64,000 nucleotides of DNA from Xanthobacteraceae bacterium (GTDB taxonomy: Bacteria; Pseudomonadota; Alphaproteobacteria; Rhizobiales; Xanthobacteraceae): assembly GCA_030041005.1 (NCBI GenBank), contig JASHOR010000102.1, forward strand, positions 1-64,000. The letters are read 5' to 3'. Of this stretch, positions 1 to 64,000 are shown in pieces. Position 1 is the first letter of the stretch; each line of letters opens with the position of its first letter. The translations under genes were made by a program, and so were the position numbers. The notes beneath the pieces were generated by a model. That model made no database searches. It saw nothing but the letters and a program-made list of their open reading frames with translations, and was not told the origin of the DNA.

Positions 1-2
1 AG

Positions 3-407
3 ATGCCGGATCTGCCGGAGCTCGAGAGTTTCTTCACCGGATTGCCGACCGCCGTGGTGGTGGACCATATGGGCACGCCCGACGTTAAGAAAGGCGTCGA
101 TGACCCGGACAACCAGCGCTTCCACCGCCTGATGGACCGGCACAAGAATTTCTGGGTCAAGGTGACCTGCCCGGAGCGTATGAGCCTGGTCGGGCCGCCC
201 TACGATGACGTAGTGCCGTTCGGCCGCGCGCTGGTCGAGCGCTTTCCCGACCGCGTCATCTGGGGCACCGACTGGCCGCACCCCAACATGAAGAGGGAGG
301 CGCCGGACGACGGCGTGCTGGTCGATTACATCCCCAAGATCGCGCCGACCGCGGCGCAGCGCCAGGCGCTCCTAGTCGACAACCCGATGCGGCTTTATTG
401 GACTTGA
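3..407 (+). CDS. Amidohydrolase family protein, C-terminal part (gene begins before the window)
   Basis: This is the C-terminal end of a TIM-barrel metal-dependent hydrolase of the amidohydrolase-2 type, resembling 2-pyrone-4,6-dicarboxylate lactonase. The segments VVDHMGTPD and WGTDWPHPN are typical: the histidine of the first follows a late barrel strand, and the aspartate of GTDWPHPN is the usual metal or proton-transfer residue. The frame is open to the left edge, so the methionine at position 3 is probably internal and the true start lies outside. About 134 of an expected 280-300 residues are visible. Substrate cannot be told; a lactone of an aromatic breakdown pathway is a family-based guess. 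Confidence 0.8.
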   Translation: MPDLPELESFFTGLPTAVVVDHMGTPDVKKGVDDPDNQRFHRLMDRHKNFWVKVTCPERMSLVGPPYDDVVPFGRALVERFPDRVIWGTDWPHPNMKREAPDDGVLVDYIPKIAPTAAQRQALLVDNPMRLYWT

Positions 408-413
408 TCTAAA

Positions 414-528
414 GGACCTCATCCTGAGGCGCGCGCCAAAGGCGCGCCTCGAAGGATGCAAGCCGAGGCGCCGGGGCCTCGCCCTTCGAGGCTCGGCGCT
501 ATCGCGCCGAGCACCTCAGGGTGAGGTC
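414..528. repeat. Imperfect inverted repeat, CCTCATCCTGAGG type
   Basis: The outer arms ACCTCATCCTGAGG (from 416) and CCTCAGGGTGAGGT (to 527) face each other. Between them are nested inverted arms such as GGCGCGC/GCGCGCC and CGAGGCTCGGCGC. This is the style of dispersed palindrome common between genes of Bradyrhizobium relatives. It lies just after the amidohydrolase stop codon and could act as a transcript-end hairpin. Confidence 0.7.
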
Positions 529-570
529 AAAAGTTCAATGCCGGTCGCCGAACCCCGCGCGCGTGAGCCG

Positions 571-729
571 GTGGATTTGAAGTTCCTATGACCCAGCCGT
601 AATCTTGCGTAGGAACTTCAAATCCAAAAACCGCGCTAGAACTAATAATATTTCCAATGTCCCTTTTGATTTCGAAGTTCGCATCTGAGTGGCCGGGGGC
701 ATTTGCGAACTTCGAAATCGGGACATTGG
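571..729 (+). repeat. Diverged copy of the two-hairpin repeat (A-linker-B)
   Basis: Two hairpins are joined by an AT-rich linker. The first has arms GGATTTGAAGTTCCTA/TAGGAACTTCAAATCC; the second has arms CCAATGTCCC (654) and GGGACATTGG (to 729) around GAAGTTCGCA/TGCGAACTTC. The linker and second hairpin match the copy at 34287-34447, whereas the first hairpin has drifted or been swapped. The rest of 408-920 shows no gene I would support. Confidence 0.75.
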
Positions 730-920
730 TGTCATGCCGATCGAATCCGCGGTGAAGCGCATGCCGCTCGGCGACGCGATACACCCCCTGCTTCACCGGC
801 AGGCGTCGGCGTCGATGTAGATAGCGACCATTTCTGACAGAAGCGGCCTGTGCTAGCCTTCGAAGGGTAAGACGGCGATCTTATAGTCCACTGTTGCTTT
901 CGATGGAGAGCAAAAACCCG

Positions 921-2081
921 ATGTCCGCAACGCGCACGACGCTGCTGGTCGGCACGACCAAGGGCGCCTTTCTGCTTTCCGGCGGCAGCGACCGCAGCGG
1001 CTGGGCGATTGGAGGTCCTTACTGTAACGGTTGGCCGATCAATCACATGATCGGCGACCCCGAGAGCGGCACGCTATGGGCCGGCGGCGGCGGCGATTGG
1101 CATGGCGCGGGCGTCTGGCGCAGCGAAGACGGCGGCGCGACCTGGAATGTGACCCGTCTCACCAGGGGAACAATGGACGATTGGGCCGCCAAAGATCCCA
1201 ATCTCGCAAAGATGATCGGCTGGAGCGAAGCGCCGCTGCCGTTCGCCGACACGTTCGCGCAAATCTGGTCGCTCTCCTACGCGCACGGTACGCTGTATGC
1301 GGGCACCAAGCCGGCGAGCCTTCTCGCCAGCACCAACGGCGGCAAGGATTGGGTGAAGCTGCACGGCCTGACCGATCACCCGTCCGCCGGGAGTTGGACG
1401 CCCGGCGGCGTCGGGTTGACGCTGCACACCATCATCCCCGATCCGAACAACCGGAAAAAGCTCTGGGTTGGAATCTCGGCGGCCGGCGTGTTCGCCACCG
1501 AGGACGGCGGGGCCACATGGGAGCGCCGCAATCGTCTCTCGAACGCGGAAGCGGTCGGTCCCGCCGAGCATCCGGCCGGACCGCGCAATGGCGAGACCGG
1601 GCACTGCGTGCACAACATGATCCGCGCGCCGGGCACAAGCGACGTGCTCTACCAGCAGAACCATTATGGCGTCTGGCGCTCTGCCGACGGCGGCCGGAGC
1701 TGGAACGACTGCACCAAGGGCTTGCCATCGACCTTCGGCTTTCCCATCCGCGTTCATCCGCGCGATCCGGACACGATCTGGACGCTGCCATTGAACGGCG
1801 ACACGGCGGGACGTTTCCCGCCCGACGCCGCTGCGGCGGTGTGGCGCTCGCGCGACGGCGGCCAAAGCTGGCAGGCGATGCGGCAAGGCCTTCCGCAGAA
1901 GGGCTGTTTCTTCACCGTGCTGCGCCAGGCCATGGCCGGTGACGAGCGTGACCCGGCGGGAATTTATTTCGGCACCAACAGCGGCTCGATCTTCGGCAGC
2001 ATCGACGAGGGCGAGACCTGGCAGGAGATCGCGCGCCACCTCCCGACGATTCTGGCTGTTGAGGCGGTGGAGTTGGGATGA
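921..2081 (+). CDS. Asp-box (BNR) beta-propeller protein, sialidase-fold family
   Basis: About 386 residues. Six Asp-box motifs of the form S/T-x-D/N-x-G-x-T/S-W can be read: SEDGGATW, STNGGKDW, TEDGGATW, SADGGRSW, SRDGGQSW and SIDEGETW. This is the mark of the WD40/YVTN/BNR-like exo-sialidase fold. No signal peptide is visible, and the start (LLVGTTKGAFLL) matches cytoplasmic members of unknown function. Start chosen at ATG 921 because GGAGAG lies about 10 bases upstream; ATG 903 and TTG 894 are in frame further up. A true glycosidase role is not shown by the sequence. The last 47 codons are duplicated at 2982-3122. Confidence 0.8.
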   Translation: MSATRTTLLVGTTKGAFLLSGGSDRSGWAIGGPYCNGWPINHMIGDPESGTLWAGGGGDWHGAGVWRSEDGGATWNVTRLTRGTMDDWAAKDPNLAKMIGWSEAPLPFADTFAQIWSLSYAHGTLYAGTKPASLLASTNGGKDWVKLHGLTDHPSAGSWTPGGVGLTLHTIIPDPNNRKKLWVGISAAGVFATEDGGATWERRNRLSNAEAVGPAEHPAGPRNGETGHCVHNMIRAPGTSDVLYQQNHYGVWRSADGGRSWNDCTKGLPSTFGFPIRVHPRDPDTIWTLPLNGDTAGRFPPDAAAAVWRSRDGGQSWQAMRQGLPQKGCFFTVLRQAMAGDERDPAGIYFGTNSGSIFGSIDEGETWQEIARHLPTILAVEAVELG

Positions 2082-2281
2082 GGCGCTACCATAGAGACAA
2101 TCATTGTCCGCTGTCGGGCGCCTTGCTGTAGAACCAGCACCCCATGCGATAACACCAAGCGAACGGACCACGACAATCGGCCTTGAACGCCAGCTCGCAG
2201 AGCAGATACCCGATCGTGTCAAAGAGCTGACCGCGATATTTTAATCTTGCTTCCGGCATCGAGAATATTCTCGCTGTCGTT

Positions 2282-2605
2282 TCACGCGGCCGATTTATTT
2301 TTGCCGAGAGCGCGGCGGACGGCCTTCGGTTCGGCCTTGATGATCTCGATCAAAGTGCGCGCGGCGCCGGACGGCCGCCGCGTGCCAAGCTCCCACTTAC
2401 GCACGGTGCCGACGCCGGTTCCGATGATGGCGGCGAACTCGCGCTGCGACAGGCCAAGCTTATGCCGGGCTTCGCGCGCGTCGGTGCGGCTCGGCACCAC
2501 GCGGTGCACGATCACATCGGCCTTCTGACCGCGGGCATATTTCAGGGCCTCGTTCAGGCTGAGCAAAATGTCGTCGGCCAGCCGCCGTTTCACCTTCTTC
2601 GCCAT
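2282..2605 (-). CDS. Xre-family antitoxin / HTH regulator of a type II toxin-antitoxin pair
   Basis: 107 residues. The centre (ARHKLGLSQREFAAIIG, then VGTVRKWELGTRRPSG) is a classic helix-turn-helix of the Xre/HigA/NadS kind. The N-terminal part, with a basic start and a helical stretch, is the usual toxin-binding portion in this family. The start codon lies inside the end of the toxin gene (16-base overlap), so the two are translationally coupled with toxin first. That order is typical of HigBA-like modules. By analogy it should neutralise the toxin and bind the operator at 2946-2962. Confidence 0.88.
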   Translation of the reverse strand: MAKKVKRRLADDILLSLNEALKYARGQKADVIVHRVVPSRTDAREARHKLGLSQREFAAIIGTGVGTVRKWELGTRRPSGAARTLIEIIKAEPKAVRRALGKNKSAA

Positions 2606-2937
2606 TGATTTTTGATCTCCTGTACAAGTACCGCGAATTTCCTTTTTTCCTGCCCGCTCAAATCGCCTTTTTCGTTCTTGGCATAGAGCGCAATGAGAAA
2701 GATCGGATAGTCCGCGTTATGGAAATAATAGATGACGCGGGCACCACCCCGCTTGCCGCTGCTTCCACGCCCGACGCGAACCTTGCGCAAGCCGCCGGTG
2801 CCAGGAATCAGATCACCGCAGGTCGGCTCATAGGCGATCAGGTCAACGATCGCGTCCTGTTCGGCGCTGCTGAGAAACTCATCCGCACGGCCCCGATAGC
2901 CGGGCAGTTCGATCACCGATACCGGCGGTCGGCGCAT
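2590..2937 (-). CDS. RelE/ParE-superfamily toxin of a type II toxin-antitoxin pair
   Basis: 115 residues with the layout of HigB/RelE-like mRNA interferases: VIELPGYRGRADEFLS at the start, a helix pair, GTGGLRKVRVGRGSSGKRGGARVIYYF in the core strands, and IFLIALYAKNEKGDLS near the end. The basic RVGRGSSGKRGGARV segment and the KNEKGDLS ending are typical of this subfamily. Such toxins usually cut ribosome-bound mRNA; that is family knowledge and not visible here. It is the first gene of the pair and is driven by the promoter at 2943-2971. Confidence 0.88.
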   Translation of the reverse strand: MRRPPVSVIELPGYRGRADEFLSSAEQDAIVDLIAYEPTCGDLIPGTGGLRKVRVGRGSSGKRGGARVIYYFHNADYPIFLIALYAKNEKGDLSGQEKRKFAVLVQEIKNQWRRR

Positions 2938-2942
2938 GTGGA

Positions 2943-2971
2943 CTTGTACCCCAAAGGGGTACTAGTGTCAA
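2943..2971 (-). promoter_or_regulatory. Toxin-antitoxin promoter with embedded operator palindrome; near-leaderless
   Basis: On the minus strand TTGACA (2971-2966) is followed after exactly 17 bases by TACAAG (2948-2943), a good sigma-70 type promoter. The perfect palindrome GTACCCC-AAA-GGGGTAC (2946-2962) fills the spacer and overlaps the -10 box, so a bound repressor would block the polymerase. The expected transcription start falls at about 2936, on or next to the toxin ATG at 2937. The message may therefore be leaderless. Confidence 0.75.
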
Positions 2972-2981
2972 CTCGCACGCA

Positions 2982-3122
2982 GACGACCGCGACCCGGCGG
3001 GAATTTATTTCGGCACCAACAGCGGCTCGGTGTTCGGCAGCCTCGACGAGGGCGAGACCTGGCAGGAGATCGCGCGCCACCTGCCGACGATTCTGGCTGT
3101 TGAAGCGATCGAGCTGAGATGA
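2982..3122 (+). pseudogene. Orphan duplicate of the C-terminal 47 codons of the Asp-box protein
   Basis: Starting at about 2982 the sequence repeats the end of the gene at 921-2081 almost base for base, in the same reading frame: RDPAGIYFGTNSGS, then SLDEGETWQEIARH, then LPTILAVEAIEL and stop. The first copy ends VEAVELG. No start codon or upstream part of the gene exists here. The toxin-antitoxin operon and its promoter occupy the space where the rest of a second copy would have been. Two readings fit: a tandem paralogue whose 5' part was replaced, or a target duplication on insertion. Confidence 0.8.
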
Positions 3123-3166
3123 CGCGCGGCGACAATCGTCACATCTGGCCTTCGGAAACCCCTCGG

Positions 3167-3205
3167 CCGTCATGGCCGGGCTTGTCCCGGCCATCCACGT
3201 CTTGC
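3167..3205. repeat. Palindrome CGTCATGGCCGGGCTTGTCCCGGCCATCC type, left of the GIY-YIG gene
   Basis: The arms ATGGCCGGG and CCCGGCCAT flank CTTGT. The following ATCCACGTCTT occurs again on the other side of the GIY-YIG gene. Repeats of this type are dispersed in Bradyrhizobium-like genomes (general knowledge). Confidence 0.65.
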
Positions 3206-3217
3206 TTTAATCGGTTG

Positions 3218-3505
3218 ATGAGAGGCGGCTGGGTTTATTTCATGACCAATCGTCGCGACGGCATCTTATATGTCGGCGTCACCAGCAATTTGCCTCGGCG
3301 GGCTTTCGAGCATCGCGAGGGGTTTGTTGAGGGATTTACAAAACAACACGACCTGAGGCGATTGGTTTATGCAGAGCGCTTTGACGACATTCGTTACGCG
3401 ATTCAGCGTGAAAAGACGATCAAGCACTGGCCGCGTGCCTGGAAGGTCCGCTTGATTCACACCATGAACCCGAATTGGGATGATTTGTACGACACGCTTA
3501 TTTGA
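3218..3505 (+). CDS. GIY-YIG domain nuclease-like small protein
   Basis: 95 residues, a single GIY-YIG domain. The start WVYFMTNRRDG with LYVGVTSNLPRRAFEH replaces the GIY and YIG triplets in the way usual for this abundant family of about 95-residue proteins (VYxxTN...LYVGxT). The conserved arginine (RRAFEH) and the later glutamate of QREKTIKHW sit where catalytic residues are expected. ATG 3218 was chosen because homologues begin just before the VYF strand. Palindromic repeats lie on both sides (3167-3205 and 3511-3602). The role is unknown; UvrC-like and homing nucleases share the fold. Confidence 0.85.
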   Translation: MRGGWVYFMTNRRDGILYVGVTSNLPRRAFEHREGFVEGFTKQHDLRRLVYAERFDDIRYAIQREKTIKHWPRAWKVRLIHTMNPNWDDLYDTLI

Positions 3506-3510
3506 ATACG

Positions 3511-3602
3511 TCGTCATGCCCGCACTTTTTGCGGGCATCCACGTCTTTTCGTCCGACGCAAGGAAGAAAGTCGTAGATGGCGGAACAAGTCCGGCCATGA
3601 CG
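3511..3602. repeat. Palindromic repeats right of the GIY-YIG gene
   Basis: CGTCATGCCCGCA-CTTTT-TGCGGGCATCCACGTCTT begins at 3511. Further on, GGCGGAACAAGTCCGGCCATGACG closes as a degenerate right arm. The ATCCACGTCTT tail also follows the palindrome at 3167-3205. The remaining bases to 3730 show no supported gene. Confidence 0.6.
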
Positions 3603-3730
3603 CCATAAAGAGTCTTTCGATTACGATGCCCCTGGGCGCATGCCGCGCAGCGACGGGGATCGCAGATCTGGTTGAATCATTTGGGACAGCCCCAGTCAAG
3701 TTTCGCTCAGGAGCTTGATTGACGAGAGCG

Positions 3731-4162
3731 TCAAAATCTCAATACATTCCAACCCCGGTCTGTCAGCGATGGCCACCTTGGTTGATGGCGCCAGTATTTA
3801 TTTGCTGCCTGTATCCAAGTATCATTAGTGTTGGGCAATGGATCAATCAGATTGAAATCCGTTCTGTGTGAAGCTAGTGACGGATCGGTAATTTCCGCTC
3901 GATAAACAACCCAGCCCTTAGCCATCCGTTCAACGTAAAATTTTGCAGCTTCAAGATTCTCAAAGAGGAAATTGCAGAACAATCTTGATGGAACGGCAGC
4001 GAAACTATCAACACGAACCAATTCGTACGCGATTTCTTTGCCCCACCGGCGATGGGCGACTCCGTCCTGAAAAATCCTACGACCGAAGCGGCCAGGTTCG
4101 ATGACAGTCCCAGAGGGGATGCCAGATTCAGAGCAATGGAACAGAATTTTTGAATTGATCAA
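3731..4162 (-). CDS. DUF2441-like protein of unknown function
   Basis: 143 residues. The start (ILFHCSESGIPSGTVIEPGRFGR) followed by EIAYELVRVDSFAAVPSR and FENLEAAKFYVE fits the DUF2441 family as I remember it. No function is known to me. The TTG start codon directly abuts the uvrD stop (TGA then TTG, no gap), which suggests translational coupling to the helicase gene. Base composition is visibly more AT-rich than its neighbours, a possible sign of transfer. The TTG start is inferred; there is no other start before the conserved region. Confidence 0.65.
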   Translation of the reverse strand: MINSKILFHCSESGIPSGTVIEPGRFGRRIFQDGVAHRRWGKEIAYELVRVDSFAAVPSRLFCNFLFENLEAAKFYVERMAKGWVVYRAEITDPSLASHRTDFNLIDPLPNTNDTWIQAANKYWRHQPRWPSLTDRGWNVLRF

Positions 4163-6970
4163 TCAAACCCGCTCCACGAAACTATCCACCACGCGCTTCT
4201 GGCCGGCGCGGTCGAACTGGATCGTCAGCTTGTTGCCGTCGATGGCGATGACGTTGCCGTTGCCGAATTTCTGGTGAAACACGCGGTCGCCCAGCGTGAA
4301 GGCCGAGACGGTGCCGGTGGATTTGGCGATGAGTTCGCCTTCGATGGTGAGCGGCAGGCGGGGCTTGCTTCCCCTGGAGTGCGGTCCCCCCTCACCCGCT
4401 GCGGCGCGACCTCTCCCCCCAGGGGAGAGGTAGAGATTATCGGCGGCGTCCGTGTCCAAGCCTGAGTGCCGCGCCTCCTCACCCGGCCGCGCGTTGCGCG
4501 GCCACCCTCTCCCGCCAGGGGAGAGGGAGGAATCCCCCTCACCCGATCGCGCGTCGCGCGATCGACCCCGGGTCGAGCCCGCGGCAGGCTCTCTCCCCGC
4601 TGGGGAGAGGTGATGTGAGGTATTGTCGGTGTCGTAATAGTCGCCGTCATCGTCGAAGCCGCCGCGGTTGCGGCGGGTCTGCGCGCGCTGCCAGCCGGGA
4701 GTGCCGTAGTTGGAGCCGAACGAGGTGGCGGCGTCAAAGCGCGAGGCGCCATAACCGCGGTAGCCGCCGAGCCCTCCGAAGCCGCCTTGCGACTCGGTGA
4801 CCTCGACATTGCCTTCCGGCAGCTCGTCCAGAAAGCGCGACGGAATATTGGTCTGCCACAAGCCGTGGATGCGCCGGTTGGTGGCGAAGTAAATCTTCGC
4901 CCGTTTCTTTGCGCGCGTAATGCCCACGTGCGCGAGGCGGCGTTCCTCTTCGAGGCCCGAGCGGCCCGCCTCGTCGAGCGTGCGCTGGTTGGGAAACACG
5001 CCTTCCTCCCAGCCGGGCAGCAACACGGTGTCGAATTCGAGCCCCTTGGCCGAATGCAGGGTCATGATGTTGACGGCATCGGTCTCGGCGCCCTTCTCGT
5101 TGTCCATCACCAGCGAGATGTGTTCGAGAAAACCCTGCAGGTTCTCGAATTCCTCCATGGAGCGTACGAGCTCCTTCAGGTTCTCCAGGCGGCCGGCGGC
5201 GTCGGCCGAGCGGTCCCTCTGCCACATCTCGGTGTAGCCTGACTCGTCGAGAATGATTTCGGCGAGCTCGGTATGCGGCAGCGCCTCGCGCTGCTTGCGC
5301 CAGCGCTCGATCGAGTCGAGCAGGCCGCGCAACGCGCCGCGCGGTTTTGGTTTCAGCTCGTCGGTTTCGATGACGGTGCGCGCGGCTGCGGTGAGCGGCA
5401 CGCGGCGCTTGCGCGCATGGTCATGCAGGAGCTGCACGGTGGCATCGCCGAGCCCGCGCTTGGGCACGTTGACGATGCGCTCGAAGGCAAGATCGTCGGC
5501 CGGCGAATTGACCACGCGCAGATAGGCGAGCGCGTCGCGGATTTCGGCGCGCTCATAGAAGCGCGGGCCGCCGATGACGCGGTAGGGCAGGCCGAGCGTG
5601 ACGAAGCGATCCTCGAACTCGCGCATCTGGAACGAGGCGCGGACCAGGATGGCGATCTCGTTGAGCTTGTGGCCGGCCCGCTGGAGCTGCTCGATCTCCT
5701 CGCCGATGACGCGCGCTTCCTCCTCGGAATCCCAGGCGCCGGTGACCGAGACTTTCTCGCCAAGCTCATCGTCGGTGCGCAGCGTCTTGCCGAGGCGGCC
5801 TTCGTTATGGGCGATCAGGTGCGCGGCGGCGGCGAGGATATGGCCGGTGGAGCGATAATTGCGCTCCAGGCGGATCACCGTGGCCCCGGGAAAATCGTGC
5901 TCGAAGCGCAGGATGTTGTCGACCTCGGCGCCGCGCCAGCCGTAGATCGACTGGTCGTCGTCGCCGACGCAGCAGATGTTTTTGGCTCCGCCCGCCGCAG
6001 CGAGCTCCCTCTCCCCGCGTGCGGGGAGAGGGTTGGGGTGAGGGGGCGTAGCCGCAGCCTCTGCGCGTTCGGCCGACTGCTCAGGCAGCTGAAGCGCCCC
6101 CTCATCCGCCGCGCTTCGCGCGTCGACTTCTCCCCGCGCGCGGGGAGAAGTGTTTTTTTGCGCCAACAGCCGCAGCCAGAGATATTGCGCGACGTTGGTG
6201 TCCTGATACTCGTCAACCAGGATGAATTTGAAGCGCGACTGGTACTGCCGCAGCACTTCCGGCTGCTCGCGGAACAGCCGGATGTTTTCCAACAACAAAT
6301 CGCCGAAGTCGGCGGCGTTGAGAATCTTCAGCCGCTCCTGATAGGCCTTGTAGAGCTTGAGTCCCTTGCCGTTGGCGAAGGCGGTCCCTTCGCCGGGCGG
6401 CACCCGCTCGGGCGTGAGCCCGCGGTTCTTCCAGCCGTCGATGAGCGAGGCCAAGACGCGCGCCGGCCAGCGTTTCTCGTCGATGTTCTCGGCTTCGATA
6501 AGCTGCTTGATGAGCCGGATCTGATCGTCGACATCAAGGATGCTGAAATCGGTCTTCAGTCCGACCAGCTCGGCATGGCGGCGCAGGATTTTTACGCCGA
6601 TCGAGTGAAAGGTGCCGAGCCAGGGCATGCCCTCGACGACGTGACCGACGATGTCGCCGACCCGCGCCTTCATCTCCCGCGCCGCCTTGTTGGTGAAGGT
6701 GACGGCAAGAATTTCGCCCGGCCGGGCGCGGCCGAGACTGAGGATATGAGCGATGCGCACGGTGAGCACGCGCGTCTTGCCGGTGCCGGCGCCGGCCAGC
6801 ACCAGCACCGGGCCGTCGAGCGTCTCCACCGCGAGCCGCTGCTCGGGATTAAGCCCGGCGAGATAGGGCGCGCTCGACCCCGCCGCGGCGCGCGCCCGCG
6901 CGGCAATGCCGCCGGCAGCCGGCGCCGGCGGTTCGATCGGTTCGAATTGATGCTTCAGCGGTTCAGTCAA
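4163..6970 (-). CDS. uvrD: UvrD/PcrA-type superfamily 1 DNA helicase with in-frame repeat insertions
   Basis: 935 residues, against roughly 720-860 for relatives. It is an ATP-driven 3'-5' helicase of repair and recombination. Motifs seen: Walker A AGAGTGKT (59-66), VTFTNKAAREM, DEYQDT, GDDDQSIYGWRGA, LERNYRS, VNIMTLHSAKGLEFD and VGITRAKKRAKIY. About 55 residues (272-327) between DEYQDT and GDDDQSIYGWRG, and about 75 residues (787-862) in the C-terminal linker, are translated palindromic repeats (PHPNPLPARGERE, SPGGRG) absent from ordinary UvrD. The usual C-terminal Tudor-like region (VFHQKFGNGNVIAIDGNKLTIQFD) is intact. The reading frame is open throughout, so the protein is probably functional. 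The DUF2441 gene follows directly. Confidence 0.95.
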   Translation of the reverse strand: MTEPLKHQFEPIEPPAPAAGGIAARARAAAGSSAPYLAGLNPEQRLAVETLDGPVLVLAGAGTGKTRVLTVRIAHILSLGRARPGEILAVTFTNKAAREMKARVGDIVGHVVEGMPWLGTFHSIGVKILRRHAELVGLKTDFSILDVDDQIRLIKQLIEAENIDEKRWPARVLASLIDGWKNRGLTPERVPPGEGTAFANGKGLKLYKAYQERLKILNAADFGDLLLENIRLFREQPEVLRQYQSRFKFILVDEYQDTNVAQYLWLRLLAQKNTSPRARGEVDARSAADEGALQLPEQSAERAEAAATPPHPNPLPARGERELAAAGGAKNICCVGDDDQSIYGWRGAEVDNILRFEHDFPGATVIRLERNYRSTGHILAAAAHLIAHNEGRLGKTLRTDDELGEKVSVTGAWDSEEEARVIGEEIEQLQRAGHKLNEIAILVRASFQMREFEDRFVTLGLPYRVIGGPRFYERAEIRDALAYLRVVNSPADDLAFERIVNVPKRGLGDATVQLLHDHARKRRVPLTAAARTVIETDELKPKPRGALRGLLDSIERWRKQREALPHTELAEIILDESGYTEMWQRDRSADAAGRLENLKELVRSMEEFENLQGFLEHISLVMDNEKGAETDAVNIMTLHSAKGLEFDTVLLPGWEEGVFPNQRTLDEAGRSGLEEERRLAHVGITRAKKRAKIYFATNRRIHGLWQTNIPSRFLDELPEGNVEVTESQGGFGGLGGYRGYGASRFDAATSFGSNYGTPGWQRAQTRRNRGGFDDDGDYYDTDNTSHHLSPAGREPAAGSTRGRSRDARSGEGDSSLSPGGRGWPRNARPGEEARHSGLDTDAADNLYLSPGGRGRAAAGEGGPHSRGSKPRLPLTIEGELIAKSTGTVSAFTLGDRVFHQKFGNGNVIAIDGNKLTIQFDRAGQKRVVDSFVERV
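4385..4610. repeat. Three GGGGAGAGG palindromic repeats inside uvrD (C-terminal linker)
   Basis: Three units at about 4385-4430, 4474-4527 and 4534-4610. Each reads CCCCTCACCC, then a short variable GC palindrome (for example GCGCGTTGCGCG or CGCGCGTCGCGCG), then CTCTCCCC and GGGGAGAGG arms. All keep the helicase frame open. They fall in the disordered linker before the Tudor-like end. Confidence 0.85.
6006..6151. repeat. Two palindromic repeats inside uvrD between motifs II and III
   Basis: One unit at 6006-6046 (CCCTCTCCCCGCG/CGGGGAGAGGG, then TGAGGGGGC) and one at 6096-6151 (CCCCTCATCC, CTTCTCCCCGCG/CGGGGAGAAG) face each other. Together with the bases between them they add about 55 codons in frame. 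They belong to the same family as the three units at 4385-4610. Confidence 0.85.
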
Positions 6971-7048
6971 TGATCGCGGTGCCAGTGATTCTCACCGATA
7001 GAACATGGCATTTGCGCGTGGCATTTACGAGGCTTGGACAACGCGTAG

Positions 7049-7116
7049 GGCGGGTTGGCCCAACGGGTCCGGCCCGAAGTGGCCGGCCCGATGAAAGGCC
7101 TCCGGCGTAACCCGCC
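7049..7116. repeat. Inverted repeat GGCGGGTT...AACCCGCC
   Basis: Arms at 7049-7056 and 7109-7116 enclose a second nested pair (GGGTCCGGCCC/GGCCGGCCC). This is the GTAGGGCGGGTT-type dispersed repeat often seen between genes in many proteobacteria. It occupies the 188-base space between uvrD and the propeller gene. Confidence 0.6.
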
Positions 7117-7158
7117 GGCTCCAGGCGAAGACGGCGGATTACCCTGCCCTGATCCGTC

Positions 7159-8079
7159 CTACTGCACGACCACTTCCGCGATCAGCCCGGCGTCGTATTG
7201 AGTGAAGAACAGGCGACCGTCGCTCATCGCCGTGATGCAGCGCGCGCCGCTCGCCGGCGTCGGGATGTCGTATTCGCCGCGCACGCTGCCGTCGGGCGCC
7301 ATGCGGCCGATCTTGTTGGCGGCGTTCGCCGTGTACCAGAGGTCGCCATCGGCGCCGACCGCGACGCCGCGCAGCGAGGCATTCGGCGTCGGCACCTTGT
7401 GCTCGGTGATATGGCCGTCGCGATCGATGCGGCCCAGCGCATTGGTCGAGGTTTCGACGAACCAGATCGCGCCATCGGGGTGCGCAGCCATGGCGCGCGG
7501 CTGGCTGTTGGGGCTCGGAATGGGAAACTCGGTGACCTTGCCGTCGACACTGATGCGGCCGATGCGGTTGCCGGCGGCTTCGGAAAACCACAGCGCCCCG
7601 TCGCGCACGGCAATCGACAGCGGCCGCGCGCCGAAAGAGATGCCATCGCCGAATTCGGTGATGTCGCCGGCCCGCGTGATGCGGCCGATCTTGCCGATCT
7701 CGGACTCGGAGAACCAGATGTTGCCGTCGGGGCCGAGCGCGATGCCGTCGGGTCCGGCATAGGGCGAGGGCAGGTCGAACTCCGCGATCTCGCCGCGCGG
7801 GGTGATACGGCCGATGCGGTTGGCGGTCTTTTCGCAGAACCACAGATTGCCGTCGGCGCCCGTGGCGATGCCGATCGGCATCGCCGTTTTCGCCGGCAGC
7901 GCGAACTCGGTGAAGGCGCCTCGGTCGGGGTCGAAGCGGCCGATCTTGGCGGTGCCGCTCTCGCAGAACCACAGCGCGCCGTCCGGGCCTTGCACGGCGA
8001 TGTAGGGCCTGGATTCGGCGCTCGGAATCCGGTGCTCGCGGATGGTGACCTTCGAAGAGAATTTTGTTGCGGTATTCAT
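7159..8079 (-). CDS. Vgb-like (streptogramin lyase family) beta-propeller protein
   Basis: 306 residues made of seven repeats of about 42 residues with the pattern GxDGxLWFxExxxxxIGRIxxxGxITEF: GPDGALWFCES, GADGNLWFCEK, GPDGNIWFSES, VRDGALWFSEA, HPDGAIWFVET, GADGDLWYTAN, and a last, weaker SDGRLFFTQYD. This is the seven-bladed fold of virginiamycin B lyase. Many chromosomal relatives have no proven substrate, and lyase activity cannot be read from this sequence. No signal peptide is evident. It has its own upstream space of 100 bases, with no obvious partner gene. Confidence 0.85.
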   Translation of the reverse strand: MNTATKFSSKVTIREHRIPSAESRPYIAVQGPDGALWFCESGTAKIGRFDPDRGAFTEFALPAKTAMPIGIATGADGNLWFCEKTANRIGRITPRGEIAEFDLPSPYAGPDGIALGPDGNIWFSESEIGKIGRITRAGDITEFGDGISFGARPLSIAVRDGALWFSEAAGNRIGRISVDGKVTEFPIPSPNSQPRAMAAHPDGAIWFVETSTNALGRIDRDGHITEHKVPTPNASLRGVAVGADGDLWYTANAANKIGRMAPDGSVRGEYDIPTPASGARCITAMSDGRLFFTQYDAGLIAEVVVQ

Positions 8080-8180
8080 ATCCGCTCAGGCAGGTTGAAC
8101 ATCGGTTTGCGCGAAATCATCGCCCTTGAACAAGACCGGCGCCTCTACCATAAAGGCCATGAGGCCGCCAGATCGCAGGC

Positions 8181-8681
8181 TCAACGCGCCATGGCGATGC
8201 GGCGGCCGGCGCCATCAGGCACCGGCAGGTTGCCGTGCGCGGCTTTCATGAGCGCAAGCCGCTCCTTGACGCGTTCGGGAAACGGTGCGGTCTTCTTCGC
8301 CTGCATATCGACGTGCAGCGCCAGGTTCTCGGAGGTGGCGGACAGCCAGCCTTCCTCGGCGTGATGGAGCTGCTCGAAATAATGCAACCGCTTCGTGTCG
8401 TAGTCGAGAAGCTGAAAGCTCACGCGCACCGGGTCGCCGGCATTGAGTTCGCGCAGGTAGCGCACGTGCACCTCGGCGGTGAAGCAGGAATGGCGCTGCC
8501 GCTCCACATAGGCAAGGCCGCAGCCGAGCAGTTCATAGACCTCATCGACCGCGCGATCGAACAGCACATTGTAGTAGGCCATGTTGAGATGGCCGTTGTA
8601 GTCGATCCAGCCGGGCTCGACCCGCATCACCGAGGACAGGAACGGCGCCGGCATCGTGGGCGGCGGATCGTGGCGCTGCAT
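8181..8681 (-). CDS. Acyl-CoA thioesterase, 4HBT hot-dog family
   Basis: 166 residues. WIDYNGHLNMAYYNVLFDRAVDE is the hallmark of the 4-hydroxybenzoyl-CoA/betainyl-CoA thioesterase group: the aspartate of DYNGH is the expected nucleophile or base, followed by the long hot-dog helix. HSCFTAEVHVRYLRELNAGDPVRV and TAPFPERVKERL continue the fold. It would hydrolyse a CoA thioester in the cytoplasm; the substrate is unknown. The start at 8681 is uncertain; an in-frame ATG at 8654 gives 157 residues, nearer the domain start. It is divergent from the FAD oxidase at 8787, leaving about 105 bases for both promoters. Confidence 0.85.
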   Translation of the reverse strand: MQRHDPPPTMPAPFLSSVMRVEPGWIDYNGHLNMAYYNVLFDRAVDEVYELLGCGLAYVERQRHSCFTAEVHVRYLRELNAGDPVRVSFQLLDYDTKRLHYFEQLHHAEEGWLSATSENLALHVDMQAKKTAPFPERVKERLALMKAAHGNLPVPDGAGRRIAMAR

Positions 8682-8786
8682 GACGCCGACTGTTGCGGAT
8701 TCTCTGCCGCGTGCGCAAGGCCCGGCCGGCGGCCTTGACCTGCGCCGGCCGTGCCGCCACGTTGGGTCGGACGCGAGGAAACGCCG

Positions 8787-10202
8787 ATGGTTCTCGTCGA
8801 GGCGCCGGAACGGACTGGAGAGGAGCGCAACGCCGCCGAAAGCGTCGTAGCCGCGCTCGCCGCGCGCTTCGGCAACCGGCTCGCCACCGCCCGGTCGGTG
8901 CGCGAGCAGCACGGCAACACTACGACCTGGATCGAGAACCAGCCGCCGGACGCGGTGGTGTTTGCGCAGGCGACCGAGGATGTGCAGGAGGTCGTGCGGC
9001 TGTGCGCCAAGCATCGCGTGCCGGTGATCGCCTTCGGGACCGGCACTTCGCTCGAGGGCCAGGTGAATGCGCCGCGCGGCGGCATCTGCCTCGACTTCCG
9101 CGACATGAATCGCGTGCTTGAAGTCCACGCCGAGGATCTCGATTGCGTCATCGAGCCGGGCGTCACCCGCAAGCAGCTCAACGAATACCTGCGCGACCGG
9201 GGCCTGTTCTTCCCCATCGACCCGGGGGCCGACGCGTCGCTCGGCGGCATGGCGGCGACTCGCGCGTCGGGAACCAATGCGGTGCGCTACGGCACGATGA
9301 AGGATAATGTGCTGGCGCTCAAAGCCGTGCTCGCCAACGGCGAGGTGGTCACCACCGCGCGGCGCGCCAAGAAGTCTTCCGCCGGCTACGACCTCACTCG
9401 CTTGATTGTCGGCTCCGAGGGCACACTCGGCATCATTACCGAACTGACATTGAAGCTCTCCGGCATTCCCGAGGCGATTTCATCGGGCATTTGTCCGTTC
9501 CCCTCCGTCGAGGCCGCGTGCAACGCCACCATTCTCGCGATTCAGTCCGGCATTCCGGTGGCGCGGATCGAACTCCTCGACGCACTGCAGGTGCGCGCCT
9601 CCAACAATTACTCGAAGCTCGACCTGCCCGAGACGCCGATGTTGCTGCTCGAATTTCACGGCTCGCAGGCGAGCGTCGCCGAGCAGTCGGAGCGCTTCGG
9701 CGAGATCGCCAGGGACCTCGGCGGCGGTCCGTTCGACTGGGCGACGCGCGCGGAGGATCGGACCCGGCTCTGGCAGGCGCGCCACGACGCCTATTGGGCG
9801 CAATGCGCGCTGCGGCCGGGGGCGCGCGCGCTGGCAAGCGACGTCTGCGTGCCGATTTCGCGGCTGGCCGAGTGCGTGACCGAGACGCAGCGCGATATCG
9901 CGGCAAGCGGTCTGCTCGGCCCGATCGTCGGTCATGTCGGCGACGGCAATTTTCACGTCGGTGTCCTGGTCGACCTCAACGATCGCGACGAGGTCGTGCG
10001 CGTCGAGGCGTTCCTGGAGCGGCTCGTTGACCGGGCGCTGGCGATGGACGGCACCTGCACGGGCGAGCATGGCGTCGGCCAAGGCAAGATGAAGTACCTC
10101 AAGGCCGAACACGGCGAGACGGCGCTCGATGCCATGCGCGCGATCAAGCGCGCGCTGGACCCGCTCGACATCCTCAATCCCGGCAAGATCGTCAGCCTCT
10201 GA
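8787..10202 (+). CDS. FAD-linked oxidase, D-lactate dehydrogenase (cytochrome)/GlcD type
   Basis: 471 residues. The N-terminal FAD-binding PCMH domain shows PVIAFGTGTSLEGQ, DPGADASLGGMAATRASGTN and the flavin-pyrophosphate segment GSEGTLGIITELTLKL. The C-terminal cap carries GHVGDGNFHVG and GEHGVGQGK, the metal and substrate-binding signatures of the D-lactate/2-hydroxyacid dehydrogenase branch. It would oxidise a D-2-hydroxyacid and pass electrons to cytochrome or a partner. No GlcE/GlcF genes follow, which favours a single-subunit DLD-type enzyme. ATG 8787 was chosen because GAGGA lies 7 bases upstream; GTG 8751 is in frame without a clear ribosome site. Confidence 0.9.
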   Translation: MVLVEAPERTGEERNAAESVVAALAARFGNRLATARSVREQHGNTTTWIENQPPDAVVFAQATEDVQEVVRLCAKHRVPVIAFGTGTSLEGQVNAPRGGICLDFRDMNRVLEVHAEDLDCVIEPGVTRKQLNEYLRDRGLFFPIDPGADASLGGMAATRASGTNAVRYGTMKDNVLALKAVLANGEVVTTARRAKKSSAGYDLTRLIVGSEGTLGIITELTLKLSGIPEAISSGICPFPSVEAACNATILAIQSGIPVARIELLDALQVRASNNYSKLDLPETPMLLLEFHGSQASVAEQSERFGEIARDLGGGPFDWATRAEDRTRLWQARHDAYWAQCALRPGARALASDVCVPISRLAECVTETQRDIAASGLLGPIVGHVGDGNFHVGVLVDLNDRDEVVRVEAFLERLVDRALAMDGTCTGEHGVGQGKMKYLKAEHGETALDAMRAIKRALDPLDILNPGKIVSL

Positions 10203-10327
10203 TCCTGACGCAGCCTTGCAGGCCGGGACACATATTCGCCCCGAACCCGTTCCAAATGGAGCCGCTGAGAACGCCGCCGGCAGTGGCCGGAAGAGGGGGA
10301 AGGTGCGAGCCGCTGCCGCATGATCTC

Positions 10328-10647
10328 GTGTCCCGATTCCGAAGTTCGCATCATTATGCGGCACCCTCGTTTGCGAACTTCGGAATCGAAGGACACCAGC
10401 AACTTATTGAGCTAGTGTGGCTTTGGTTCAGAACTCCGCATGACGAGGTCGCGGCAGGAATGATGCGGACTTCTGAACCGCCACACGAGTGTCCCGATTC
10501 CGAAGTTCGCATCATTATGCGGCATCCTCGTTTGCGAACTTCGGAATCGAAGGACACTAGCAACTTATTGAGCTAGTGTGGCTTTGGTTCAGAAATCCGC
10601 ATGACGAGGTCGCGGCAGGAATGATGCGGACTTCTGAACCGCCACAC
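10328..10647 (-). repeat. Tandem pair of the two-hairpin repeat (B-linker-A orientation)
   Basis: Two direct copies with a 161-base period. Hairpin B lies at 10328-10396 and 10489-10557 (arms GATTCCGAAGTTCGCA/TGCGAACTTCGGAATC). A linker with AACTTATTGAGCTA follows each, then hairpin A at 10415-10486 and 10576-10647 (GGTTCAGAA...TTCTGAACC). The units differ at only a few bases, so the tandem copy is recent. This orientation is opposite to the copies at 34287, 39097 and 43622. The pair follows the stop of the FAD oxidase by 126 bases. Confidence 0.9.
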
Positions 10648-10690
10648 GAGTGTTGCGGCACCACTATAACAGAGTCCGATCGGATTGAAT

Positions 10691-10779
10691 CGTCATTGCG
10701 AGCGGAGCGAAGCAATCCAGCGCCGAAGAAATCAGATTCTGGATGGCTCGTCGCCCCGCTGGGGCTCCTCGCAATGACG
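10691..10779. repeat. CGTCATTGCGAGCG...CGCAATGACG repeat
   Basis: Long inverted arms CGTCATTGCGAGCGGAGCGA and GGGGCTCCTCGCAATGACG. The same family occurs at 28326-28414 and 31906-31980. It is a well-known class of dispersed intergenic palindrome in Hyphomicrobiales. Bases 10203-10327 show no gene. Confidence 0.75.
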
Positions 10780-10860
10780 ACGTAAATGGCTGTACGATCG
10801 GACCAAGGTCTAGTTGGACCGTGAGTTCCTGCAAGCGGTCAATTGACGCGCGGAGACGCC

Positions 10861-13800
10861 GTGCAGAACACGCTGCTCGGATTGGCGATCGCGATCATCC
10901 TGGCGATCGTTGCGGCGCTGGTGGCGCCGCTGGTGGTCGATTGGAACCATTATCGCGCATCCATCGAAGCCGAGGCGAGCCGCCTCACCGGCTTGAACGT
11001 GCATGTCGGCGGCCGGATAGACGCCAGCCTTTTGCCGTCGCCGACGATCACGCTGCGGAACGTCGAAGCGGGCGACGGCGCCCAGGGTCCGCACCTGCGC
11101 GCCGGCACGCTCAAGCTCGAACTCGCGCTCGGCCCGTTGCTGCGCGGCCAGCTGCAGGCCACGCAGGTTGAGGTCATCGATTCGCAGATCAGCCTGGCCG
11201 TCGATGCTTCGGGCGCTATTGCATGGCCGACGCCGTCGCCCTCGTCCGATCTGCAAACGCTGTCCATCGCGCACCTGGGCGTCGAGCGCGGCACCATCAT
11301 GCTAACCGACGCGGAGTCCGGTTCCCGGTTCGTCCTGCAGAACCTGCGGTTCAGCGGTGAGGTCGCCTCGTTTGCCGGAGCGTTCAATGGCAGCGGCGCG
11401 GTGGTGGTCGGCAATGAACCCTACGCCTATCGGCTGTCCGGCAGCCGGGCAGGCGACAGTATCGATATCAGGCTCGGCGTCGATCCCGCCGATCGGCCGC
11501 TGACCAGCGAGTTCGACGGCAAACTCGCTTTCGCTCACGGGGTGCCGCAATTCGACGGCGCGTTTGCGATAGCGCGGCTGGTCGGGGCGGCACTGGCGAA
11601 CGGCCGGCGCGTCGTCAGCGAGCCTTGGCACCTCACCGGCAAAATTCGTGCAACACCGCAGAAGGCATCTCTGCGGACTCTGATTTTCCGCTACGGCCCG
11701 GAAGAACGCGAGATGGATTTCGGCGGCAGCGCCGATTTCACCTTCGGTTCGCAGCCGCGCCTTGCCGGAAAAATTTCGGCGATGCAGGCCGATGTCGATC
11801 GTGCGCTTGCCGCTCCTGCGTTGACGGATCGTCCGCCGCTCGCCCTGCTCAGGAGCTTCTTGCAGTCGTTCGTCGCCGCGGCAACGCTGCCGGTGCCGGC
11901 GCAAATCGGCTTTCGCATCGATGAACTCATCGTCGGCGGCACGGCGCTCGATTCCGTTACCGGCGAGCTGGGATTTGACCGGTCCGGATGGACTCTCGAT
12001 CACTTTCAATTTCATGCCCCGGGATCGACGCAGGTCAGCCTCAGCGGTCGGCTCACGGCCACGGCGCGGACCTTTAGGTTCACCGGCCCGGCCGCGCTTT
12101 CCTCCGCCGATCTGGCAATGCTGCTGGCGTGGCTTGACGGAAACGGCGGCAATCATGCGTCGGGCGAAGCCAAGACCTTCAGTGCACAGGGAATCGTCAC
12201 TCTCGCCAGCGAGCGGATGGCGGTCGACCGGCTGACGGCAACGCTCGATCAGGAGAAGATCGACGGGCACCTCGCGTACACGTGGCCCGTCAACAAGCAA
12301 CCCGCCGGCCTCGACGCCGAAATTCACGCGGCCGATCTGGACATCGACGCGCTTACGGCATTCGCCAGGTCGGCGTTCGGCGGCAAAGGCCTGGTGCTGC
12401 CGCGTGACGCCACGCTCGTTCTGGACCTCGGCAACGCGACATTCGCAGGCACGGACGCGCAAAACGTCAAAGCCCAGGTCAAGCTCGGCGCCGGACGATT
12501 ACAGATCGATCATCTTTCGGTGGGCGACATCGCCGGCGCCAAGCTCGATCTCAGCGGCAGGATCGACGAAATGGCGTCGCAGCCGCAGGGGCAGGTGACG
12601 CTCGATCTCGACGCCAGCGCGCTGGATGGACTGCGCGCCATTGCGGACAAGCTCGCGCCGGGGCGGGCGGATACGCTGCGCCGCCTCGCCGGCCTGTTGG
12701 CACCCGCCAAGGTCCATGCCGTGTTCAATGTCGGGCAGGCGGCGCCGTCGAGCACGACAGCCGAGCTTCGCGTCAGCGGCAGCCTCGCCGCCATGCGAGT
12801 CGCCATCGACGCGAAGGCGAGCGGAGCGGTTTCGGACCTTGGCGCCACCACCCTGCAAGTAGACAGTCGCCTGGATGCCGACGACGGCACCGCGCTCATT
12901 GCGCTAATGGGCCTCGATCGTGTCTTGGCGGTCGATCAGCTTCCCGGGCAATTGACTCTGACTGCCGCGGGGCGGCTCGACGGCGACATTCGCGTCGACA
13001 GCAAGCTCGAAACAAGCGGCTTTGCTTCGGCGCTTGCCGGCATTGTTCGGCTGACCGGCGATCAAAGGCCTTGGGCGAAACTGCACCTGCAGACGGCGGC
13101 TGGCGATCTGCGGCCGCTGCGTCAGGCGATGGTTGGACAACCCGGGGCGGCCATTCCGATCTCCGCGCAGGCCGACCTGCTGGTCGACGGCGCCAAATTC
13201 TCGTTCACCAATATCGCCGCCACGGTCGGAAAGAGTTCGGTGCACGGACATGTCGCGGTCGATTGGGCAAGCCCGATGACGCTTGCCGGCGCGATCGAGG
13301 CAGACGATGTCGACGCCCCCGCTCTCATGGCCACGGCGCTCGGATTGCCGGGCGAGACCGCGGGCAGCGGCTCGATATGGTCGACCAGGCCGATCGGTTC
13401 CGGCGCGTTTGCGGGCGTCAACGGCGCTCTGAATTTCAAATTCGATCGCGCGCAATTGACGCCGGCGCTGGTTGCCGAGCAACTGACCGGCGTTGCCCAC
13501 TTTAGCCCGGCAGCGATCGGCGTGGACAATATTGAAGCCGGCGTTGCGGGTGGTCACCTGGGCGGCACATTGAAGTTTCGCCGCAATGCAGACGGTCTGG
13601 GCGCCGATGCCAAGCTTGATTTCTCCGACATTGACGCCGCCAGCCTTGCCGGGTCGAGCATGAAGCTGAGCGGTGGCCGGCTGACGCTGACGCTTTCGAG
13701 CGATGGTTTCGGCGCGACCCCGGCGACCCTCATCGGCTCCTTGCACGGCAAAGCGTCGGTCGCGGTCAACGGCGCGCAATTCGCCGGGATCGATACCGCG

Positions 13801-14598
13801 GCTTTTCGCGCCGCCCGACAGGCTGCCGGCCGGAGCGAGCCGATCGACATGAACAAGGTTCAGAACGCGGTAAAGGCCGCGCTGGCGAGCGGCCAACTCA
13901 CCATCGCCAAGGGCACAGCAGACCTCGCAATCGCTTCGGGGCAGATCGATTTCAATCAAGTGGCGTTGCAGTCCGAGAACGGGGCCCGGCTTTTGCTCGC
14001 CGGCGCCATCGATCTTGACAACGCCGCGATCAATATGCGGCTCACGCTTTCAGAACCGCCGCCCGCGAGCGCTCTGATCAGTCTGCGCCCCGAGCTTTCG
14101 ATCGATGTCAAAGGGCCGGTCGCAGCTCCCCAGCGCACGCTCGACATCTCGGCGCTGTCAAGCTGGCTCACCCTGAGCGCGGCCGAACTGCAGACCCGCC
14201 GCATCGAATCGATCGAAGCCAGCCAACGCGAGGGCGCGGCCGGCGTGGCCGGTCATGTGAGATCACCGGACTTCCATCTGCCCGCATCGGGGACGGTGGT
14301 TGAATCGGCGATGCCGCAAAATCTGCTCTCCGCGCCGATTCCGGGGACGGGGGATTTGGAGCGCCTCGTGCAGCCAGTAGCGCCGCCCGCAGCGCCACCC
14401 CCAGTGCCACAGCAAAATAGCCCGGCCTCGGCGGCGCCCGACAAAGGAACGTCGGCAGCCGGTCCCGCGCCGGTCGCGTCCAGATCGCAGCAAGTCTCTG
14501 GCTCAAGCCCCGGCAACAAGGCGACAACGAGCAGTGTGATCCAACGTCTGCTGCGGTCCATGCCGGCGGCCGGGGTGCCGGTCATTCCGCGCGATTGA
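10861..14598 (+). CDS. AsmA family protein
   Basis: 1245 residues. A single N-terminal membrane anchor (LLGLAIAIILAIVAALVAPLVV) is followed by DWNHYRASIEAEASRLTGL, the standard opening of AsmA-like proteins. A long beta-rich body with repeated GxLxFDR and LSGRI segments comes next, then an AsmA C-terminal domain (SLHGKASVAVNGAQFAGID) and a proline/alanine/serine-rich tail from about residue 1150. Family members lie in the inner membrane facing the periplasm and are linked to lipid transfer and outer membrane assembly. GTG 10861 was preferred because GGAGA lies 4-5 bases upstream; TTG 10843 is in frame. It stands alone, with repeats upstream. Confidence 0.88.
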   Translation: MQNTLLGLAIAIILAIVAALVAPLVVDWNHYRASIEAEASRLTGLNVHVGGRIDASLLPSPTITLRNVEAGDGAQGPHLRAGTLKLELALGPLLRGQLQATQVEVIDSQISLAVDASGAIAWPTPSPSSDLQTLSIAHLGVERGTIMLTDAESGSRFVLQNLRFSGEVASFAGAFNGSGAVVVGNEPYAYRLSGSRAGDSIDIRLGVDPADRPLTSEFDGKLAFAHGVPQFDGAFAIARLVGAALANGRRVVSEPWHLTGKIRATPQKASLRTLIFRYGPEEREMDFGGSADFTFGSQPRLAGKISAMQADVDRALAAPALTDRPPLALLRSFLQSFVAAATLPVPAQIGFRIDELIVGGTALDSVTGELGFDRSGWTLDHFQFHAPGSTQVSLSGRLTATARTFRFTGPAALSSADLAMLLAWLDGNGGNHASGEAKTFSAQGIVTLASERMAVDRLTATLDQEKIDGHLAYTWPVNKQPAGLDAEIHAADLDIDALTAFARSAFGGKGLVLPRDATLVLDLGNATFAGTDAQNVKAQVKLGAGRLQIDHLSVGDIAGAKLDLSGRIDEMASQPQGQVTLDLDASALDGLRAIADKLAPGRADTLRRLAGLLAPAKVHAVFNVGQAAPSSTTAELRVSGSLAAMRVAIDAKASGAVSDLGATTLQVDSRLDADDGTALIALMGLDRVLAVDQLPGQLTLTAAGRLDGDIRVDSKLETSGFASALAGIVRLTGDQRPWAKLHLQTAAGDLRPLRQAMVGQPGAAIPISAQADLLVDGAKFSFTNIAATVGKSSVHGHVAVDWASPMTLAGAIEADDVDAPALMATALGLPGETAGSGSIWSTRPIGSGAFAGVNGALNFKFDRAQLTPALVAEQLTGVAHFSPAAIGVDNIEAGVAGGHLGGTLKFRRNADGLGADAKLDFSDIDAASLAGSSMKLSGGRLTLTLSSDGFGATPATLIGSLHGKASVAVNGAQFAGIDTAAFRAARQAAGRSEPIDMNKVQNAVKAALASGQLTIAKGTADLAIASGQIDFNQVALQSENGARLLLAGAIDLDNAAINMRLTLSEPPPASALISLRPELSIDVKGPVAAPQRTLDISALSSWLTLSAAELQTRRIESIEASQREGAAGVAGHVRSPDFHLPASGTVVESAMPQNLLSAPIPGTGDLERLVQPVAPPAAPPPVPQQNSPASAAPDKGTSAAGPAPVASRSQQVSGSSPGNKATTSSVIQRLLRSMPAAGVPVIPRD

Positions 14599-14635
14599 CA
14601 TTAAGAAGGCTTCGCCGTTGCGCGCGCGCTTCGGT

Positions 14636-14959
14636 CTATTCCGACCGTGACAGCGAGGCGACCGCGGCAGGCGCCGCCATCATCGCCGCGCGCGCCGTCT
14701 GCACGCGTCCGGCGGGCCGATCAGTGCCGTCGCCATGGTGATCGCCGCCCGCCTGGAAATGGTCCAGCACGAACAGCCGGATCGCCGACGACAGATTGCC
14801 GTGCTGGCGCTCCGAATCAATCGCCGCAACCAGCGCCGACAACGTCGTCCGCCGCTCGGCGGCGATGTCGTTGAGCCCTTTCCAGAACGGATCCTCGAGG
14901 CTGACGCTCGTCTTGTGTCCGGCGATCACGATCGAGCGTTTGATGACCGGCGATTTCAT
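14636..14959 (-). CDS. Ribbon-helix-helix domain protein
   Basis: 107 residues. VIKRSIVIAGHKTSVSLEDPFWKGLNDIAAERRTTLSALVAAID is the ribbon-helix-helix pattern of the RHH_4 type, followed by the conserved LSSAIRLFVLDHFQ. After residue 75 the sequence is alanine-rich and variable. It should bind DNA as a dimer; the target is unknown. Its ATG overlaps the stop of the DUF4169 gene (ATGA), so the two are coupled. The arrangement fumC, DUF4169, RHH is familiar from Bradyrhizobium relatives. Confidence 0.85.
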   Translation of the reverse strand: MKSPVIKRSIVIAGHKTSVSLEDPFWKGLNDIAAERRTTLSALVAAIDSERQHGNLSSAIRLFVLDHFQAGGDHHGDGTDRPAGRVQTARAAMMAAPAAVASLSRSE

Positions 14960-15144
14960 GGGCGGTCTTTCCTTTCGATCCTGTGCTGCTCGAGGTCGCG
15001 TTTGGCCTTGTCACTGTTCGCCCGATGCAGCTTCGTTTCCGCCTTCGGACGACCATGAGCAAGCCGGTTCTGGGCTGCTTCCTGCTCGGAGCGACGCCGC
15101 TTGGCCTGCTTGCGCGCGGTGCGGAGATTGACAACGAGACCCAT
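14956..15144 (-). CDS. DUF4169 family small basic protein
   Basis: 62 residues, highly charged: VVNLRTARKQAKRRRSEQE, then NRLAHGRPKAETKLHRAN, ending KRDLEQHRIERKDRP. This is the DUF4169 signature (VxNLRxxRKxxxR...NRxxHGRxKxE). Function is unknown. It overlaps the RHH gene by 4 bases and is the first gene of that pair. An in-frame upstream start would add 29 residues that do not belong to the family. Confidence 0.85.
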   Translation of the reverse strand: MGLVVNLRTARKQAKRRRSEQEAAQNRLAHGRPKAETKLHRANSDKAKRDLEQHRIERKDRP

Positions 15145-15583
15145 GTGATACCTGAGCAAAACTCGAGTGAGACCCAGTGAAACCCGAGGGTAACCGGCGC
15201 GCAGTGTGCCGATACCGCCGGCACGGGGCAAGACACGGTTCCTTGAATCAGGCGGCGACTATGGATGGCACGCCGCGACCGCTGCAACGGCGGGCCGGTC
15301 CTTAATCTGCAATTCCGCAAGTAGAGTTCCGACCGGAACCGGTTCTGCCGGCCGCGCATCCGCGACAATACTGGGCCGAACCTTACGGCAGGTTATGCGG
15401 CAGGGCGTGAATTTCGGCGGAGTTGAGGGGACTATTCTTGGCGATGATTTGGCGCCATGGCGCGGGCGGCCGCCACTGTACATGCCGGCGTCGGCAAAAT
15501 TCGAGACTGTGGCTGACCCCTGCAACTCGATCGGTTGCCGTTGCGGAAAGCGTTCGACCCGCGGAAACGCCGCGTCATCCCGG
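15145..15583. other. Intergenic region without a recognised gene
   Basis: About 440 bases between the DUF4169 start and the fumC stop. A short direct-repeat-like run (GTGAGACCCAGTGAAACCC) lies at about 15168-15186. No coding frame with family resemblance, no RNA gene and no strong hairpin with a T-run were seen. It probably holds the promoter of the DUF4169-RHH pair. Confidence 0.5.
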
Positions 15584-16975
15584 TCACGCTTGCGGGCGCG
15601 TCATGCGTTCGGGCTTCACCAGCCGGTCGAAGTCTTTGCCGGAGACGTAGCCGAGCTTGACCGCCTCTTCGCGCAGCGTCGTTCCGTTGTGGTGTGCGGC
15701 CTTGGCAATCTGCGCCGCCTTGTCGTAGCCGATGCGCGGCGCCAGCGCAGTGACCAGCATCAGCGAGTTCCGCATCAATTCCCGGATGCGCGGCTCATTG
15801 GCGCGAATCCCGACGACGCAATGATCGGTGAACGAGTTGGCGGCGTCGGCCAGAAGCCGGATCGATTGCAGCGCCGCATAGACGATCACCGGCTTGAACA
15901 CGTTAAGCTCGAAATGTCCCTGGCTCGCGGCCACCGCAATAGTGGTGTCGTTGCCGAACACGCGGCAGCAGACCATGGTCAGCGCTTCGCATTGGGTGGG
16001 ATTGACCTTGCCGGGCATGATCGAGGAGCCCGGCTCGTTCTCCGGCAGGATCAGTTCGCCAAAACCAGAGCGCGGACCGGAGCCGAGAAAGCGGATGTCG
16101 TTGGCGATCTTGAAAAGGTCGGCCGCCAGCGCGTTCAACGCGCCATGAGCGAAGACCAGCGCGCCGTGCGAGGCGAGCGCCTCGAACTTGTTCGGCGCGC
16201 TTACGAACGGCAGTCCGGTAAAGGCAGCGACTTTCCGGGCGAAGAGTTTGGCGAACCGGCGCTTGGCGTTGAGACCGGTGCCGACCGCCGTCCCGCCCTG
16301 CGCCAGCGGATAGAGCGCCGCAAGTCCGGTTTTGATGCGGGCGATGCCCGAGGTCACCTGCGCCGCATAGCCGGAGAATTCCTGGCCCAGAGTCAGCGGT
16401 GTCGCGTCCTGCGTGTGCGTGCGGCCGATCTTGACGATGGACGCGAACGCCCTGGCCTTTGCTTGCAGGGCGGCCTGCAAATGCGTCAAGGCGGGGAGAA
16501 GTAGGTCGGCGATCTGCTGCGCGGTTGCGATATGCATCGCCGTCGGGAAGGAATCGTTCGACGACTGACTCATATTGACGTGATCGTTGGGATGGATCGG
16601 CGCTTTGGCTCCCAGGGCGCCGCCGAGCTTTTCGTTGGCCCGGTTGGCGATCACTTCGTTCACGTTCATGTTGGTCTGGGTGCCGGAGCCGGTCTGCCAG
16701 ACCGAAAGCGGGAATTGATCGTCCAGCTTGCCGTCGATGATTTCCTGGGCCGCTTGCACGATCGCCTTGGCGCGGCGCGCATCGAGCGAGCCAAGTTCGC
16801 GATTGGTCTGCGCTGCCGCACGCTTGACGATGGCGAGCGCCTTGATCAGCGGCAGCGGTATGCGTTCGTCGCCGATCTGGAAATTAAGGCGCGAGCGCTC
16901 GGTTTGCGCCCCCCAATAGCGGTCGGCGGCAACTTCGATCGGGCCAAACGAATCGGTTTCGGTGCGGGTCTTCAT
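15584..16975 (-). CDS. fumC: Class II fumarate hydratase
   Basis: 463 residues, the normal length. It interconverts fumarate and L-malate in the citric acid cycle. Signatures: [38 protein letters not shown] (with the histidine of the active site) and the superfamily motif [16 protein letters not shown] with the catalytic serine. N-terminus [25 protein letters not shown] as in other FumC. It is iron-independent and homotetrameric by family. It reads toward the DUF4169-RHH pair, separated by the empty stretch at 15145-15583. Confidence 0.97.
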
Positions 16976-17071
16976 GAGGTCAGAAAGCGGAATGCCGACG
17001 TCGAAGCGAATTCAGGCGTCCGGCCGCGGCGACGAATCCGGTTTCCGTTTTCCGAGTTCCGATTGCGGAAC

Positions 17072-17629
17072 TCATTTCTTCCTGAACCGATCCAGGCTCA
17101 CGACCTCGCCGCCTTTTTCCGACGAGCCCTGTTGCATCGCCGCAGCGGGCGGCAAGGTATCTGGCTTTTTCGATTCCGCGGCCGGCGAAGGAGCGTGAGG
17201 CTTCTCAACCAGATGCAACCCAGGCTCCTCAACAGTCCTCGGCGCGCTCTCGGCTTCGCTCGCCGGCTCGCCCTCGATCGACTGGAACTGGAAGCCGAAT
17301 TGCACCGACGGATCCACGAAGGCCGTCACCGCTTCGAATGGCACGGTGAGCTTCTCCGCGACGCCGCCGAACGACAGGCCGACATCGAAGGCGTCTTCGC
17401 GCACGGCCAAGTCCCAGAACTGATGCTGCAGGATGATGGTCATCGTCTGCGGATATTGGGCGCGAATCCGGTCCGAAAGCCGTACGCCGGGCGCGCCAGT
17501 CGCAAACGTGATCTTGAAATGGTGATCGCCCGGCAAACCCTTCTGCGCGGCGTCGGCAAGCACCGTGCGCACCACGCCGCGCAAGGCGGCCTGGGCAAGA
17601 ATGTCGTAGCGGATCAGATCTTCAGACAT
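17072..17629 (-). CDS. sspB: SspB, alphaproteobacterial ClpXP adaptor
   Basis: 185 residues. The core (LIRYDILAQAALRGVVRTVLADA, GDHHFKITFATGAPGVRLSDRIRAQYP, MTIILQHQFWDLAVREDAF, LTVPFEAVTAFVDPSVQFGFQF) is the SspB beta-barrel that binds ssrA-tagged peptides. The variable acidic/proline linker ends in GGEVVSLDRFRKK, the ClpX-docking tail. ATG 17629 starts the conserved MSEDLIRYD; an upstream in-frame start adds 17 unrelated residues. It lies about 90 bases downstream of the tmRNA gene on the same strand, so the tagging RNA and the adaptor that delivers tagged proteins are neighbours. Confidence 0.93.
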   Translation of the reverse strand: MSEDLIRYDILAQAALRGVVRTVLADAAQKGLPGDHHFKITFATGAPGVRLSDRIRAQYPQTMTIILQHQFWDLAVREDAFDVGLSFGGVAEKLTVPFEAVTAFVDPSVQFGFQFQSIEGEPASEAESAPRTVEEPGLHLVEKPHAPSPAAESKKPDTLPPAAAMQQGSSEKGGEVVSLDRFRKK

Positions 17630-17719
17630 GTTGGATGACGGATGAAGAGGACGGGCGACGGGCGATATTGATGATATCACTCGATTCTGTCGTCTGCTAT
17701 CCGTCGTCCGTCCTCTGAA

Positions 17720-18108
17720 AAGTGGAGGCTTCTGTTGCCAGGTGCCTCCGAACCCCGCCTGGCGCTGCTAAGACGCCAGGGCTTTAATCGGTCTTTCGAG
17801 CTGCATTACGCAGCCAGAGCAACCGGAGCATAGTTGTCGTTGGCAACTATGAGTTTGGCCCGGTAACGGCGGAACCATGCCGAGCAAAAGCGCGCCCTTT
17901 ACGCCCTCGTCGATCCTGTTTCGACCCCGTAATCAGGGATCAGGTGATCAGGAGTCAGGGATCAGGAAGAATTTTCGTTTTAGCGTCCTGATGCCTGACT
18001 CCTGAAAACCCGACTCCTGGAATTGGTGGAGTCGCCGGGTACTGCCCCCGGGTCCGAAAGGTTTATTACGACGGCCATTTATCGCCATAGCCGGCTTGCG
18101 CCGGCACC
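17720..18108 (-). ncRNA. ssrA: Two-piece (circularly permuted) alphaproteobacterial tmRNA
   Basis: Read on the minus strand. The acceptor piece runs from about 18108 to 18025 and contains GGACCCGGGGGCAGTACCCG, ending CGACTCCACCA with an encoded CCA. An intervening segment (18024-17929, itself palindromic around TCAGGAGTCAGG) follows. The coding piece starts at 17928 with GGGGTCG, which pairs with CGACTCC of the acceptor piece into a 7-bp stem carrying the G3:U70 alanine signal. The tag frame at 17844-17806 encodes ANDNYAPVALAA and a TAA stop. The 3' end lies near 17720 in a GGAGGC/GCCTCC hairpin followed by TTTTC. A -10-like TATATT lies at 18118-18113. Exact piece ends are inferred. Confidence 0.92.
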
Positions 18109-18156
18109 GTTGAATATAGGGGCAAATGGTTGCCGAAAGAAGAGCGGAAAGCACCG

Positions 18157-18639
18157 ATGAAACTCATTTCCGGCGGACAATCGGGTGTCGACCGCGCCGT
18201 GCTCGACCTGGCGCTTGCCCGCGGCATCGCCTACGGCGGCTGGTGTCCGAAGGGCGGCTGGGCCGAGGATTGTCCCGACCCGCCGGGGTTGAAGGCGAAA
18301 TACCCGGATTTGCAGGAGACGCCGCTCGCCGATCCGGCGCAGCGCACCGAGTGGAACGTGCGCGACGCCGACGCCTGCCTGATCGTCGTCGGCGCCGCCG
18401 GGCGCGAAGTCTCCGCCGGAACGATGCTGGCAAGCGATCTGGCGCATCGTTATCGCAAGCCGCTCTACGTGGCCAACCTCGACGACGCCGACGTGCTCAA
18501 GCACGCCGGCCTCTGGCTCCGGGTGCAGCAGGCAAGGCATGGCGCCGCGCTCAAGCTTGCGGTCGGCGGTCCCCGCGAAAGCGAGGTCCCGGGAATTTAT
18601 CAGCGCGCGACGGCGTTCATTCGCGCGCTCATTGATTAG
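18157..18639 (+). CDS. Putative molybdenum carrier-type Rossmann protein
   Basis: 160 residues. The start MKLISGGQSGVDRAVLDLAL with GGWCPKGGWAEDCP and RTEWNVRDADACLIV is the pattern of the PF12694 'putative molybdenum carrier' family, related to the YpsA/LOG nucleotide-binding fold (GGQSGVDRAALD). VSAGTMLASDLAHRYRKPLYV continues the Rossmann core. Binding partner or substrate is unknown. ATG 18157 was chosen because GGAAAG lies 6 bases upstream; TTG 18130 is in frame. It is divergent from the tmRNA gene and shares its promoter region. Confidence 0.82.
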   Translation: MKLISGGQSGVDRAVLDLALARGIAYGGWCPKGGWAEDCPDPPGLKAKYPDLQETPLADPAQRTEWNVRDADACLIVVGAAGREVSAGTMLASDLAHRYRKPLYVANLDDADVLKHAGLWLRVQQARHGAALKLAVGGPRESEVPGIYQRATAFIRALID

Positions 18640-18828
18640 GAGCGCGGTCGAAGGATTGGGGGGTGATCGACTTCTGCTGAGTCCGATCCCCCCGCCGGAC
18701 CGCTATTGGCGACGATCCTTGCTTGCGTACGCTGCGCCGGCCGCACATTTGGCAGCGAGAGCCTGATCCGTTGAAGTGGAATCGATTGACTGTGCGGAAA
18801 ATGCCTTCGATCGCAGCGGCAGCCAAAA

Positions 18829-18858
18829 TTTCCGGGAAAATCGCGATTTTCTCGGAAA
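18829..18858. promoter_or_regulatory. 30-bp palindrome upstream of thyA
   Basis: A perfect 16-bp core GAAAATCGCGATTTTC (18836-18851) is extended after one unmatched base on each side by TTTCCG and CGGAAA. It has no T-run and sits about 110 bases before the thyA start, so an operator or protein-binding site is more likely than a terminator. The rest of 18640-18965 shows no gene. Confidence 0.5.
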
Positions 18859-18965
18859 GTAGCGACCTTTGCGATCGAAGGCGCGCCGAATCGCAGCCTT
18901 GGTTCTTTCCGACCGGAATCCGCTTTAAGATTACTCTGAGTCGGCTATAGGGGTAGGGCGAAGCC

Positions 18966-19760
18966 ATGCGCCAGTATCTCGATCTGATGGAACGCGTGCT
19001 CGAGGAGGGCGTGGAGAAGCGTGATCGCACCGGCGTGGGCACGCGGTCGATTTTCGGCCATCAGATGCGCTTCGATCTTTCCCGCGGCTTTCCGCTCGTC
19101 ACCACCAAAAAGCTGCACGTCAAATCCATCATCTACGAACTGCTCTGGTTTCTGCGTGGCGACACCAATGTCAAATATCTCAACGAACACGGCGTCACCA
19201 TCTGGGACGAATGGGCGGACGATGACGGCGACCTCGGCCCCGTTTACGGCCGGCAATGGCGGTCGTGGCCGGCGCCGGGCGGACGTCAGATCGATCAGAT
19301 TGCCAATGTCCTGGCTGAAATCCGCCGCAACCCGTCCTCGCGGCGGCTGATCGTGAGCGCGTGGAATCCGGCCGAGATCGACAACATGGCGCTGCCGCCT
19401 TGCCACTGCTTGTTCCAGTTCAACGTCGCCGAGGGCGCGTTGTCCTGCCAGCTTTATCAGCGCTCGGCCGACGTGTTTCTCGGCGTGCCCTTCAACATCG
19501 CGTCCTACGCGTTGTTGACGGCGGCGGTGGCGCACGTGACGGGCCTCAGGCCCGGCACCTTCGTTCACAGTTTCGGCGACGCGCATCTTTATTTGAATCA
19601 CATCGAGCAGGCGCGGCTGCAACTCACGCGTCAGCCGCGTCCGCTGCCGACGCTGCGGATCGATCCGGCTGCGAACGATCTGTTCGCGCTGCGCTACGAG
19701 GACTTCGTGCTCGAAGGCTACAATCCGCACCCCCATATCAGGGCCGCGGTCGCGGTTTAG
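18966..19760 (+). CDS. thyA: Thymidylate synthase
   Basis: 264 residues, exactly the length of the E. coli enzyme. It methylates dUMP to dTMP with methylenetetrahydrofolate. Motifs: [71 protein letters not shown], the catalytic cysteine in [10 protein letters not shown], and [19 protein letters not shown]. The dUMP-binding [15 protein letters not shown] is complete. It ends 31 bases before the convergent folA stop; the two enzymes share the folate cycle. Confidence 0.97.
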
Positions 19761-19791
19761 CGCCTCCGATTCTCCTTCAAGCGCGCGGATT

Positions 19792-20535
19792 CTACGGCTG
19801 GAACAAGCGATATTGGTAGGCAACCTTGATGGGCCGCTCGGGCGACGCGAGCCTGGCACGATCGAACGCATCGAACTGCCGTGCAAGCCAATGCTTTTTG
19901 GCCTGTGATTCGGTCGGGCCGTCATCGACCTCGATCGAGCGGACAAGCTTGGCCTTCCGTTCGAGCACCGTAAACCTGGACGGGTAATCGTCACCGGAGC
20001 CGGAAGGCAAAAGCTGTGATTCCAGCGTTCGCCACTGGCGAGGATCGAGGTCGTATTCAAAGACGGTATCATTTGGCTCCCGGCGGATTGCCTCTCCCGT
20101 GAGCACCTCGGTCAGATAGACCTTGTTGCAAAGATCGCCGAACGCCCGGTACATCTCGGCTCCGCCGATGACGAACACATCGGATTGATCCTTGGCAACC
20201 GACATCACGTCGGCAAAGAACAGCGCGCTTTCGCAATCCTCCGCCCAAATCCGCATCGTTTCCCCGTCCTCCCAGATGCTGCTGCCATCATCGAACTTGG
20301 CCGTGCGCGACAGGATTATGTTCACGCGTTGCGGAAGGGGACGCCCGACCGAGACGTAGGTTCTTCTCCCCATGATGATGACGTGATGGAGCGTTATCGC
20401 CTTGAAGCGTTGCAGATCGCTGCGCAGGCGCCAGGGCAGCGTGTTGTCGCGGCCGATGATGCCATCGGGCCAACTGCGGGCCACGACGTAGGAAATTGAC
20501 GGCAGCTCGATTTGCACCGGACCGGGCCCTCGCAT
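19792..20535 (-). CDS. folA: Dihydrofolate reductase with a C-terminal extension
   Basis: 247 residues, against about 160-175 for ordinary FolA. It reduces dihydrofolate to tetrahydrofolate with NADPH. The DHFR core is clear: VVARSWPDGIIGRDNTLPWRLRSDLQRFKAIT (acidic catalytic residue in SDLQRF), HVIIMGRRTYVSVGRPLPQRVNIILSR, and VFVIGGAEMYRAF. After residue about 180 an extra 60-70 residues (KLVRSIEVDDGPTESQAK and IKVAYQYRLFQP) match nothing I know. A remote possibility is a diverged RibD-like or plant-style DHFR. Start uncertain: a shorter N-terminus before SISYVVARS is possible. Its place next to thyA supports the folate role. Confidence 0.88.
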   Translation of the reverse strand: MRGPGPVQIELPSISYVVARSWPDGIIGRDNTLPWRLRSDLQRFKAITLHHVIIMGRRTYVSVGRPLPQRVNIILSRTAKFDDGSSIWEDGETMRIWAEDCESALFFADVMSVAKDQSDVFVIGGAEMYRAFGDLCNKVYLTEVLTGEAIRREPNDTVFEYDLDPRQWRTLESQLLPSGSGDDYPSRFTVLERKAKLVRSIEVDDGPTESQAKKHWLARQFDAFDRARLASPERPIKVAYQYRLFQP

Positions 20536-20757
20536 AAATGCGCCGGCGGCACGATATCGGGCCCGTGGCGCCCTCTACAAGCTGCTCCGTCGGCCGGAAC
20601 ACGGCAGCCGCGCTCGCTTTCCATTGCGCGCCGGACCGACTACCCTGCCGCCCGTCCGCAACGCACGCTACGTTGCAACAGATGCCGCAGTCCCCTATAT
20701 CCCCGCGGAGCCGGGGCGGCGCGGCGGCCGGTTCGCCGGCATTCAGGAGAGAATTTG

Positions 20758-21876
20758 ATGCCGTGGAGCAACCAGCCGGGGGGCCCCTGGAGTTCGGGGC
20801 CGCGCGGGCCTTGGGGCTCGGGTCCGCAGCAGCAGGGTCCGCGGCCGCCCGATCTCGAGGAATTCCTGCGCCGCGGCCAGGACAAGCTGCGCCGCCTCCT
20901 GCCCGGCAATTTCGGCAACCGCTGGATCGCGTTGATCGCGCTCGTGGCCGTCGCGTTGTGGGGATTCTCCGGCTTCTTCCGCGTCGAGCCCGACGAGGTT
21001 GGCGTCGTGCTGCGGTTCGGAAAATATGTCCGCCAGGTGCAGCCCGGCCTCAATTATCATTTGCCGTACCCCATCGAGACCGCGCTCACGCCGCCGGCAC
21101 TGCGGGTGAACAAGACCGACGTCGGCATGCGCCTGACCGCGAACGGCGAAGCCGACGTTCCCGAGGAAAGCCTGATGCTGACGGGTGACGAGAATATCGT
21201 CGACGTCGACTTCTCGGTGCTGTGGAAGGTCAAGCCGGATGGCATCGGCGATTATCTGTTCAACCTGCAGAACCCCGAAGGCACGGTGAAGGCGGTGGCC
21301 GAGAGCGCCATGCGCGAGGTGATCGGCCGTTCAAACATCCAGCCGGTGCTGACCGGCGCGCGGCAGACCATCGAGACGGCGGTTTTGGACCTGATGCAGA
21401 AGACGCTCGACTCGTATCATGCCGGCATTTTGGTGCTGCAGGTCCAGCTCCAGAAGGTCGATCCGCCGGCGCAGGTGATCGACTCGTTCCGCGATGTGCA
21501 GGCCGCCCAATCGGATCTCGTGCGCCTGCAGAACGAGGCGCAGACCTATGCGAATCGGGTCGTGCCGGTGGCGAAGGGGCGTGCCGCCAAAATCATTCAG
21601 GACGCCGATGCCTATCGCGCGCAGGTGATCGCCAACGCCAAGGGGCAAAGTTCGCGCTTTCTGCAGGTTTACGATCAATACAAGAAGGCGCCCGATGTGA
21701 TTCGCCAGCGCATCTATCTCGATACGATGGAACGTATCCTGGCCGGGACCAACAAGACATTCATCGATACCGGAGCGCACAGTCCGGGCGTGGTGCCTTA
21801 TCTGCCGCTCAACGAGCTCGCCAAGTCGCATCCCGCGCCGCCGGCCAGCGCCTCACCGACGGGAACCAAGCCATGA
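20758..21876 (+). CDS. hflK: HflK, FtsH protease modulator
   Basis: 372 residues. A glycine/proline-rich cytoplasmic head (PWSNQPGGPWSSGPRGPWG) is followed by one membrane helix (IALIALVAVALWGFSGFFRV) and a Band 7/SPFH domain (VEPDEVGVVLRFGKYVRQVQPGLNYHLPYPIE). The coiled region ends LPLNELAKSHP. With HflC it forms a large periplasmic complex that surrounds the membrane protease FtsH. ATG 20758 has AGGAGA 7 bases upstream. The stop overlaps the hflC start by four bases (ATGA). Order hflK, hflC, degP is the usual one. Confidence 0.95.
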   Translation: MPWSNQPGGPWSSGPRGPWGSGPQQQGPRPPDLEEFLRRGQDKLRRLLPGNFGNRWIALIALVAVALWGFSGFFRVEPDEVGVVLRFGKYVRQVQPGLNYHLPYPIETALTPPALRVNKTDVGMRLTANGEADVPEESLMLTGDENIVDVDFSVLWKVKPDGIGDYLFNLQNPEGTVKAVAESAMREVIGRSNIQPVLTGARQTIETAVLDLMQKTLDSYHAGILVLQVQLQKVDPPAQVIDSFRDVQAAQSDLVRLQNEAQTYANRVVPVAKGRAAKIIQDADAYRAQVIANAKGQSSRFLQVYDQYKKAPDVIRQRIYLDTMERILAGTNKTFIDTGAHSPGVVPYLPLNELAKSHPAPPASASPTGTKP

Positions 21877-22889
21877 GACCGGGCCTTACCGGCGGTGTCA
21901 TCGCCGTCATTCTGCTCATCGCAGTGGTCGTCGGTTATGGGACGTTTTTCACCGTCGACCAGACCAGCCAAGCGCTCGTGGTGCGGCTCGGAAAGCCGAT
22001 CCGCGTCATCACCCAGCCGGGACTTAACATCAAAGTGCCGTTCATCGACAGCGTGATCTACATCGACAAGCGCATTCTCGCCGTCGAATCGCCGTCTCAG
22101 GAGGTGATTGCCGCAAGCGAGGACAACTCCAACCTCGGCGCCCAGGCCGGAGAACGGTTGGTGGTCGACGCCTTTGCCCGCTACCGCATCGCCGATCCGC
22201 TCAAATTCTATCAGACGGTCGGTCCGGTCGGCGCCAAGTCGCAACTGGCCGTCATGCTGAATTCGACGTTGCGGCAGGTGCTGGGCCAGGCGACGCTCGC
22301 CGACGCGGTGCGCAACAAGCGCGAAGAACTGATGGGACAAATGCGCCGTCTGCTGGATCAGAAGGCTCACGATTTCGGCATCCACGTGATTGACGTTCGT
22401 ATCCGCCGCGCCGACCTGCCGGAGCAGAACAGCCAGGCGATCTATCAGCGCATGCAGACGGAGCGCCAGCGCGAGGCGGCCGAGTTCCGCGCCGAAGGCA
22501 GCCAGAAGGCGCAAGAGATCAGGGCGAGGGCCGACCGCGATGTCACGGTCATCATAGCGGACGCGAATTCGAGCGCGGAGACCATCCGCGGGCAGGGCGA
22601 CGCCGAAAGCAACGCCATCTTCGCCAAGGCCTATGGGCAAGACCCGGGCTTTTTCGCCTTCTATCGCTCGATGCGGGCTTACCAACACAGCATGCAGCAC
22701 GACAACACCAATCTGGTGCTGGGACCGGAATCCGATTTCTTTCGCTATTTCGGCAATCCGTCCGGACGTGAACCGGTGCAGGCGGGCGTAACGCCGTCAC
22801 CCAGCCAACCAGCCGCGCGAACCGGCGCCTTGCCCGCGGTTCCCGGAGGCGCGGATGCGCGGGCTGCTGCCGTCGTGCCGCAAAAATAA
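21873..22889 (+). CDS. hflC: HflC, FtsH protease modulator
   Basis: 338 residues. N-terminal membrane anchor (GGVIAVILLIAVVVGYGTFFTV) and SPFH domain (VDQTSQALVVRLGKPIRVI, PGLNIKVPFIDSVIYIDKRIL, DAFARYRIADPLKFYQTVG). The helical AAEFRAEGSQKAQEIRARAD stretch and ESDFFRYFGNP end are typical. A disordered proline/alanine tail of about 45 residues follows. It is the partner of HflK and translationally coupled to it. A degenerate copy of the two-hairpin repeat begins about 48 bases after its stop, between hflC and the protease gene. Confidence 0.95.
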   Translation: MRPGLTGGVIAVILLIAVVVGYGTFFTVDQTSQALVVRLGKPIRVITQPGLNIKVPFIDSVIYIDKRILAVESPSQEVIAASEDNSNLGAQAGERLVVDAFARYRIADPLKFYQTVGPVGAKSQLAVMLNSTLRQVLGQATLADAVRNKREELMGQMRRLLDQKAHDFGIHVIDVRIRRADLPEQNSQAIYQRMQTERQREAAEFRAEGSQKAQEIRARADRDVTVIIADANSSAETIRGQGDAESNAIFAKAYGQDPGFFAFYRSMRAYQHSMQHDNTNLVLGPESDFFRYFGNPSGREPVQAGVTPSPSQPAARTGALPAVPGGADARAAAVVPQK

Positions 22890-22936
22890 ACGTTGCCGGT
22901 TTGGAACCGGCAACGGCGTGCGCCGAGCTGCACCTC

Positions 22937-23092
22937 GCGTCCGATTGCGGGTTCGCATCATTGCGCGGCGCCCGCGTCGGCCGGTTTCGGACCGAAGGGC
23001 ACCGGCAACTTATTGATCTCGTGTGGGTTTGGTTCAGAAATCGGCATGACCGGTTGACCACAAGAGTAATGCGGACTTCTGAACCGCGACGC
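22937..23092 (-). repeat. Degenerate copy of the two-hairpin repeat (B-linker-A)
   Basis: Hairpin B (22937-23002) is badly eroded: GATTGCGGGTTCGCATCATT keeps one arm but the other reads GGTTTCGGACC. The linker CAACTTATTGATCTC is perfect. Hairpin A (23021-23092; GGTTCAGAAATC...GACTTCTGAACC) is mostly kept. The intact linker among decayed stems shows that it is part of the element. The rest of 22890-23291 has no gene. Confidence 0.8.
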
Positions 23093-23291
23093 TGGCCGAG
23101 GCACAAAAACTCTATGATTTGTTTACGGGCGCGAGCGTTGTCGTCGCCGGAACGGAGAGCAGATCGAAAGCGAGTCGCTTTTCCGCCTAAAATCTCCGGT
23201 TCCTTATGACTGTCTTGGCCGGTTATTTCCTTGCGTCCCGAACGGGACGGGAGCACGCTGGTAAATGAGGCTTTCCAGGAGCGCTGACACC

Positions 23292-24824
23292 ATGTCTCGC
23301 CGTTTTTTCTTTGGTTATTTCCATCGCGCCGTGCGCTGCGATGCGACGATCGTTGCGCTCGCGGCGGCGATCATGATCCTGCCGACGGCGGCGGCTGACG
23401 CGGCGACTGCGGCGACTGCGGCGGCTCCAGCCGCCACCGTGCGCGGACCGCAGAACATCGCCGACGTTGCCGAGCAGGTGATCGGCGCCGTCGTCAACGT
23501 GTCCACCTCGCAGAAGGTCGACCCGCACATTGGCGATATCCCCGATCTGCCGCCCGGCTCGCCGATGGAGAAGTTCTTTCAGGACTTCTTCAAGCATCAC
23601 AGAGGCGAAGATGGCGATTCGGATGAACCGCGGCGCATCAACTCGCTCGGTTCCGGCTTCATCATCGATCCGGCCGGCCTGATCGTCACCAACAATCACG
23701 TCATCGACGGCGCTGACGAGATCAATGTCATTCTCAACGACGGGACCAAGCTCAAGGCGGATCTGGTCGGTAAGGATGCCAAGAGCGATCTCGCGCTGCT
23801 GCGCGTGCACTACGACAGGCCGCTCAAGTTCGTGAAGTTCGGCGACTCCGACAGGGTGCGGCTTGGCGAGTGGGTGATCGCCATCGGCAACCCGTTCAGC
23901 CTCGGCGGCACCGTGACCGCCGGCATCGTGTCGGCGCGGCATCGCGACATCAATTCGGGGCCGTACGACAACTACATACAGACGGATGCGCCCATCAATC
24001 GCGGCAATTCGGGCGGCCCGTTGTTCGACCTCAACGGCGAGGTGATCGGCATCAACACCGCGATCATTTCGCCTTCCGGCGGCTCGATCGGAATTGGTTT
24101 TGCGATACCCTCGGACAGCGCGGTGCCGATCATCAGTCAGCTACAGAAATACGGCGAGGCAAGGCGCGGCTGGCTCGGCGTGCGCATCCAGGAGGTGACT
24201 CCAGAACTTGCCGACAGCCTCGGCATCGGCACCGTGCGCGGCGCGCTCGTCGCCGGCGTCGACGACAAGGGTCCGGCGAAGCCCGGCGGCATCAAGCCGG
24301 GCGACGTCATCGTCAAGTTCGACGGTCACGACGTCAAAGAAATGCGTGATCTGCCGCTGATCGTTGCCGACACGCCGGTCGGCAAGCAGGTCGACGTTGT
24401 CGTTATCCGTCAGGGCAAGCAAGAGACCCACACGGTGCAGGTCGGCCGCCTCAAGGACGACGAGAAGGTGGCCGAGGCGGAGACAAAGAAGGAAAGCTTG
24501 CCGGAGCACAAATCCGTCGTGCAGAAGACGCTGGGGCTCGAATTGTCGAGCCTCACCCAGGACATGCGGAAGAAGTTCAATATCCGCGACAGCGTCAAGG
24601 GCGTGCTGGTTACCGGCGTCGATCCCGGCGCGGCCAGCGATGTGCCGGACAAGCACCTCTCGGCCGGCGATGTGATCGAGCAAGTGCAATATCAGGCGGT
24701 CGGCACGCCGGCCGATCTGCAGAAGCGTGTCAACGAACTCAAGTCCCAGGGCAAGAAGGTCGCGGTGCTGCTGGTCTCGAACGGAGACGGCGAGACGCGC
24801 TTCGTGGCGCTCACCTTGAATTGA
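23292..24824 (+). CDS. DegP/HtrA-type periplasmic serine protease
   Basis: 510 residues. The signal peptide (FHRAVRCDATIVALAAAIMILPTAAADA) is followed by a trypsin-like domain with the full triad: His in TNNHVIDGAD, Asp in KSDLALLRV, Ser in GNSGGPLFD. Two PDZ domains follow (GWLGVRIQEVTPELADSLG; GVLVTGVDPGAASDVPD). This is the DegP/Do family that degrades misfolded envelope proteins. A charged KESLPEHKS stretch links the PDZ domains. ATG 23292 has AGGAG 10 bases upstream; ATG 23265 is in frame and possible. It follows hflKC, as in many alphaproteobacteria (sometimes called degP or mucD). Confidence 0.93.
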   Translation: MSRRFFFGYFHRAVRCDATIVALAAAIMILPTAAADAATAATAAAPAATVRGPQNIADVAEQVIGAVVNVSTSQKVDPHIGDIPDLPPGSPMEKFFQDFFKHHRGEDGDSDEPRRINSLGSGFIIDPAGLIVTNNHVIDGADEINVILNDGTKLKADLVGKDAKSDLALLRVHYDRPLKFVKFGDSDRVRLGEWVIAIGNPFSLGGTVTAGIVSARHRDINSGPYDNYIQTDAPINRGNSGGPLFDLNGEVIGINTAIISPSGGSIGIGFAIPSDSAVPIISQLQKYGEARRGWLGVRIQEVTPELADSLGIGTVRGALVAGVDDKGPAKPGGIKPGDVIVKFDGHDVKEMRDLPLIVADTPVGKQVDVVVIRQGKQETHTVQVGRLKDDEKVAEAETKKESLPEHKSVVQKTLGLELSSLTQDMRKKFNIRDSVKGVLVTGVDPGAASDVPDKHLSAGDVIEQVQYQAVGTPADLQKRVNELKSQGKKVAVLLVSNGDGETRFVALTLN

Positions 24825-24931
24825 TCGCAGACACGAAGCCGGCGTAAGCCGAGCGACATGCGGGAAACGGCCTCGATGGCCGCGGCCGCGCTTCGCTGTT
24901 CATCTTGGCGCTGACCCGGGCCGCGTCAACC

Positions 24932-26161
24932 TCAATCCAACACGTGGCTCACCAGGCCGTCGGCGAGCTTCGGCTCGAACCATGTCGATTTGGGCGGCAT
25001 GATCGCGCCGGCGTCGGCGACCGCCATGAGGTCGTGCATCTGCGTTGGGAACAGCGCGAAGGCGATCACCATCGCGCCGGATGAAACCAGCCGCTCAAGC
25101 TCTTCGAGCCCGCGACCGCCGCCGACAAAGTCGATGCGCTTGTCGGTGCGCGGGTCGATGACGCCGAAGATCGGCTCGATGATGTTGCGCGTCAAAAGCG
25201 TGATCGGCAAACGGCTGATCGGGTCGCCGTCCTGCAGCACGTCCGTCGCATCGCCGCGGAGGGCAAGGCGATACCAGCGTCCATCGAGATACATGCCGAG
25301 GTCAGTGGTGCGATCCGGCCGCACCGCCCGCCCGCTCGGCTCGACCGAATAAAGCTGCCGCAGTTCCTCAAGCAGCGCCTCCGGGGTGCGGCCGTTCAAG
25401 TCCCGCAGCACGCGATTGTAGTCGAGGATGGTCATCTCCGCCTGCGGAAACAGTACGGCGAGGAAATAGCCGGCCGCGCCGTCGCCGCCGCGTCCGTTGG
25501 CGACGCGCCGCGCCGCCGCGGCGCGGTGATGGCCGTCGGCGATGTACAGCGCCGGCAATGCGCTCACCGCTTGCGTCAGTCTTTCGATCTTCGCCGCGTC
25601 GCCGACCGGCCAAAGCTGATGACGCACGCCGTCGGCGGCCGTCACGTCCGCCGCTGCGGCGCCGCCGGTTTCGCGCGCGAGCATGGCGTCGATCTCCGGC
25701 GACGTTGGATAGGCGAGCATGACCGGGCCGGTCTGCGCGTTGACCGCCTCGATCTGGCGCACGCGGTCGTCCTCCTTGGCCGGCGTTGTCAGCTCATGCT
25801 TGCGGATGCGATTCTTCTCGTATGCCGCAAGCGAAGCGACGGTTGCGAGCCCGGTCTGCGCATGGCCGCGCCAGGTCAGCCGATACACGTAGTAGCAAGG
25901 TTTCTCGTCGCGGATCAGAACGCCGGCGGCGATCATGCGCCGCAGATTGTCGGCAGCCTTGGCGTAAACCGCGCCGTCGTAAGGATCGGTCGAGGGCGGC
26001 AGGTCGATCTCGGCCTTGGAGACGTGGAGGAAGCTCCAGGGTTTGCCTTGGGCGCGCTGGCGCGCCTCCGCGCTCGAGAGCACGTCATAGGGCGGCGCCA
26101 GCACTTCCGCGGCCCGCCCCGACGCCGGCCGCAGGGCCCGAAAGGGTCTTATCAAGCTCAC
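24932..26161 (-). CDS. DUF1015 domain protein
   Basis: 409 residues covering the whole DUF1015 (COG4198) family: [31 protein letters not shown] at the start, [44 protein letters not shown], and [18 protein letters not shown] in the middle. The end has [32 protein letters not shown]. The conserved HELT and DGHHR histidines suggest metal or phosphate chemistry, but no reaction is established to my knowledge. It is convergent with the DegP-type gene and divergent from miaA, so it is probably a single-gene unit. Confidence 0.88.
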
Positions 26162-26250
26162 GTAGCCTCACTCGTGGGATTCGCGCTTGGACGCGGATCA
26201 TGCACCCCTTGCGAGTTTTAATTCGCCCGAAAACGCACTACGTCAACCCC

Positions 26251-27177
26251 GTGAGCCAACCGACGATCATTCTCATTGCCGGGCCGACGGCGAGCGGCAA
26301 ATCGGCGCTGGCGCTGGCGCTGGCGGAAAAGCTTGGCGGCGCCATCATCAATGCCGACTCGATGCAGGTCTATCGCGATCTTCGCATCATTACTGCGCGA
26401 CCGAGCGAGGAAGAGGAGCGGCGCGTGCCGCACCGGCTCTACGGCCATGTCGATGCGGCGGTGAATTTTTCCGTCGGGCAATGGCGCGCGGAGGCTGCGG
26501 CCGCGCTTGCGCAGACGCAGCGCGCGTCGCGCGCGGCGATTCTGGTCGGCGGCACCGGTCTTTATTTCGATGCGCTCACCCGCGGGCTCGCCGCCGTGCC
26601 GCCGGTCCCGGCGACGATTCGCGAAGAGGTGAGGGCGCGGCTGGTGAGCGACGGTACCGCCGCGTTGCACGCCGAGCTTGAACGGCGTGATCCGGCTGCG
26701 GCTGCACGCTTGATGCCGGGCGATCGCGTGCGGATCGCCCGCGCGCTCGAAGTGGTGCTGGCGACTGGGCGTTCGTTGCTCGATTGGCATGAGGCGAATG
26801 GGCCTGCGGGCGTGGACCCGTCGAGGGCGGTCAAAATCTTTCTCGCGCCGCCTCGCGATGCGCTGCTGCGCCGGATCGACGCGCGCTTCGATGCGATGAT
26901 CGCTGCCGGCGCGCTTGATGAGGTGGCGGCGCTGGCCGCGCGCAAGCTTGCCCCCGACCTGCCGGCGATGAAGGCGCACGGCGTGCCCTGGCTCATTCGC
27001 CACCTCAGCGGCGAGATTGGGCTCGAAGCGGCGACCGAGGGGGCAAAGCGCGACACCCGCCGCTACACCAAGCGGCAAGCCACGTGGTTTCGCAATCGCC
27101 TGCCCGAATTCGTCTGGGTCGAGCCGGAGCGGGCGCTGGATGAGATCGAGTTGCAGCGCGCATCGCTGGCGCGGTGA
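26251..27177 (+). CDS. miaA: tRNA dimethylallyltransferase
   Basis: 308 residues from GTG 26251. It transfers the dimethylallyl group to N6 of A37 in tRNAs reading U-starting codons. The P-loop is [14 protein letters not shown], the catalytic loop [11 protein letters not shown], followed by [19 protein letters not shown] and [16 protein letters not shown]. The C-terminal [19 protein letters not shown] is the tRNA-binding signature. An ATG at 26200 would add 17 residues; neither start has a strong ribosome site. It is divergent from the DUF1015 gene. Confidence 0.95.
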
Positions 27178-27287
27178 CACCGCCGCCGCAGGCACGGCGG
27201 TTCGGCGCGCACGGGCGCACCCGTCTGGATAGCGGCTTGCCGGCGCGGTAAGACTATGCCGATCGGCGGCAGCGAGGAGATCGCGAC

Positions 27288-28310
27288 ATGTTCCTGCGCA
27301 ATGGCTGGTACGCGGCGCTGTGGTCCCATGAACTCAACGACAAGCCGATCGCCAAGACTTTCCTGAACGAGAAGATCGTGCTGTTCCGCAATGCGCGTGG
27401 CGCAGTCGGCGCACTGGAGGATTGCTGCTGTCACCGCGCGGCGCCGCTGTCGCTCGGCGTGATTGCGGGCGATCATCTCGCCTGCGGCTACCACGGGCTG
27501 AAGTTCGACGCGGCCGGACAGTGCGTCGAGGTTCCGGGCCAGATGCAGGTGCCATCCGGCGCCAAGGTGCGCAGCTATCCGGTGGCGGAAAAGTGGAACG
27601 TCGTCTGGGTCTGGATGGGCGATCCGGCGAAGGCCGAGGCCGGCAAGATTCCCGACATGCCGTGGCTGTCGGAGCCGCAATGGACTGCAACCCCGGGGCG
27701 GCTGCACGTGAAATCGAATTACCAGTTCATCGTCGACAACCTGCTCGACTTCACCCACGTCGCGCACGTGCACAAGCGCACGATTGCCGGCGACCCGCGC
27801 GAAGCCACCGAGCCGCTGAAGGCCGAGCGGCTCAACGACGGCATTCGCGTCAGCCGCTGGCTGCTCGACGTTCAACCGCCGCCGCTGTTCGCCAAGGCGG
27901 GAAATTTCGACGGCAACGTGGACCGCTGGCAGCTCGCGCGATGGCATCCGCCCGGCGTCGTCTATCTCGACGTCGGCTGCGCCAGGTCCGGAACCGGCGC
28001 GCCGGAGGGCGATCGCAGCCAAGGCATTTCGATCTGGTCCTCCCACCTGGTCACGCCCGAAACCGAGCGCAGCAGCCATTACATGTTCTGCTTCTCGCGG
28101 GACTTCAGCCTGGAAGACGCCGAGACGTCGAAGCTGCTTTACGAAGGATCGCGGGCGACTTTTCTCGAGGACGTGGACTTCCTCGAGGCGGTGCAGGGCA
28201 ACCGCGTCGACGGTTCGCTGGACGGCCTCATTCATCTTGGTGCCGACGCCGCGCAGCTTCAGGCGCGGCGCATGCTCGGCAGCATGATATCGGCAGAGCA
28301 GGCCCGGTAA
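27288..28310 (+). CDS. Rieske non-heme iron oxygenase, VanA-like alpha subunit
   Basis: 340 residues. The Rieske [2Fe-2S] site is C47-x-H49 and C66-x2-H69 (CCHRAAPLSLG, CGYHGLKFD). The mononuclear iron site is DNLLDFTHVAHVH, with the aspartate and two histidines of the 2-His-1-carboxylate triad. Start FLRNGWYAALWSHELND and length fit vanillate O-demethylase oxygenase and related aromatic or O-/N-demethylating enzymes (VanA, DdmC type). A reductase partner (VanB-like) is not present nearby, so electrons must come from elsewhere. Substrate unknown. A CGCAATGACG-type repeat follows it. Confidence 0.88.
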   Translation: MFLRNGWYAALWSHELNDKPIAKTFLNEKIVLFRNARGAVGALEDCCCHRAAPLSLGVIAGDHLACGYHGLKFDAAGQCVEVPGQMQVPSGAKVRSYPVAEKWNVVWVWMGDPAKAEAGKIPDMPWLSEPQWTATPGRLHVKSNYQFIVDNLLDFTHVAHVHKRTIAGDPREATEPLKAERLNDGIRVSRWLLDVQPPPLFAKAGNFDGNVDRWQLARWHPPGVVYLDVGCARSGTGAPEGDRSQGISIWSSHLVTPETERSSHYMFCFSRDFSLEDAETSKLLYEGSRATFLEDVDFLEAVQGNRVDGSLDGLIHLGADAAQLQARRMLGSMISAEQAR

Positions 28311-28325
28311 GCACGCAGATTAGGC

Positions 28326-28414
28326 TCCGCGAAGCAATCCGGAGCCCCAAATACTGAATTCTTGGGTTGTTTTTGGGTTGCTTCGTCGCCCTTCGGGCTC
28401 CGCGCAATGACGGC
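28326..28414. repeat. CGCAATGACG-type repeat, partial
   Basis: CCGCGAAGCAATCCGGAG on the left and GCTTCGTCGCCCTTCGGGCT, then CCGCGCAATGACGGCG, on the right belong to the family seen at 10691-10779 and 31906-31980. The left CGTCATTGCGAG arm is missing. It lies between two convergent genes, within about 16 bases of the Rieske gene stop. Confidence 0.65.
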
Positions 28415-28419
28415 GCAAT

Positions 28420-29472
28420 CTACTGGTTCGACATGTACTGCATGCCGGCCGAGTAGCTGGCGCCCCCGATCACGCACGGCACACCGAGTTCGACCTGGCC
28501 GGCGGCGGCGGCCACGATGCAGCCGACCGCGAGCGCGCCCTCGCCGATCTCGCCCATGCCGGTCAATTCGCGCTTCGAGTTCGGACCTTTTTGCTTCAAT
28601 TGTTCTATCTCCGCCAAAGACTGCTTGCGCATGTCGGCGGTATCGACGTCCTCCGCCGTCTGGATCACGTCTTTGAGCACCTTCGCGGTCTCTTTCGGTT
28701 GATACTTCACCGCCCATTTGAGCATGGACAGGAGCTGGAGGTCGCGCACGGCGTTGCTGGCGAGCGTGAACTTGGCGGCGCTGCCGGTGGTCAGGTTGTC
28801 GACGCTGTCCCTGTCGTCGGCGAGCGGCAACAGTCGAATGATCTGCCCTATCGGCTTGTAGGTGCCGGTAGCGAGATAGTAGCCCCACAGTACGTCGATC
28901 AATTGCGGGCTGGGATCAAGCGCGACCTTCTTCTTGCTCGGGCCGCCGATCTTGAGGGCGATTTTGATCTTGTCGAGCACGCCCGGCTTATGGGTCGGGT
29001 AGGCGATCTGATCGAGCGTGGGAAGCTTGCCTTCCAGATATCGATTGATCATGTCGCGGCGTTCCGGCATGCGGTCGGCGAAGGCCGTCAGCAGGTCTTT
29101 CCAGTTCGGCAGGCCCGAATAGGCGATGGCGCGCACCAGGACCCAGCGGTCCGCCGGCGCGATCGTCACCATCTTGGCAATAAGAACGTGGGCGCGCGCC
29201 GGGTTGGCGCTGAGCACGCCGGCGATGAAGCCGATATAGGCGCCGCAGGTTTCGGAGTCTTTGAACGCCTGCAGTTGACTGAGCGCGTTCACCAGAAGCG
29301 GAAGGCGGTCGGGCTCCGGACGGTGGCGATAATCATTGATCCACCTGAGAATCGCTTCGCTCGAGGGCGGCGCCGCGCCGCCGCGCGCCGCTGCTGCAGC
29401 GGGCTCGGCCAGCGCGAGCGCGACGGCAAATAACGCGAAAACCCACTTCATTGCACCGCGCAATCGAGCCAT
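28420..29472 (-). CDS. Exported protein of unknown function
   Basis: 350 residues. The signal peptide (ALFAVALALAEPAAAAARG) predicts export. The body is mostly helical, for example ILRWINDYRHRPEPDRLPLLVNAL and PAHVLIAKMVTIAP-like stretches, and continues with SMLKWAVKYQPKETAKVLKDVIQ and DMRKQSLAEIEQLKQK. A small glycine/alanine-rich end with a single cysteine pair (VGCIVAAAAGQ, GVPCVIGGASYSAG) could be a membrane-associating hairpin. No family recognised. ATG 29472 is well supported by GGAGG 7 bases upstream. It faces away from the ilv promoter region. Confidence 0.75.
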   Translation of the reverse strand: MARLRGAMKWVFALFAVALALAEPAAAAARGGAAPPSSEAILRWINDYRHRPEPDRLPLLVNALSQLQAFKDSETCGAYIGFIAGVLSANPARAHVLIAKMVTIAPADRWVLVRAIAYSGLPNWKDLLTAFADRMPERRDMINRYLEGKLPTLDQIAYPTHKPGVLDKIKIALKIGGPSKKKVALDPSPQLIDVLWGYYLATGTYKPIGQIIRLLPLADDRDSVDNLTTGSAAKFTLASNAVRDLQLLSMLKWAVKYQPKETAKVLKDVIQTAEDVDTADMRKQSLAEIEQLKQKGPNSKRELTGMGEIGEGALAVGCIVAAAAGQVELGVPCVIGGASYSAGMQYMSNQ

Positions 29473-29856
29473 GTCTTTCCTCCGGCGCATCTCTCCTCCG
29501 GCGCAGAAGCGACGGCGCTCGGCCATCGCGCGTCCGTTGTGTCTCGGTGCGGAGTCGAACAGGCCGGACCGGCAATTTGCGGGCCTCCGCGTTGCCAAAA
29601 CGCGGCCGCGTTGTGACACTTGCCGGTGCTTAACAAATGCGGTTTTGCGCCATTTGCCGATTTCAAACGCTTGTTTGAAGTGATGAGGCGCCGGTCATGC
29701 CGGATTCCGGCCGCAATTCTCGCCGCCCTCATTGCCATATTCCTGCGCCGCCCGCGGCGGCCGGCGGCGGATCGATCCGGGCGGTCCGGTGGCGCTCGCC
29801 GGCGTGGCCCGGCGCGCGGATGAAGGCTCGCCGCGGCACGCTTGGGTTCATTGCGC

Positions 29857-29885
29857 TTGACCGAGCTTGGGCCGATGCATATAAG
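29857..29885 (+). promoter_or_regulatory. Promoter of the ilvB leader transcript
   Basis: TTGACC (29857-29862) and TATAAG (29880-29885) are separated by exactly 17 bases, a strong sigma-70 match. The expected start of transcription near 29892 leaves about 23 bases before the leader peptide start at 29915. Bases 29473-29856 contain no supported gene. Confidence 0.7.
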
Positions 29886-29914
29886 AATGCTTCCAAGCAA
29901 AAGGGGCGCGTCTC

Positions 29915-29977
29915 GTGCGCAGTTTGGTTACCAAATCGCTGATTCTCGTAGGAAGGCGCACCGCCGTGGGTGGATGA
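29915..29977 (+). CDS. ilvB leader peptide, branched-chain control codons
   Basis: A 20-codon frame starting with GTG encodes MRSLVTKSLILVGRRTAVGG. Eight of 20 residues are L, I or V, including the run L-I-L-V. AAGGGG lies about 8 bases upstream. The frame stops inside the left arm of a long hairpin, with a terminator further on, as expected of an amino-acid attenuation leader. An overlapping ATG frame at 29887 has no such codon bias. Confidence 0.75.
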   Translation: MRSLVTKSLILVGRRTAVGG

Positions 29978-30032
29978 TCCACCCGCGAGAGGCGGCGGTG
30001 CGCTACGTAAGGGGCCCTTGAGCCCCTTTTTT
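29954..30032 (+). terminator. Attenuator of the ilv operon (pause/antiterminator hairpin and terminator)
   Basis: First structure: GCGCACCGCCG (29956-29966) pairs perfectly with CGGCGGTGCGC (29993-30003), enclosing GGGTGGAT/ATCCACCC. Second structure: AAGGGGC (30009-30015) pairs with GCCCCTT (30022-30028), running into TTTTTT (to 30032), a textbook intrinsic terminator about 100 bases before ilvB. Ribosome stalling in the leader peptide would open the first and change the second. Confidence 0.85.
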
Positions 30033-30133
30033 GTTACCCGCATGTCCTGATTGAGGACCTCGATGTCTGATCGAGAACTGAGCAACCAGGGTGCGATCGA
30101 GGAAAGGCCGGATCGAGGGAAGTGGAGCGGACG

Positions 30134-31891
30134 ATGACTGAGATGACCGGCGCGGAAATGGTGATGGCGGCGCTTGCCGATCAGGGGGTCGAGCACATTT
30201 TCGGCTATCCGGGCGGCGCCGTGCTGCCGATCTACGACGCGCTGTTTCAGCAGGACAAGGTGCAGCATGTCCTGGTGCGCCACGAGCAGGGCGCGGTTCA
30301 CGCCGCCGAGGGCTATGCGCGCTCGACCGGCAAGGTCGGCACGGTGCTGGTCACCTCGGGACCGGGAGCGACGAACTCGGTCACCGGCCTGACCGACGCT
30401 CTTTGCGACTCGATCCCGCTGGTTGTCATCACCGGGCAGGTGCCGACGCATCTCATCGGCAACGACGCTTTTCAGGAATGCGACACCGTCGGCATCACGC
30501 GGCCCTGCACCAAGTACAATTATCTGGTCAAAAGCGTTGCCGATCTGCCGCGCGCGCTGCACGAAGCGTTTCACATCGCCGCCAGCGGCCGTCCGGGGCC
30601 GGTCGTGGTCGATATCCCCAAGGACGTGCAATTCGCCAAGGGCGAATATGCCAAGCCGAAGGAATTTCAGCACAAGGGCTATCGCCCGAGAGTGAAGGGC
30701 GATCCGGACAAGATCAGACAGGCCGTCGAAATGATGGCGGCGGCCAAGCGGCCGGTGCTCTACACCGGCGGCGGCGTGATCAATTCCGGCCGCGCGGCCT
30801 GCGAGTCGCTGCGCGAGCTTGCCCGGCTCACCGGTTTTCCGGTGACCTCGACGCTGATGGGCCTCGGCGCCTTTCCGGCGGCCGATCCGCAGTGGCTCGG
30901 CATGCTCGGCATGCACGGCACCTGGGAGGCGAACTGGTCGATGCACGATTGCGACCTGATGGTCTCCGTCGGCGCGCGGTTCGACGACCGCATCACCGGT
31001 CGGCTCGATGCATTCTCTCCCGGCTCGAAGAAGATTCACATCGACATCGATCCGTCCTCGATCAACAAGAACGTCAAGGTCGATCTCGGCGTCGTCGGCG
31101 ACTGCGGTCACGTGCTCGACGAGATGACGCGCATGTGGCGCGCCGGCGGATACAAGTCCGACAAGAAGGCGCTGGAGGCCTGGTGGGCGCAGATCGACCG
31201 GTGGCGGGCGAAGAATTCGCTCGCCTACCGCAATTCCAACGAGGTCATCAAGCCGCAATACGCGATCCAGCGGCTCTACGAACTGACCAAAAACCACGAC
31301 ACCTACATCACCACCGAAGTCGGGCAGCACCAGATGTGGGCGGCGCAATTCTACCGGTTCCAGGAACCGAACCGCTGGATGACGTCGGGCGGGCTCGGCA
31401 CCATGGGTTATGGCCTGCCCGCCTCGGTCGGCGTGCAGCTTGCACACCCGAATTCGCTCGTCGTCGACATCGCCGGCGAGGCCTCGGTGCTGATGACCAT
31501 GCAGGAAATGTCGACGGCGGTGCAGTACGACCTGCCGATCAAGATTTTCATCATCAACAACCAGTACATGGGAATGGTGCGGCAGTGGCAGGAATTGCTG
31601 CACGGCGGCCGCTACGCCCATTCCTACACCGAGGCGCTGCCGGATTTCGTCAAGCTGGCGGAGGCCTATCACGCCCACGGCATCCGCTGCGAGCATCCGG
31701 GGGAACTCGACGAGAAAATCCGCGAGATGATCGAGATAAAGAAGCCGGTGCTGTTCGATTGCGTCGTCGACTCTGCGGAGAACTGCTTCCCGATGATTCC
31801 CTCCGGCCGCGCCCATAACGAGATGCTGCTTGGCGACGCGGCGACGCGCGTCGAGGATGCGGTGACGGAAGAAGGCAAAGTGATGGTGTGA
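30134..31891 (+). CDS. ilvB: Acetolactate synthase, large (catalytic) subunit
   Basis: 585 residues. It condenses two pyruvates (or pyruvate with 2-oxobutyrate) in valine, leucine and isoleucine synthesis, using thiamine diphosphate, FAD and Mg. Signatures: IFGYPGGAVLPIYDAL, HEQGAVHAAEGYARSTGKVG (TPP glutamate), FQECDTVGITRPCTKYN, MLGMHGTWEANWSMHDCDL, VGARFDDRITGRLD, and the TPP motif DIAGEASVLMTMQEMSTAVQYDLPIKIFIINN. ATG 30134 has GGAG 6 bases upstream; GTG 30122 is in frame. It is controlled by the leader and attenuator upstream. The small subunit gene follows after one inserted gene. Confidence 0.96.
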   Translation: MTEMTGAEMVMAALADQGVEHIFGYPGGAVLPIYDALFQQDKVQHVLVRHEQGAVHAAEGYARSTGKVGTVLVTSGPGATNSVTGLTDALCDSIPLVVITGQVPTHLIGNDAFQECDTVGITRPCTKYNYLVKSVADLPRALHEAFHIAASGRPGPVVVDIPKDVQFAKGEYAKPKEFQHKGYRPRVKGDPDKIRQAVEMMAAAKRPVLYTGGGVINSGRAACESLRELARLTGFPVTSTLMGLGAFPAADPQWLGMLGMHGTWEANWSMHDCDLMVSVGARFDDRITGRLDAFSPGSKKIHIDIDPSSINKNVKVDLGVVGDCGHVLDEMTRMWRAGGYKSDKKALEAWWAQIDRWRAKNSLAYRNSNEVIKPQYAIQRLYELTKNHDTYITTEVGQHQMWAAQFYRFQEPNRWMTSGGLGTMGYGLPASVGVQLAHPNSLVVDIAGEASVLMTMQEMSTAVQYDLPIKIFIINNQYMGMVRQWQELLHGGRYAHSYTEALPDFVKLAEAYHAHGIRCEHPGELDEKIREMIEIKKPVLFDCVVDSAENCFPMIPSGRAHNEMLLGDAATRVEDAVTEEGKVMV

Positions 31892-31905
31892 GAATGACTG
31901 TCGTT

Positions 31906-31980
31906 CGTCATTGCGAGCGCAGCGAAGCAATCCAGCGCGAAGTATGGATTGCTTCGTCGCTTGCGCTCCTCGCAATGACG
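31906..31980. repeat. CGTCATTGCGAGCG...CGCAATGACG repeat
   Basis: A near-perfect 75-base palindrome: CGTCATTGCGAGCGCAGCGA and AAGCAATCC on the left, GGATTGCTTCGTCGCTTGCG and CTCCTCGCAATGACG on the right. It separates ilvB from the next gene of the operon and would fold into a strong hairpin in the message. Confidence 0.8.
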
Positions 31981-32003
31981 TTCGAGGAACGACGGAGATC
32001 AAA

Positions 32004-32645
32004 ATGAAAATCGCCATCATCGGTGCCGGCAATGTCGGCGGCACGCTCGGCGCCGCCTGGGCGCGCAAGGCCGGGCACGAGATTTTGTTCGGCGCGCGCG
32101 ATCCCAGGGCCGAAAAGACGCAGGCGCTGGTGCAACAAATCGGCGGCAAGGCGCGCGCCGTCTCGCCGGCGGACGCCGCAGCGTCGGGCGACTTCATCGT
32201 ATTGACGACGCCATGGCCGGCGGCCGAAGTGGCAATCCGCTCGCTCGGCAATATCAGCGGCAAGATTCTTCTCGATGCGACCAATCCGCTCGCCATGGGA
32301 CCCGACGGGCTGGGCCTCGAAATCGGTCACAGCATTTCGGCCGGCGAGAAGGTGCAGGGTTGGGCGCGGGGCGCTTCGGTGTTCAAGACGCTCAATACCA
32401 CCGGGTTCGGCAACATGGCGGATCCGGTGTTCAACGGCGTCAAATCGGTAATGTTCGTCGCCGGCGACGATGCCGCCAACAAGCCGAAAGTCATCGACCT
32501 GGTCGCTTCGCTCGGCTTCGATGTGATCGACGCCGGGCCGCTGCGCAACGCGCGGCTGCTGGAGGCTCATGCCATGCTGTGGATCGAGCTTTCGCTCAAA
32601 CGCGGGCTGGGCCGCGACTGGGCCTTCGCCCGCCTCAGGCGCTGA
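32004..32645 (+). CDS. NADP-dependent oxidoreductase, F420-reductase-like (PF03807) family
   Basis: 213 residues. The N-terminal Rossmann motif is MKIAIIGAGNVGGTLGAAWARKAG, with FGARDPRAEK, the conserved DFIVLTTPWPAAEVAI and LLDATNPLA. The fold is that of NADP-dependent F420 reductases and NADPH-dependent relatives in bacteria that lack F420. The substrate is unknown. GGAG lies 6 bases before ATG 32004. It sits between ilvB and ilvH, 13 bases before the ilvH start, so it is probably cotranscribed with them; a hairpin-forming repeat precedes it. Confidence 0.85.
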   Translation: MKIAIIGAGNVGGTLGAAWARKAGHEILFGARDPRAEKTQALVQQIGGKARAVSPADAAASGDFIVLTTPWPAAEVAIRSLGNISGKILLDATNPLAMGPDGLGLEIGHSISAGEKVQGWARGASVFKTLNTTGFGNMADPVFNGVKSVMFVAGDDAANKPKVIDLVASLGFDVIDAGPLRNARLLEAHAMLWIELSLKRGLGRDWAFARLRR

Positions 32646-32657
32646 AGGAGTCATGCC

Positions 32658-33206
32658 GTGAATGCCAATGCCCAGACCACGCATTACCCCGCCGCAGCGG
32701 TCAGCGAACGCGTCGAGACGCGCACGCTATGCGTGCTGGTCGACAACGAGCCGGGCGTGCTGGCGCGGGTCATCGGCCTGTTCTCCGGCCGCGGCTACAA
32801 TATCGACTCGCTGACCGTCTCGGAGACCGAGCACGAAAAGCATCTCTCGCGCATCACCATCGTCACCAGCGGCACGGCGATGGTGCTGGAGCAGATCAAG
32901 AATCAGCTCGACCGCCAGGTGCCGGTGCATCGCGTCATCGACTTGACGACGACGAGTCCGGCGATCCAGCGCGAACTCGCCATGGTCAAGGTGCGCGGCA
33001 AGGGCGATCACCGCATGGAAGCGCTTCGCCTCGCCGACGCGTTCCGCGCCCGCGTCATCGATGCCACCACCGAAAGCTTCGTGTTCGAGATCACCGGCGC
33101 TTCCGAAAAGATCGAAAGCTTCATCAACCTGATGCGGCCGGTCGGGCTCATCGAAGTGTCGCGCACCGGCGTCGCCGCCATCACGCGCGGGCCGGAAGGG
33201 ATGTGA
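32658..33206 (+). CDS. ilvH: Acetolactate synthase, small (regulatory) subunit
   Basis: 182 residues. An N-terminal ACT domain (TLCVLVDNEPGVLARVIGLFSGRGYNIDSLTVSETE) binds valine for feedback control, then RITIVTSGTAMVLEQIKNQLDRQVPVHRVIDLT and the C-terminal domain AFRARVIDATTESFVFEITGASEKIESFI. It completes the holoenzyme with IlvB. GTG 32658 has AAGGAG 7 bases upstream; the ATG at 32653 is out of frame and stops at once. Also called ilvN. Confidence 0.95.
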   Translation: MNANAQTTHYPAAAVSERVETRTLCVLVDNEPGVLARVIGLFSGRGYNIDSLTVSETEHEKHLSRITIVTSGTAMVLEQIKNQLDRQVPVHRVIDLTTTSPAIQRELAMVKVRGKGDHRMEALRLADAFRARVIDATTESFVFEITGASEKIESFINLMRPVGLIEVSRTGVAAITRGPEGM

Positions 33207-33214
33207 GCGCGTCT

Positions 33215-33775
33215 TTAAGCCGACTTCCCCGACAGCTTCTGGACCAGCGTCGCAAAACGGTCGACGAAGCCTTGCAGGAATTTCTGCACGCTCTCGTCGC
33301 TGATATTGCCCTGATCGTCGATGAGGCCCTGTTTATTGGAGATGTAGGCCTCGCCGCCGAGGAGCGTCATGCCGAGACCGAGCATCACCGAGCGCAGATG
33401 CTGCTGCGCCAGCGCGGTGCCGATGGCGCCGCCCGAGGTGCCGGTGATGAAGCCGGGCTTGCCCGGCCAGACGCTCTTGCCATACGGCCGCGCGCCCCAG
33501 TCGATCGCGTTCTTCAGCGCCGTTGGCATCGACCGGTTATGCTCCGGCGTGACGATCAGAATGCCGTCGGCGCGCAAAATCTCGTCCTTGAAGCGCGCGA
33601 CCTCGGCCGGGAGATTGCCCTCGTTATCCTGGTTGAACATGGGCAGATCGTCGATGCGCACGAATCTGGCGTCGAATTTGCCGGCACCGAGCCTGACCAG
33701 CGCCTGGGCGAGTTTGCGGTTGATCGAGTCGCGGCGGTTGGAGCCGACGATGACGGCGACTTGTGGAAGCGGCAT
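33215..33775 (-). CDS. NADPH-dependent FMN reductase (ChrR/YieF-like quinone reductase)
   Basis: 186 residues with the flavodoxin-like fold of the FMN_red family: VAVIVGSNRRDSINRKLAQAL (FMN phosphate loop GSNRRDS), LPMFNQDNEG, ADGILIVTPEHNRSMPTALKNAIDW (the TPEHNRSxPxxLKNAIDW signature) and PGFITGTSGGAIGTALAQQHLR. It would reduce quinones, azo compounds or chromate with NADPH. It is divergent from the HxlR-type regulator gene with 77 bases between them, the usual arrangement of a quinone-responsive pair. Its stop lies 9 bases from the ilvH stop. Confidence 0.92.
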   Translation of the reverse strand: MPLPQVAVIVGSNRRDSINRKLAQALVRLGAGKFDARFVRIDDLPMFNQDNEGNLPAEVARFKDEILRADGILIVTPEHNRSMPTALKNAIDWGARPYGKSVWPGKPGFITGTSGGAIGTALAQQHLRSVMLGLGMTLLGGEAYISNKQGLIDDQGNISDESVQKFLQGFVDRFATLVQKLSGKSA

Positions 33776-33852
33776 GATTGCAGACCTTGGTTGGCATTGG
33801 TAACTAAGGCTAGATACGTGACCACGGGGCGGCGGCGCAAGCAGGCACAGTG

Positions 33853-34287
33853 ATGAAACCGAGGCACAGCAATTTACCCGCGGATTGCCGCGCGGTGAGC
33901 GATGTGCTCGCCCGCGTCGGCGACAAATGGTCGGTGCTGGTCGTCACTCGGCTCGGGGAGCGGCCGATGCGCTTCAACGAGTTGCGCCGCGCGATCGGCG
34001 GCATCTCGCAGCGCATGCTCACGCTCACCTTGCGCGGGCTCGAACGCGACGGACTCCTTACGCGCACGGTCTTTCCAACGATTCCGCCGCGGGTCGATTA
34101 TGCGCTGACCCCGCTCGGTCGCGATCTGTTGCAGCCGGTATCGGCGCTCGGCGCCTGGGCGATCCGCAACCAGCCGAAGATTGCTCGGGCTCGCGAGCGG
34201 TTTGATGGTCTTAATGGCAAGGAGGACATGGCCGGCGCGGCCCGACGAGTCGGCAACAGGCTTGTGCCCGGCCTCGTCAGAACCTAG
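33853..34287 (+). CDS. HxlR-family winged-helix regulator
   Basis: 144 residues. [82 protein letters not shown] is the HxlR signature (KWSxLVxxxL...RFxEL). The single cysteine near the N-terminus is where QorR/YodB-type members sense quinones or diamide. By context it likely controls the divergent FMN reductase. Its TAG stop is shared with the outer CTAG end of the two-hairpin repeat at 34287. Confidence 0.92.
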
Positions 34288-34447
34288 TGTGGCGGTTCAG
34301 AAGTCCGCATCATCCTCGCGGCAAACTCATTATGCGGACTTCTGAACCAAAACCACACTAGAATCATATAATTGCTAGTGTCCCTTTGATTCCGAAGTTC
34401 GCAAAAGAGCGTGCCGGAAAATGATGCGAACTTCGGAATCGGGACAC
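34287..34447 (+). repeat. Two-hairpin repeat (A-linker-B), just upstream of ilvC
   Basis: Hairpin A 34287-34358 (GTGTGGCGGTTCAGAAGTCCGCAT with TATGCGGACTTCTGAACC and CCACAC). Linker TAGAATCATATAATTGCTA. Hairpin B 34378-34447 (GTGTCCCTTTGATTCCGAAGTTCGCA with TGCGAACTTCGGAATCGGGACAC). The outer ends are CTAGTGT and ACACTAG. The left end uses the stop codon of the HxlR-type gene; the right end is 57 bases before the ilvC ATG. Confidence 0.92.
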
Positions 34448-34450
34448 TAG

Positions 34451-35524
<1,074 letters not shown>

Positions 35525-35586
35525 TCCACGGCGTTTCGAGCATAATGATTTTAGGTTGAGGTAAAATCGCGGGCACGGGATATCTT

Positions 35587-35609
35587 ACCTCTCCCCGACG
35601 GGGAGAGGT
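35587..35609. repeat. ACCTCTCCCC/GGGGAGAGGT palindrome, stand-alone
   Basis: A compact perfect hairpin (10-base arms around GAC). Its core is the same as in the five units inside uvrD, here in the intergenic space after ilvC. It could end the ilvC transcript, though no T-run follows. Confidence 0.7.
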
Positions 35610-35727
35610 GAACCAGAATGTTCGGGCATCTTCCGACGTGCCGGGACGCCCCGGCCACGGCTTGATCTCGATATGGCCGCCGCTACACTCGACTGCGGGC
35701 ACGGCAATGAAAATGGGACGAACGACT

Positions 35728-36342
35728 ATGAGCGTCAAACGGTATTTGTTCGCGGCCGGGAGCGTCGCACTTGGCCTCGGGCTGGCTGTTCCGGCGGCCA
35801 ACGCGGCGGGGGTCTTCACACTGAGATCGAAGACTTTTGCGGACGGTCACATGATGCCGAAGAAGGTCGCCAACAGCAAAGCCAATTCGCAGGGCAATCC
35901 GAATTGCGTCGGGCAAGACGTTTCGCCGGAACTGCATTGGAGCAACGTGCCGGCCGGGACCAAGAGCTTTGCACTGTTGGTCACCGATCCGGACGCGCGC
36001 AACGGTGCCGGCGCGATGCAAACCGTACTCTATGGCATACCGGCGTCCATCACCGGGCTCGCAGAGGGTGCGCTCAGCAAAGCCTCGGACAAGTTCGTTG
36101 GCGGCAAGAACTACGCCGGGGCCGGAACCTGGTCCGGTCCGTGCACGCCGCCGCACACCGCGCCTCATCATTATACTTTCATCTTCATCGCCACGACCTT
36201 CGAGCCGAAGGAGTTGCCGCCAGGACTGACGCATGACGAAGTGGTCGAGAAGATTGCGCCCGGCGGCAAGGCCCCGGTGAATGCAAAGGCATCGGCGGGT
36301 CTTGTCGGATTGTTCGTCGATCCCTGGCGCCCGAGCGAATAG
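35728..36342 (+). CDS. YbhB/YbcL-type PEBP-like protein, exported
   Basis: 204 residues with a signal peptide (KRYLFAAGSVALGLGLAVPAANA). The PEBP (Raf kinase inhibitor-like) fold shows in QDVSPELHWSNVPAGTKSFALLVTDPDA, VLYGIPASITGLAEGA, GPCTPPHTAPHHYTFIFIAT and the closing GLVGLFVDP. The conserved DPDA and GPxPPxxxxHxY ligand-site segments are present (here GPCTPPHTAPHHY). The role in bacteria is uncertain. ATG 35728 was chosen as the start of a regular signal peptide; ATGs at 35707 and 35713 are in frame. It is followed after 15 bases by a Nudix-like gene. Confidence 0.88.
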   Translation: MSVKRYLFAAGSVALGLGLAVPAANAAGVFTLRSKTFADGHMMPKKVANSKANSQGNPNCVGQDVSPELHWSNVPAGTKSFALLVTDPDARNGAGAMQTVLYGIPASITGLAEGALSKASDKFVGGKNYAGAGTWSGPCTPPHTAPHHYTFIFIATTFEPKELPPGLTHDEVVEKIAPGGKAPVNAKASAGLVGLFVDPWRPSE

Positions 36343-36357
36343 CGCAAGCCCGCAGCC

Positions 36358-37074
36358 ATGACGACGTCGAGCGTGCCGGACGTTGAAATCGCCGCGCTCG
36401 ACCACGCGCAAATCGGACTGAAGCCGTGGCGTTGGCCGTTCGCTGTCGAGCGGCGCGAGGCCATCGACCGCGACTTCGCCGAGCTTCAGCGCCGGCGTTC
36501 GGCCGTCTGGAACGGCCGCGTCCTGCTGCTCAATCGCTACATCGTCGCCAGTGGCGTGCTGCAAGGGACCTGCTTCGAAACCGACTATGCCAGTCTGTGC
36601 GCCTGGCGGGCCTGGAAATTCCCCGATACGGGCGTGCATAATTTCTTCGCCGCGGCGGCGCTGCAGAGCGCCGACGGCGCCTTTCTGGTGGGCGACATGG
36701 CGAGTTCGACCGCCAATGCCGGCCTGATCACCTTTCCGTGCGGTACGCCGGAGCCGGCCGACGTCGATGCGCGCGGCGCGCTCGACCTGCCCGGTCATCT
36801 CGGTCGCGAAATGTTGGAAGAGGTCGGCATCAGACTCTCCGAACTCGGTGCCGAGCCCGGCTGGACGATGGTGCGCGACGGCGGTTATCTGGCGCTGGTC
36901 AAGCGGCTCATGTCGCCGCAAAGCGCCGAAGCGCTCTGTGCGCGCATCATGGCCTATATTGCCGGCGAACAGCGGCCCGAATTTACCGGCATCCGCATCC
37001 TGCGCTCGCAAGCCGATTTCGATCCCGGCATGCCGCGTTTCGTCACCGCGTATTTGCGGCACTTCTGGTCGTGA
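36358..37074 (+). CDS. Nudix hydrolase-like protein
   Basis: 238 residues. The Nudix box reads GTPEPADVDARGALDLPGH followed by LGREMLEEVGI. The REMLEEVGI part fits REUxEExGU well, but the spacing from the first glycine is longer than the canonical 23 residues. The catalytic glutamates of the second half are kept. The first 120 residues (LKPWRWPFAVERREAIDRDF, RVLLLNRYIVASGVLQGTCFETDYASLCAW) resemble uncharacterised alphaproteobacterial Nudix proteins. Likely substrate is a nucleoside diphosphate derivative, unproven. It lies 15 bases after the PEBP-like gene, so probably one transcript. Confidence 0.75.
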   Translation: MTTSSVPDVEIAALDHAQIGLKPWRWPFAVERREAIDRDFAELQRRRSAVWNGRVLLLNRYIVASGVLQGTCFETDYASLCAWRAWKFPDTGVHNFFAAAALQSADGAFLVGDMASSTANAGLITFPCGTPEPADVDARGALDLPGHLGREMLEEVGIRLSELGAEPGWTMVRDGGYLALVKRLMSPQSAEALCARIMAYIAGEQRPEFTGIRILRSQADFDPGMPRFVTAYLRHFWS

Positions 37075-37281
37075 CCGACCGTCGTCGTCGGTCAGTCGTC
37101 GGCCTTGCGCGCGGTCTGCCTCCTCGGCTAAAAGTGTTGCTGCTCCCCATCGGGTTAACGCGGCATTCACCCTGATCCGCGACCCTGGCGAGTCATGACG
37201 AGGGCTTTGGCAATGGCGACGCGCCGCAATCGTCGCGCGATCACCCGGGAGGCCGGTTCGGCCGCCGCCGGCGTTGCCTGC

Positions 37282-37326
37282 ATGTCCCGCGCGATTCTCG
37301 GGCTCCTGCTCCTTAGCGCCCCCTGA
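37282..37326 (+). CDS. Putative leuA leader peptide with a run of leucine codons
   Basis: ATG 37282 opens MSRAILGLLLLSAP, with five leucines (four consecutive, CTC CTG CTC CTT) and one isoleucine in 14 residues. The same frame is open from ATG 37195 (43 residues). Its TGA stop lies in the left arm of hairpin CCCTGAG (37321-37327)/CTCAGGG (37355-37361). A second hairpin GCGCCCG/CGGGCGC (37388-37414) lies just before the leuA ribosome site. No T-run terminator was found, so the mechanism is less clear than at ilvB. Confidence 0.6.
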   Translation: MSRAILGLLLLSAP

Positions 37327-37436
37327 GGGCCGGCTGGGCCTTTGCGCCTGGGCACTCAGGGGTCGAGCGAAAGCCAGCAGCCCTTAAGCGCCCGAATCCC
37401 GAAGCGGCGGGCGCAAGCGATAAAAGGACCCAGATC

Positions 37437-39062
37437 ATGACTGCCTCAGTGAAATCCGAGCCGGCCAAACCTGCGCCGGCAAAGTCGGAAAAGGACCGCG
37501 TCGTCATTTTCGACACCACGCTGCGCGACGGCGAGCAGTGCCCCGGCGCGACGATGACGCACGAAGAAAAGCTCGAAGTCGCCGAATTGCTCGATCAGAT
37601 GGGCGTCGACATCATCGAGGCCGGTTTCCCGATCGCCTCGGATGGCGATTTCGCCGCCGTCAACGAGATTGCCAAGCGCACCAAGAACGCCGTGGTCTGC
37701 GGGCTTGCGCGCGCCGGATTCAAGGACATCGACCGCGCCGGCGAGGCGATCAAGCCGGCCAGGCGGTCGCGCATCCATACTTTCATCTCCACCTCGCCGG
37801 TGCACATGAAGTGGAAGCTGCAACTGCCGGCCGAGAAGGTCTATGAAATGGTGATCGCCTCGGTGACGCGCGCGCGCGGCTACACCGACGACGTCGAGTG
37901 GTCGTGCGAGGACGGCACCCGTACCGAGCATGATTTCCTCTGCCGCTGCGTCGAGGCCGCGATCAAGGCCGGCGCCACCACCATCAACATTCCCGACACG
38001 GTGGGCTACTCGGTGCCCGAGGAATATTTCGCGCTGATCAAGATGGTGCGCGAACGCGTGCCCAATTCCGACCAGGCACGGTTCTCGGTGCACTGCCACG
38101 ACGACCTCGGCATGGCGGTCGCCAACTCGCTCGCCGGCGTGCGCGCCGGCGCGCGGCAGATCGAATGCACCATCAACGGCATCGGCGAACGCGCCGGCAA
38201 CGCCTCGCTGGAGGAGGCGGTGATGGCGATGCGCGTGCGCAACGACGTGATGCCGTACTGGACCGGCATCGACGCGACGATGTTGACGCGAGCCTCGAAA
38301 TTGGTCTCCGCCGTCACCTCGTTCCCGGTGCAGTACAACAAGGCGATCGTCGGGCGGAACGCTTTCGCTCACGAAAGCGGCATTCACCAGGACGGCATGC
38401 TCAAGCACACCCAGACCTACGAGATCATGATGCCCGAGGACGTGGGCGTGAAGCAGACCTCGCTGGTCATGGGCAAGCATTCCGGCCGCCACGCCTTCGT
38501 GCACAAGCTCGAGGAGCTGGGCTACAAGCTCGGCGACAATCAGCTCGAAGAGGCGTTCGTGCGCTTCAAGGCGCTGGCCGACCGCAAGAAGCACGTCTAC
38601 GACGAGGACATCGAGGCTCTGGTGGACGAGGAGATCGCCACCGCGCAGGACCGCATCAAGCTCGTGTCCCTGTCGGTCATCGCCGGCACGCGCGGGCCGC
38701 AGCGCGCCACCATGAAACTCGACGTGGGCGGCAAGTCGATGCTCGAAGAGCGCGAGGGCAACGGCCCGGTCGACGCCACCTTCAACTGCATCAAGGCGAT
38801 GGTACCGCACGAGGCGACGCTCGAGCTTTATCAGGTGCACGCGGTGACCGAGGGCACCGACGCGCAGGCCGAAGTCTCGGTGCGGCTGTCGCAGAACGGG
38901 CGTTCGGTGACGGCCAAGGGCGCCGATCCGGACACGCTCGTCGCCTCGGCCAAGGCGTACCTGGCCGCGCTCAACAAGCTGGTCGCGCGCCAGCAGCGCA
39001 GCAGCAAGCTTGAGCCGATTGCGGTTGGCGAGCGCCGCATCCACTCGACGGATGCCGGGTGA
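37437..39062 (+). CDS. leuA: 2-isopropylmalate synthase
   Basis: 541 residues, the normal length. It condenses 2-ketoisovalerate with acetyl-CoA, the committed step to leucine. Signatures: VVIFDTTLRDGEQCPGATMT, EVAELLDQMGVDIIEAGFP, metal-binding HCHDDLGMAVANSLAGVRAG, NGIGERAGNASLEEAVMAM and HESGIHQDGMLKH. The C-terminal LeuA dimer domain (KLVSLSVIAGTRGPQRATMKL) is the leucine allosteric site. AAGGA lies 8 bases before ATG 37437. It is probably controlled by the leucine-rich leader at 37282. The two-hairpin repeat starts 35 bases after its stop. Confidence 0.97.
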   Translation: MTASVKSEPAKPAPAKSEKDRVVIFDTTLRDGEQCPGATMTHEEKLEVAELLDQMGVDIIEAGFPIASDGDFAAVNEIAKRTKNAVVCGLARAGFKDIDRAGEAIKPARRSRIHTFISTSPVHMKWKLQLPAEKVYEMVIASVTRARGYTDDVEWSCEDGTRTEHDFLCRCVEAAIKAGATTINIPDTVGYSVPEEYFALIKMVRERVPNSDQARFSVHCHDDLGMAVANSLAGVRAGARQIECTINGIGERAGNASLEEAVMAMRVRNDVMPYWTGIDATMLTRASKLVSAVTSFPVQYNKAIVGRNAFAHESGIHQDGMLKHTQTYEIMMPEDVGVKQTSLVMGKHSGRHAFVHKLEELGYKLGDNQLEEAFVRFKALADRKKHVYDEDIEALVDEEIATAQDRIKLVSLSVIAGTRGPQRATMKLDVGGKSMLEEREGNGPVDATFNCIKAMVPHEATLELYQVHAVTEGTDAQAEVSVRLSQNGRSVTAKGADPDTLVASAKAYLAALNKLVARQQRSSKLEPIAVGERRIHSTDAG

Positions 39063-39096
39063 GGGTCATTCCGGGGCGCGGGCCGTCGGCCCCCTG

Positions 39097-39241
39097 GTGT
39101 GGCGGTTCAGAAGTCCGCATCATTCCTGCCGCGACATTCTGAACCAAAGCCACACTAGATCAATAAGTTGCCAGTGTCCTTCGCTTCCGAAGTTCGCAAA
39201 CGAGGGTGCCGCATAATGATCGAACTTCGGAATCGGGACAC
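39097..39241 (+). repeat. Two-hairpin repeat (A-linker-B), after leuA
   Basis: Hairpin A 39097-39155 has lost about 13 bases of its right arm (the ATGCGGACT part), leaving GGCGGTTCAGAA...TTCTGAACC. Linker TAGATCAATAAGTTGCCA. Hairpin B 39174-39241 is intact except for one deletion (ATGATCGAACTTCGG). Right end ACACTAG. Confidence 0.9.
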
Positions 39242-39268
39242 TAGCCCGGAATGACATAGAACTCGGCG

Positions 39269-39742
39269 ATGAACCCTCCTCAGTTCGCGATGCTCTTGGC
39301 CAAGCTTGAATCAGCGCGCGACGATGAGGCGCGCGAAGACGCCGTCGGCGATCTTGCCTGGATTTTTTATTCCGGCAACTGGGAGGTGGCGGAAGGGGAA
39401 CCGGTTCTTCAGAAGCTGGTCAACATGATCGGCCCTGAGCCCAATAAGAACATCGGGAACTTAGTTCTTGAAGCGCTTGAAGGTGCCTACGGCATAACGG
39501 ACTCCTGGAACCGCAAGGAGATACGCCTCGATCTTGATCCGCTGGTCCGCATGCTCAACTCGCTCAACAGCGCCAATTTGACCGGCAACATGTGTAGAAT
39601 CCTCGACATTCTCGGAGAGTCGGGCCAAGCGAAATATCGCGACGCGTGCGCCCCATACCTCGACCATTCCAACCAGGGTGTCCGGCAGGCCGCCGAATTC
39701 GCGATCGAACGTTTGAAGTCAGTCGGAGCCGGCCAGGGTTGA
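39269..39742 (+). CDS. Small helical (HEAT-like) protein of unknown function
   Basis: 157 residues, all-helical in appearance. The closing helix pair (CAPYLDHSNQGVRQAAEFAIERLK) looks like a HEAT repeat (xxxxxxDxxxxVRxxAxxAL), and MLLAKLESARDDEAREDAVGDLAW could be another. The middle (LVLEALEGAYGITDSW, LDPLVRMLNSLNSANLTGNMCRILDILGESGQ) fits stacked helices. Such proteins often act as immunity or binding partners in other genomes, but nothing here shows that. Codon use is a little less GC-rich than leuA. It lies between a two-hairpin repeat and an acetyltransferase gene. Confidence 0.65.
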   Translation: MNPPQFAMLLAKLESARDDEAREDAVGDLAWIFYSGNWEVAEGEPVLQKLVNMIGPEPNKNIGNLVLEALEGAYGITDSWNRKEIRLDLDPLVRMLNSLNSANLTGNMCRILDILGESGQAKYRDACAPYLDHSNQGVRQAAEFAIERLKSVGAGQG

Positions 39743-39984
39743 GAGCGTCAGCCGGCCGCGGCTTCGCGTCCGTCCCGCGAAGCGGGAGGGGAAACCATCC
39801 GAAGCTCGCGTGAGCGAGCGAGGGATTGGGCGCGCTCTGTGGCGATTTTCTGCTCGCGACGGTGATGCGCGCCTGCGCGAGCAATGAATTCGGGTAGGGG
39901 GCGACGGGGCTGTTTTTGCCTCGGCAACCTTTCATTTACCTTGTCCGTTTACCAATTGTTAGCAGGCGATATCGGGAGCGATCC

Positions 39985-40593
39985 ATGCTGCTGGGCAGCC
40001 GCATTTCGATCGGGCCGTTCGTGCCCGAGGATTCCGCGGCAATGTTCTGCTGGTTCAATGACGTTGCCGCGGCGCGCCTCGATCTCGCCTATCGTCCGGT
40101 CGACATGATGACGCACCAGCAGTGGTGGCAAGGGCTCGGCAAGGATCCGAGCAAGGTCGTGTTTGCAATCCGCAAGATCAGCGATCCGGCGATCATCGGC
40201 TTCGTGCAAATCGTCGGCATCAACGGCGTCCACCGGTCCGCGGAGATCGGCATCAGGATCGGCGAGGAGAAAAACCGCGGGCAGGGATTTGGTGCGGAGG
40301 CATTGCGGCTTGCTCTGGATTTCTGCTGGAACCATCTCAATCTCAACCGGGCGCAATTGACCGTCTTCCAGCACAATCATCGCGCCATCGGCGCCTACAA
40401 GGCGGCTGGCTTCTGCAAAGAAGGCCGCATGCGCAAGGCTGCCTTCATCGGCGGCAACTGGGTCGACCTGATCATGATGGCGGCGCTGCGCCCGCCGCAA
40501 CGAAAGCGCGGGCCGTCAATCCCTTCCGCGGCGGAAAACGTCGCGCCCACTGCGACGAGCTTACGCGCGCCCCCTGACATGCGCGCAGCATGA
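39985..40593 (+). CDS. GNAT-family N-acetyltransferase (RimJ/RimL-like)
   Basis: 202 residues. A GNAT domain of the acetyltransf_3 type: ISIGPFVPEDSAAMFCWFNDVAAARLD, FAIRKISDPAIIGFVQIVGIN, the acetyl-CoA loop RIGEEKNRGQGFGAEALRLAL and the C-terminal VFQHNHRAIGAYKAAGFCKEGRMRKAAF. The acceptor could be a protein N-terminus, an amino acid or a sugar nucleotide. ATG 39985 has GGAG 7 bases upstream. About 30 residues at the C-terminus (RKRGPSIPSAAENVAPTATS) lie outside the domain. Confidence 0.88.
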   Translation: MLLGSRISIGPFVPEDSAAMFCWFNDVAAARLDLAYRPVDMMTHQQWWQGLGKDPSKVVFAIRKISDPAIIGFVQIVGINGVHRSAEIGIRIGEEKNRGQGFGAEALRLALDFCWNHLNLNRAQLTVFQHNHRAIGAYKAAGFCKEGRMRKAAFIGGNWVDLIMMAALRPPQRKRGPSIPSAAENVAPTATSLRAPPDMRAA

Positions 40594-40807
40594 GCGCGCC
40601 CGCGCGGTGTCATCCCCGAGACGCTGCATGTCGCCTCGAAGCGGATCACGCGCCGCGCCCGCGCCGTCCATCCCGAACGGTCGTGGACATTGAGGTGGCG
40701 CGCAAAGCCATCCCTTGACCTTGCGGCTGCTGCTGCTTGGAATCGCCCGCGCAATGTCTTAGATAGGCCCTGCGGGGTGGCGGCTTGAGGCAACAACGAG
40801 ATGGAAA

Positions 40808-41380
40808 TTGGGTAAAGGCCAGCACGATCCGGATAAGGAGCGCGTCTTTGTGCGCCCTATTGCCGGCGCCTACAGCCTGACCGATGAACTCAAGCGGTTG
40901 CGATCGATGCCGCGGGTGATCAAGGGCAAGGAAACCAAGCTCGACGGCGGGCCGCAGCATTTTTCCCGGCACTACGTGGAACCGGAGGATGGACTGTGCC
41001 AAACCCTGCACATCCATCTTGAGGAATATGCGCCCGGCGGCACCACGCAAAAGCACGGCCACGTCAACGAGGCGGCGTTTTACATCCTCGACGGCGCCGG
41101 CTACGAGATTCACGACGGCGTGCGCTACGACTGGAAGGCCGGCGATGTCGCCATCGTGCACAATAATTGCGTCCACCAGCACACCAACGCCAGCACGCGC
41201 GAGCCGGCGCGCGCGCTCGTCATCAAGACCAAGCCGATGTACTTGTTCATGAACATGCTGTTCCAGCACACGGTGATCAAGCGGCCGAAAACGCCGTCGC
41301 CGACCCAGGGCAATTTCGTGCCGCGAGACTACGAAGAGGATTTCAACCATCCCTCCGAAAAGGCCGACGAGGAGGTTTAG
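40808..41380 (+). CDS. Cupin-domain protein (first of a pair)
   Basis: 190 residues with one cupin: TLHIHLEEYAPGGTTQKHGHVNEAAFYILDGAGYEIHDGVRYDWKAGDVAIVHNNCVHQHTN. The first motif keeps HxH and the glutamate, and the second keeps a histidine, so a metal is likely bound. The start is TTG 40808; the ATG at 40801 is out of frame. The second cupin starts 3 bases after its stop, so the pair forms an operon. Gentisate or catechol-type dioxygenase relatives exist, but enzymatic activity is not certain. Confidence 0.78.
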   Translation: MGKGQHDPDKERVFVRPIAGAYSLTDELKRLRSMPRVIKGKETKLDGGPQHFSRHYVEPEDGLCQTLHIHLEEYAPGGTTQKHGHVNEAAFYILDGAGYEIHDGVRYDWKAGDVAIVHNNCVHQHTNASTREPARALVIKTKPMYLFMNMLFQHTVIKRPKTPSPTQGNFVPRDYEEDFNHPSEKADEEV

Positions 41381-41383
41381 ACA

Positions 41384-41998
41384 ATGGCCTGGGACGAAGC
41401 GAAAGCCTGGCTCGCGGGCTCATCGAACAAGAAGCTTTATCAGGATTTGCTTGACGATGCGGCGACGCAGCCGGCTCGCATGGCACTGCGCAAGAAGATC
41501 GTCCATCCCGACGAAATGCCGTGGGAGATGTCGCGCCAGGGGCTGCTCAAACATCTGCTCAACGAACAGATGAACACGCGCATGGAGACGGTGGACGCCT
41601 ACATGCAGCTGATTCCGCCGGGCAGCCGCTCCGGCAAACACAGGCACCTTGCCGAAGAATGCCTGTATGTGGTCGAGGGCTACGGCTACGACCTGCACCA
41701 GGACTGCGACGTCGAGATTACCGATACATATGCATGGAAACCGCAGGACGAGATCAAGCGCTTCGAATGGGAAGCCGGCGACGTCATCTATATCCCTCCC
41801 TGCACCATCCATCAGCACTTCAATGGAGATTCGCAACGTGCGGCGCGGTTGATCTCCTGCACCAACCGGATCTACAAGAATTCCGGGCTCAACGATCTCG
41901 TGCAGCTCGAAGACGCGCCTGAATACGACCCCGGTGTCATGCTGACGGCCGAACTGGTGCGGAAATATCTGGAAGTCCGGGCGGAAAAAGTCGCGTGA
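41384..41998 (+). CDS. Cupin-domain protein (second of a pair)
   Basis: 204 residues with one cupin: MQLIPPGSRSGKHRHLAEECLYVVEGYGYDLHQD and FEWEAGDVIYIPPCTIHQHFN. The metal ligands HxH, E and H are all present. An N-terminal helical part (LYQDLLDDAATQPARMALRKKIVH) precedes it. It is paired with the first cupin, and the two may form one two-subunit protein, each carrying a single barrel. A TctC-type binding protein follows after about 310 bases, a grouping seen in clusters for uptake and breakdown of organic acids. Confidence 0.82.
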   Translation: MAWDEAKAWLAGSSNKKLYQDLLDDAATQPARMALRKKIVHPDEMPWEMSRQGLLKHLLNEQMNTRMETVDAYMQLIPPGSRSGKHRHLAEECLYVVEGYGYDLHQDCDVEITDTYAWKPQDEIKRFEWEAGDVIYIPPCTIHQHFNGDSQRAARLISCTNRIYKNSGLNDLVQLEDAPEYDPGVMLTAELVRKYLEVRAEKVA

Positions 41999-42172
41999 TT
42001 GTGCCGCTTGCGGCGGCAGCATAGCCCCGCCCAGCGAAGCCGTTCCCGACACAGGGCCCGATTCTTTTGCGAGACTTCCCCGCGCCCGCGCGACTCTGAA
42101 GAGCTGCATTCTTCATTGCCGCCATCGATGCGGCGAACGCGCGGGTCATAGCCTTGAGGCGAACTCGACGGC

Positions 42173-42204
42173 GTCCTTGGGCGTGAAAGTCCTTGGGCGT
42201 GAAA
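42173..42204. repeat. Perfect tandem repeat of a 16-base unit
   Basis: GTCCTTGGGCGTGAAA occurs twice head to tail, about 107 bases before the TctC start. Otherwise 41999-42310 holds nothing recognisable. Confidence 0.85.
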
Positions 42205-42310
42205 CGGGCGCGGAATAGGAGCCGTGCGCCGCGGCTCCGCCGGCGCTAGAGTAGCGGGTCAGGCGGCAGAACGCAGCCACTGGCGCTTGCGGCGCCCTTG
42301 GGAGGAATCG

Positions 42311-43477
42311 ATGGAACAAGACGAATCCCGCGTCGACGGATTCCGCACCATGGAACGCCGAAATCAGCAACTCGGGCAATCGCCGTTCTTTGACGACCGA
42401 CGTCGTGCCGCCACCAACCGCGCACGTCTCCCTGCAGCCTCGGCCTTTTCCTGCCTGCTCGCGGCAGCAACCGTCGCTCTCCTCACCCTGGCGCAGCATG
42501 CGACCGCCGCGTCGCAGCCGGCGCGAGTCTTTTACCGGGGCAAGACGCTAACCCTCATTGTACCCGCTGGTGCGGCAGGCGGCTATGAATACTGGGCCGC
42601 GGCTTTGAGGCCATATCTGCAAAAGACGCTCGGTGTATCGCAGATCGATCTGGTCAATAAGGTCGGTGGTGGCACTCTGGTCGGTTCAAACGTGCTGTAT
42701 GAGGCAAAGCATGATGGGCTGACCATCGGCGAGATTAACGGCACGGGCAGCATCTTCGCCCAAATCATCAAGAAGCCGGGCGCCGTCTTTGACTTGACCA
42801 AGCTCGGCTGGATCGGGTCACCCGACAGAGAAACCATCGTCACGGCAGCGCGTATGGGATCTCCATACAAAACGTTCAACGATCTTTGGAAGCTGCGCGG
42901 AACCAAGCAGAAGGTCGTCGCGTTATCGGCCGGCTATGGCGGAGATAATTATGTCGGCACCGCGGCGGTGCTCTCTGCCTTCGCCATTCCGAATGAGATA
43001 CTCATGGCGTATGAGGGTTCGAGCGCCGCGAAAGCCGGTCTTCTGCGCGGCGACGGCGACATCACGACGTTCGGTTATTCGGTGTTCCGTCCGTTGATCG
43101 AAGCCCATCGCGTTGTGCCCTTGTATATCGTCAGCGCGAAGGCGCTTGCGGAACTGCCCGGCGTCCCCACAATCGTGCAACTGGCACAGCAATATAAGCT
43201 GCCGCAATCGCAGACGGCGATGCTGAATACGCTCGCTCGCGTCGTCAATATGGGTAAGGACTGGGCTGCGCCGCCGGGCGTTCCAGCCGATCGGCTGGCA
43301 TTTCTGCGTGCAGCGTTCCGCGAGGCTGTCGACAATCCGGCCTTTATCGAGCAGGCGAAGAAGGCGGGTCGCATCGCGGCTTATACCTCGCCGCAGGAGT
43401 TGCAGCATACGATCGCGGACGTGATCGCCAACACCGCCGAATTCGCGCCCTTCCTCAAGGAGGCAAGCGCCTCGTAG
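42311..43477 (+). CDS. TctC/Bug-type solute-binding protein (orphan)
   Basis: 388 residues. After an unusual 45-residue charged head, the export signal (FSCLLAAATVALLTLAQHATAAS) leads into a Bug-family receptor domain: VFYRGKTLTLIVPAGAAGGYEYWAAALRPYLQKTLG, QIDLVNKVGGGTLVGSNVLYEA, GDITTFGYSVFRPLI, ELPGVPTIVQLAQQY and the closing AAPPGVPADRLAFLRAAFREAVDNPAFI. It would bind a small carboxylate in the periplasm. GGAGG 5-6 bases before ATG 42311 supports this start, but the real signal peptide may begin nearer residue 45. No TctA/TctB membrane genes are nearby. Confidence 0.85.
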   Translation: MEQDESRVDGFRTMERRNQQLGQSPFFDDRRRAATNRARLPAASAFSCLLAAATVALLTLAQHATAASQPARVFYRGKTLTLIVPAGAAGGYEYWAAALRPYLQKTLGVSQIDLVNKVGGGTLVGSNVLYEAKHDGLTIGEINGTGSIFAQIIKKPGAVFDLTKLGWIGSPDRETIVTAARMGSPYKTFNDLWKLRGTKQKVVALSAGYGGDNYVGTAAVLSAFAIPNEILMAYEGSSAAKAGLLRGDGDITTFGYSVFRPLIEAHRVVPLYIVSAKALAELPGVPTIVQLAQQYKLPQSQTAMLNTLARVVNMGKDWAAPPGVPADRLAFLRAAFREAVDNPAFIEQAKKAGRIAAYTSPQELQHTIADVIANTAEFAPFLKEASAS

Positions 43478-43621
43478 CCTTGAAACTCCTTGACATCGAG
43501 ATGCTCACCTCCGCTGTCGCGCAAAATCGACCGGAATGCCGCCAGCGAGCCACCCCAGTTGTTTGTAAGGGTACCAAAAACGTCGAATGACAGGAGCTTC
43601 GGCGGCGGTGAAACGGAGCTG

Positions 43622-43779
43622 GTGTGGCGATTCAGAAGTCCGCATCATTCCTGCCGTGATTTCGTCATGCGGATTTCTGAACCAAACCACACGAGATCAA
43701 TAAGTTGCCAGTGTCCTTCGATTCCGAAGTTCGCAAACGAGGGTGCCGCATAATGATGCGAACTTCGGAATCGGGACAC
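43622..43779 (+). repeat. Two-hairpin repeat (A-linker-B), best-preserved copy
   Basis: Hairpin A 43622-43692 (GTGTGGCGATTCAGAAGTCCGCATCATTCC; right arm ATGCGGATTTCTGAACC, CCACAC). Linker GAGATCAATAAGTTGCCA. Hairpin B 43711-43779 (GTGTCCTTCGATTCCGAAGT; right arm GATGCGAACTTCGGAATCGGGACAC). The rest of 43478-44078 shows no gene. Confidence 0.92.
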
Positions 43780-44078
43780 TAGCGTCATGTTCGATACCCT
43801 CGGTTTGATTTTGGCTCATCGCATTTTCCGGGTGCTTTCGGTTTGCGCTGCAGCGTTTCCGCGGTGCGTGGGTCCGAAGGTGGCGCATCGCGCCGATCTG
43901 GGCCATCCGCCGTTACGGTGCCCGCCGCGCGAGATATTCTGCTTGTAGCCGCCAGCCCTTGCTATTGCCGTGCGAGCGCTCACCGGTCCAATGAAAAGAG
44001 TGCGGTTTCGTCTTCATCGAGCCCGAGTGCGTATCGCACTGGAGCACGCTATTGACCGCGAAGGCATAGGCGGGGCCT

Positions 44079-44459
44079 TTACATCCTCTCGACCCATTGG
44101 GAGCGAGATGGTCCAGGCGGAAACGGGTCACCGAAATATTGGGTTTCACGGAGAACCTGTTCATCCCGAAATTCCATGATACTGACCGTATACGATGGCC
44201 GCCCATCGTAAGTGAGGATGAATTCGGTCACCCAGAGATTGGCAGCGCCGATAATTCGCCGTACCGAAAATCGCTTATAGTTCGGCTGCGCCATTCGAGA
44301 CGCCTGAATTCTGTCGCGGCCGCGAATCCGCTCGCCCGATTGCGGATACTCAAGCACCGCGTCTTGTCGGTAAATTTGATGTTCGGCACCGAAATCGTTG
44401 GCGTCAGAGGCCGCCCAGTGGCGCTCCAGAGCAGCTCGAATGTCCGAATCCAACGTCAT
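44079..44459 (-). CDS. SnoaL/NTF2-like small protein
   Basis: 126 residues. IRAALERHWAASDANDFGAEHQIYRQDAVLEYPQSGERIRGRDRIQ is the standard opening of the NTF2-like/SnoaL family (alpha helix, then the short 'DAVLEYP' strand and a G-R turn). YTVSIMEFRDEQVLRETQYFGDPFPPGPSRSQWVERM gives the typical final strands and C-terminus. Members act as small hydrolases, isomerases or binding proteins; no activity can be assigned. It stands alone between intergenic stretches, and 44460-44679 contains no clear gene. Confidence 0.82.
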   Translation of the reverse strand: MTLDSDIRAALERHWAASDANDFGAEHQIYRQDAVLEYPQSGERIRGRDRIQASRMAQPNYKRFSVRRIIGAANLWVTEFILTYDGRPSYTVSIMEFRDEQVLRETQYFGDPFPPGPSRSQWVERM

Positions 44460-44679
44460 GGCTTGGCCTCGTTTTTCGCTCTTGGTCGTGCTGCCGTTGT
44501 CGGGATCAAAGGGGTCTTGCGTTCGCCTGGCGATAAAATCGACGCCGCCCCTTCCTGGGAGTCGTCCAGACTGCGAGCAACCATTATCATCGGCGCAAGT
44601 TATGGTTGCTGGCTCATCAATCCTCCGGCCAAGACTCGCTCAGCAAATGGCCTCGATAGCGGAGCTCAAGGCCGCCCGA

Positions 44680-46056
44680 TCATTGCAACGGCTTGAGTTC
44701 ATCCATCATAGTCGGAATAAACTCCGACACTGTGGGATGAATGTGCATCGCGCGTTGCATCACCGTATAGGGCGCCTTCGCGTACATGATATCGAGCACG
44801 CAATGGATGACCTCGTCAGCTTCGAGTCCCAGGAAGGAGGCGCCCAGTATTCGTTTGTTGTCGCGATCCACAAGAATTTTCATGAAACCCCTGGTCTCGC
44901 CTCTCTCATACGCGCGCATGACGTCCTTCATCGCCATGGTCGAGATCAGCGCAGGCTTGCCGGTCTTGCGGACTTCCGCTTCCGTCATCCCGGCGCGCCC
45001 AAGTGGCGGATCGGTGTAGAGCGCGTAGGCCGTGATGCGGTCACTCACTCGTCTCTGATCCTTGTCGAGGAGGTTCGCTGCCACGATCTCGAAATCATTC
45101 CAAGACGTGTGCGTGAACGCGCCTCGACCATTGCAATCGCCCATCGCCCAGATACCGGAAACGTTGGTACGCAACTGGTCGTCCACCTGGATATACCCTC
45201 GCGCATCTGTAGCGATGCCCGCTTGGTCGAGGCCAAGGTCGTCGGTATTCGGCCGCCGACCGGTCGCAACCAGCATGTGAGTTCCAGCAATCCGTGAGAT
45301 TCTCCCCATCGATTCGATTTTCACCGCTATGGCGTTGCCCTGCTTCTCCACGCCGATGATCTTGCTGCCGACGCGCACGTCGATGCCTTCTTCCTGGAGG
45401 AAATCTGCAACAGCTTGCGAGATGTCCTGGTCCTCTCGCGAGATCAAACGCGGTCCAAGCTCGATCACGGTCACCTCGCTTCCGAAGCGACGATACATCT
45501 GAGCAAATTCAAGCCCGACGTAACTACCGCCCAGGATCACGAGATGTGAGGGGAGGAAATCGATGTCCATCATCGAGCTGTTGGTCAGGTACGGAACCTG
45601 GTCGAGTCCGGGTATCGGCGGGATCGCCGCTCGCGCGCCTACATTGATGAAAATCTGGTCGGCCGCGAGATCGGAACCGTTCACGGCCACCTTCTTTTCA
45701 GCGACAAAGCGGCCAGAGCCTTCATAAACCGTGCATCCTTGCAAGGTCTTCAGCGAACGTTCGACGCCATCGTGGAACACAGCCACGACGGCATCCTTCC
45801 GTCCCTTGACCGCCTTCATGTCGATATTGACCGACCCGTTGATCCTGACGCCGTAATCACCGGCGCGGCGTGCAACATGTGCAACGTAGGCGCTCGCGGC
45901 CAGCGTCTTGGTCGGAGTACAACCTGTATTTACGCATGTGCCGCCGAACAGCTTGCGTTCGATGATCGCGACCTCCCGACCTGCGGCGGTTAAACGCCGC
46001 GCTAAGGCCGGCCCGGACTGTCCGGTGCCAATGATGATCGCATCGTAGTTCGGCAT
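44680..46056 (-). CDS. Class I pyridine nucleotide-disulfide oxidoreductase (mercuric reductase/Lpd-like)
   Basis: 458 residues. FAD site YDAIIIGTGQSGPALARRLTAAG, redox-active disulfide GGTCVNTGCTPTKTLAAS (CxxxxC), second Rossmann LVILGGSYVGLEFAQMYRRFG, FAD motif VSGIWAMGDCNG and the dimer-interface active site AMHIHPTVSEFIPTM with the catalytic histidine. The GCTPTK form is nearer to MerA-type proteins than to lipoamide dehydrogenase. The MerA HMA domain and its C-terminal cysteine pair are absent, so mercury reduction is unlikely. Substrate unknown. ATG 46056 starts the conserved fold directly. Confidence 0.9.
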   Translation of the reverse strand: MPNYDAIIIGTGQSGPALARRLTAAGREVAIIERKLFGGTCVNTGCTPTKTLAASAYVAHVARRAGDYGVRINGSVNIDMKAVKGRKDAVVAVFHDGVERSLKTLQGCTVYEGSGRFVAEKKVAVNGSDLAADQIFINVGARAAIPPIPGLDQVPYLTNSSMMDIDFLPSHLVILGGSYVGLEFAQMYRRFGSEVTVIELGPRLISREDQDISQAVADFLQEEGIDVRVGSKIIGVEKQGNAIAVKIESMGRISRIAGTHMLVATGRRPNTDDLGLDQAGIATDARGYIQVDDQLRTNVSGIWAMGDCNGRGAFTHTSWNDFEIVAANLLDKDQRRVSDRITAYALYTDPPLGRAGMTEAEVRKTGKPALISTMAMKDVMRAYERGETRGFMKILVDRDNKRILGASFLGLEADEVIHCVLDIMYAKAPYTVMQRAMHIHPTVSEFIPTMMDELKPLQ

Positions 46057-46204
46057 GATGGAATTCCCGAACCGAGCAGATGTGCAGCGCCGCCGCTCCC
46101 TGGGCACCATCGCGGCCGCGCGGCGGGATGAGGATCCGTCCTCGGTGACCTCACGTCGCCGCAGTGTATGCGGTCGCCACAGATGCTTTCATGTGTGGTG
46201 CCGT

Positions 46205-46657
46205 TTAGCCGTAAGCGAAGTCCGGCTTGCTTTGCCCGACTTCTATAATGTAACCGTCAGGATCGCGAATGTAGCAGTACGTCTCGGCGTCCGAATCCTT
46301 TGGCTCTGTGAGAAATTCTGCTCCTCGACCCCGCCATAGCTGATAGCACGCTTGAATGTCCGCAACGCGGATATTCATGAAGCTGCTGACTGTATCGGGG
46401 TCGGGGACGCGGAGCGTTACCGACGGTTTGGCGGGTGTCGGACCGCCTCCGACATTGACAATGAGCCACGTGTTGGCGAGCTGGATATATCCCGGCGCGC
46501 CGCCGCTGTCGCCTCTGCTCAGAATGCGACCTCCGAAGACATCTTCGTAAAATCGAGCGGATCGTTCGATGTCGGCGACGGTGAGAAAGTATGCGACGGT
46601 AAACCCATCTTCCGGCGGCATCTGATAGCTTTTCTGCCCGACCTGTACTTGATTCAC
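46205..46657 (-). CDS. VOC (glyoxalase/bleomycin resistance-like) family protein
   Basis: About 150 residues. One VOC module pair: VAYFLTVADIERSARFYEDVFGGRILSRG, IQLANTWLIVNVGG, then RVADIQACYQLWRGRGAEFLTEP and the signature YIRDPDGYIIEVGQSKPD with the closing metal-ligand glutamate. Glyoxalase, dioxygenase or resistance roles are possible. Start uncertain: GTG 46657 (GGAG about 8 bases upstream) was chosen; ATG 46687 and a later ATG before PPEDGF are alternatives. Confidence 0.82.
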   Translation of the reverse strand: MNQVQVGQKSYQMPPEDGFTVAYFLTVADIERSARFYEDVFGGRILSRGDSGGAPGYIQLANTWLIVNVGGGPTPAKPSVTLRVPDPDTVSSFMNIRVADIQACYQLWRGRGAEFLTEPKDSDAETYCYIRDPDGYIIEVGQSKPDFAYG

Positions 46658-46912
46658 AGACGTCTCCAGTTCGGATAGAGCTCCCATTCGTCGGGAGACA
46701 TCGGGCGATCTGCCTGTACCGCCAAACACCTAAGTTTTTTTCTTTCCTTTGGATTTTTCTTTCGCAATCCTAACGCCATTTGTTCATGCTTGCGTGAACT
46801 TCCCTGCAGCAGGAAGGCATTGCGCGTGCACGAGCCGCGGTGCCGACTGCGGCCCCGCGGCTTGTACAAACGGGCGTCGCAGCGAAGTCTCAGTTCCGAC
46901 GACCCGCTGGTT

Positions 46913-47896
46913 TTATGGCTTGACTCGAGCGCGGCGAGCCACGTCGGACCAGCGGGCAATTTCACTGCGCAGGTAGGGGCCAAAACGGTCGGGACCCTCG
47001 CCGATCGGATCGAAACCCAGCCTTTTCAGCGTTGCGACGGCTTGCGGCGCGTGCATCGCCGCGTCGGCCGCCTTGGCGACTTTCTCAATCGCCGTTTGCG
47101 GCGTTCCCGCGGGCGCCATGAGGCCCAACCAAAGGCTGGCGTCGAAGTCGGGCATTCCGGCTTCCGCCATCGATGGGACGTCCGGCAGTACGCTTGCGTG
47201 TTTGGTTGCCGCCGTCGCCAACGCGATGAGTTTGCCGGCGGCGATCTGACCGATCACCGTGGAGGCCGGCGAGAAGAACATCGTAACGCGGCCGGCCATG
47301 AGGTCGCTTACGGCTTGCGGGCTGCCCGGATAAGGGACGCGCACCAATTCGATCCCGGCTCGCTGGGCGAACAGCACCGCCACCAGATCCACCACGCTGC
47401 CAATCCCGGCGGTGGCGCAAAGAACCTCATTGGGCTTCGACTTGGCCAACGCGATCAGCTCGGCGACGCTGTGCAGGTTTGACTGGGGACTCACGACGAG
47501 GACGACGGCGCCGCCGGCGAGCAGCGAGATGGGGGCAAAGTCGCTGACCAAATTGAATGTCGGGTTGCGCCTCATGACCTGGTCTGTGACGTTCGACAGC
47601 GTCGCCAGGAACAGCGTGTAGCCGTCCGCGCTGGCGTGGGCGACGTATTGCGCGGCGACGCTCGAGCCGGCACCCGGCTTGTCCTCCACGACAATCTTTT
47701 GGCCAAGAACGCCTTCCGCGCCATTGCTGAAAGCGCGTGCGGTGAGGTCGGCGGCCGACCCCGGCGTAAAGCCGACGATGAGATGGATCGGGCGCGACGG
47801 ATACCCGTCCTTCGCTGTTGCCGCATCCGACATCAACGGCCCCGCGGCGACACCGACGGCCGCATGCAAAAGATCGCGACGGGAAAATCCGCTCAT
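46913..47896 (-). CDS. TctC/Bug-type solute-binding protein (orphan), Tat-like signal
   Basis: 327 residues. The N-terminus SRRDLLHAAVGVAAGPLMSDAATA is a twin-arginine signal (SRRDLL). The body is standard Bug: YPSRPIHLIVGFTPGSAADLTARAFS, VVEDKPGAGSSVAAQYVAHASADGYTLFLAT, FAPISLLAGGAVVLVVSP, LAGIELVRVPYPGS-like and DVPSMAEAGMPDFDASLWLGLMAPAGTP. It binds an unknown small carboxylate. It is one of four such proteins in 17 kb without any TctA/TctB permease. Confidence 0.9.
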   Translation of the reverse strand: MSGFSRRDLLHAAVGVAAGPLMSDAATAKDGYPSRPIHLIVGFTPGSAADLTARAFSNGAEGVLGQKIVVEDKPGAGSSVAAQYVAHASADGYTLFLATLSNVTDQVMRRNPTFNLVSDFAPISLLAGGAVVLVVSPQSNLHSVAELIALAKSKPNEVLCATAGIGSVVDLVAVLFAQRAGIELVRVPYPGSPQAVSDLMAGRVTMFFSPASTVIGQIAAGKLIALATAATKHASVLPDVPSMAEAGMPDFDASLWLGLMAPAGTPQTAIEKVAKAADAAMHAPQAVATLKRLGFDPIGEGPDRFGPYLRSEIARWSDVARRARVKP

Positions 47897-48115
47897 TTCC
47901 GACTTCGGGCTTGCTCGTGCTCCTTAACAGCTACGGCGAATTGGCTCGCTGTGCAATGTGTCCTTTTGCCCAAAACGCCGCGGCCGTCGACGCGCAACCC
48001 GCGTCCGAGCCTGGCGTTGTGAACGCGTCGTGTGGCGCGAGCCCTGGAACGCGCGAGACGGATCGGCAGTTGATTGCCGATCCAATGGGCGGCGATCGAA
48101 GGCGCGTAATCGCGC

Positions 48116-48529
48116 CTATTTCTCGCCCGTTTGTTTATTGATCGTGGCTTTCAGTTTCTGGAAGTCGGTCTGGTTTCCCTGGATGACCGCACTGAACAGC
48201 CGCGTGAAGCCGGCGACCGCAATGGCCTCGTGGATTTGCTCCTCGGTCGCGCCGTCGCGCTTGGCGAATTGCGTGTTGGCATAAACGCAATACTCGCAGG
48301 GGATTTGCGAAGCGATCGCAAGTGCAATGAGATCTTTTTCCTTCGGATCGAGCGCCGTTTTTGAATTTGTAAATTTATGCCAGGTGCCTACGACGCTCTG
48401 CAATGACTGTGGAAGAGTTTGGAAATACCACGGCACATGCGATGTCTGCGCTTGCGGCGCTTGCGCCACGGCGGCTCCGCCGCCAAACGCGACCAAAGCG
48501 ATCATCAATGTTGCGAGGCGTATTTTCAT
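48116..48529 (-). CDS. Carboxymuconolactone decarboxylase (AhpD-like) family protein, exported
   Basis: 137 residues. A signal peptide (KIRLATLMIALVAFGGGAAVAQA) precedes a CMD/AhpD domain: WHKFTNSKTALDPKEKDLIALAIASQIPCEYCVYANTQFAKRDGATEEQIHEAIAVAGFTRLFSAVIQG. The CxxC (PCEYC) and following HxxxFAxxxG-like segment (here NTQFAKRDG) are the AhpD redox signature, suggesting a disulfide-based peroxidase or reductant in the periplasm. Export is less usual for this family. ATG 48529 has GGAG 6 bases upstream. Confidence 0.87.
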   Translation of the reverse strand: MKIRLATLMIALVAFGGGAAVAQAPQAQTSHVPWYFQTLPQSLQSVVGTWHKFTNSKTALDPKEKDLIALAIASQIPCEYCVYANTQFAKRDGATEEQIHEAIAVAGFTRLFSAVIQGNQTDFQKLKATINKQTGEK

Positions 48530-48620
48530 TGCAGGCTCCATTTGTTTGACGATTGAGAACGCAGTCGCCCCCGCGCAACGGCATCGTTGCGCACTGTTAT
48601 TGAGTTATTTGACCGCTCGG

Positions 48621-48917
48621 CTATTTCTGCGTGACCTTCGCCAGGCCTTTGCGCAGGTCGTCACCGTTCATCACCGGCACCATCTCGACCGAGGCATTGA
48701 GCTTGAGGAAGAACGGCTCGACCGTCTCGACGATTTGCGAGGCATCGCTCATGTCGAAAAACAGCATGCCGCAGCGTTGGCCATCGATCGGCCCGAAATA
48801 CGCCGCTTCCGGCTTCAGCTTGCTCAGAATCGTCTCCATCGTTTTCGCGAGCGAGCCGTCGTTGATGACGGCGTTACCCTTTTCGACCGGCAGCGTGAAT
48901 TTAAGCATGATGCGCAT
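48621..48917 (-). CDS. Small conserved protein, DUF3303-like
   Basis: 98 residues: MLKFTLPVEKGNAVINDGSLAKTMETILSKLKPEAAYFGPIDGQRCGMLFFDMSDASQIVETVEPFFLKLNASVEMVPVMNGDDLRKGL. This is a ferredoxin-like (dimeric alpha-beta barrel) pattern similar to small proteins frequent in Bradyrhizobium and sometimes misnamed pantothenate synthetase. GGGAG lies 6 bases before ATG 48917. It stands between the AhpD-like and GYD genes on the same strand and is probably cotranscribed with them. Confidence 0.7.
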   Translation of the reverse strand: MRIMLKFTLPVEKGNAVINDGSLAKTMETILSKLKPEAAYFGPIDGQRCGMLFFDMSDASQIVETVEPFFLKLNASVEMVPVMNGDDLRKGLAKVTQK

Positions 48918-48964
48918 GATCTTCTCCCTGGGTTAGAAGTGACGTACTTGCACTACGCGCCGAT

Positions 48965-49297
48965 CTATTGACCGGGTGCTCGATAGGCGCCCTGAAGCGC
49001 AATCCTCTTTTGCCGAATGGCCAATACCTCCTCGCCGGTGAACAGACGCCGCACCTTGATGTCTTTAACGCCGTCGGATGACGCCAAAACGCCGACCAGT
49101 GCGGGTGCGACGGCAGGATCGAGATCGGCGATCGCCATCGCACCCGGGCCTTCGTCAATCGTGGCGTACATGGCGACCAACTTGCCGCCGGCGGCCGTCA
49201 CCAACTTCTCAACGGCGTCGCGGCGGCTCGCATTCGGATTTTTGGCCATGGCATCGAGCGCCTTTGACGTGTAATTCGCAGTGAGACAGAACAACAT
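48965..49297 (-). CDS. GYD-domain protein
   Basis: 110 residues: LFCLTANYTSKALDAMAKNPNASRRDAVEKLVTAAGGKLVAMYATIDEGPGAMAIADLDPAVAPALVGVLASSDGVKDIKVRRLFTGEEVLA. This fits the GYD domain (small ferredoxin-like fold), with the usual glycine-rich centre. Function unknown. The start ATG 49297 has GGGAG 7 bases upstream. It is first of a same-strand run of three small proteins (GYD, DUF3303-like, AhpD-like). Confidence 0.82.
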   Translation of the reverse strand: MLFCLTANYTSKALDAMAKNPNASRRDAVEKLVTAAGGKLVAMYATIDEGPGAMAIADLDPAVAPALVGVLASSDGVKDIKVRRLFTGEEVLAIRQKRIALQGAYRAPGQ

Positions 49298-49368
49298 GGA
49301 GCTTCTCCCTCTGTTGGGTGACGTTTCATTGAATGTTTCATTCCACGATCGTGAGTTGGCGCCGCAGA

Positions 49369-49670
49369 TCAGAAATCGAATTGCTCGGCAATACGGTTCT
49401 CGATCCTGGCGCGTAACTGCTGGAGGTCGGAGATGCACTGGTCGTGCATCGCACTTCCCGGACCCATGCGGCGTCCTTGAGGATTCCGTCCAGCGCCGGA
49501 TCGGCCTCTGCCTGAGCCAGCATGTAGTGTGCGAAAGTCTGCACCGCCAGGCAATATCGCGGATTAGCCCGCAAGCGGCCGTACGCCGCTTCAGGCTTGT
49601 CGCCGTAAGCGTCCCAGCTCAACAGGCAATCGACCTGCGCGGCCTCTCTCCTATGGTAGCTCGCGATCAA
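49369..49670 (-). pseudogene. Frameshifted small conserved gene
   Basis: One frame from ATG 49670 gives ASYHRREAAQVDCLLSWDAYGDKPEAAYGRLRANPRYCLAVQTFAHYMLAQAEADPALDGILKDAA. It then loses sense at about 49465-49474. A second frame continues with RMGPGSAMHDQCISDLQQLRARIENRIAEQFDF and a stop at 49369. Joining the two gives one plausible soluble helical protein of about 100 residues. A one-base change in the GCCGC run would explain it; a sequencing error is possible. The unshifted frame would stop at 49338. Confidence 0.55.
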
Positions 49671-49987
49671 CGTACACCCAGTGCGCTACATGTCATATGA
49701 GGCACGATATCGCTGAATGGCCACATTCCGCATGGGAGGAATGTCCTCTCCATGACACTTGGCGCCTCGGCGCGTGTCTGTCCGGTTCTCGCGCTCATCT
49801 TATCTTGTTTTATCTTGTTGCCGGCGAATTGCGCCCGGCTGCGACAAGCCAATCATCCAACGCCGCCAGTGCGGATCGGCCGCCAACTCGCTCGTTCTTC
49901 GTAAAGCGAAAGCGCCTGGACGAGCAAAGACGCGTGCGAACGCACGCTGACGGGGTTCGTTGAGGTCCGCGGTGCGAACGGGTCGCC

Positions 49988-50263
49988 TCATGCCGCGAGC
50001 GGCGCTCGCAGCGGCGATTCGCTCAGCCGACATAATTGCGGCTCCGGCACAGCGTCGCGTGGAGTGTCCGTGCCCCCGACACTCCAAAAGCATTCGAGCG
50101 TTCCGCTCGGCGTCGTGTGCCAATGGCAAGCGAGAACATTTCCCTTCTGTCGCCGCGAAGCGACGACAGGGCGGAGCGGACGATTATCATTAGAGGGCCA
50201 AGCAACAAACCTGGCGCCGCGCGTGCGGCCGAAGTGACCGAAATATGCGAGTTTTGCGAACAT
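49988..50263 (-). CDS. Possible small protein of unknown function
   Basis: 91 residues if started at ATG 50263. The stretches VAWPSNDNRPLRPVVASRR and LACHWHTTPSGTLECFWSV look like small uncharacterised proteins common in Hyphomicrobiales (SNDNRP heads; CHW...P.G.LEC.W cores). The C-terminus is low-complexity. No ribosome site is obvious. Apart from this, 49671-50579 (about 900 bases) shows no gene I would support. Confidence 0.4.
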   Translation of the reverse strand: MFAKLAYFGHFGRTRGARFVAWPSNDNRPLRPVVASRRQKGNVLACHWHTTPSGTLECFWSVGGTDTPRDAVPEPQLCRLSESPLRAPLAA

Positions 50264-50579
50264 CGCTCACCTCCATTCCCGCGACCAGCGGTCGGGCGGC
50301 GAGCGAACAACGGCCGGCTAAGGCCGGAAGGCCATTCCCCCGCGGGCGACTGTGCCGCGAATGCTTTCATGTTGTTCTGATGACCTCGTCCGGCGCGCTG
50401 CGCGGCGAAGATCACCGAAGCTGGTACTGCCCATTGTTCCTTCCGTTGCGGGTAGCGGAATGCGAGCGATAGCCTCTCGAAATTCCAGCGTCCGCGCTAG
50501 ATAGGGTACCCCCTGACGTATGCAAGGGAGAATGTCAACCGTATCGCACGAATTCAGCCGGGAGCGCAGAAAGGGATCA

Positions 50580-52268
50580 CTATTCTGGCGGGCGGACGGG
50601 GTGGGCGGCGAGATGAGATTGAGCACTCGCCAGGTAAGAGTGCAGCGCCGCCACCACCTGGGCGCCTTCGCCGACCGCTCCAGCGACGCGCTTGACCGAT
50701 TTCGCGCGCACGTCGCCGATGGCGAAGACGCCTCGACGGGTCGTTTCCAGCGCATGACGTCCCGCGCCGGCCTCCGACCCGGTGAGAACAAATCCTTTCG
50801 CGTCGAGAGCGATGCCGGAACCCTCAAGCCAATCCGTATTCGGTTCGGCGCCGATGAACAGGAACAGATGATTGATCGGACGTCGCGCTTCCCGGCCGGT
50901 CGCCCGGTGCTGCCAGCGCACCGCGTTGAGCACGCCATCGCGGCCTTCGAGAGCGCTGATTGTGGCGCCGGTTACGACCTCGATATTCGCCAAGCCGCCG
51001 ATGCGGTCGACCAGGTAACGGGACATCGTTTCGGCCAGGTCGGACCGGCGGACCAGCATGTAAACCTTGGCGCTCTGGCTCGCCAGATAAACGGCCGCCT
51101 GGCCGGCCGAGTTGCCGGCGCCGACCAGCGCGACTTCCTGATTTGCGCACAGCCTGGCTTCGAGCGGCGACGCCCAATAGTGAACGCTTGACGCTTCGAA
51201 CGCATCGAGGTTCTCGACGTCGAGCCGCCGGTAGCGCGCGCCGGTAGCGAGCACTACGGAGCGTGCTTTGACCCGTTCGCCGATTTGCAGATCGAGCGTG
51301 AAGGGGCCGGCAGGACCGTCCGCAGCGAGATTTGTCGCCTCGTCAGGGATCGCCATCTCGGCTCCGAATTTTTGCGCCTGATTGTAGGCGCGCGCCATCA
51401 GCGCCATGCCGCTGATCCCGGTGGGAAAGCCGAGGTAGTTCTCGATCCGCGCCGATGCCCCGGCCTGCCCTCCGAATGAACGGCAATCGAGCACCACGAC
51501 CGAAAGGCCTTCCGATGCCGCGTAGACGGCAGTGGCAAGGCCGGCCGGTCCGGCACCGACAACGGCAACATCGTAAAGACGGTCGGGATCAATCGGCCGC
51601 ACCAAACCAAGACAGCGCGCCAGTTCACCCTCACCGGGATTGTGCAGCATTTGTCCGCCGGGGCACAGCACGATCGGCAACTGTCCCGGATCGATGTGAA
51701 AACGTTCAATCAGCACCTTTGCGGGGGCGTCGATCTCGGGATTGAGCAGTTGATGGGGATGGCCGTTGCGGCGCAGAAAACCTTCCAGCCGGAGCACATC
51801 ACCGTTCTCGGCGCGACCAAGGATGATCGGTCCGCCGACGCCGGCTTGCAGGATAGCGACACGCCGCAAGATCAAGGCGCGCATGATGCGCTCGCCAAGT
51901 TCGGCTTCCGCAACCATCAGCGCGCGCAGCCGCTCCGGCGGGATGACGAGGGCCTCCAGCGGTTCCTGCGCAATCGCGTCGACGAGCGCCGGACTGCCCG
52001 ACAATAGCGCCAGTTCCCCCAGAAAGTTTCCCGGGCCGTGGACGCCGATCGGATTGTGATTGCCGAATTGGTCGCGCTCAGTGACGGCGACCCTGCCCGC
52101 GAGGACGACCATCAGGCCAGGAGCGACCTGGCCGACGGTCCAAAGCGATTCACCGGCAGCAAAGGAGCGCACGTTGCCGAACCGACGCACCCGCTCGATT
52201 TCGAGCGGATCGAGCGTGGGATAAATCTGGTCGTGCCGGTGTTCGCGAATGGACTGCAAATCCGACAT
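50580..52268 (-). CDS. Cyclic nucleotide-binding domain fused to a thioredoxin reductase-like flavoprotein
   Basis: 562 residues in three parts. First is a CRP-like cyclic nucleotide-binding domain (about 1-135: FAAGESLWTVGQVAPGLMVVLAGRVAV, GNFLGELALLSGSPALVDAIA). Next comes a small thioredoxin-like linker (about 150-215: RNGHPHQLLNPEIDAPAKVLIERF). Last is a thioredoxin reductase-like FAD/NADPH module (VAVVGAGPAGLATAVYAASEG, CRSFGGQAGASARIENYLGFPTGISG, VALVGAGNSAGQAAVYLA, GVFAIGDVRAKSVKRVAGAVGEGAQVVAAL). Where thioredoxin reductases carry the CxxC (SYCATCDG), this protein reads SVHYWASPLEARLC, so the disulfide centre is missing. It may be a sensor-controlled flavin reductase. Start ATG 52268; ATG 52283 is in frame. 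Confidence 0.88.
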   Translation of the reverse strand: MSDLQSIREHRHDQIYPTLDPLEIERVRRFGNVRSFAAGESLWTVGQVAPGLMVVLAGRVAVTERDQFGNHNPIGVHGPGNFLGELALLSGSPALVDAIAQEPLEALVIPPERLRALMVAEAELGERIMRALILRRVAILQAGVGGPIILGRAENGDVLRLEGFLRRNGHPHQLLNPEIDAPAKVLIERFHIDPGQLPIVLCPGGQMLHNPGEGELARCLGLVRPIDPDRLYDVAVVGAGPAGLATAVYAASEGLSVVVLDCRSFGGQAGASARIENYLGFPTGISGMALMARAYNQAQKFGAEMAIPDEATNLAADGPAGPFTLDLQIGERVKARSVVLATGARYRRLDVENLDAFEASSVHYWASPLEARLCANQEVALVGAGNSAGQAAVYLASQSAKVYMLVRRSDLAETMSRYLVDRIGGLANIEVVTGATISALEGRDGVLNAVRWQHRATGREARRPINHLFLFIGAEPNTDWLEGSGIALDAKGFVLTGSEAGAGRHALETTRRGVFAIGDVRAKSVKRVAGAVGEGAQVVAALHSYLASAQSHLAAHPVRPPE

Positions 52269-52742
52269 AATGCTTTCCCGCACGCATAGACCGCCTGCAG
52301 AGGCCGGCCGCCATAATAGCTATAATGGCGGAACGATCTGACAAGGCCCCGATTCCAGCCGGTCGGCGCTCAAGCAATGCGGTCTGAATGGCGGCGGCGA
52401 TGCTGGAAGCGCCTTGCGAACTCGCTGCTGCCGCCGCCGTCACGCGGTCGTCGCTGTACCAGTCAAAAAAGAGCGATTGTCTATCAGAAGAAGAATAAGC
52501 GACGTGCGTGTGATGCGAGGGCGTCGCGCCACATCCTCACTCCCAAGCTATTTTTCTTCGGCACGCTGCAGTTCAATCTCGATTTCGACGGCCCAGAATT
52601 TTGTTGCTTGCGCACGCCGGCAACGGCGCAACGTGAAGCCCATCAAAGCCCTGGCGAGTGCACAACGCAGCGGGGGAGGGGTAGCGGCGACAGCGAAAGT
52701 CGGTGTGAAGTAGGAACAAGGCTTTCCCGGCAAGGCCCACCG
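52269..52742. other. Intergenic region without a recognised gene
   Basis: 474 bases between the flavoprotein start and the deacetylase stop. A short palindrome around ATAGCTATAATGG lies near 52317 and might belong to the flavoprotein promoter. The open frames here lack family resemblance and normal composition. Confidence 0.4.
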
Positions 52743-54038
52743 TTAGCGGCCATACAGTGCGCTGAAAAAAGTATGCGGGGGGAGGGCGTGGCGGCCGTTT
52801 CTGCCCCAGCGCGTCGGGTGCTGCCGAAAGCGGATGTGACGCACCCGCCTATGCTCGATCGCGCGGCGGTGTCCGATGGCGGCCGGAGCCTTCACATTCG
52901 GCGGCAGCCCGAGTTCAACGCCAACGAGCTGCTCGCCGCGCATGCTGATGCCTGTGTCGCGCAGGCTCGGCACCGGCAATTGCACACCGGAGCCGAGTGG
53001 CGCCGCTTCTGCTGGTCTGGGCCACGACGCGCCTTCGGCGTCGTCGGCAAGGGTCACGTCAACGGCATATTTGACATGGAAGTCTTTCGCATCGGGCGCC
53101 GCGAGTACGATATCGTCGCTGGCGTCGCTGACGATCGATGCCGGCCAAGCCGGCGCGCTCGGCTCGTGGTCAATGCCGAGCACGTCCGGCAACGCGGTGG
53201 CGAGTATCGCCCCTGGCGCCGCCGCGGCTACCGCTGACGCGACCGGGGTTTCGGGCCTGCCGGGGCCTGCCGGTACCACCTGCACGATGTGGAAGCCGTT
53301 GGCCTTCAATTGCTTGAGGAGATCGGGCAACGCCAGCACCGTCGCCGGATGGATGTCGTGAAGGAGCAGGATGCCACGGCCGCGCTTCTCCAGCCGGCTC
53401 ATGGCGCGCTGAACGATCTGCGCCGGCTTGATGTGGCGAAACCAGTCGTCGGCGACCACGTCAGTGCTGAACACGATCAGCTTGCGCTTGGCGAGTTCCT
53501 CCTCGACCGTCGGGCTGCGGCCGAAGCCGGGAATGCGGAAGAACGGCGCCACCTTTGCGGGATCGCCGAGCGCTGCTCCCACCGATGCAATGCCCTCGTC
53601 GATCTCCTGCTGGACCTGCTGATCCGACAGTCTATTGAAGGGCAGCGGGTGATGCTCGCTGTGGGTGCCGATCGCATCGCCCGAGGCATATTCCCGGCGC
53701 ACGATATCGGGAAAGTAATGGGCCATCTGGCCGATGAGGAAATACGTCACCTTGACGCATTGCGAGTTGACGATGTCGAGCGCCTTCTCGGACAACAGGC
53801 GCATCGGCCCGTCGTCGAAGGTGAGCACCACCTCATGATCGGCAAGCGGCAAGGTTTGCGGATATTGCAGCCGGCCGAGCTTCGTGTAGTCGCCGTATTT
53901 GATGGCGATGACGCGGCTCGTTCCGATCGCGTCGGGATTGCCTGGACAGCTCTCCGCGCGCGCCGGCCCCGCCGTGATCAGCGCGCCCAAAACACCGACT
54001 GTCGCCGCCGCGAGAACGACCGCCCGAATTATGAGCAT
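52743..54038 (-). CDS. Polysaccharide deacetylase (NodB-homology) family protein, exported
   Basis: 431 residues. Signal peptide (AVVLAAATVGVLGALITAGPARA). The NodB domain shows motif 1 VVLTFDDGPM (catalytic Asp pair), motif 2 AIGTHSEHHPLPFNRLS (metal HxxxH; here H-S-E-H-H), motif 3 FFRIPGFGRSP and motif 5 ILLLHDIHPATV. It would remove N-acetyl groups from a cell-surface sugar polymer. The last 150 residues (after FHIVQVVPAG) are alanine/proline-rich and then basic, and look like a loosely constrained tail. It is divergent from the DUF1007 gene. Confidence 0.9.
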   Translation of the reverse strand: MLIIRAVVLAAATVGVLGALITAGPARAESCPGNPDAIGTSRVIAIKYGDYTKLGRLQYPQTLPLADHEVVLTFDDGPMRLLSEKALDIVNSQCVKVTYFLIGQMAHYFPDIVRREYASGDAIGTHSEHHPLPFNRLSDQQVQQEIDEGIASVGAALGDPAKVAPFFRIPGFGRSPTVEEELAKRKLIVFSTDVVADDWFRHIKPAQIVQRAMSRLEKRGRGILLLHDIHPATVLALPDLLKQLKANGFHIVQVVPAGPGRPETPVASAVAAAAPGAILATALPDVLGIDHEPSAPAWPASIVSDASDDIVLAAPDAKDFHVKYAVDVTLADDAEGASWPRPAEAAPLGSGVQLPVPSLRDTGISMRGEQLVGVELGLPPNVKAPAAIGHRRAIEHRRVRHIRFRQHPTRWGRNGRHALPPHTFFSALYGR

Positions 54039-54393
54039 ACCAGCCCTTGGTGCCCAGTGTTGTTGTCGTACTGCGGGGCACTACAACCCAGGCGGACCTT
54101 AGTAGTTCGTACGCTCGATGTCATGTCAACGGCAACCACGCGCGCGTTTTGACGCCGATTATTTCCGGGCGTGGCGCTTTGGCAACGCTTTTGCCGCGGC
54201 CTTTCCTCCCTGTCAGTCGCGCGCCTTTATTTCCGGGTTGGGGATTTCATTCAAGGGCCTTCGAACGAGAGCCGACGTGCGCCGCACAGATTGAATCCGT
54301 TGACATGGTCACGGCAGAGCCGAACGACCCAGACCGCCTCGTTTCCGCCCCACTCGACTTTAGAGTATAGCAAAGTCGGGGGTGGCACGCCGG
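54039..54393. other. Divergent promoter region, no gene recognised
   Basis: 355 bases between two divergent exported-protein genes (deacetylase to the left, DUF1007 to the right). It should hold both promoters. No clear operator palindrome or RNA gene was seen. Confidence 0.4.
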
Positions 54394-55062
54394 ATGCTAC
54401 GGGTGCCGATGGTCCATCGCTTTCTTCTCACGCTCGCGGTTCTGGCCGGTCTTGTTGCGGTACCGGGCAAGGCATTCGCGCATCCCCATGTCTGGGTGAC
54501 GATGCACAGCGATCTTCTTTACGCGCCCGACGGCTCGGTCACCGCCATACGCCACGCCTGGACGTTTGACGACATGTTCTCCGCGTTTGCGACGATGGGG
54601 TTGTCCAAGACCAACGGGACTTTCGCGCGCCAAACGCTGCAGCCGCTGGCCAAGATCAATATCGATACACTCAAGGACTTCGACTATTTCACCTACGCCA
54701 AGATCGACGGCAAACGCATGAAGGATGCTTTCAGCCAGCCGCTTGCCGACTATTGGCTCTATTACGATCCGAAGACAACGCTGCTGACGCTGCACTTCAC
54801 GCTGCCCTTCAAGACCCCGGTGAAGGCAAAGGCGCTGCAGATCGAAGTGTACGATCCGACGTTCTTCATCGATTTCGCGATGGCCAAGGATGACCCGGTC
54901 ACGCTCGTCGGCGCGCCTGCGCAGTGCAAGACGGCGACCCAAAAGCCGCCCGACATCAATTTTCCGACGACGTTGCGGTTCGACCAGGCCCTGGTCACTT
55001 CCGAAGCGAACATCGGCATGGGTGCGAGCTTCGCCAACAAGATCACCGTGACCTGCCCGTGA
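54394..55062 (+). CDS. DUF1007 family exported protein, metal-export partner
   Basis: 222 residues with a signal peptide (RFLLTLAVLAGLVAVPGKAFA) directly followed by HPHVWVTMHSDLLYAPDGSVTAIRHAWTFDDMFS, the DUF1007 signature. The HPHVW start leaves a free histidine pair at the mature N-terminus, a likely metal site. The body has DYFTYAKIDGKRM and VEVYDPTFFIDF-like segments. It overlaps the NicO-type gene by four bases (GTGA), so the two act together; the pair is common in nickel, cobalt or zinc handling. Start ATG 54394 is not well marked; ATG 54409 is also possible. Confidence 0.87.
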   Translation: MLRVPMVHRFLLTLAVLAGLVAVPGKAFAHPHVWVTMHSDLLYAPDGSVTAIRHAWTFDDMFSAFATMGLSKTNGTFARQTLQPLAKINIDTLKDFDYFTYAKIDGKRMKDAFSQPLADYWLYYDPKTTLLTLHFTLPFKTPVKAKALQIEVYDPTFFIDFAMAKDDPVTLVGAPAQCKTATQKPPDINFPTTLRFDQALVTSEANIGMGASFANKITVTCP

Positions 55063-56213
55063 GCGACGGCACCAACTGGCGACGCATGCACCGCCTTATG
55101 TTGTCGGGTGCCGTTGCCGCAGGATTGCTGACGGTAACGGCGGCCGGCGCATGGGCGCAGTTCGGCGCGCTCGGCGGCATGCGCCCACCGCCGGAAACCG
55201 GCATCTTTGGCTGGCTGCTTGGCCAGCAGGCTTTTTTCTATCAGGCGCTCGCCGGATTGCTCCACGCCGCCAAAAGCAACGGATCGGCTTATTGGGGCCT
55301 GATGGGCGTGTCTCTCGTCTACGGCATTTTTCACGCCGCCGGACCGGGTCACGGCAAGGCAGTCATCTCGTCGTATCTGCTCGCCAACGAGGAAACATGG
55401 CGGCGCGGCATCACCCTGTCGTTCGCCGCCGCAGCGTTGCAATCGGTGACGGCTATCGTCATCGTGGCAATTGCCGCGCTACTGATCGGCGCTACGGCCA
55501 AGATGATGGGCGACACCGTAAATGACATCGAGACAGTCAGCTACGCGCTCATCATCCTCGTCGGCGCGCGGCTTCTCTGGATAAAGGGCAGGAGCTTTCG
55601 CTCGGCGCTGCACAAAGTGCGCGCGCGAGCCGAGCCGGCGAAGGCCGTTACGCGTGAAAGTGATATCGTCCATGCCGACGCTTGTGGCGAAGCCCGTCAC
55701 CATGACCATGCGCATTCGCGCGATGATCGCGTGCACGGCGAACATGCGCGCGCCGATCATTCGCGCCACGACCATGTGCACGGTCATCATCACGACGACG
55801 ATGAGGAGGAGGAGGAAAGCGTGCTGCCCTGGGGTCACGCGCACGGCCCTGAGCCGGAGGAATTGGCAGGGCCGGGCGGCTGGCGGCGCGGACTGTCGGC
55901 GATCGTCGCGGTTGGCCTGCGCCCGTGTTCGGGCGCGATCATCATACTTGTCTTCGCGCTGTCGCAAGGCCTGTTCTGGGCCGGTATTGCCTCGACCTTC
56001 GTGATGGGACTCGGGACAGCGGTTACCGTCGGCACCATCGCCTCGCTTGCGGTCGGCGCCAAATCACTGGCCAAGCGGCTTTCCGTCCGACGCACCGGCT
56101 ATGGCTTGCTGATGCTGCGCGGGTTCGAGGTTGTTGCCGCAGGCCTGGTTATGCTCGTCGGCGTCGCGCTCCTTACCGGATATATGGCCAGCGAGCGCAT
56201 GGGCTTTTTCTAG
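55059..56213 (+). CDS. NicO/RcnA-type nickel-cobalt transporter
   Basis: 384 residues. The NicO-family motif GIFHAAGPGHGKAVISSYLLAN is complete, and the second half has VGLRPCSGAIIILVFALSQGLFWAG. About seven membrane helices are split by a loop (about 205-275) very rich in histidine and acidic residues (HHDHAHSRDDRVHGEHARAD, then HHHDDDEEEE), a metal-binding buffer as in RcnA. A leading exported or membrane segment (LMLSGAVAAGLLTVTAAGAWA) precedes the first helix. GTG 55059 overlaps the DUF1007 stop; ATG 55086 is the alternative start. Likely an efflux pump for Ni/Co or a related ion. Confidence 0.9.
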   Translation: MSDGTNWRRMHRLMLSGAVAAGLLTVTAAGAWAQFGALGGMRPPPETGIFGWLLGQQAFFYQALAGLLHAAKSNGSAYWGLMGVSLVYGIFHAAGPGHGKAVISSYLLANEETWRRGITLSFAAAALQSVTAIVIVAIAALLIGATAKMMGDTVNDIETVSYALIILVGARLLWIKGRSFRSALHKVRARAEPAKAVTRESDIVHADACGEARHHDHAHSRDDRVHGEHARADHSRHDHVHGHHHDDDEEEEESVLPWGHAHGPEPEELAGPGGWRRGLSAIVAVGLRPCSGAIIILVFALSQGLFWAGIASTFVMGLGTAVTVGTIASLAVGAKSLAKRLSVRRTGYGLLMLRGFEVVAAGLVMLVGVALLTGYMASERMGFF

Positions 56214-56316
56214 CTGTCGATTATTAGGCGGCGACGAATAATCCGTTCGAGATTCCAGCCATTAAGGGCGGCGTGTCCGGATCCCATTTCCGCACCCGAA
56301 GGTGTGGAGAAGAGCC

Positions 56317-56517
56317 ATGATGCCCAATTCAAAACGCGGTTCGATGTTCGCAAGCATTTTCACGGCCGTTGGCCGTCGTGCGGGCCATTTGCTGGTCGAG
56401 GCGGTGCAAGGCGCCTACACCAGGCACGTGGAACGGGCGCAGATGCGCTTGGCCCCACTCAAATTCCGTTCTTGGAGCGAAATTCCGCGCGCAGGAGCCC
56501 ATCACGACTGCTGGTGA
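56317..56517 (+). CDS. Possible small protein of unknown function
   Basis: 66 residues: FASIFTAVGRRAGHLLVEAVQGAYTRHVERAQMRLAPLKF is a plausible amphipathic helix of the kind seen in small uncharacterised alphaproteobacterial proteins. GGAGAAG lies 5 bases before ATG 56317. Without homologues at hand it cannot be proved real. Confidence 0.45.
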   Translation: MMPNSKRGSMFASIFTAVGRRAGHLLVEAVQGAYTRHVERAQMRLAPLKFRSWSEIPRAGAHHDCW

Positions 56518-56608
56518 GCCAGCAGGGTCATGTCGGAAAGCGGCATTTTCGACCAGGCAGAAGGTCAGCAGAGGCGTCGCCGTCCGTAAGAGCCGACATC
56601 CGGCATTG

Positions 56609-57583
56609 CTAATGCACGGGCTTGATGCCGGCCTCGTTTGCCACCTTGCTCCAAAGCTCACGTTCATCGGCGAAAAACTTCGCCGCCGCGGCTCGGCTGC
56701 CGGGAGCGAGATTCATGCCCATCGCCTTGGTCTTGGCGATGAAGGTGGGCTCCTTCATGCAGTCGACGATGTCGCGGTTGAGCTTATCGGCGAGCGCATC
56801 GGGTGTGCCCGGCGGCGCGACGATGCCGAAGAACGTCACCGCGCGAAAGCCCGGCATGCCAGCCTCCGCCAGTGTCGGCACGTTCGGCAGTTCCGGCACG
56901 CGGCTGGTCGCACCAACGGCTACGATCTTTTCCTTGCCTGCGCGGTAGAGCGGCAGCGCAGTGGCCATCATGTCGAACATCATGTCGTCGTGGCCGCCAA
57001 GTACGTCGGCGATCTCCGGACCCAGGCCATGGTAGGGCACCAACAAGAGCTTCACATGCGCGAGCAGCTCGAACTCGATCGTGGTGAAGTAGCCGAGCCC
57101 TCCGACTTCCGGCGTCGCCGTGGCGAGCGCCCCGGGGTTTGCCTTGGCGTCGGCGATCACCTGCGCCAGATTCGTGGCCGCAAAGTGCGGGCTCACCACC
57201 AGCACATAGGGCGAGGTCGCGACCACGGCGATCGGCACCCATTTCGCCGGGTCATAGGACATTGTTTTGTACACGAGGCTGTTGAGGGCGACCGGGCCGG
57301 GCGAGCCAAAGAGCAGCGTGTAGCCGTCCGGCGCCGCGTGCGCGACTTCCTCGCCGCCGATATTGCCTTCGGCGCCGCCCACGTTTTCGACGATGACCGT
57401 TTGCTTCCACTTCTGCTCGAGCTGCTGGGCGAGCACGCGTGCCAACAGATCGGTGCCGCCGCCGGGCGGATACGGCACGATCATCTTGACGGTGCGGGTC
57501 GGATAATTGGGCTGGGCGCGGCTGTGGCCGGTCTGCGCCGCTACCGCCAGCGCCGCCGCTACCGCAATGTGGATGACCTTCAT
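56609..57583 (-). CDS. TctC/Bug-type solute-binding protein (orphan)
   Basis: 324 residues. Signal peptide (IHIAVAAALAVAAQTGHSRA), then YPTRTVKMIVPYPPGGGTDLLARVLAQQLEQKW, VVENVGG-like NVGGAEGNIGGEEVAHAAPDGYTLLFGS, PYVLVVSPHFAATNLAQVIADAKANPGALA and NVPTLAEAGMPGFRAVTFFGIVAPPGTPDALADKLNRDI: a regular Bug receptor. GGGAGGA 5 bases before ATG 57583 gives a firm start. It is divergent from the next TctC protein with 321 bases between them. Confidence 0.93.
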   Translation of the reverse strand: MKVIHIAVAAALAVAAQTGHSRAQPNYPTRTVKMIVPYPPGGGTDLLARVLAQQLEQKWKQTVIVENVGGAEGNIGGEEVAHAAPDGYTLLFGSPGPVALNSLVYKTMSYDPAKWVPIAVVATSPYVLVVSPHFAATNLAQVIADAKANPGALATATPEVGGLGYFTTIEFELLAHVKLLLVPYHGLGPEIADVLGGHDDMMFDMMATALPLYRAGKEKIVAVGATSRVPELPNVPTLAEAGMPGFRAVTFFGIVAPPGTPDALADKLNRDIVDCMKEPTFIAKTKAMGMNLAPGSRAAAAKFFADERELWSKVANEAGIKPVH

Positions 57584-57904
57584 CGTTTCCTCCCTCAGCG
57601 TCCGTTGCGCGCCGCCGGTGCAGGCCGCGGAGCCTGATCCGATATTGACCGGCGGCGCGGTTTTCGTCCACGCGCCAAAGATAGGCAGAATGCCGCGGCA
57701 TCTTGGAAATTGCACCGCTCGGCGCAAAGGGCTGAAATGAGGCGCGCGACCACTGGGAAGAATGGCGCGGCTCGCGTTTCCCTGCACGCGCCGGCGCAAC
57801 CGGACGGGAGGAAGACGTGAAACGTCAAACAGCGGTATTCGCATTGTCACCGATTTAATATGCACCGTATCTGAAGTTCTCCTTCTTTGGCAGCGGAGGA
57901 AAAC

Positions 57905-58891
57905 ATGAAACAGAGATTCAAGATCGGAGTTTCGGGAATCTTGGCGCTCGCTGTGCTGGCGATGGTGACCGCGCCCGCGCACGCGGACCAATATCCGGAT
58001 AAACCGATCCGGGTCATTTCTGATTCGGCGCCCGGCAGCGCCGTCGACGTCATCTTCCGCATGGTGATGGATCGGCTCGGCAAAGTACTGGGCCAGCAGA
58101 TCGTGGCGGTCGATCAGCCCGGCGCCAGCGGGGCGATTGCGGCCCGCGCCGCCTCTGAGGCAGTCCCGGACGGCTACACGCTCTTCGCGCCGGCGCTTTC
58201 CCTGTTCATCTCCCTGCCCGGAAAGGCACCGAACCTTCCAGTCGTCTTGCCGCGCGACTTCCTGCCGGTCGGCTCGCTGGCCGACGAACCTTTGTTCATC
58301 TGCGCGAGCGCCAAATCGGGTCTCAAAACTCTGCCCGGCTTGATCGCCCGCGCCAAACGCCAACCCGGCGGCATCTCCTTTGCCGCAACGGGGATAGGAC
58401 GCCTGACACACCTGACCGGCCTGCTTGTGGAAAGCCGGGCCGGGATTAGATTGCAGGTCGTTCCGTATACCGGCGGCCCTGCGGCCGCGTTGCCGGATGT
58501 CATCGCCGGCCGCGTGCCGTTGATCATCGAAGGTTATTCCGGACTGGCCGGCGCCATTCGTGCGCACACGCTCAATGTGCTGGCCGTCGGATCGAGGCAT
58601 CGCCTGTCCGATTTTCCCAATGTGCCGACGGCGGCTGAGACGCTGCCGGGCGTTGTCTCCAGCGGATGGCAGGGCATCGTGGCGCCGCTTGGGACGCCGG
58701 CGGCGGATATCCGGAAGGTCAATGAAGCCCTGAAAAGAGCGCTCGGCGAGCCCGATCTGGCTACGCAACTGGCGCGGCGCGGCGCCTACGTCGATGCCAT
58801 GACGCCGCCCGAGGTCACGGCATTCATCAACGCGCAGCAATCGCAATGGAAGCCGGTCCTGCAGGCGTTCGAGGCCAGCATCAATAAATAA
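57905..58891 (+). CDS. TctC/Bug-type solute-binding protein (orphan)
   Basis: 328 residues. Signal peptide (GVSGILALAVLAMVTAPAHA), then YPDKPIRVISDSAPGSAVDVIFRMVMDRLG, VAVDQPGASGAIAARAASEAVPDGYTLFAP, DFLPVGSLADEPLFICAS, LQVVPYTGGPAAALPDVIAGRVPLIIEG and NVPTAAETLPGVVSSGWQGIVAPLGTP. The ligand-site sequence is SDSAPGSAVD, unlike the other three copies, so a different ligand is likely. GGAGG sits 5-6 bases before ATG 57905. Confidence 0.93.
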   Translation: MKQRFKIGVSGILALAVLAMVTAPAHADQYPDKPIRVISDSAPGSAVDVIFRMVMDRLGKVLGQQIVAVDQPGASGAIAARAASEAVPDGYTLFAPALSLFISLPGKAPNLPVVLPRDFLPVGSLADEPLFICASAKSGLKTLPGLIARAKRQPGGISFAATGIGRLTHLTGLLVESRAGIRLQVVPYTGGPAAALPDVIAGRVPLIIEGYSGLAGAIRAHTLNVLAVGSRHRLSDFPNVPTAAETLPGVVSSGWQGIVAPLGTPAADIRKVNEALKRALGEPDLATQLARRGAYVDAMTPPEVTAFINAQQSQWKPVLQAFEASINK

Positions 58892-58948
58892 CGGATTTTG
58901 CCGCACGAACAGTTTGTCGTCCGCCGGCAAAGTCCTGCCGGTTGGGAT

Positions 58949-59362
58949 TTACCGCGAGGACCCCGTTCCGGCCCTTCTGGGCGGAAGGCCTTTCCACAGG
59001 TTCTCTCGATTGCGGGCTGGATTCGTGCGTCGATGCGCTCCGGTCGGAGTGATCTCAAGCGCGGCTTCAAAAGCTCGCCGCAGCGCGAGACGGTCTATTC
59101 TGCGTGCGAAAATGTGCAATGCCGCCGTCGCCTGAGCACGATCCCTGGCGATGATCGCGTCGCAGACCTTGACGCTTGTTCTTTGAAAGAACGTGAATCC
59201 CGAGCGGTAACGGTCCATGTCAGCGGCCATAGCCATAAGGCTCGCCCGGTCAACCTCATTCAAAGTGATGGCAAAACGTAAAACAGCGAGCAGCCATTCC
59301 TCTACTGCGCGCGGGCCTCCGGGCTGACCGGTCTGTTCCGACTTGGTCACGTTCACCCTCAC
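58949..59362 (-). CDS. Unknown helical protein, coupled to the DapA-like gene
   Basis: 137 residues from a GTG that overlaps the DapA-like stop by four bases (GTGA). This coupling is the best evidence that it is real. The first 100 residues (PRAVEEWLLAVLRFAITLNEVDRASLMAMAADMDRY, FFQRTSVKVCDAIIARDRAQATAALHIFARRIDRLALRRAFEAALE) read as long helices. The end is basic and disordered. No family recognised. It fills most of the space 58892-59358. Confidence 0.6.
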   Translation of the reverse strand: MRVNVTKSEQTGQPGGPRAVEEWLLAVLRFAITLNEVDRASLMAMAADMDRYRSGFTFFQRTSVKVCDAIIARDRAQATAALHIFARRIDRLALRRAFEAALEITPTGAHRRTNPARNRENLWKGLPPRRAGTGSSR

Positions 59363-60345
59363 AAGCTCGGGAGCATACCGCGTTCATGTATCCCGGGTGA
59401 AGGGTTCGCAGACATGAGTGCCCGCGCAAGCACAAAATCAGAATATTTATTCCACAGCGTTTGTAAGGTCTCCGAGATCTCGCAACGGGTTTCTTCAGTG
59501 ACTTCGGCGAGCGGCAAGCGCACCCTCGGCGACATCGGTCCGCATAGACTGAGTGCGTATTTAAGCGGCGCTGGATTGGTTTCGCGGGCGAGAGCTGCGG
59601 TCAATTGCGAGAGCGGTATCATGAGCCGGCGAGCCCGCATCACGTTGCCTTGCCGCCACGCAAGATACATGGTTCGGCACAAGCCTGGCGCGATATTGGA
59701 AGCGACGGAAAAGCAGCCGTCGCCCCCCTGTGCCAAAAAGCCCAATGCCGTTGCGTCATCGCCGGACACAAGCCTGAAATCCGGGCCGACGAGGGCGCGC
59801 AGCCGCGAGGGTCGGCCGACATCGCCCGTTGCGTCCATGAGCCCGATAATCCGTGGTGTCTCGGCCAGCCGTGCGACAGTTTCATCGGCAAGACCGCGCA
59901 CTGTTCGCGACGGAACGTCGTGGAGAATGACAGGCAACCCCGTGCTGGCGACAATCTTGCGGTAATGCGCGCCGAGCCCTTGTTGAGTCGGCTTGTTATA
60001 GTAAGGGACAACCGAAAGCGTCGCGTCGGCGCCGTTCGCCTCGGCATTTTTGCTCAGCTCTATCGCGGTCGTCGTGGCGTTCGAGCCGGCCCCGGCAATC
60101 ACCGGCAGCCGGTGCCGCGCCACGCCTGCGGCAACGCGGGTCAATTCCCCATGTTCCAGCGGACTCAACGTCGACGCTTCACCGGTTGTAGCGGCGACGA
60201 CGAGCGCTGTAGCCCCATGCGTTATCTGTAGTTCGCAAAGCCATTCGAAGGTCTCATAATCGACCTTGTCATCGGCGGTGAACGGCGTGGGTAATGCAGG
60301 CGCGTAGCCTGTTAATTTTACGATGTGCCGGCCGATGTTGGACAT
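59359..60345 (-). CDS. DapA/NAL-superfamily protein with Met in place of the Schiff-base Lys
   Basis: 328 residues, a TIM barrel of the dihydrodipicolinate synthase/N-acetylneuraminate lyase superfamily. PALPTPFTADDKVDYETF, AATTGEASTLSPLEH (the TTGE substrate loop, T53-T54), VVPYYNKPTQQGLGAHY (catalytic-triad Tyr) and VILHDVPSRTVRGL are all normal. At the position of the catalytic lysine (GIKEATGD in DapA) this reads GLMDATGD, with Met170 encoded by ATG. Ordinary aldolase chemistry through an imine is thus not expected. An AAG to ATG change would give it. The last 40 residues are longer than usual. Paired with an unknown gene through a four-base overlap. True dapA is probably elsewhere. Confidence 0.88.
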   Translation of the reverse strand: MSNIGRHIVKLTGYAPALPTPFTADDKVDYETFEWLCELQITHGATALVVAATTGEASTLSPLEHGELTRVAAGVARHRLPVIAGAGSNATTTAIELSKNAEANGADATLSVVPYYNKPTQQGLGAHYRKIVASTGLPVILHDVPSRTVRGLADETVARLAETPRIIGLMDATGDVGRPSRLRALVGPDFRLVSGDDATALGFLAQGGDGCFSVASNIAPGLCRTMYLAWRQGNVMRARRLMIPLSQLTAALARETNPAPLKYALSLCGPMSPRVRLPLAEVTEETRCEISETLQTLWNKYSDFVLARALMSANPSPGIHERGMLPSL

Positions 60346-60360
60346 TGGAGCGTCCTGGCC

Positions 60361-60663
60361 TCAAGCGGCCTGCCGTTGGCGGAAAGAGTTGTCAACAACC
60401 CGCTGGCGGGGTGTGACCGCCGGCGCAAAGCCGGTGTTGAGTTCTAAAATTTCGCCGACGCAGATGACGGCGTGGGGATGATTCCCGCTTTCAAATTTTG
60501 CGAATTTCAAGGCTTCCGTGCGATTGATGAACAACCCACCCCGAAGGCCGCTCTGCTCCTGGGCGACCCAGTGCCCCCCGCTGTCCCGGCCGATCATGAA
60601 TACTGATGGCTCCAAACACGAGGGAGGTTCGGAAGGTTCGGCGATTTCATCGGGTTGCTTCAC
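60361..60663 (-). CDS. Conserved hypothetical protein (Hyphomicrobiales small protein)
   Basis: 100 residues with SVFMIGRDSGGHWVAQEQSGLRGGLFINRTEALKFAKFESGNHPHAVICVGEILELN. The pattern 'IGRDSxGxWVAQ...GLFxxRxEALKFAxFENGxxP' is familiar from many uncharacterised proteins of this group. It is a small alpha-beta domain that may bind or cover another protein. It lies 15 bases upstream of the DapA-like gene, same strand, so it may be the first gene of that transcript. Confidence 0.7.
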   Translation of the reverse strand: MKQPDEIAEPSEPPSCLEPSVFMIGRDSGGHWVAQEQSGLRGGLFINRTEALKFAKFESGNHPHAVICVGEILELNTGFAPAVTPRQRVVDNSFRQRQAA

Positions 60664-61245
60664 GGACGTTCTCTCGATTCGGTTTATGGATGAGGGTCAG
60701 GCGATCGATGTCTTATTCAGAGCCGCACCGGATGACTGCGGGAACGAGATGCCGGCGACGGTGGGCTGCAAATCGGTCAAGCCCCTTGAGCGATCCGTTG
60801 CCAAAGCGATTTCGCTTTTGCTTTGATCGGCGCGCCGCGGGCAGTGGTGCAAGGATGACGTCCATAGGGACGACGTCCATAAGGGAGCTCCTCGTTCATT
60901 GCGCCGACCGCAATGTGCCCGCGCGCGCATATGGATTCGAGATGGAGAGAAGGCCGTTCTCATAAGGACGGCATAAGCGCCTGAGGAGAGCCAGGCCGGG
61001 CCAAAGTGGGCGCCCTCTGACTTCGGAAAAAATGGAGCTTATTTCCTTATAAAAGCGGCAAAAACGACAATGCCTGCCGATATAGGAGCCGCATAAGAAT
61101 CCGTGCCCTTGAATAAACGACGGACCTCGTCCTGCCTTTATAAAATCCTCATTTTTTCCGGCCCGCTGCCCTCTCGAAAATATATGGGACGATGGGCTAA
61201 TCATGTTGCGATGCGCGAGGTTCCCAGGCGCATGCAGTCCGCGTG

Positions 61246-61276
61246 CAGATAAGAGTTCCGCGCCCAGATAAGAGTT
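61246..61276 (+). promoter_or_regulatory. Direct repeat CAGATAAGAGTT upstream of the kdp genes
   Basis: The 12-base sequence CAGATAAGAGTT occurs at 61246-61257 and 61265-61276, 19 bases apart (about two helical turns), about 75 bases before the first kdp small gene. This is what a dimeric response regulator such as KdpE would recognise. The region before it (61040-61190) is AT-rich. Otherwise 60664-61350 shows no supported gene. Confidence 0.5.
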
Positions 61277-61350
61277 GTCCTTTTTCATCCGAGGCAAATG
61301 CGACGGCGGTCAAACGTGCGCGGGGCGTTCGCATGCAAGGAGCGATGCAG

Positions 61351-61446
61351 ATGGATTTATGGACCTGGCTTCCCGGGCTTTTCGCGCTCGGCATCTTCAG
61401 CATTCTCCTCTGCCTCGCCTATGCCGAAAGCTGCGGACGAATTTGA
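61351..61446 (+). CDS. 31-residue membrane peptide ahead of kdpF
   Basis: Reads MDLWTWLPGLFALGIFSILL and continues with CLAYAESCGRI: a single hydrophobic helix. AGGAG (61338-61342) lies 8 bases upstream, and the stop TGA is followed at once by the GAGGAG ribosome site of kdpF. ATG 61345 and 61333 are in frame. The size and place suggest a second small subunit or a regulator of the Kdp pump. Not known to me as a named family. Confidence 0.6.
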   Translation: MDLWTWLPGLFALGIFSILLCLAYAESCGRI

Positions 61447-61456
61447 GGAGTTTGTC

Positions 61457-61537
61457 ATGATCTATGCCACTGCGGTGATCACCGCACTGCTGTTCATTTA
61501 CCTCGGCACGGCGCTTGTTCGGCCTGAGTGGTTCTGA
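61457..61537 (+). CDS. kdpF: KdpF, small subunit of the K+-transporting ATPase
   Basis: 26 residues, one membrane helix with the characteristic ending: ATAVITALLFIYLGTALVRPEWF. KdpF proteins typically end in (L/I)xRPExF. GAGGAG lies 6 bases before ATG 61457. It stabilises the KdpABC complex. It is directly before kdpA. Confidence 0.88.
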   Translation: MIYATAVITALLFIYLGTALVRPEWF

Positions 61538-61594
61538 CGTTTCATAGCGAGGCCGGATCGCAGTCGGCCAAGCACCAAGCTTAGGAAAACCGTC

Positions 61595-63412
61595 ATGTGG
61601 ACGCTGCCCCTCCTGTTGCTCGCGGTGACCATTCTGCTCTCGATTCCGATGAGCAAATATTTTGCCTGGATCATGGACGGCCGCTACCGCGCACCGCGCG
61701 TGCTTGCGTGGTTCGAAGAGCGTCTTAACACCGGTCAGCAGAACTGGAAGCAGTACGTCATCGCGATGATGGCATTTACGGCCGTGCTGTTCACTTACGG
61801 CTACGTCGTCCTTTGCCTGCAGCCGATAGCGCCGCTCAATCCGCTCGGGCGAAGCATCCTCGCCCCTTCCTTGATCTTCAATACCGTCATTTCATTCCTG
61901 ACGAATACCAACCTGCAGCATTATTCGGGCGATCAGCACCTTTCGAATTTCAGCCAGATATTTTTCATCCTGCCGAACATGTTTCTGTCGGCGTCGATCG
62001 GCTTTTGCGCGCTGTCTGCGATCATTCGCGCATTTCGCGGCGAGGCGACTGTCGGCAACTTCTTCGTCGATATGTGGCGGGTTGTCGCCTACATCTACGT
62101 CCCGGCCGCGCTGATCATCGGTGCCATCTTCATTCATGAGGGCATGCCGATGACCTACCAAAGCGAGCAGACTGTCACCACGCTCGAACCGGCATCGATG
62201 GGCGTGGACGATCACGGCGCGGCCAAGCCGCAGAACATCATCGTTGGGCCGGTCGCCGCAGTCATTCCGATCAAGATGCTCGGCACTAACGGCGGCGGTT
62301 TCTACGGCATGAACTCCGCCGTGCCGCTCGAGAATCCGACGGCGGTATCAAATTTCGTCACGACGTTCGCCATGATGATCTTCCCGTTCAGCCTGGTGCT
62401 GATGTTCGGGCGCATGCTGGGGCGAATACGCCACTCGGTCGTCATCTATTGCGTGATGCTGGCGATGATGGTCGGGTTGATCTGGTGGACGATCAATTGG
62501 GACACGCTGCGACCCAACCCGGCGTTTACCGGAACGTCAGTCGAACGCAGTTACCAGATCGCTGACGCAACCGCGCCCGGCGGTCATCGCGCAGTCGTGC
62601 TGCCGGCAGTCGCGAGCCTGCCCGTCGACCAGAGTCTCGGCAATCTCGAAGGCAAGGAATTGCGCTTCGGCACCTCGGCCGGCGCCGTCTTTGCCGCCGT
62701 CACTACCGACGTGACCTGCGGCGCGGTGAACGGGGAGATGGACAGTCTCAACCCGACCGCCAGCCTGTCGCCGTTTATCGGCATGTGGCTCAACTGCGTG
62801 TTTGGCGGCAAGGGCGTGGGCATGATCAACCTGCTTTTGTTCCTCATCATCGGCGTCTTCCTCGCCGGACAGATGGTCGGGCGCAGTCCCGAATATCTTG
62901 GCCGTAAAGTGGGCGCGCGCGAAATGAAGCTCGCGGTGATCGCGCTGCTCGTTCACCCGTTCCTCATCCTCGGACCGAGCGGCTTGTTCGCCGCCACCGG
63001 CTGGGGCACAGGCGCGGAAAGCAATCCGGGCGCGCACGGCTTCTCGCAGATCGTCTATCAATTCTCATCGGCGTCGGCCAACAATGGCTCGGCGTTCGAC
63101 GGTCTCGGTGTGACCTACGGATTTAACAACAATCCCAACCCGGCGCCGGAGGCCGTGCCGTTGGACATTGCCACCGGCTTGGTCATGCTGTTCTCGCGCT
63201 ATCTGCCGATCATCGCACCGATCGCCATGGCCTTTTTCCTCGGCCGCAAGAAGGTGGCGCCAGCCTCGCTGGGCACAATGCGCGATGACACGATCACCTT
63301 TGGCGTCCTGTTGCTAGGGACCATCATCATCATCGGCGCTCTCCTCTTTCTTCCAGTCGCGGCACTCGGCCCGCTCGCCGAGCACTTCGGGCCAATTCCG
63401 TTCGGCGGCTAA
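61595..63412 (+). CDS. kdpA: KdpA, potassium-binding subunit of the K+-transporting ATPase
   Basis: 605 residues, somewhat longer than the about 560 of E. coli KdpA. It is the channel-like subunit with four pore-loop units. Filter regions seen: TNTNLQHYSGD, LGTNGGGFYGMNSAVPLENPT, TCGAVNGEMDSLNPTASL and SASANNGSAFDGLG. About ten membrane helices. An extra stretch (about residues 310-360, VERSYQIADATAPGGHRAVVLPAVAS) accounts for part of the added length. It follows kdpF by 57 bases and precedes kdpB by 38. Confidence 0.95.
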   Translation: MWTLPLLLLAVTILLSIPMSKYFAWIMDGRYRAPRVLAWFEERLNTGQQNWKQYVIAMMAFTAVLFTYGYVVLCLQPIAPLNPLGRSILAPSLIFNTVISFLTNTNLQHYSGDQHLSNFSQIFFILPNMFLSASIGFCALSAIIRAFRGEATVGNFFVDMWRVVAYIYVPAALIIGAIFIHEGMPMTYQSEQTVTTLEPASMGVDDHGAAKPQNIIVGPVAAVIPIKMLGTNGGGFYGMNSAVPLENPTAVSNFVTTFAMMIFPFSLVLMFGRMLGRIRHSVVIYCVMLAMMVGLIWWTINWDTLRPNPAFTGTSVERSYQIADATAPGGHRAVVLPAVASLPVDQSLGNLEGKELRFGTSAGAVFAAVTTDVTCGAVNGEMDSLNPTASLSPFIGMWLNCVFGGKGVGMINLLLFLIIGVFLAGQMVGRSPEYLGRKVGAREMKLAVIALLVHPFLILGPSGLFAATGWGTGAESNPGAHGFSQIVYQFSSASANNGSAFDGLGVTYGFNNNPNPAPEAVPLDIATGLVMLFSRYLPIIAPIAMAFFLGRKKVAPASLGTMRDDTITFGVLLLGTIIIIGALLFLPVAALGPLAEHFGPIPFGG

Positions 63413-63450
63413 GCCCGATCCCGCTGCAACATTCGTTATGGAGCATGGCC

Positions 63451-64000
63451 ATGGAAATCGTAGGCCCAACGACGCACGATAGAAAAGGCGGCAGGTGGCA
63501 GCAGCTGTTCTCGACTCCCCTGGTGCTCAGCGCCATGAAGCAGTCGTTGATCATGCTGCGGCCCGACATCCAGTGGCAAAACCCGGTGATGTTCGTCGTC
63601 GAGATTGGTGCGCTCTTGACGCTGGCGTTCATCCTGCGCGCCGTGTTCGGCGGCGCTGCAGGGCCGTTCTCGCTCGGCTATTTCGTGGCGTTGGACTTCT
63701 GGCTGTGGCTGACGGTGCTGTTCGCCAACTTCGCGACCGCGTTCGCCGAGGAGCGCGGGCGGGCGCAGGCTGAGTTTCTCCGTCGCACCCGCGTTGCCAC
63801 GCCCGCCAAGCGTTTGCTCGCCGATGGACGTACTGAAGACATCACCTCAATCCGGCTGAAGCCCGGCGATTGCGTCGTAGTGAACGCGGGAGAACCGATT
63901 CCCGGTGACGGCGAGGTCATCGAGGGCATCGCGTCGGTAGACGAATCCGCAATCACCGGCGAGTCGGCGCCGGTGCTCCGCGAAGCCGGCGGCGACCGTT
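63451..64000 (+). CDS. kdpB: KdpB, catalytic subunit of the K+-transporting ATPase (runs off the window)
   Basis: 183 codons seen, open to the right edge. It is a P-type ATPase: early helices (MFVVEIGALLTLAFILRAVF, FWLWLTVLFANFATAFAEERGRAQAEFLRRTR), then the actuator domain with PGDCVVVNAGEPIPGDGEVIEG and the SVDESAITGESAPV loop (TGES phosphatase motif). The DKTG phosphorylation site lies beyond the end. ATG 63451 has GGAG 7 bases upstream; ATG 63445 would leave only one base of spacing. Confidence 0.95.
   Translation, partial: MEIVGPTTHDRKGGRWQQLFSTPLVLSAMKQSLIMLRPDIQWQNPVMFVVEIGALLTLAFILRAVFGGAAGPFSLGYFVALDFWLWLTVLFANFATAFAEERGRAQAEFLRRTRVATPAKRLLADGRTEDITSIRLKPGDCVVVNAGEPIPGDGEVIEGIASVDESAITGESAPVLREAGGDR

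Follow-up and report, generated by a model that had tools for sequence, protein, structure and literature searches.

Whether a protein of the DHDPS fold can stay in use once the lysine of its Schiff base has gone is the question raised by a DapA-like gene in the stretch of Xanthobacteraceae DNA analysed here (64,000 nucleotides, referred to as the window). In the part of PMC13398020 available, members of the DHDPS/NAL superfamily are described as aldolases of class I, in which a lysine is catalytic. The gene lies on the minus strand at 59359..60345, where the open frame is intact, as the sequence-only reading of this DNA had stated, and codes for 328 amino acids. Its product matches PF00701 over nearly the full length of the profile (265 bits, profile positions 2-288 of 289) and passes the cut-off of the NCBIfam dapA equivalog TIGR00674 with 282.9 bits against 206.15. 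A separate dapA of the ordinary kind lies elsewhere in the genome, on a different contig, and identity of the window protein to ordinary copies is about 39-48%.

The absence of the Schiff-base lysine, the central claim of the sequence-only reading, was borne out: codon 170 (59836..59838, minus strand), the equivalent of E. coli Lys161, is ATG and places Met where most relatives have Lys. The accompanying claim that all other landmarks of the superfamily are kept holds for the TTGE loop, for YYNKPTQ and for the Arg of DVPSR, but fails at two further positions. Codon 142 (59920..59922, minus strand) is CAC and replaces the catalytic Tyr (E. coli Tyr133) with a His that directly precedes the (N/D)VP(G/S)R motif, of which the sequence-only reading had quoted no more than DVPSR, thereby overlooking the change, and Ala52 takes the place of E. 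coli Gly43, the residue before the TTGE loop. The proton-relay triad (Thr44, Tyr107 and Tyr133 in E. coli) is thus incomplete, with Thr53 and Tyr116 kept and His142 as the third member, while the active-site Arg (E. coli Arg138) is present as Arg147 and is conserved in 108/108 members of the subfamily defined below. At positions 17, 52, 142 and 170 the window protein reads Ala/Ala/His/Met, so that the acidic pair of a class II-like lyase working without a Schiff base is absent as well (Ala17, Ala52).

In a first alignment of 115 relatives, in which the window gene was counted twice, the four closest relatives (62-71% identity) have Lys and the next four (49-59%) have Arg, Cys, Arg and Arg. A profile made from eight members (A1) was run against 391 genomes from the family to which the window belongs and against 397 from the order, and its scores split into an upper group of at least about 376 bits, comprising 108 distinct sequences, and a lower group of at most 365 bits. 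All 108 upper-group sequences were taken as the subfamily; two genomes carry two each. The order draw contributed 12 rows to the upper group, all from the window's own family, with 364 bits as the best score outside it. A second profile (A4), built from 25 members with His at position 142 and giving bit scores that are not comparable with those of A1, was searched in a class draw of 289 genomes and gave 434 bits for the window and 364 for the next genome (locus L261, Ala/Gly/Tyr/Lys at the four positions). Among the genomes sampled in the family, order and class draws, the subfamily is confined to the window's bacterial family. The active site of the His group was found neither in the 19 class-draw loci examined besides the window, 19/19 of which read Ala/Gly/Tyr/Lys, nor in the three top-ranked plasmid records examined; the plasmid searches (1353 records and 360 records) returned only matches below 60% identity. 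No solved structure of a subfamily member was evident by name among the 35 matches listed, of which the best two were viewed as alignments.

Within the subfamily, His replaces the catalytic Tyr in 94/108 members and Lys is absent from 88/108 (71 Arg, 10 Cys and seven others including one Met). The combinations at the Tyr and Lys positions are His/Arg in 71, Tyr/Lys in 14, His/Cys in 10 and His/Lys in six sequences, followed by His/Ser and His/Val in two each and by His/Met (the window), His/Asp and His/Asn in one each. Tyr without Lys occurs in none of the 108, and the six His/Lys sequences are the only ones that combine His with Lys. Tyr and Lys are both present in 113/113 ordinary relatives, a set gathered by similarity rather than as a random sample of DapA and counted after four distant sequences had been dropped. 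The loss of Lys in the subfamily is more than chance (88/108 vs 0/113). A subfamily marked by Met, which the sequence-only reading had proposed to look for, was rejected, as Met stands at position 170 in one of 108 members and the four closest relatives have Lys; the opposite outcome that it had named as a refutation, a lone change among homologues that all have Lys, is equally contradicted by the 88 lysine-less members.

The replacement of Tyr is accompanied by changes at two further positions. Asp17 is found in 89/94 His members, where 113/113 ordinary relatives have Ala, and Glu52 or Asp52 in 86/94, where 113/113 ordinary relatives have Gly; both positions are acidic in 83/94. Given where they fall in the strands of the barrel, adjoining known active-site residues, positions 17 and 52 probably face the pocket. 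Partial sets lie outside the large His clade in the best tree, namely L209 (Ala/Asp/His/Lys), L227 (Ala/Glu/His/Asp) and L250 (Phe/Asp/His/Val).

Trees place the window copy apart from most of the lysine-less sequences. In a broad tree, for which columns 142 and 170 were left out, support is 100 for the subfamily as a single group and also 100 for a clade of 90 His sequences within it; the window is joined to L009, a Tyr/Lys protein (97). A careful tree of 46 rows recovers the window and L009 together at 99/93 and the sampled His clade separately at 99/99, with L261 (Ala/Gly/Tyr/Lys) as sister to the subfamily (100/100). Because the window groups with a Tyr/Lys protein and apart from the His clade, its His and Met arose separately from those of the large clade. 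The best tree requires five Tyr/His changes, and several of its basal forks are open. A coupling of His with the loss of Lys has a structural reason in E. coli DHDPS, where the Tyr133 hydroxyl lies 2.9 A from the Lys161 amine according to the part of PMC3369909 available. Statistical proof of this coupling was sought and given up as underpowered (p 0.5), since the few events leave two independent pairs on supported branches and hence a test that is powerless.

The gene is part of a small cassette. Upstream of it, on the same strand and ending 15 bases before its start, lies a gene for a protein of 100 amino acids (60361..60663, minus strand), predicted to fold as beta-beta-beta-alpha-beta with a mean pLDDT of 79. 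Its conservation, noted before, was confirmed with a homologue in 82/89 loci, close to the DapA-like gene in 80/89; neither Pfam nor NCBIfam gave a match to it, and none of the solved folds resembled it at E 0.001 or better. On the other side, a gene at 58949..59362 (minus strand) encodes 137 amino acids from a GTG and has homologues in 34/89 loci. The product is indeed helical, as had been supposed, with five predicted helices and a mean pLDDT of 82. The four-base overlap reported between the two genes stands if the GTG at 59362 is the start, but another in-frame GTG is present at 59356. An assignment of the helical protein to FCD/GntR, suspected from its sequence, was rejected: neither Pfam nor NCBIfam lends it support, and solved folds gave no match that reached E 0.001.

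Divergently from the cassette, the window encodes KdpA (605 amino acids, 61595..63412, plus strand) and the start of kdpB (63445..64000, plus strand), and kdpC and a response-regulator gene follow beyond the window (L126). Across the 89 fetched stretches kdpA is present on 55, upstream and divergent in 53 of these, and absent from 34; where 4 kb or more of upstream sequence was available (69 loci), kdpA is present in 46 and missing from 23. In the first 80 of the 107 genomes of genus g24, KdpA was found in 73, and the DapA-like gene in 42 of these 73 and in none of the seven genomes without KdpA (Fisher p 0.004, a value that ignores shared ancestry); 31/73 genomes with KdpA are without the gene. 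In the 42 genomes that have both, the distance to kdpA is at most 6 kb in 37 and 21 kb in one, and the two genes lie on different contigs in four. The neighbouring KdpA proteins are not of one kind. That of the window scores 590 bits and shares at most 39% identity with the KdpA of any other cassette stretch; an unlinked second KdpA of the same genome (C16) scores 805. In genome G022 the linked KdpA belongs to a third type, at most 50% identical to the others, and an unlinked KdpA scores 812 bits. That the cassette adjoins three distinct KdpA lineages speaks for a working link to kdp, beyond inherited gene order alone.

Taking these observations together, the explanation that we favour, with somewhat better than even confidence, is that the gene encodes a functional, kdp-linked paralogue of DapA that has dispensed with the Schiff base. 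In E. coli the Tyr-to-Phe variant lowers kcat 177-fold and the Lys-to-Ala variant 1,127-fold, as quoted in the available part of PMC3188589, and with both Tyr and Lys lost a Schiff-base reaction should no longer run fast enough to be of use. Tyr would have been replaced by His more than once in the subfamily, and with His present the Lys position would have been free to change. An oxo-acid-like ligand might then be bound non-covalently through Thr53, Tyr116, Arg147 and His142, with Tyr116, by homology, presumably contributed by the neighbouring subunit. In the large sister clade, Asp17, Glu52 and His142 could turn this ligand over by acid-base or metal-assisted chemistry. For lack of the Asp17/Glu52 pair, the window copy may be limited to binding or to weak activity, and counted against this explanation is that the window copy is a single sequence without these two acids.

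An alternative of appreciable but lower probability is that the barrel is a pseudoenzyme, which senses an oxo acid or an amino acid and, with its two small partners, regulates potassium uptake or the genes for it. Such a role is consistent with the loss of both Tyr and Lys, with the variability of position 170 (R, C, K, S, V, M, D, N), with partner proteins that have no recognised family or solved fold and with the kdp neighbourhood. However, a pure binder would not need the acids found at both 17 and 52 in 83/94 His members, and no regulator domain was detected in the proteins scanned. A more far-reaching version of the favoured explanation, which we put forward tentatively and would not expect to hold in full, is that a lineage of the DHDPS fold left the Schiff base and rebuilt its site on Asp17, Glu52 and His142 as a metal- or acid-base-dependent enzyme serving potassium-limited cells, the window copy being a separate, partial run along the same path.

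We consider it unlikely that the window copy is the product of erosion in its own lineage, with catalysis lost by chance after an ancestral Tyr/Lys protein had become dispensable. Its nearest relatives do have Tyr and Lys, its Met is unique among the 108 and the gene was found in only 4/20 genomes of the window's genus, several of which are incomplete. The third-position GC of the gene is also lower (0.67, with 0.64-0.67 for the three cassette genes, against 0.80 for both kdpA and the ordinary dapA), which could reflect weaker selection or later arrival. Against erosion stands that the window copy departs from just one of the 49 columns in which at least 97% of the subfamily agree and that Tyr-to-His changes, as described above, also occurred in other lineages. 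Eleven pairs within the His group with unsaturated dS have dN/dS values of 0.068-0.271, and such low values indicate that the His clade is not decaying. Pairs of the window with its nearest relatives give 0.07-0.15, although dS is saturated at 2.0-2.8 and the constraint on the window branch itself is therefore poorly measured. The earlier judgement that simple decay is unlikely agrees with the single broken column, with the conserved cassette and with the 88 lysine-less members of the subfamily.

That the protein acts as a slow DHDPS-like aldolase without lysine seems very improbable. The little activity that the E. coli Lys-to-Ala variant retains, together with a score above the dapA cut-off, would allow for it, and the earlier statement that an imine-type reaction is not possible without the lysine was too strong in view of a kcat that is reduced but not abolished (PMC3188589). 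In the window protein, however, Tyr is lost as well, the change of which to Phe is costly in E. coli by itself, and the genome has its ordinary dapA elsewhere. That codon 170 reflects an error of sequencing or assembly can practically be dismissed, for although AAG and ATG differ by one base and the assembly is fragmented (188 contigs), the frame is intact, a second active-site codon is changed too and His with a residue other than Lys recurs in 87 other subfamily members.

L-2-keto-3-deoxyarabonate dehydratase (KdaD) has Glu at the position of the catalytic Tyr (PMC13398020) and so shares with the window protein the superfamily and the absence of this Tyr; unlike the window protein, KdaD, compared here by its published description, is a class I enzyme with a Schiff-base Lys according to the part of that source available, and its signature of Glu for Tyr with the catalytic Lys kept is not that of His142 and Met170. 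Human HOGA1 is a relative in which variants of both residues have been assayed, and no detectable activity was reported for either Y168F or K196A (PMC3188589, as far as available). From ordinary DapA/DHDPS, with which it shares the family and Thr53, Tyr116 and Arg147, the window protein differs in the changes of Lys to Met and of Tyr133 to His, in its kdp neighbours and in the ordinary dapA encoded elsewhere in the genome.

Class II pyruvate aldolases (HpcH/HpaI) need no Schiff base, as acidic residues and Arg act on the enolate of pyruvate. The likeness to these enzymes is one of idea only, as they belong to a different family and the window protein lacks the acidic pair. No report of a lysine-less DHDPS subfamily or of its link to kdp was found in the literature searched, in which subscription journals were partly covered.

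The name DapA is probably wrong for these proteins. Two lysine-less sisters were scanned, a His/Cys and a His/Arg protein, and both exceed the cut-off of the dapA equivalog (256 and 284 bits against 206), so that annotation by this model would call them DapA; the standard model accepts proteins without the key residues. If constrained, a lysine-less subfamily would be a natural record of an enzyme leaving covalent catalysis, with the Tyr/Lys, His/Lys and His/Arg forms as surviving intermediates, and the kdp potassium locus would gain a partner cassette.

Several further features surround the cassette. The kdp operon of the window is unusual past the window end (L126, 5604-7382), where kdpC encodes 338 amino acids with two KdpC-matching stretches and directly after kdpC follows the response regulator, for which no sensor kinase was recognised by eye in the list of open reading frames. 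Just downstream of the cassette lie TctC-type solute receptors (PF03401) at 57887-58891 (plus strand) and 56612-57628 (minus strand, inside the open reading frame 56609-58930), and similar neighbours were seen on the fetched stretches of only L209 and L228 among the other 88 loci. Gene clusters near the cassette include Ku in eight loci and DNA ligase D in 12, and the stretches of L240 and L243 are without kdpA. In 28 loci, for example L242, the gene of the small protein has upstream of it, on the same strand, one for a conserved protein of about 200 amino acids with no Pfam family. A number of loci, among them L181, L199 and L211, have two homologues of the small upstream protein, the second of them on the downstream side of the DapA-like gene at a distance of about 740 bases.
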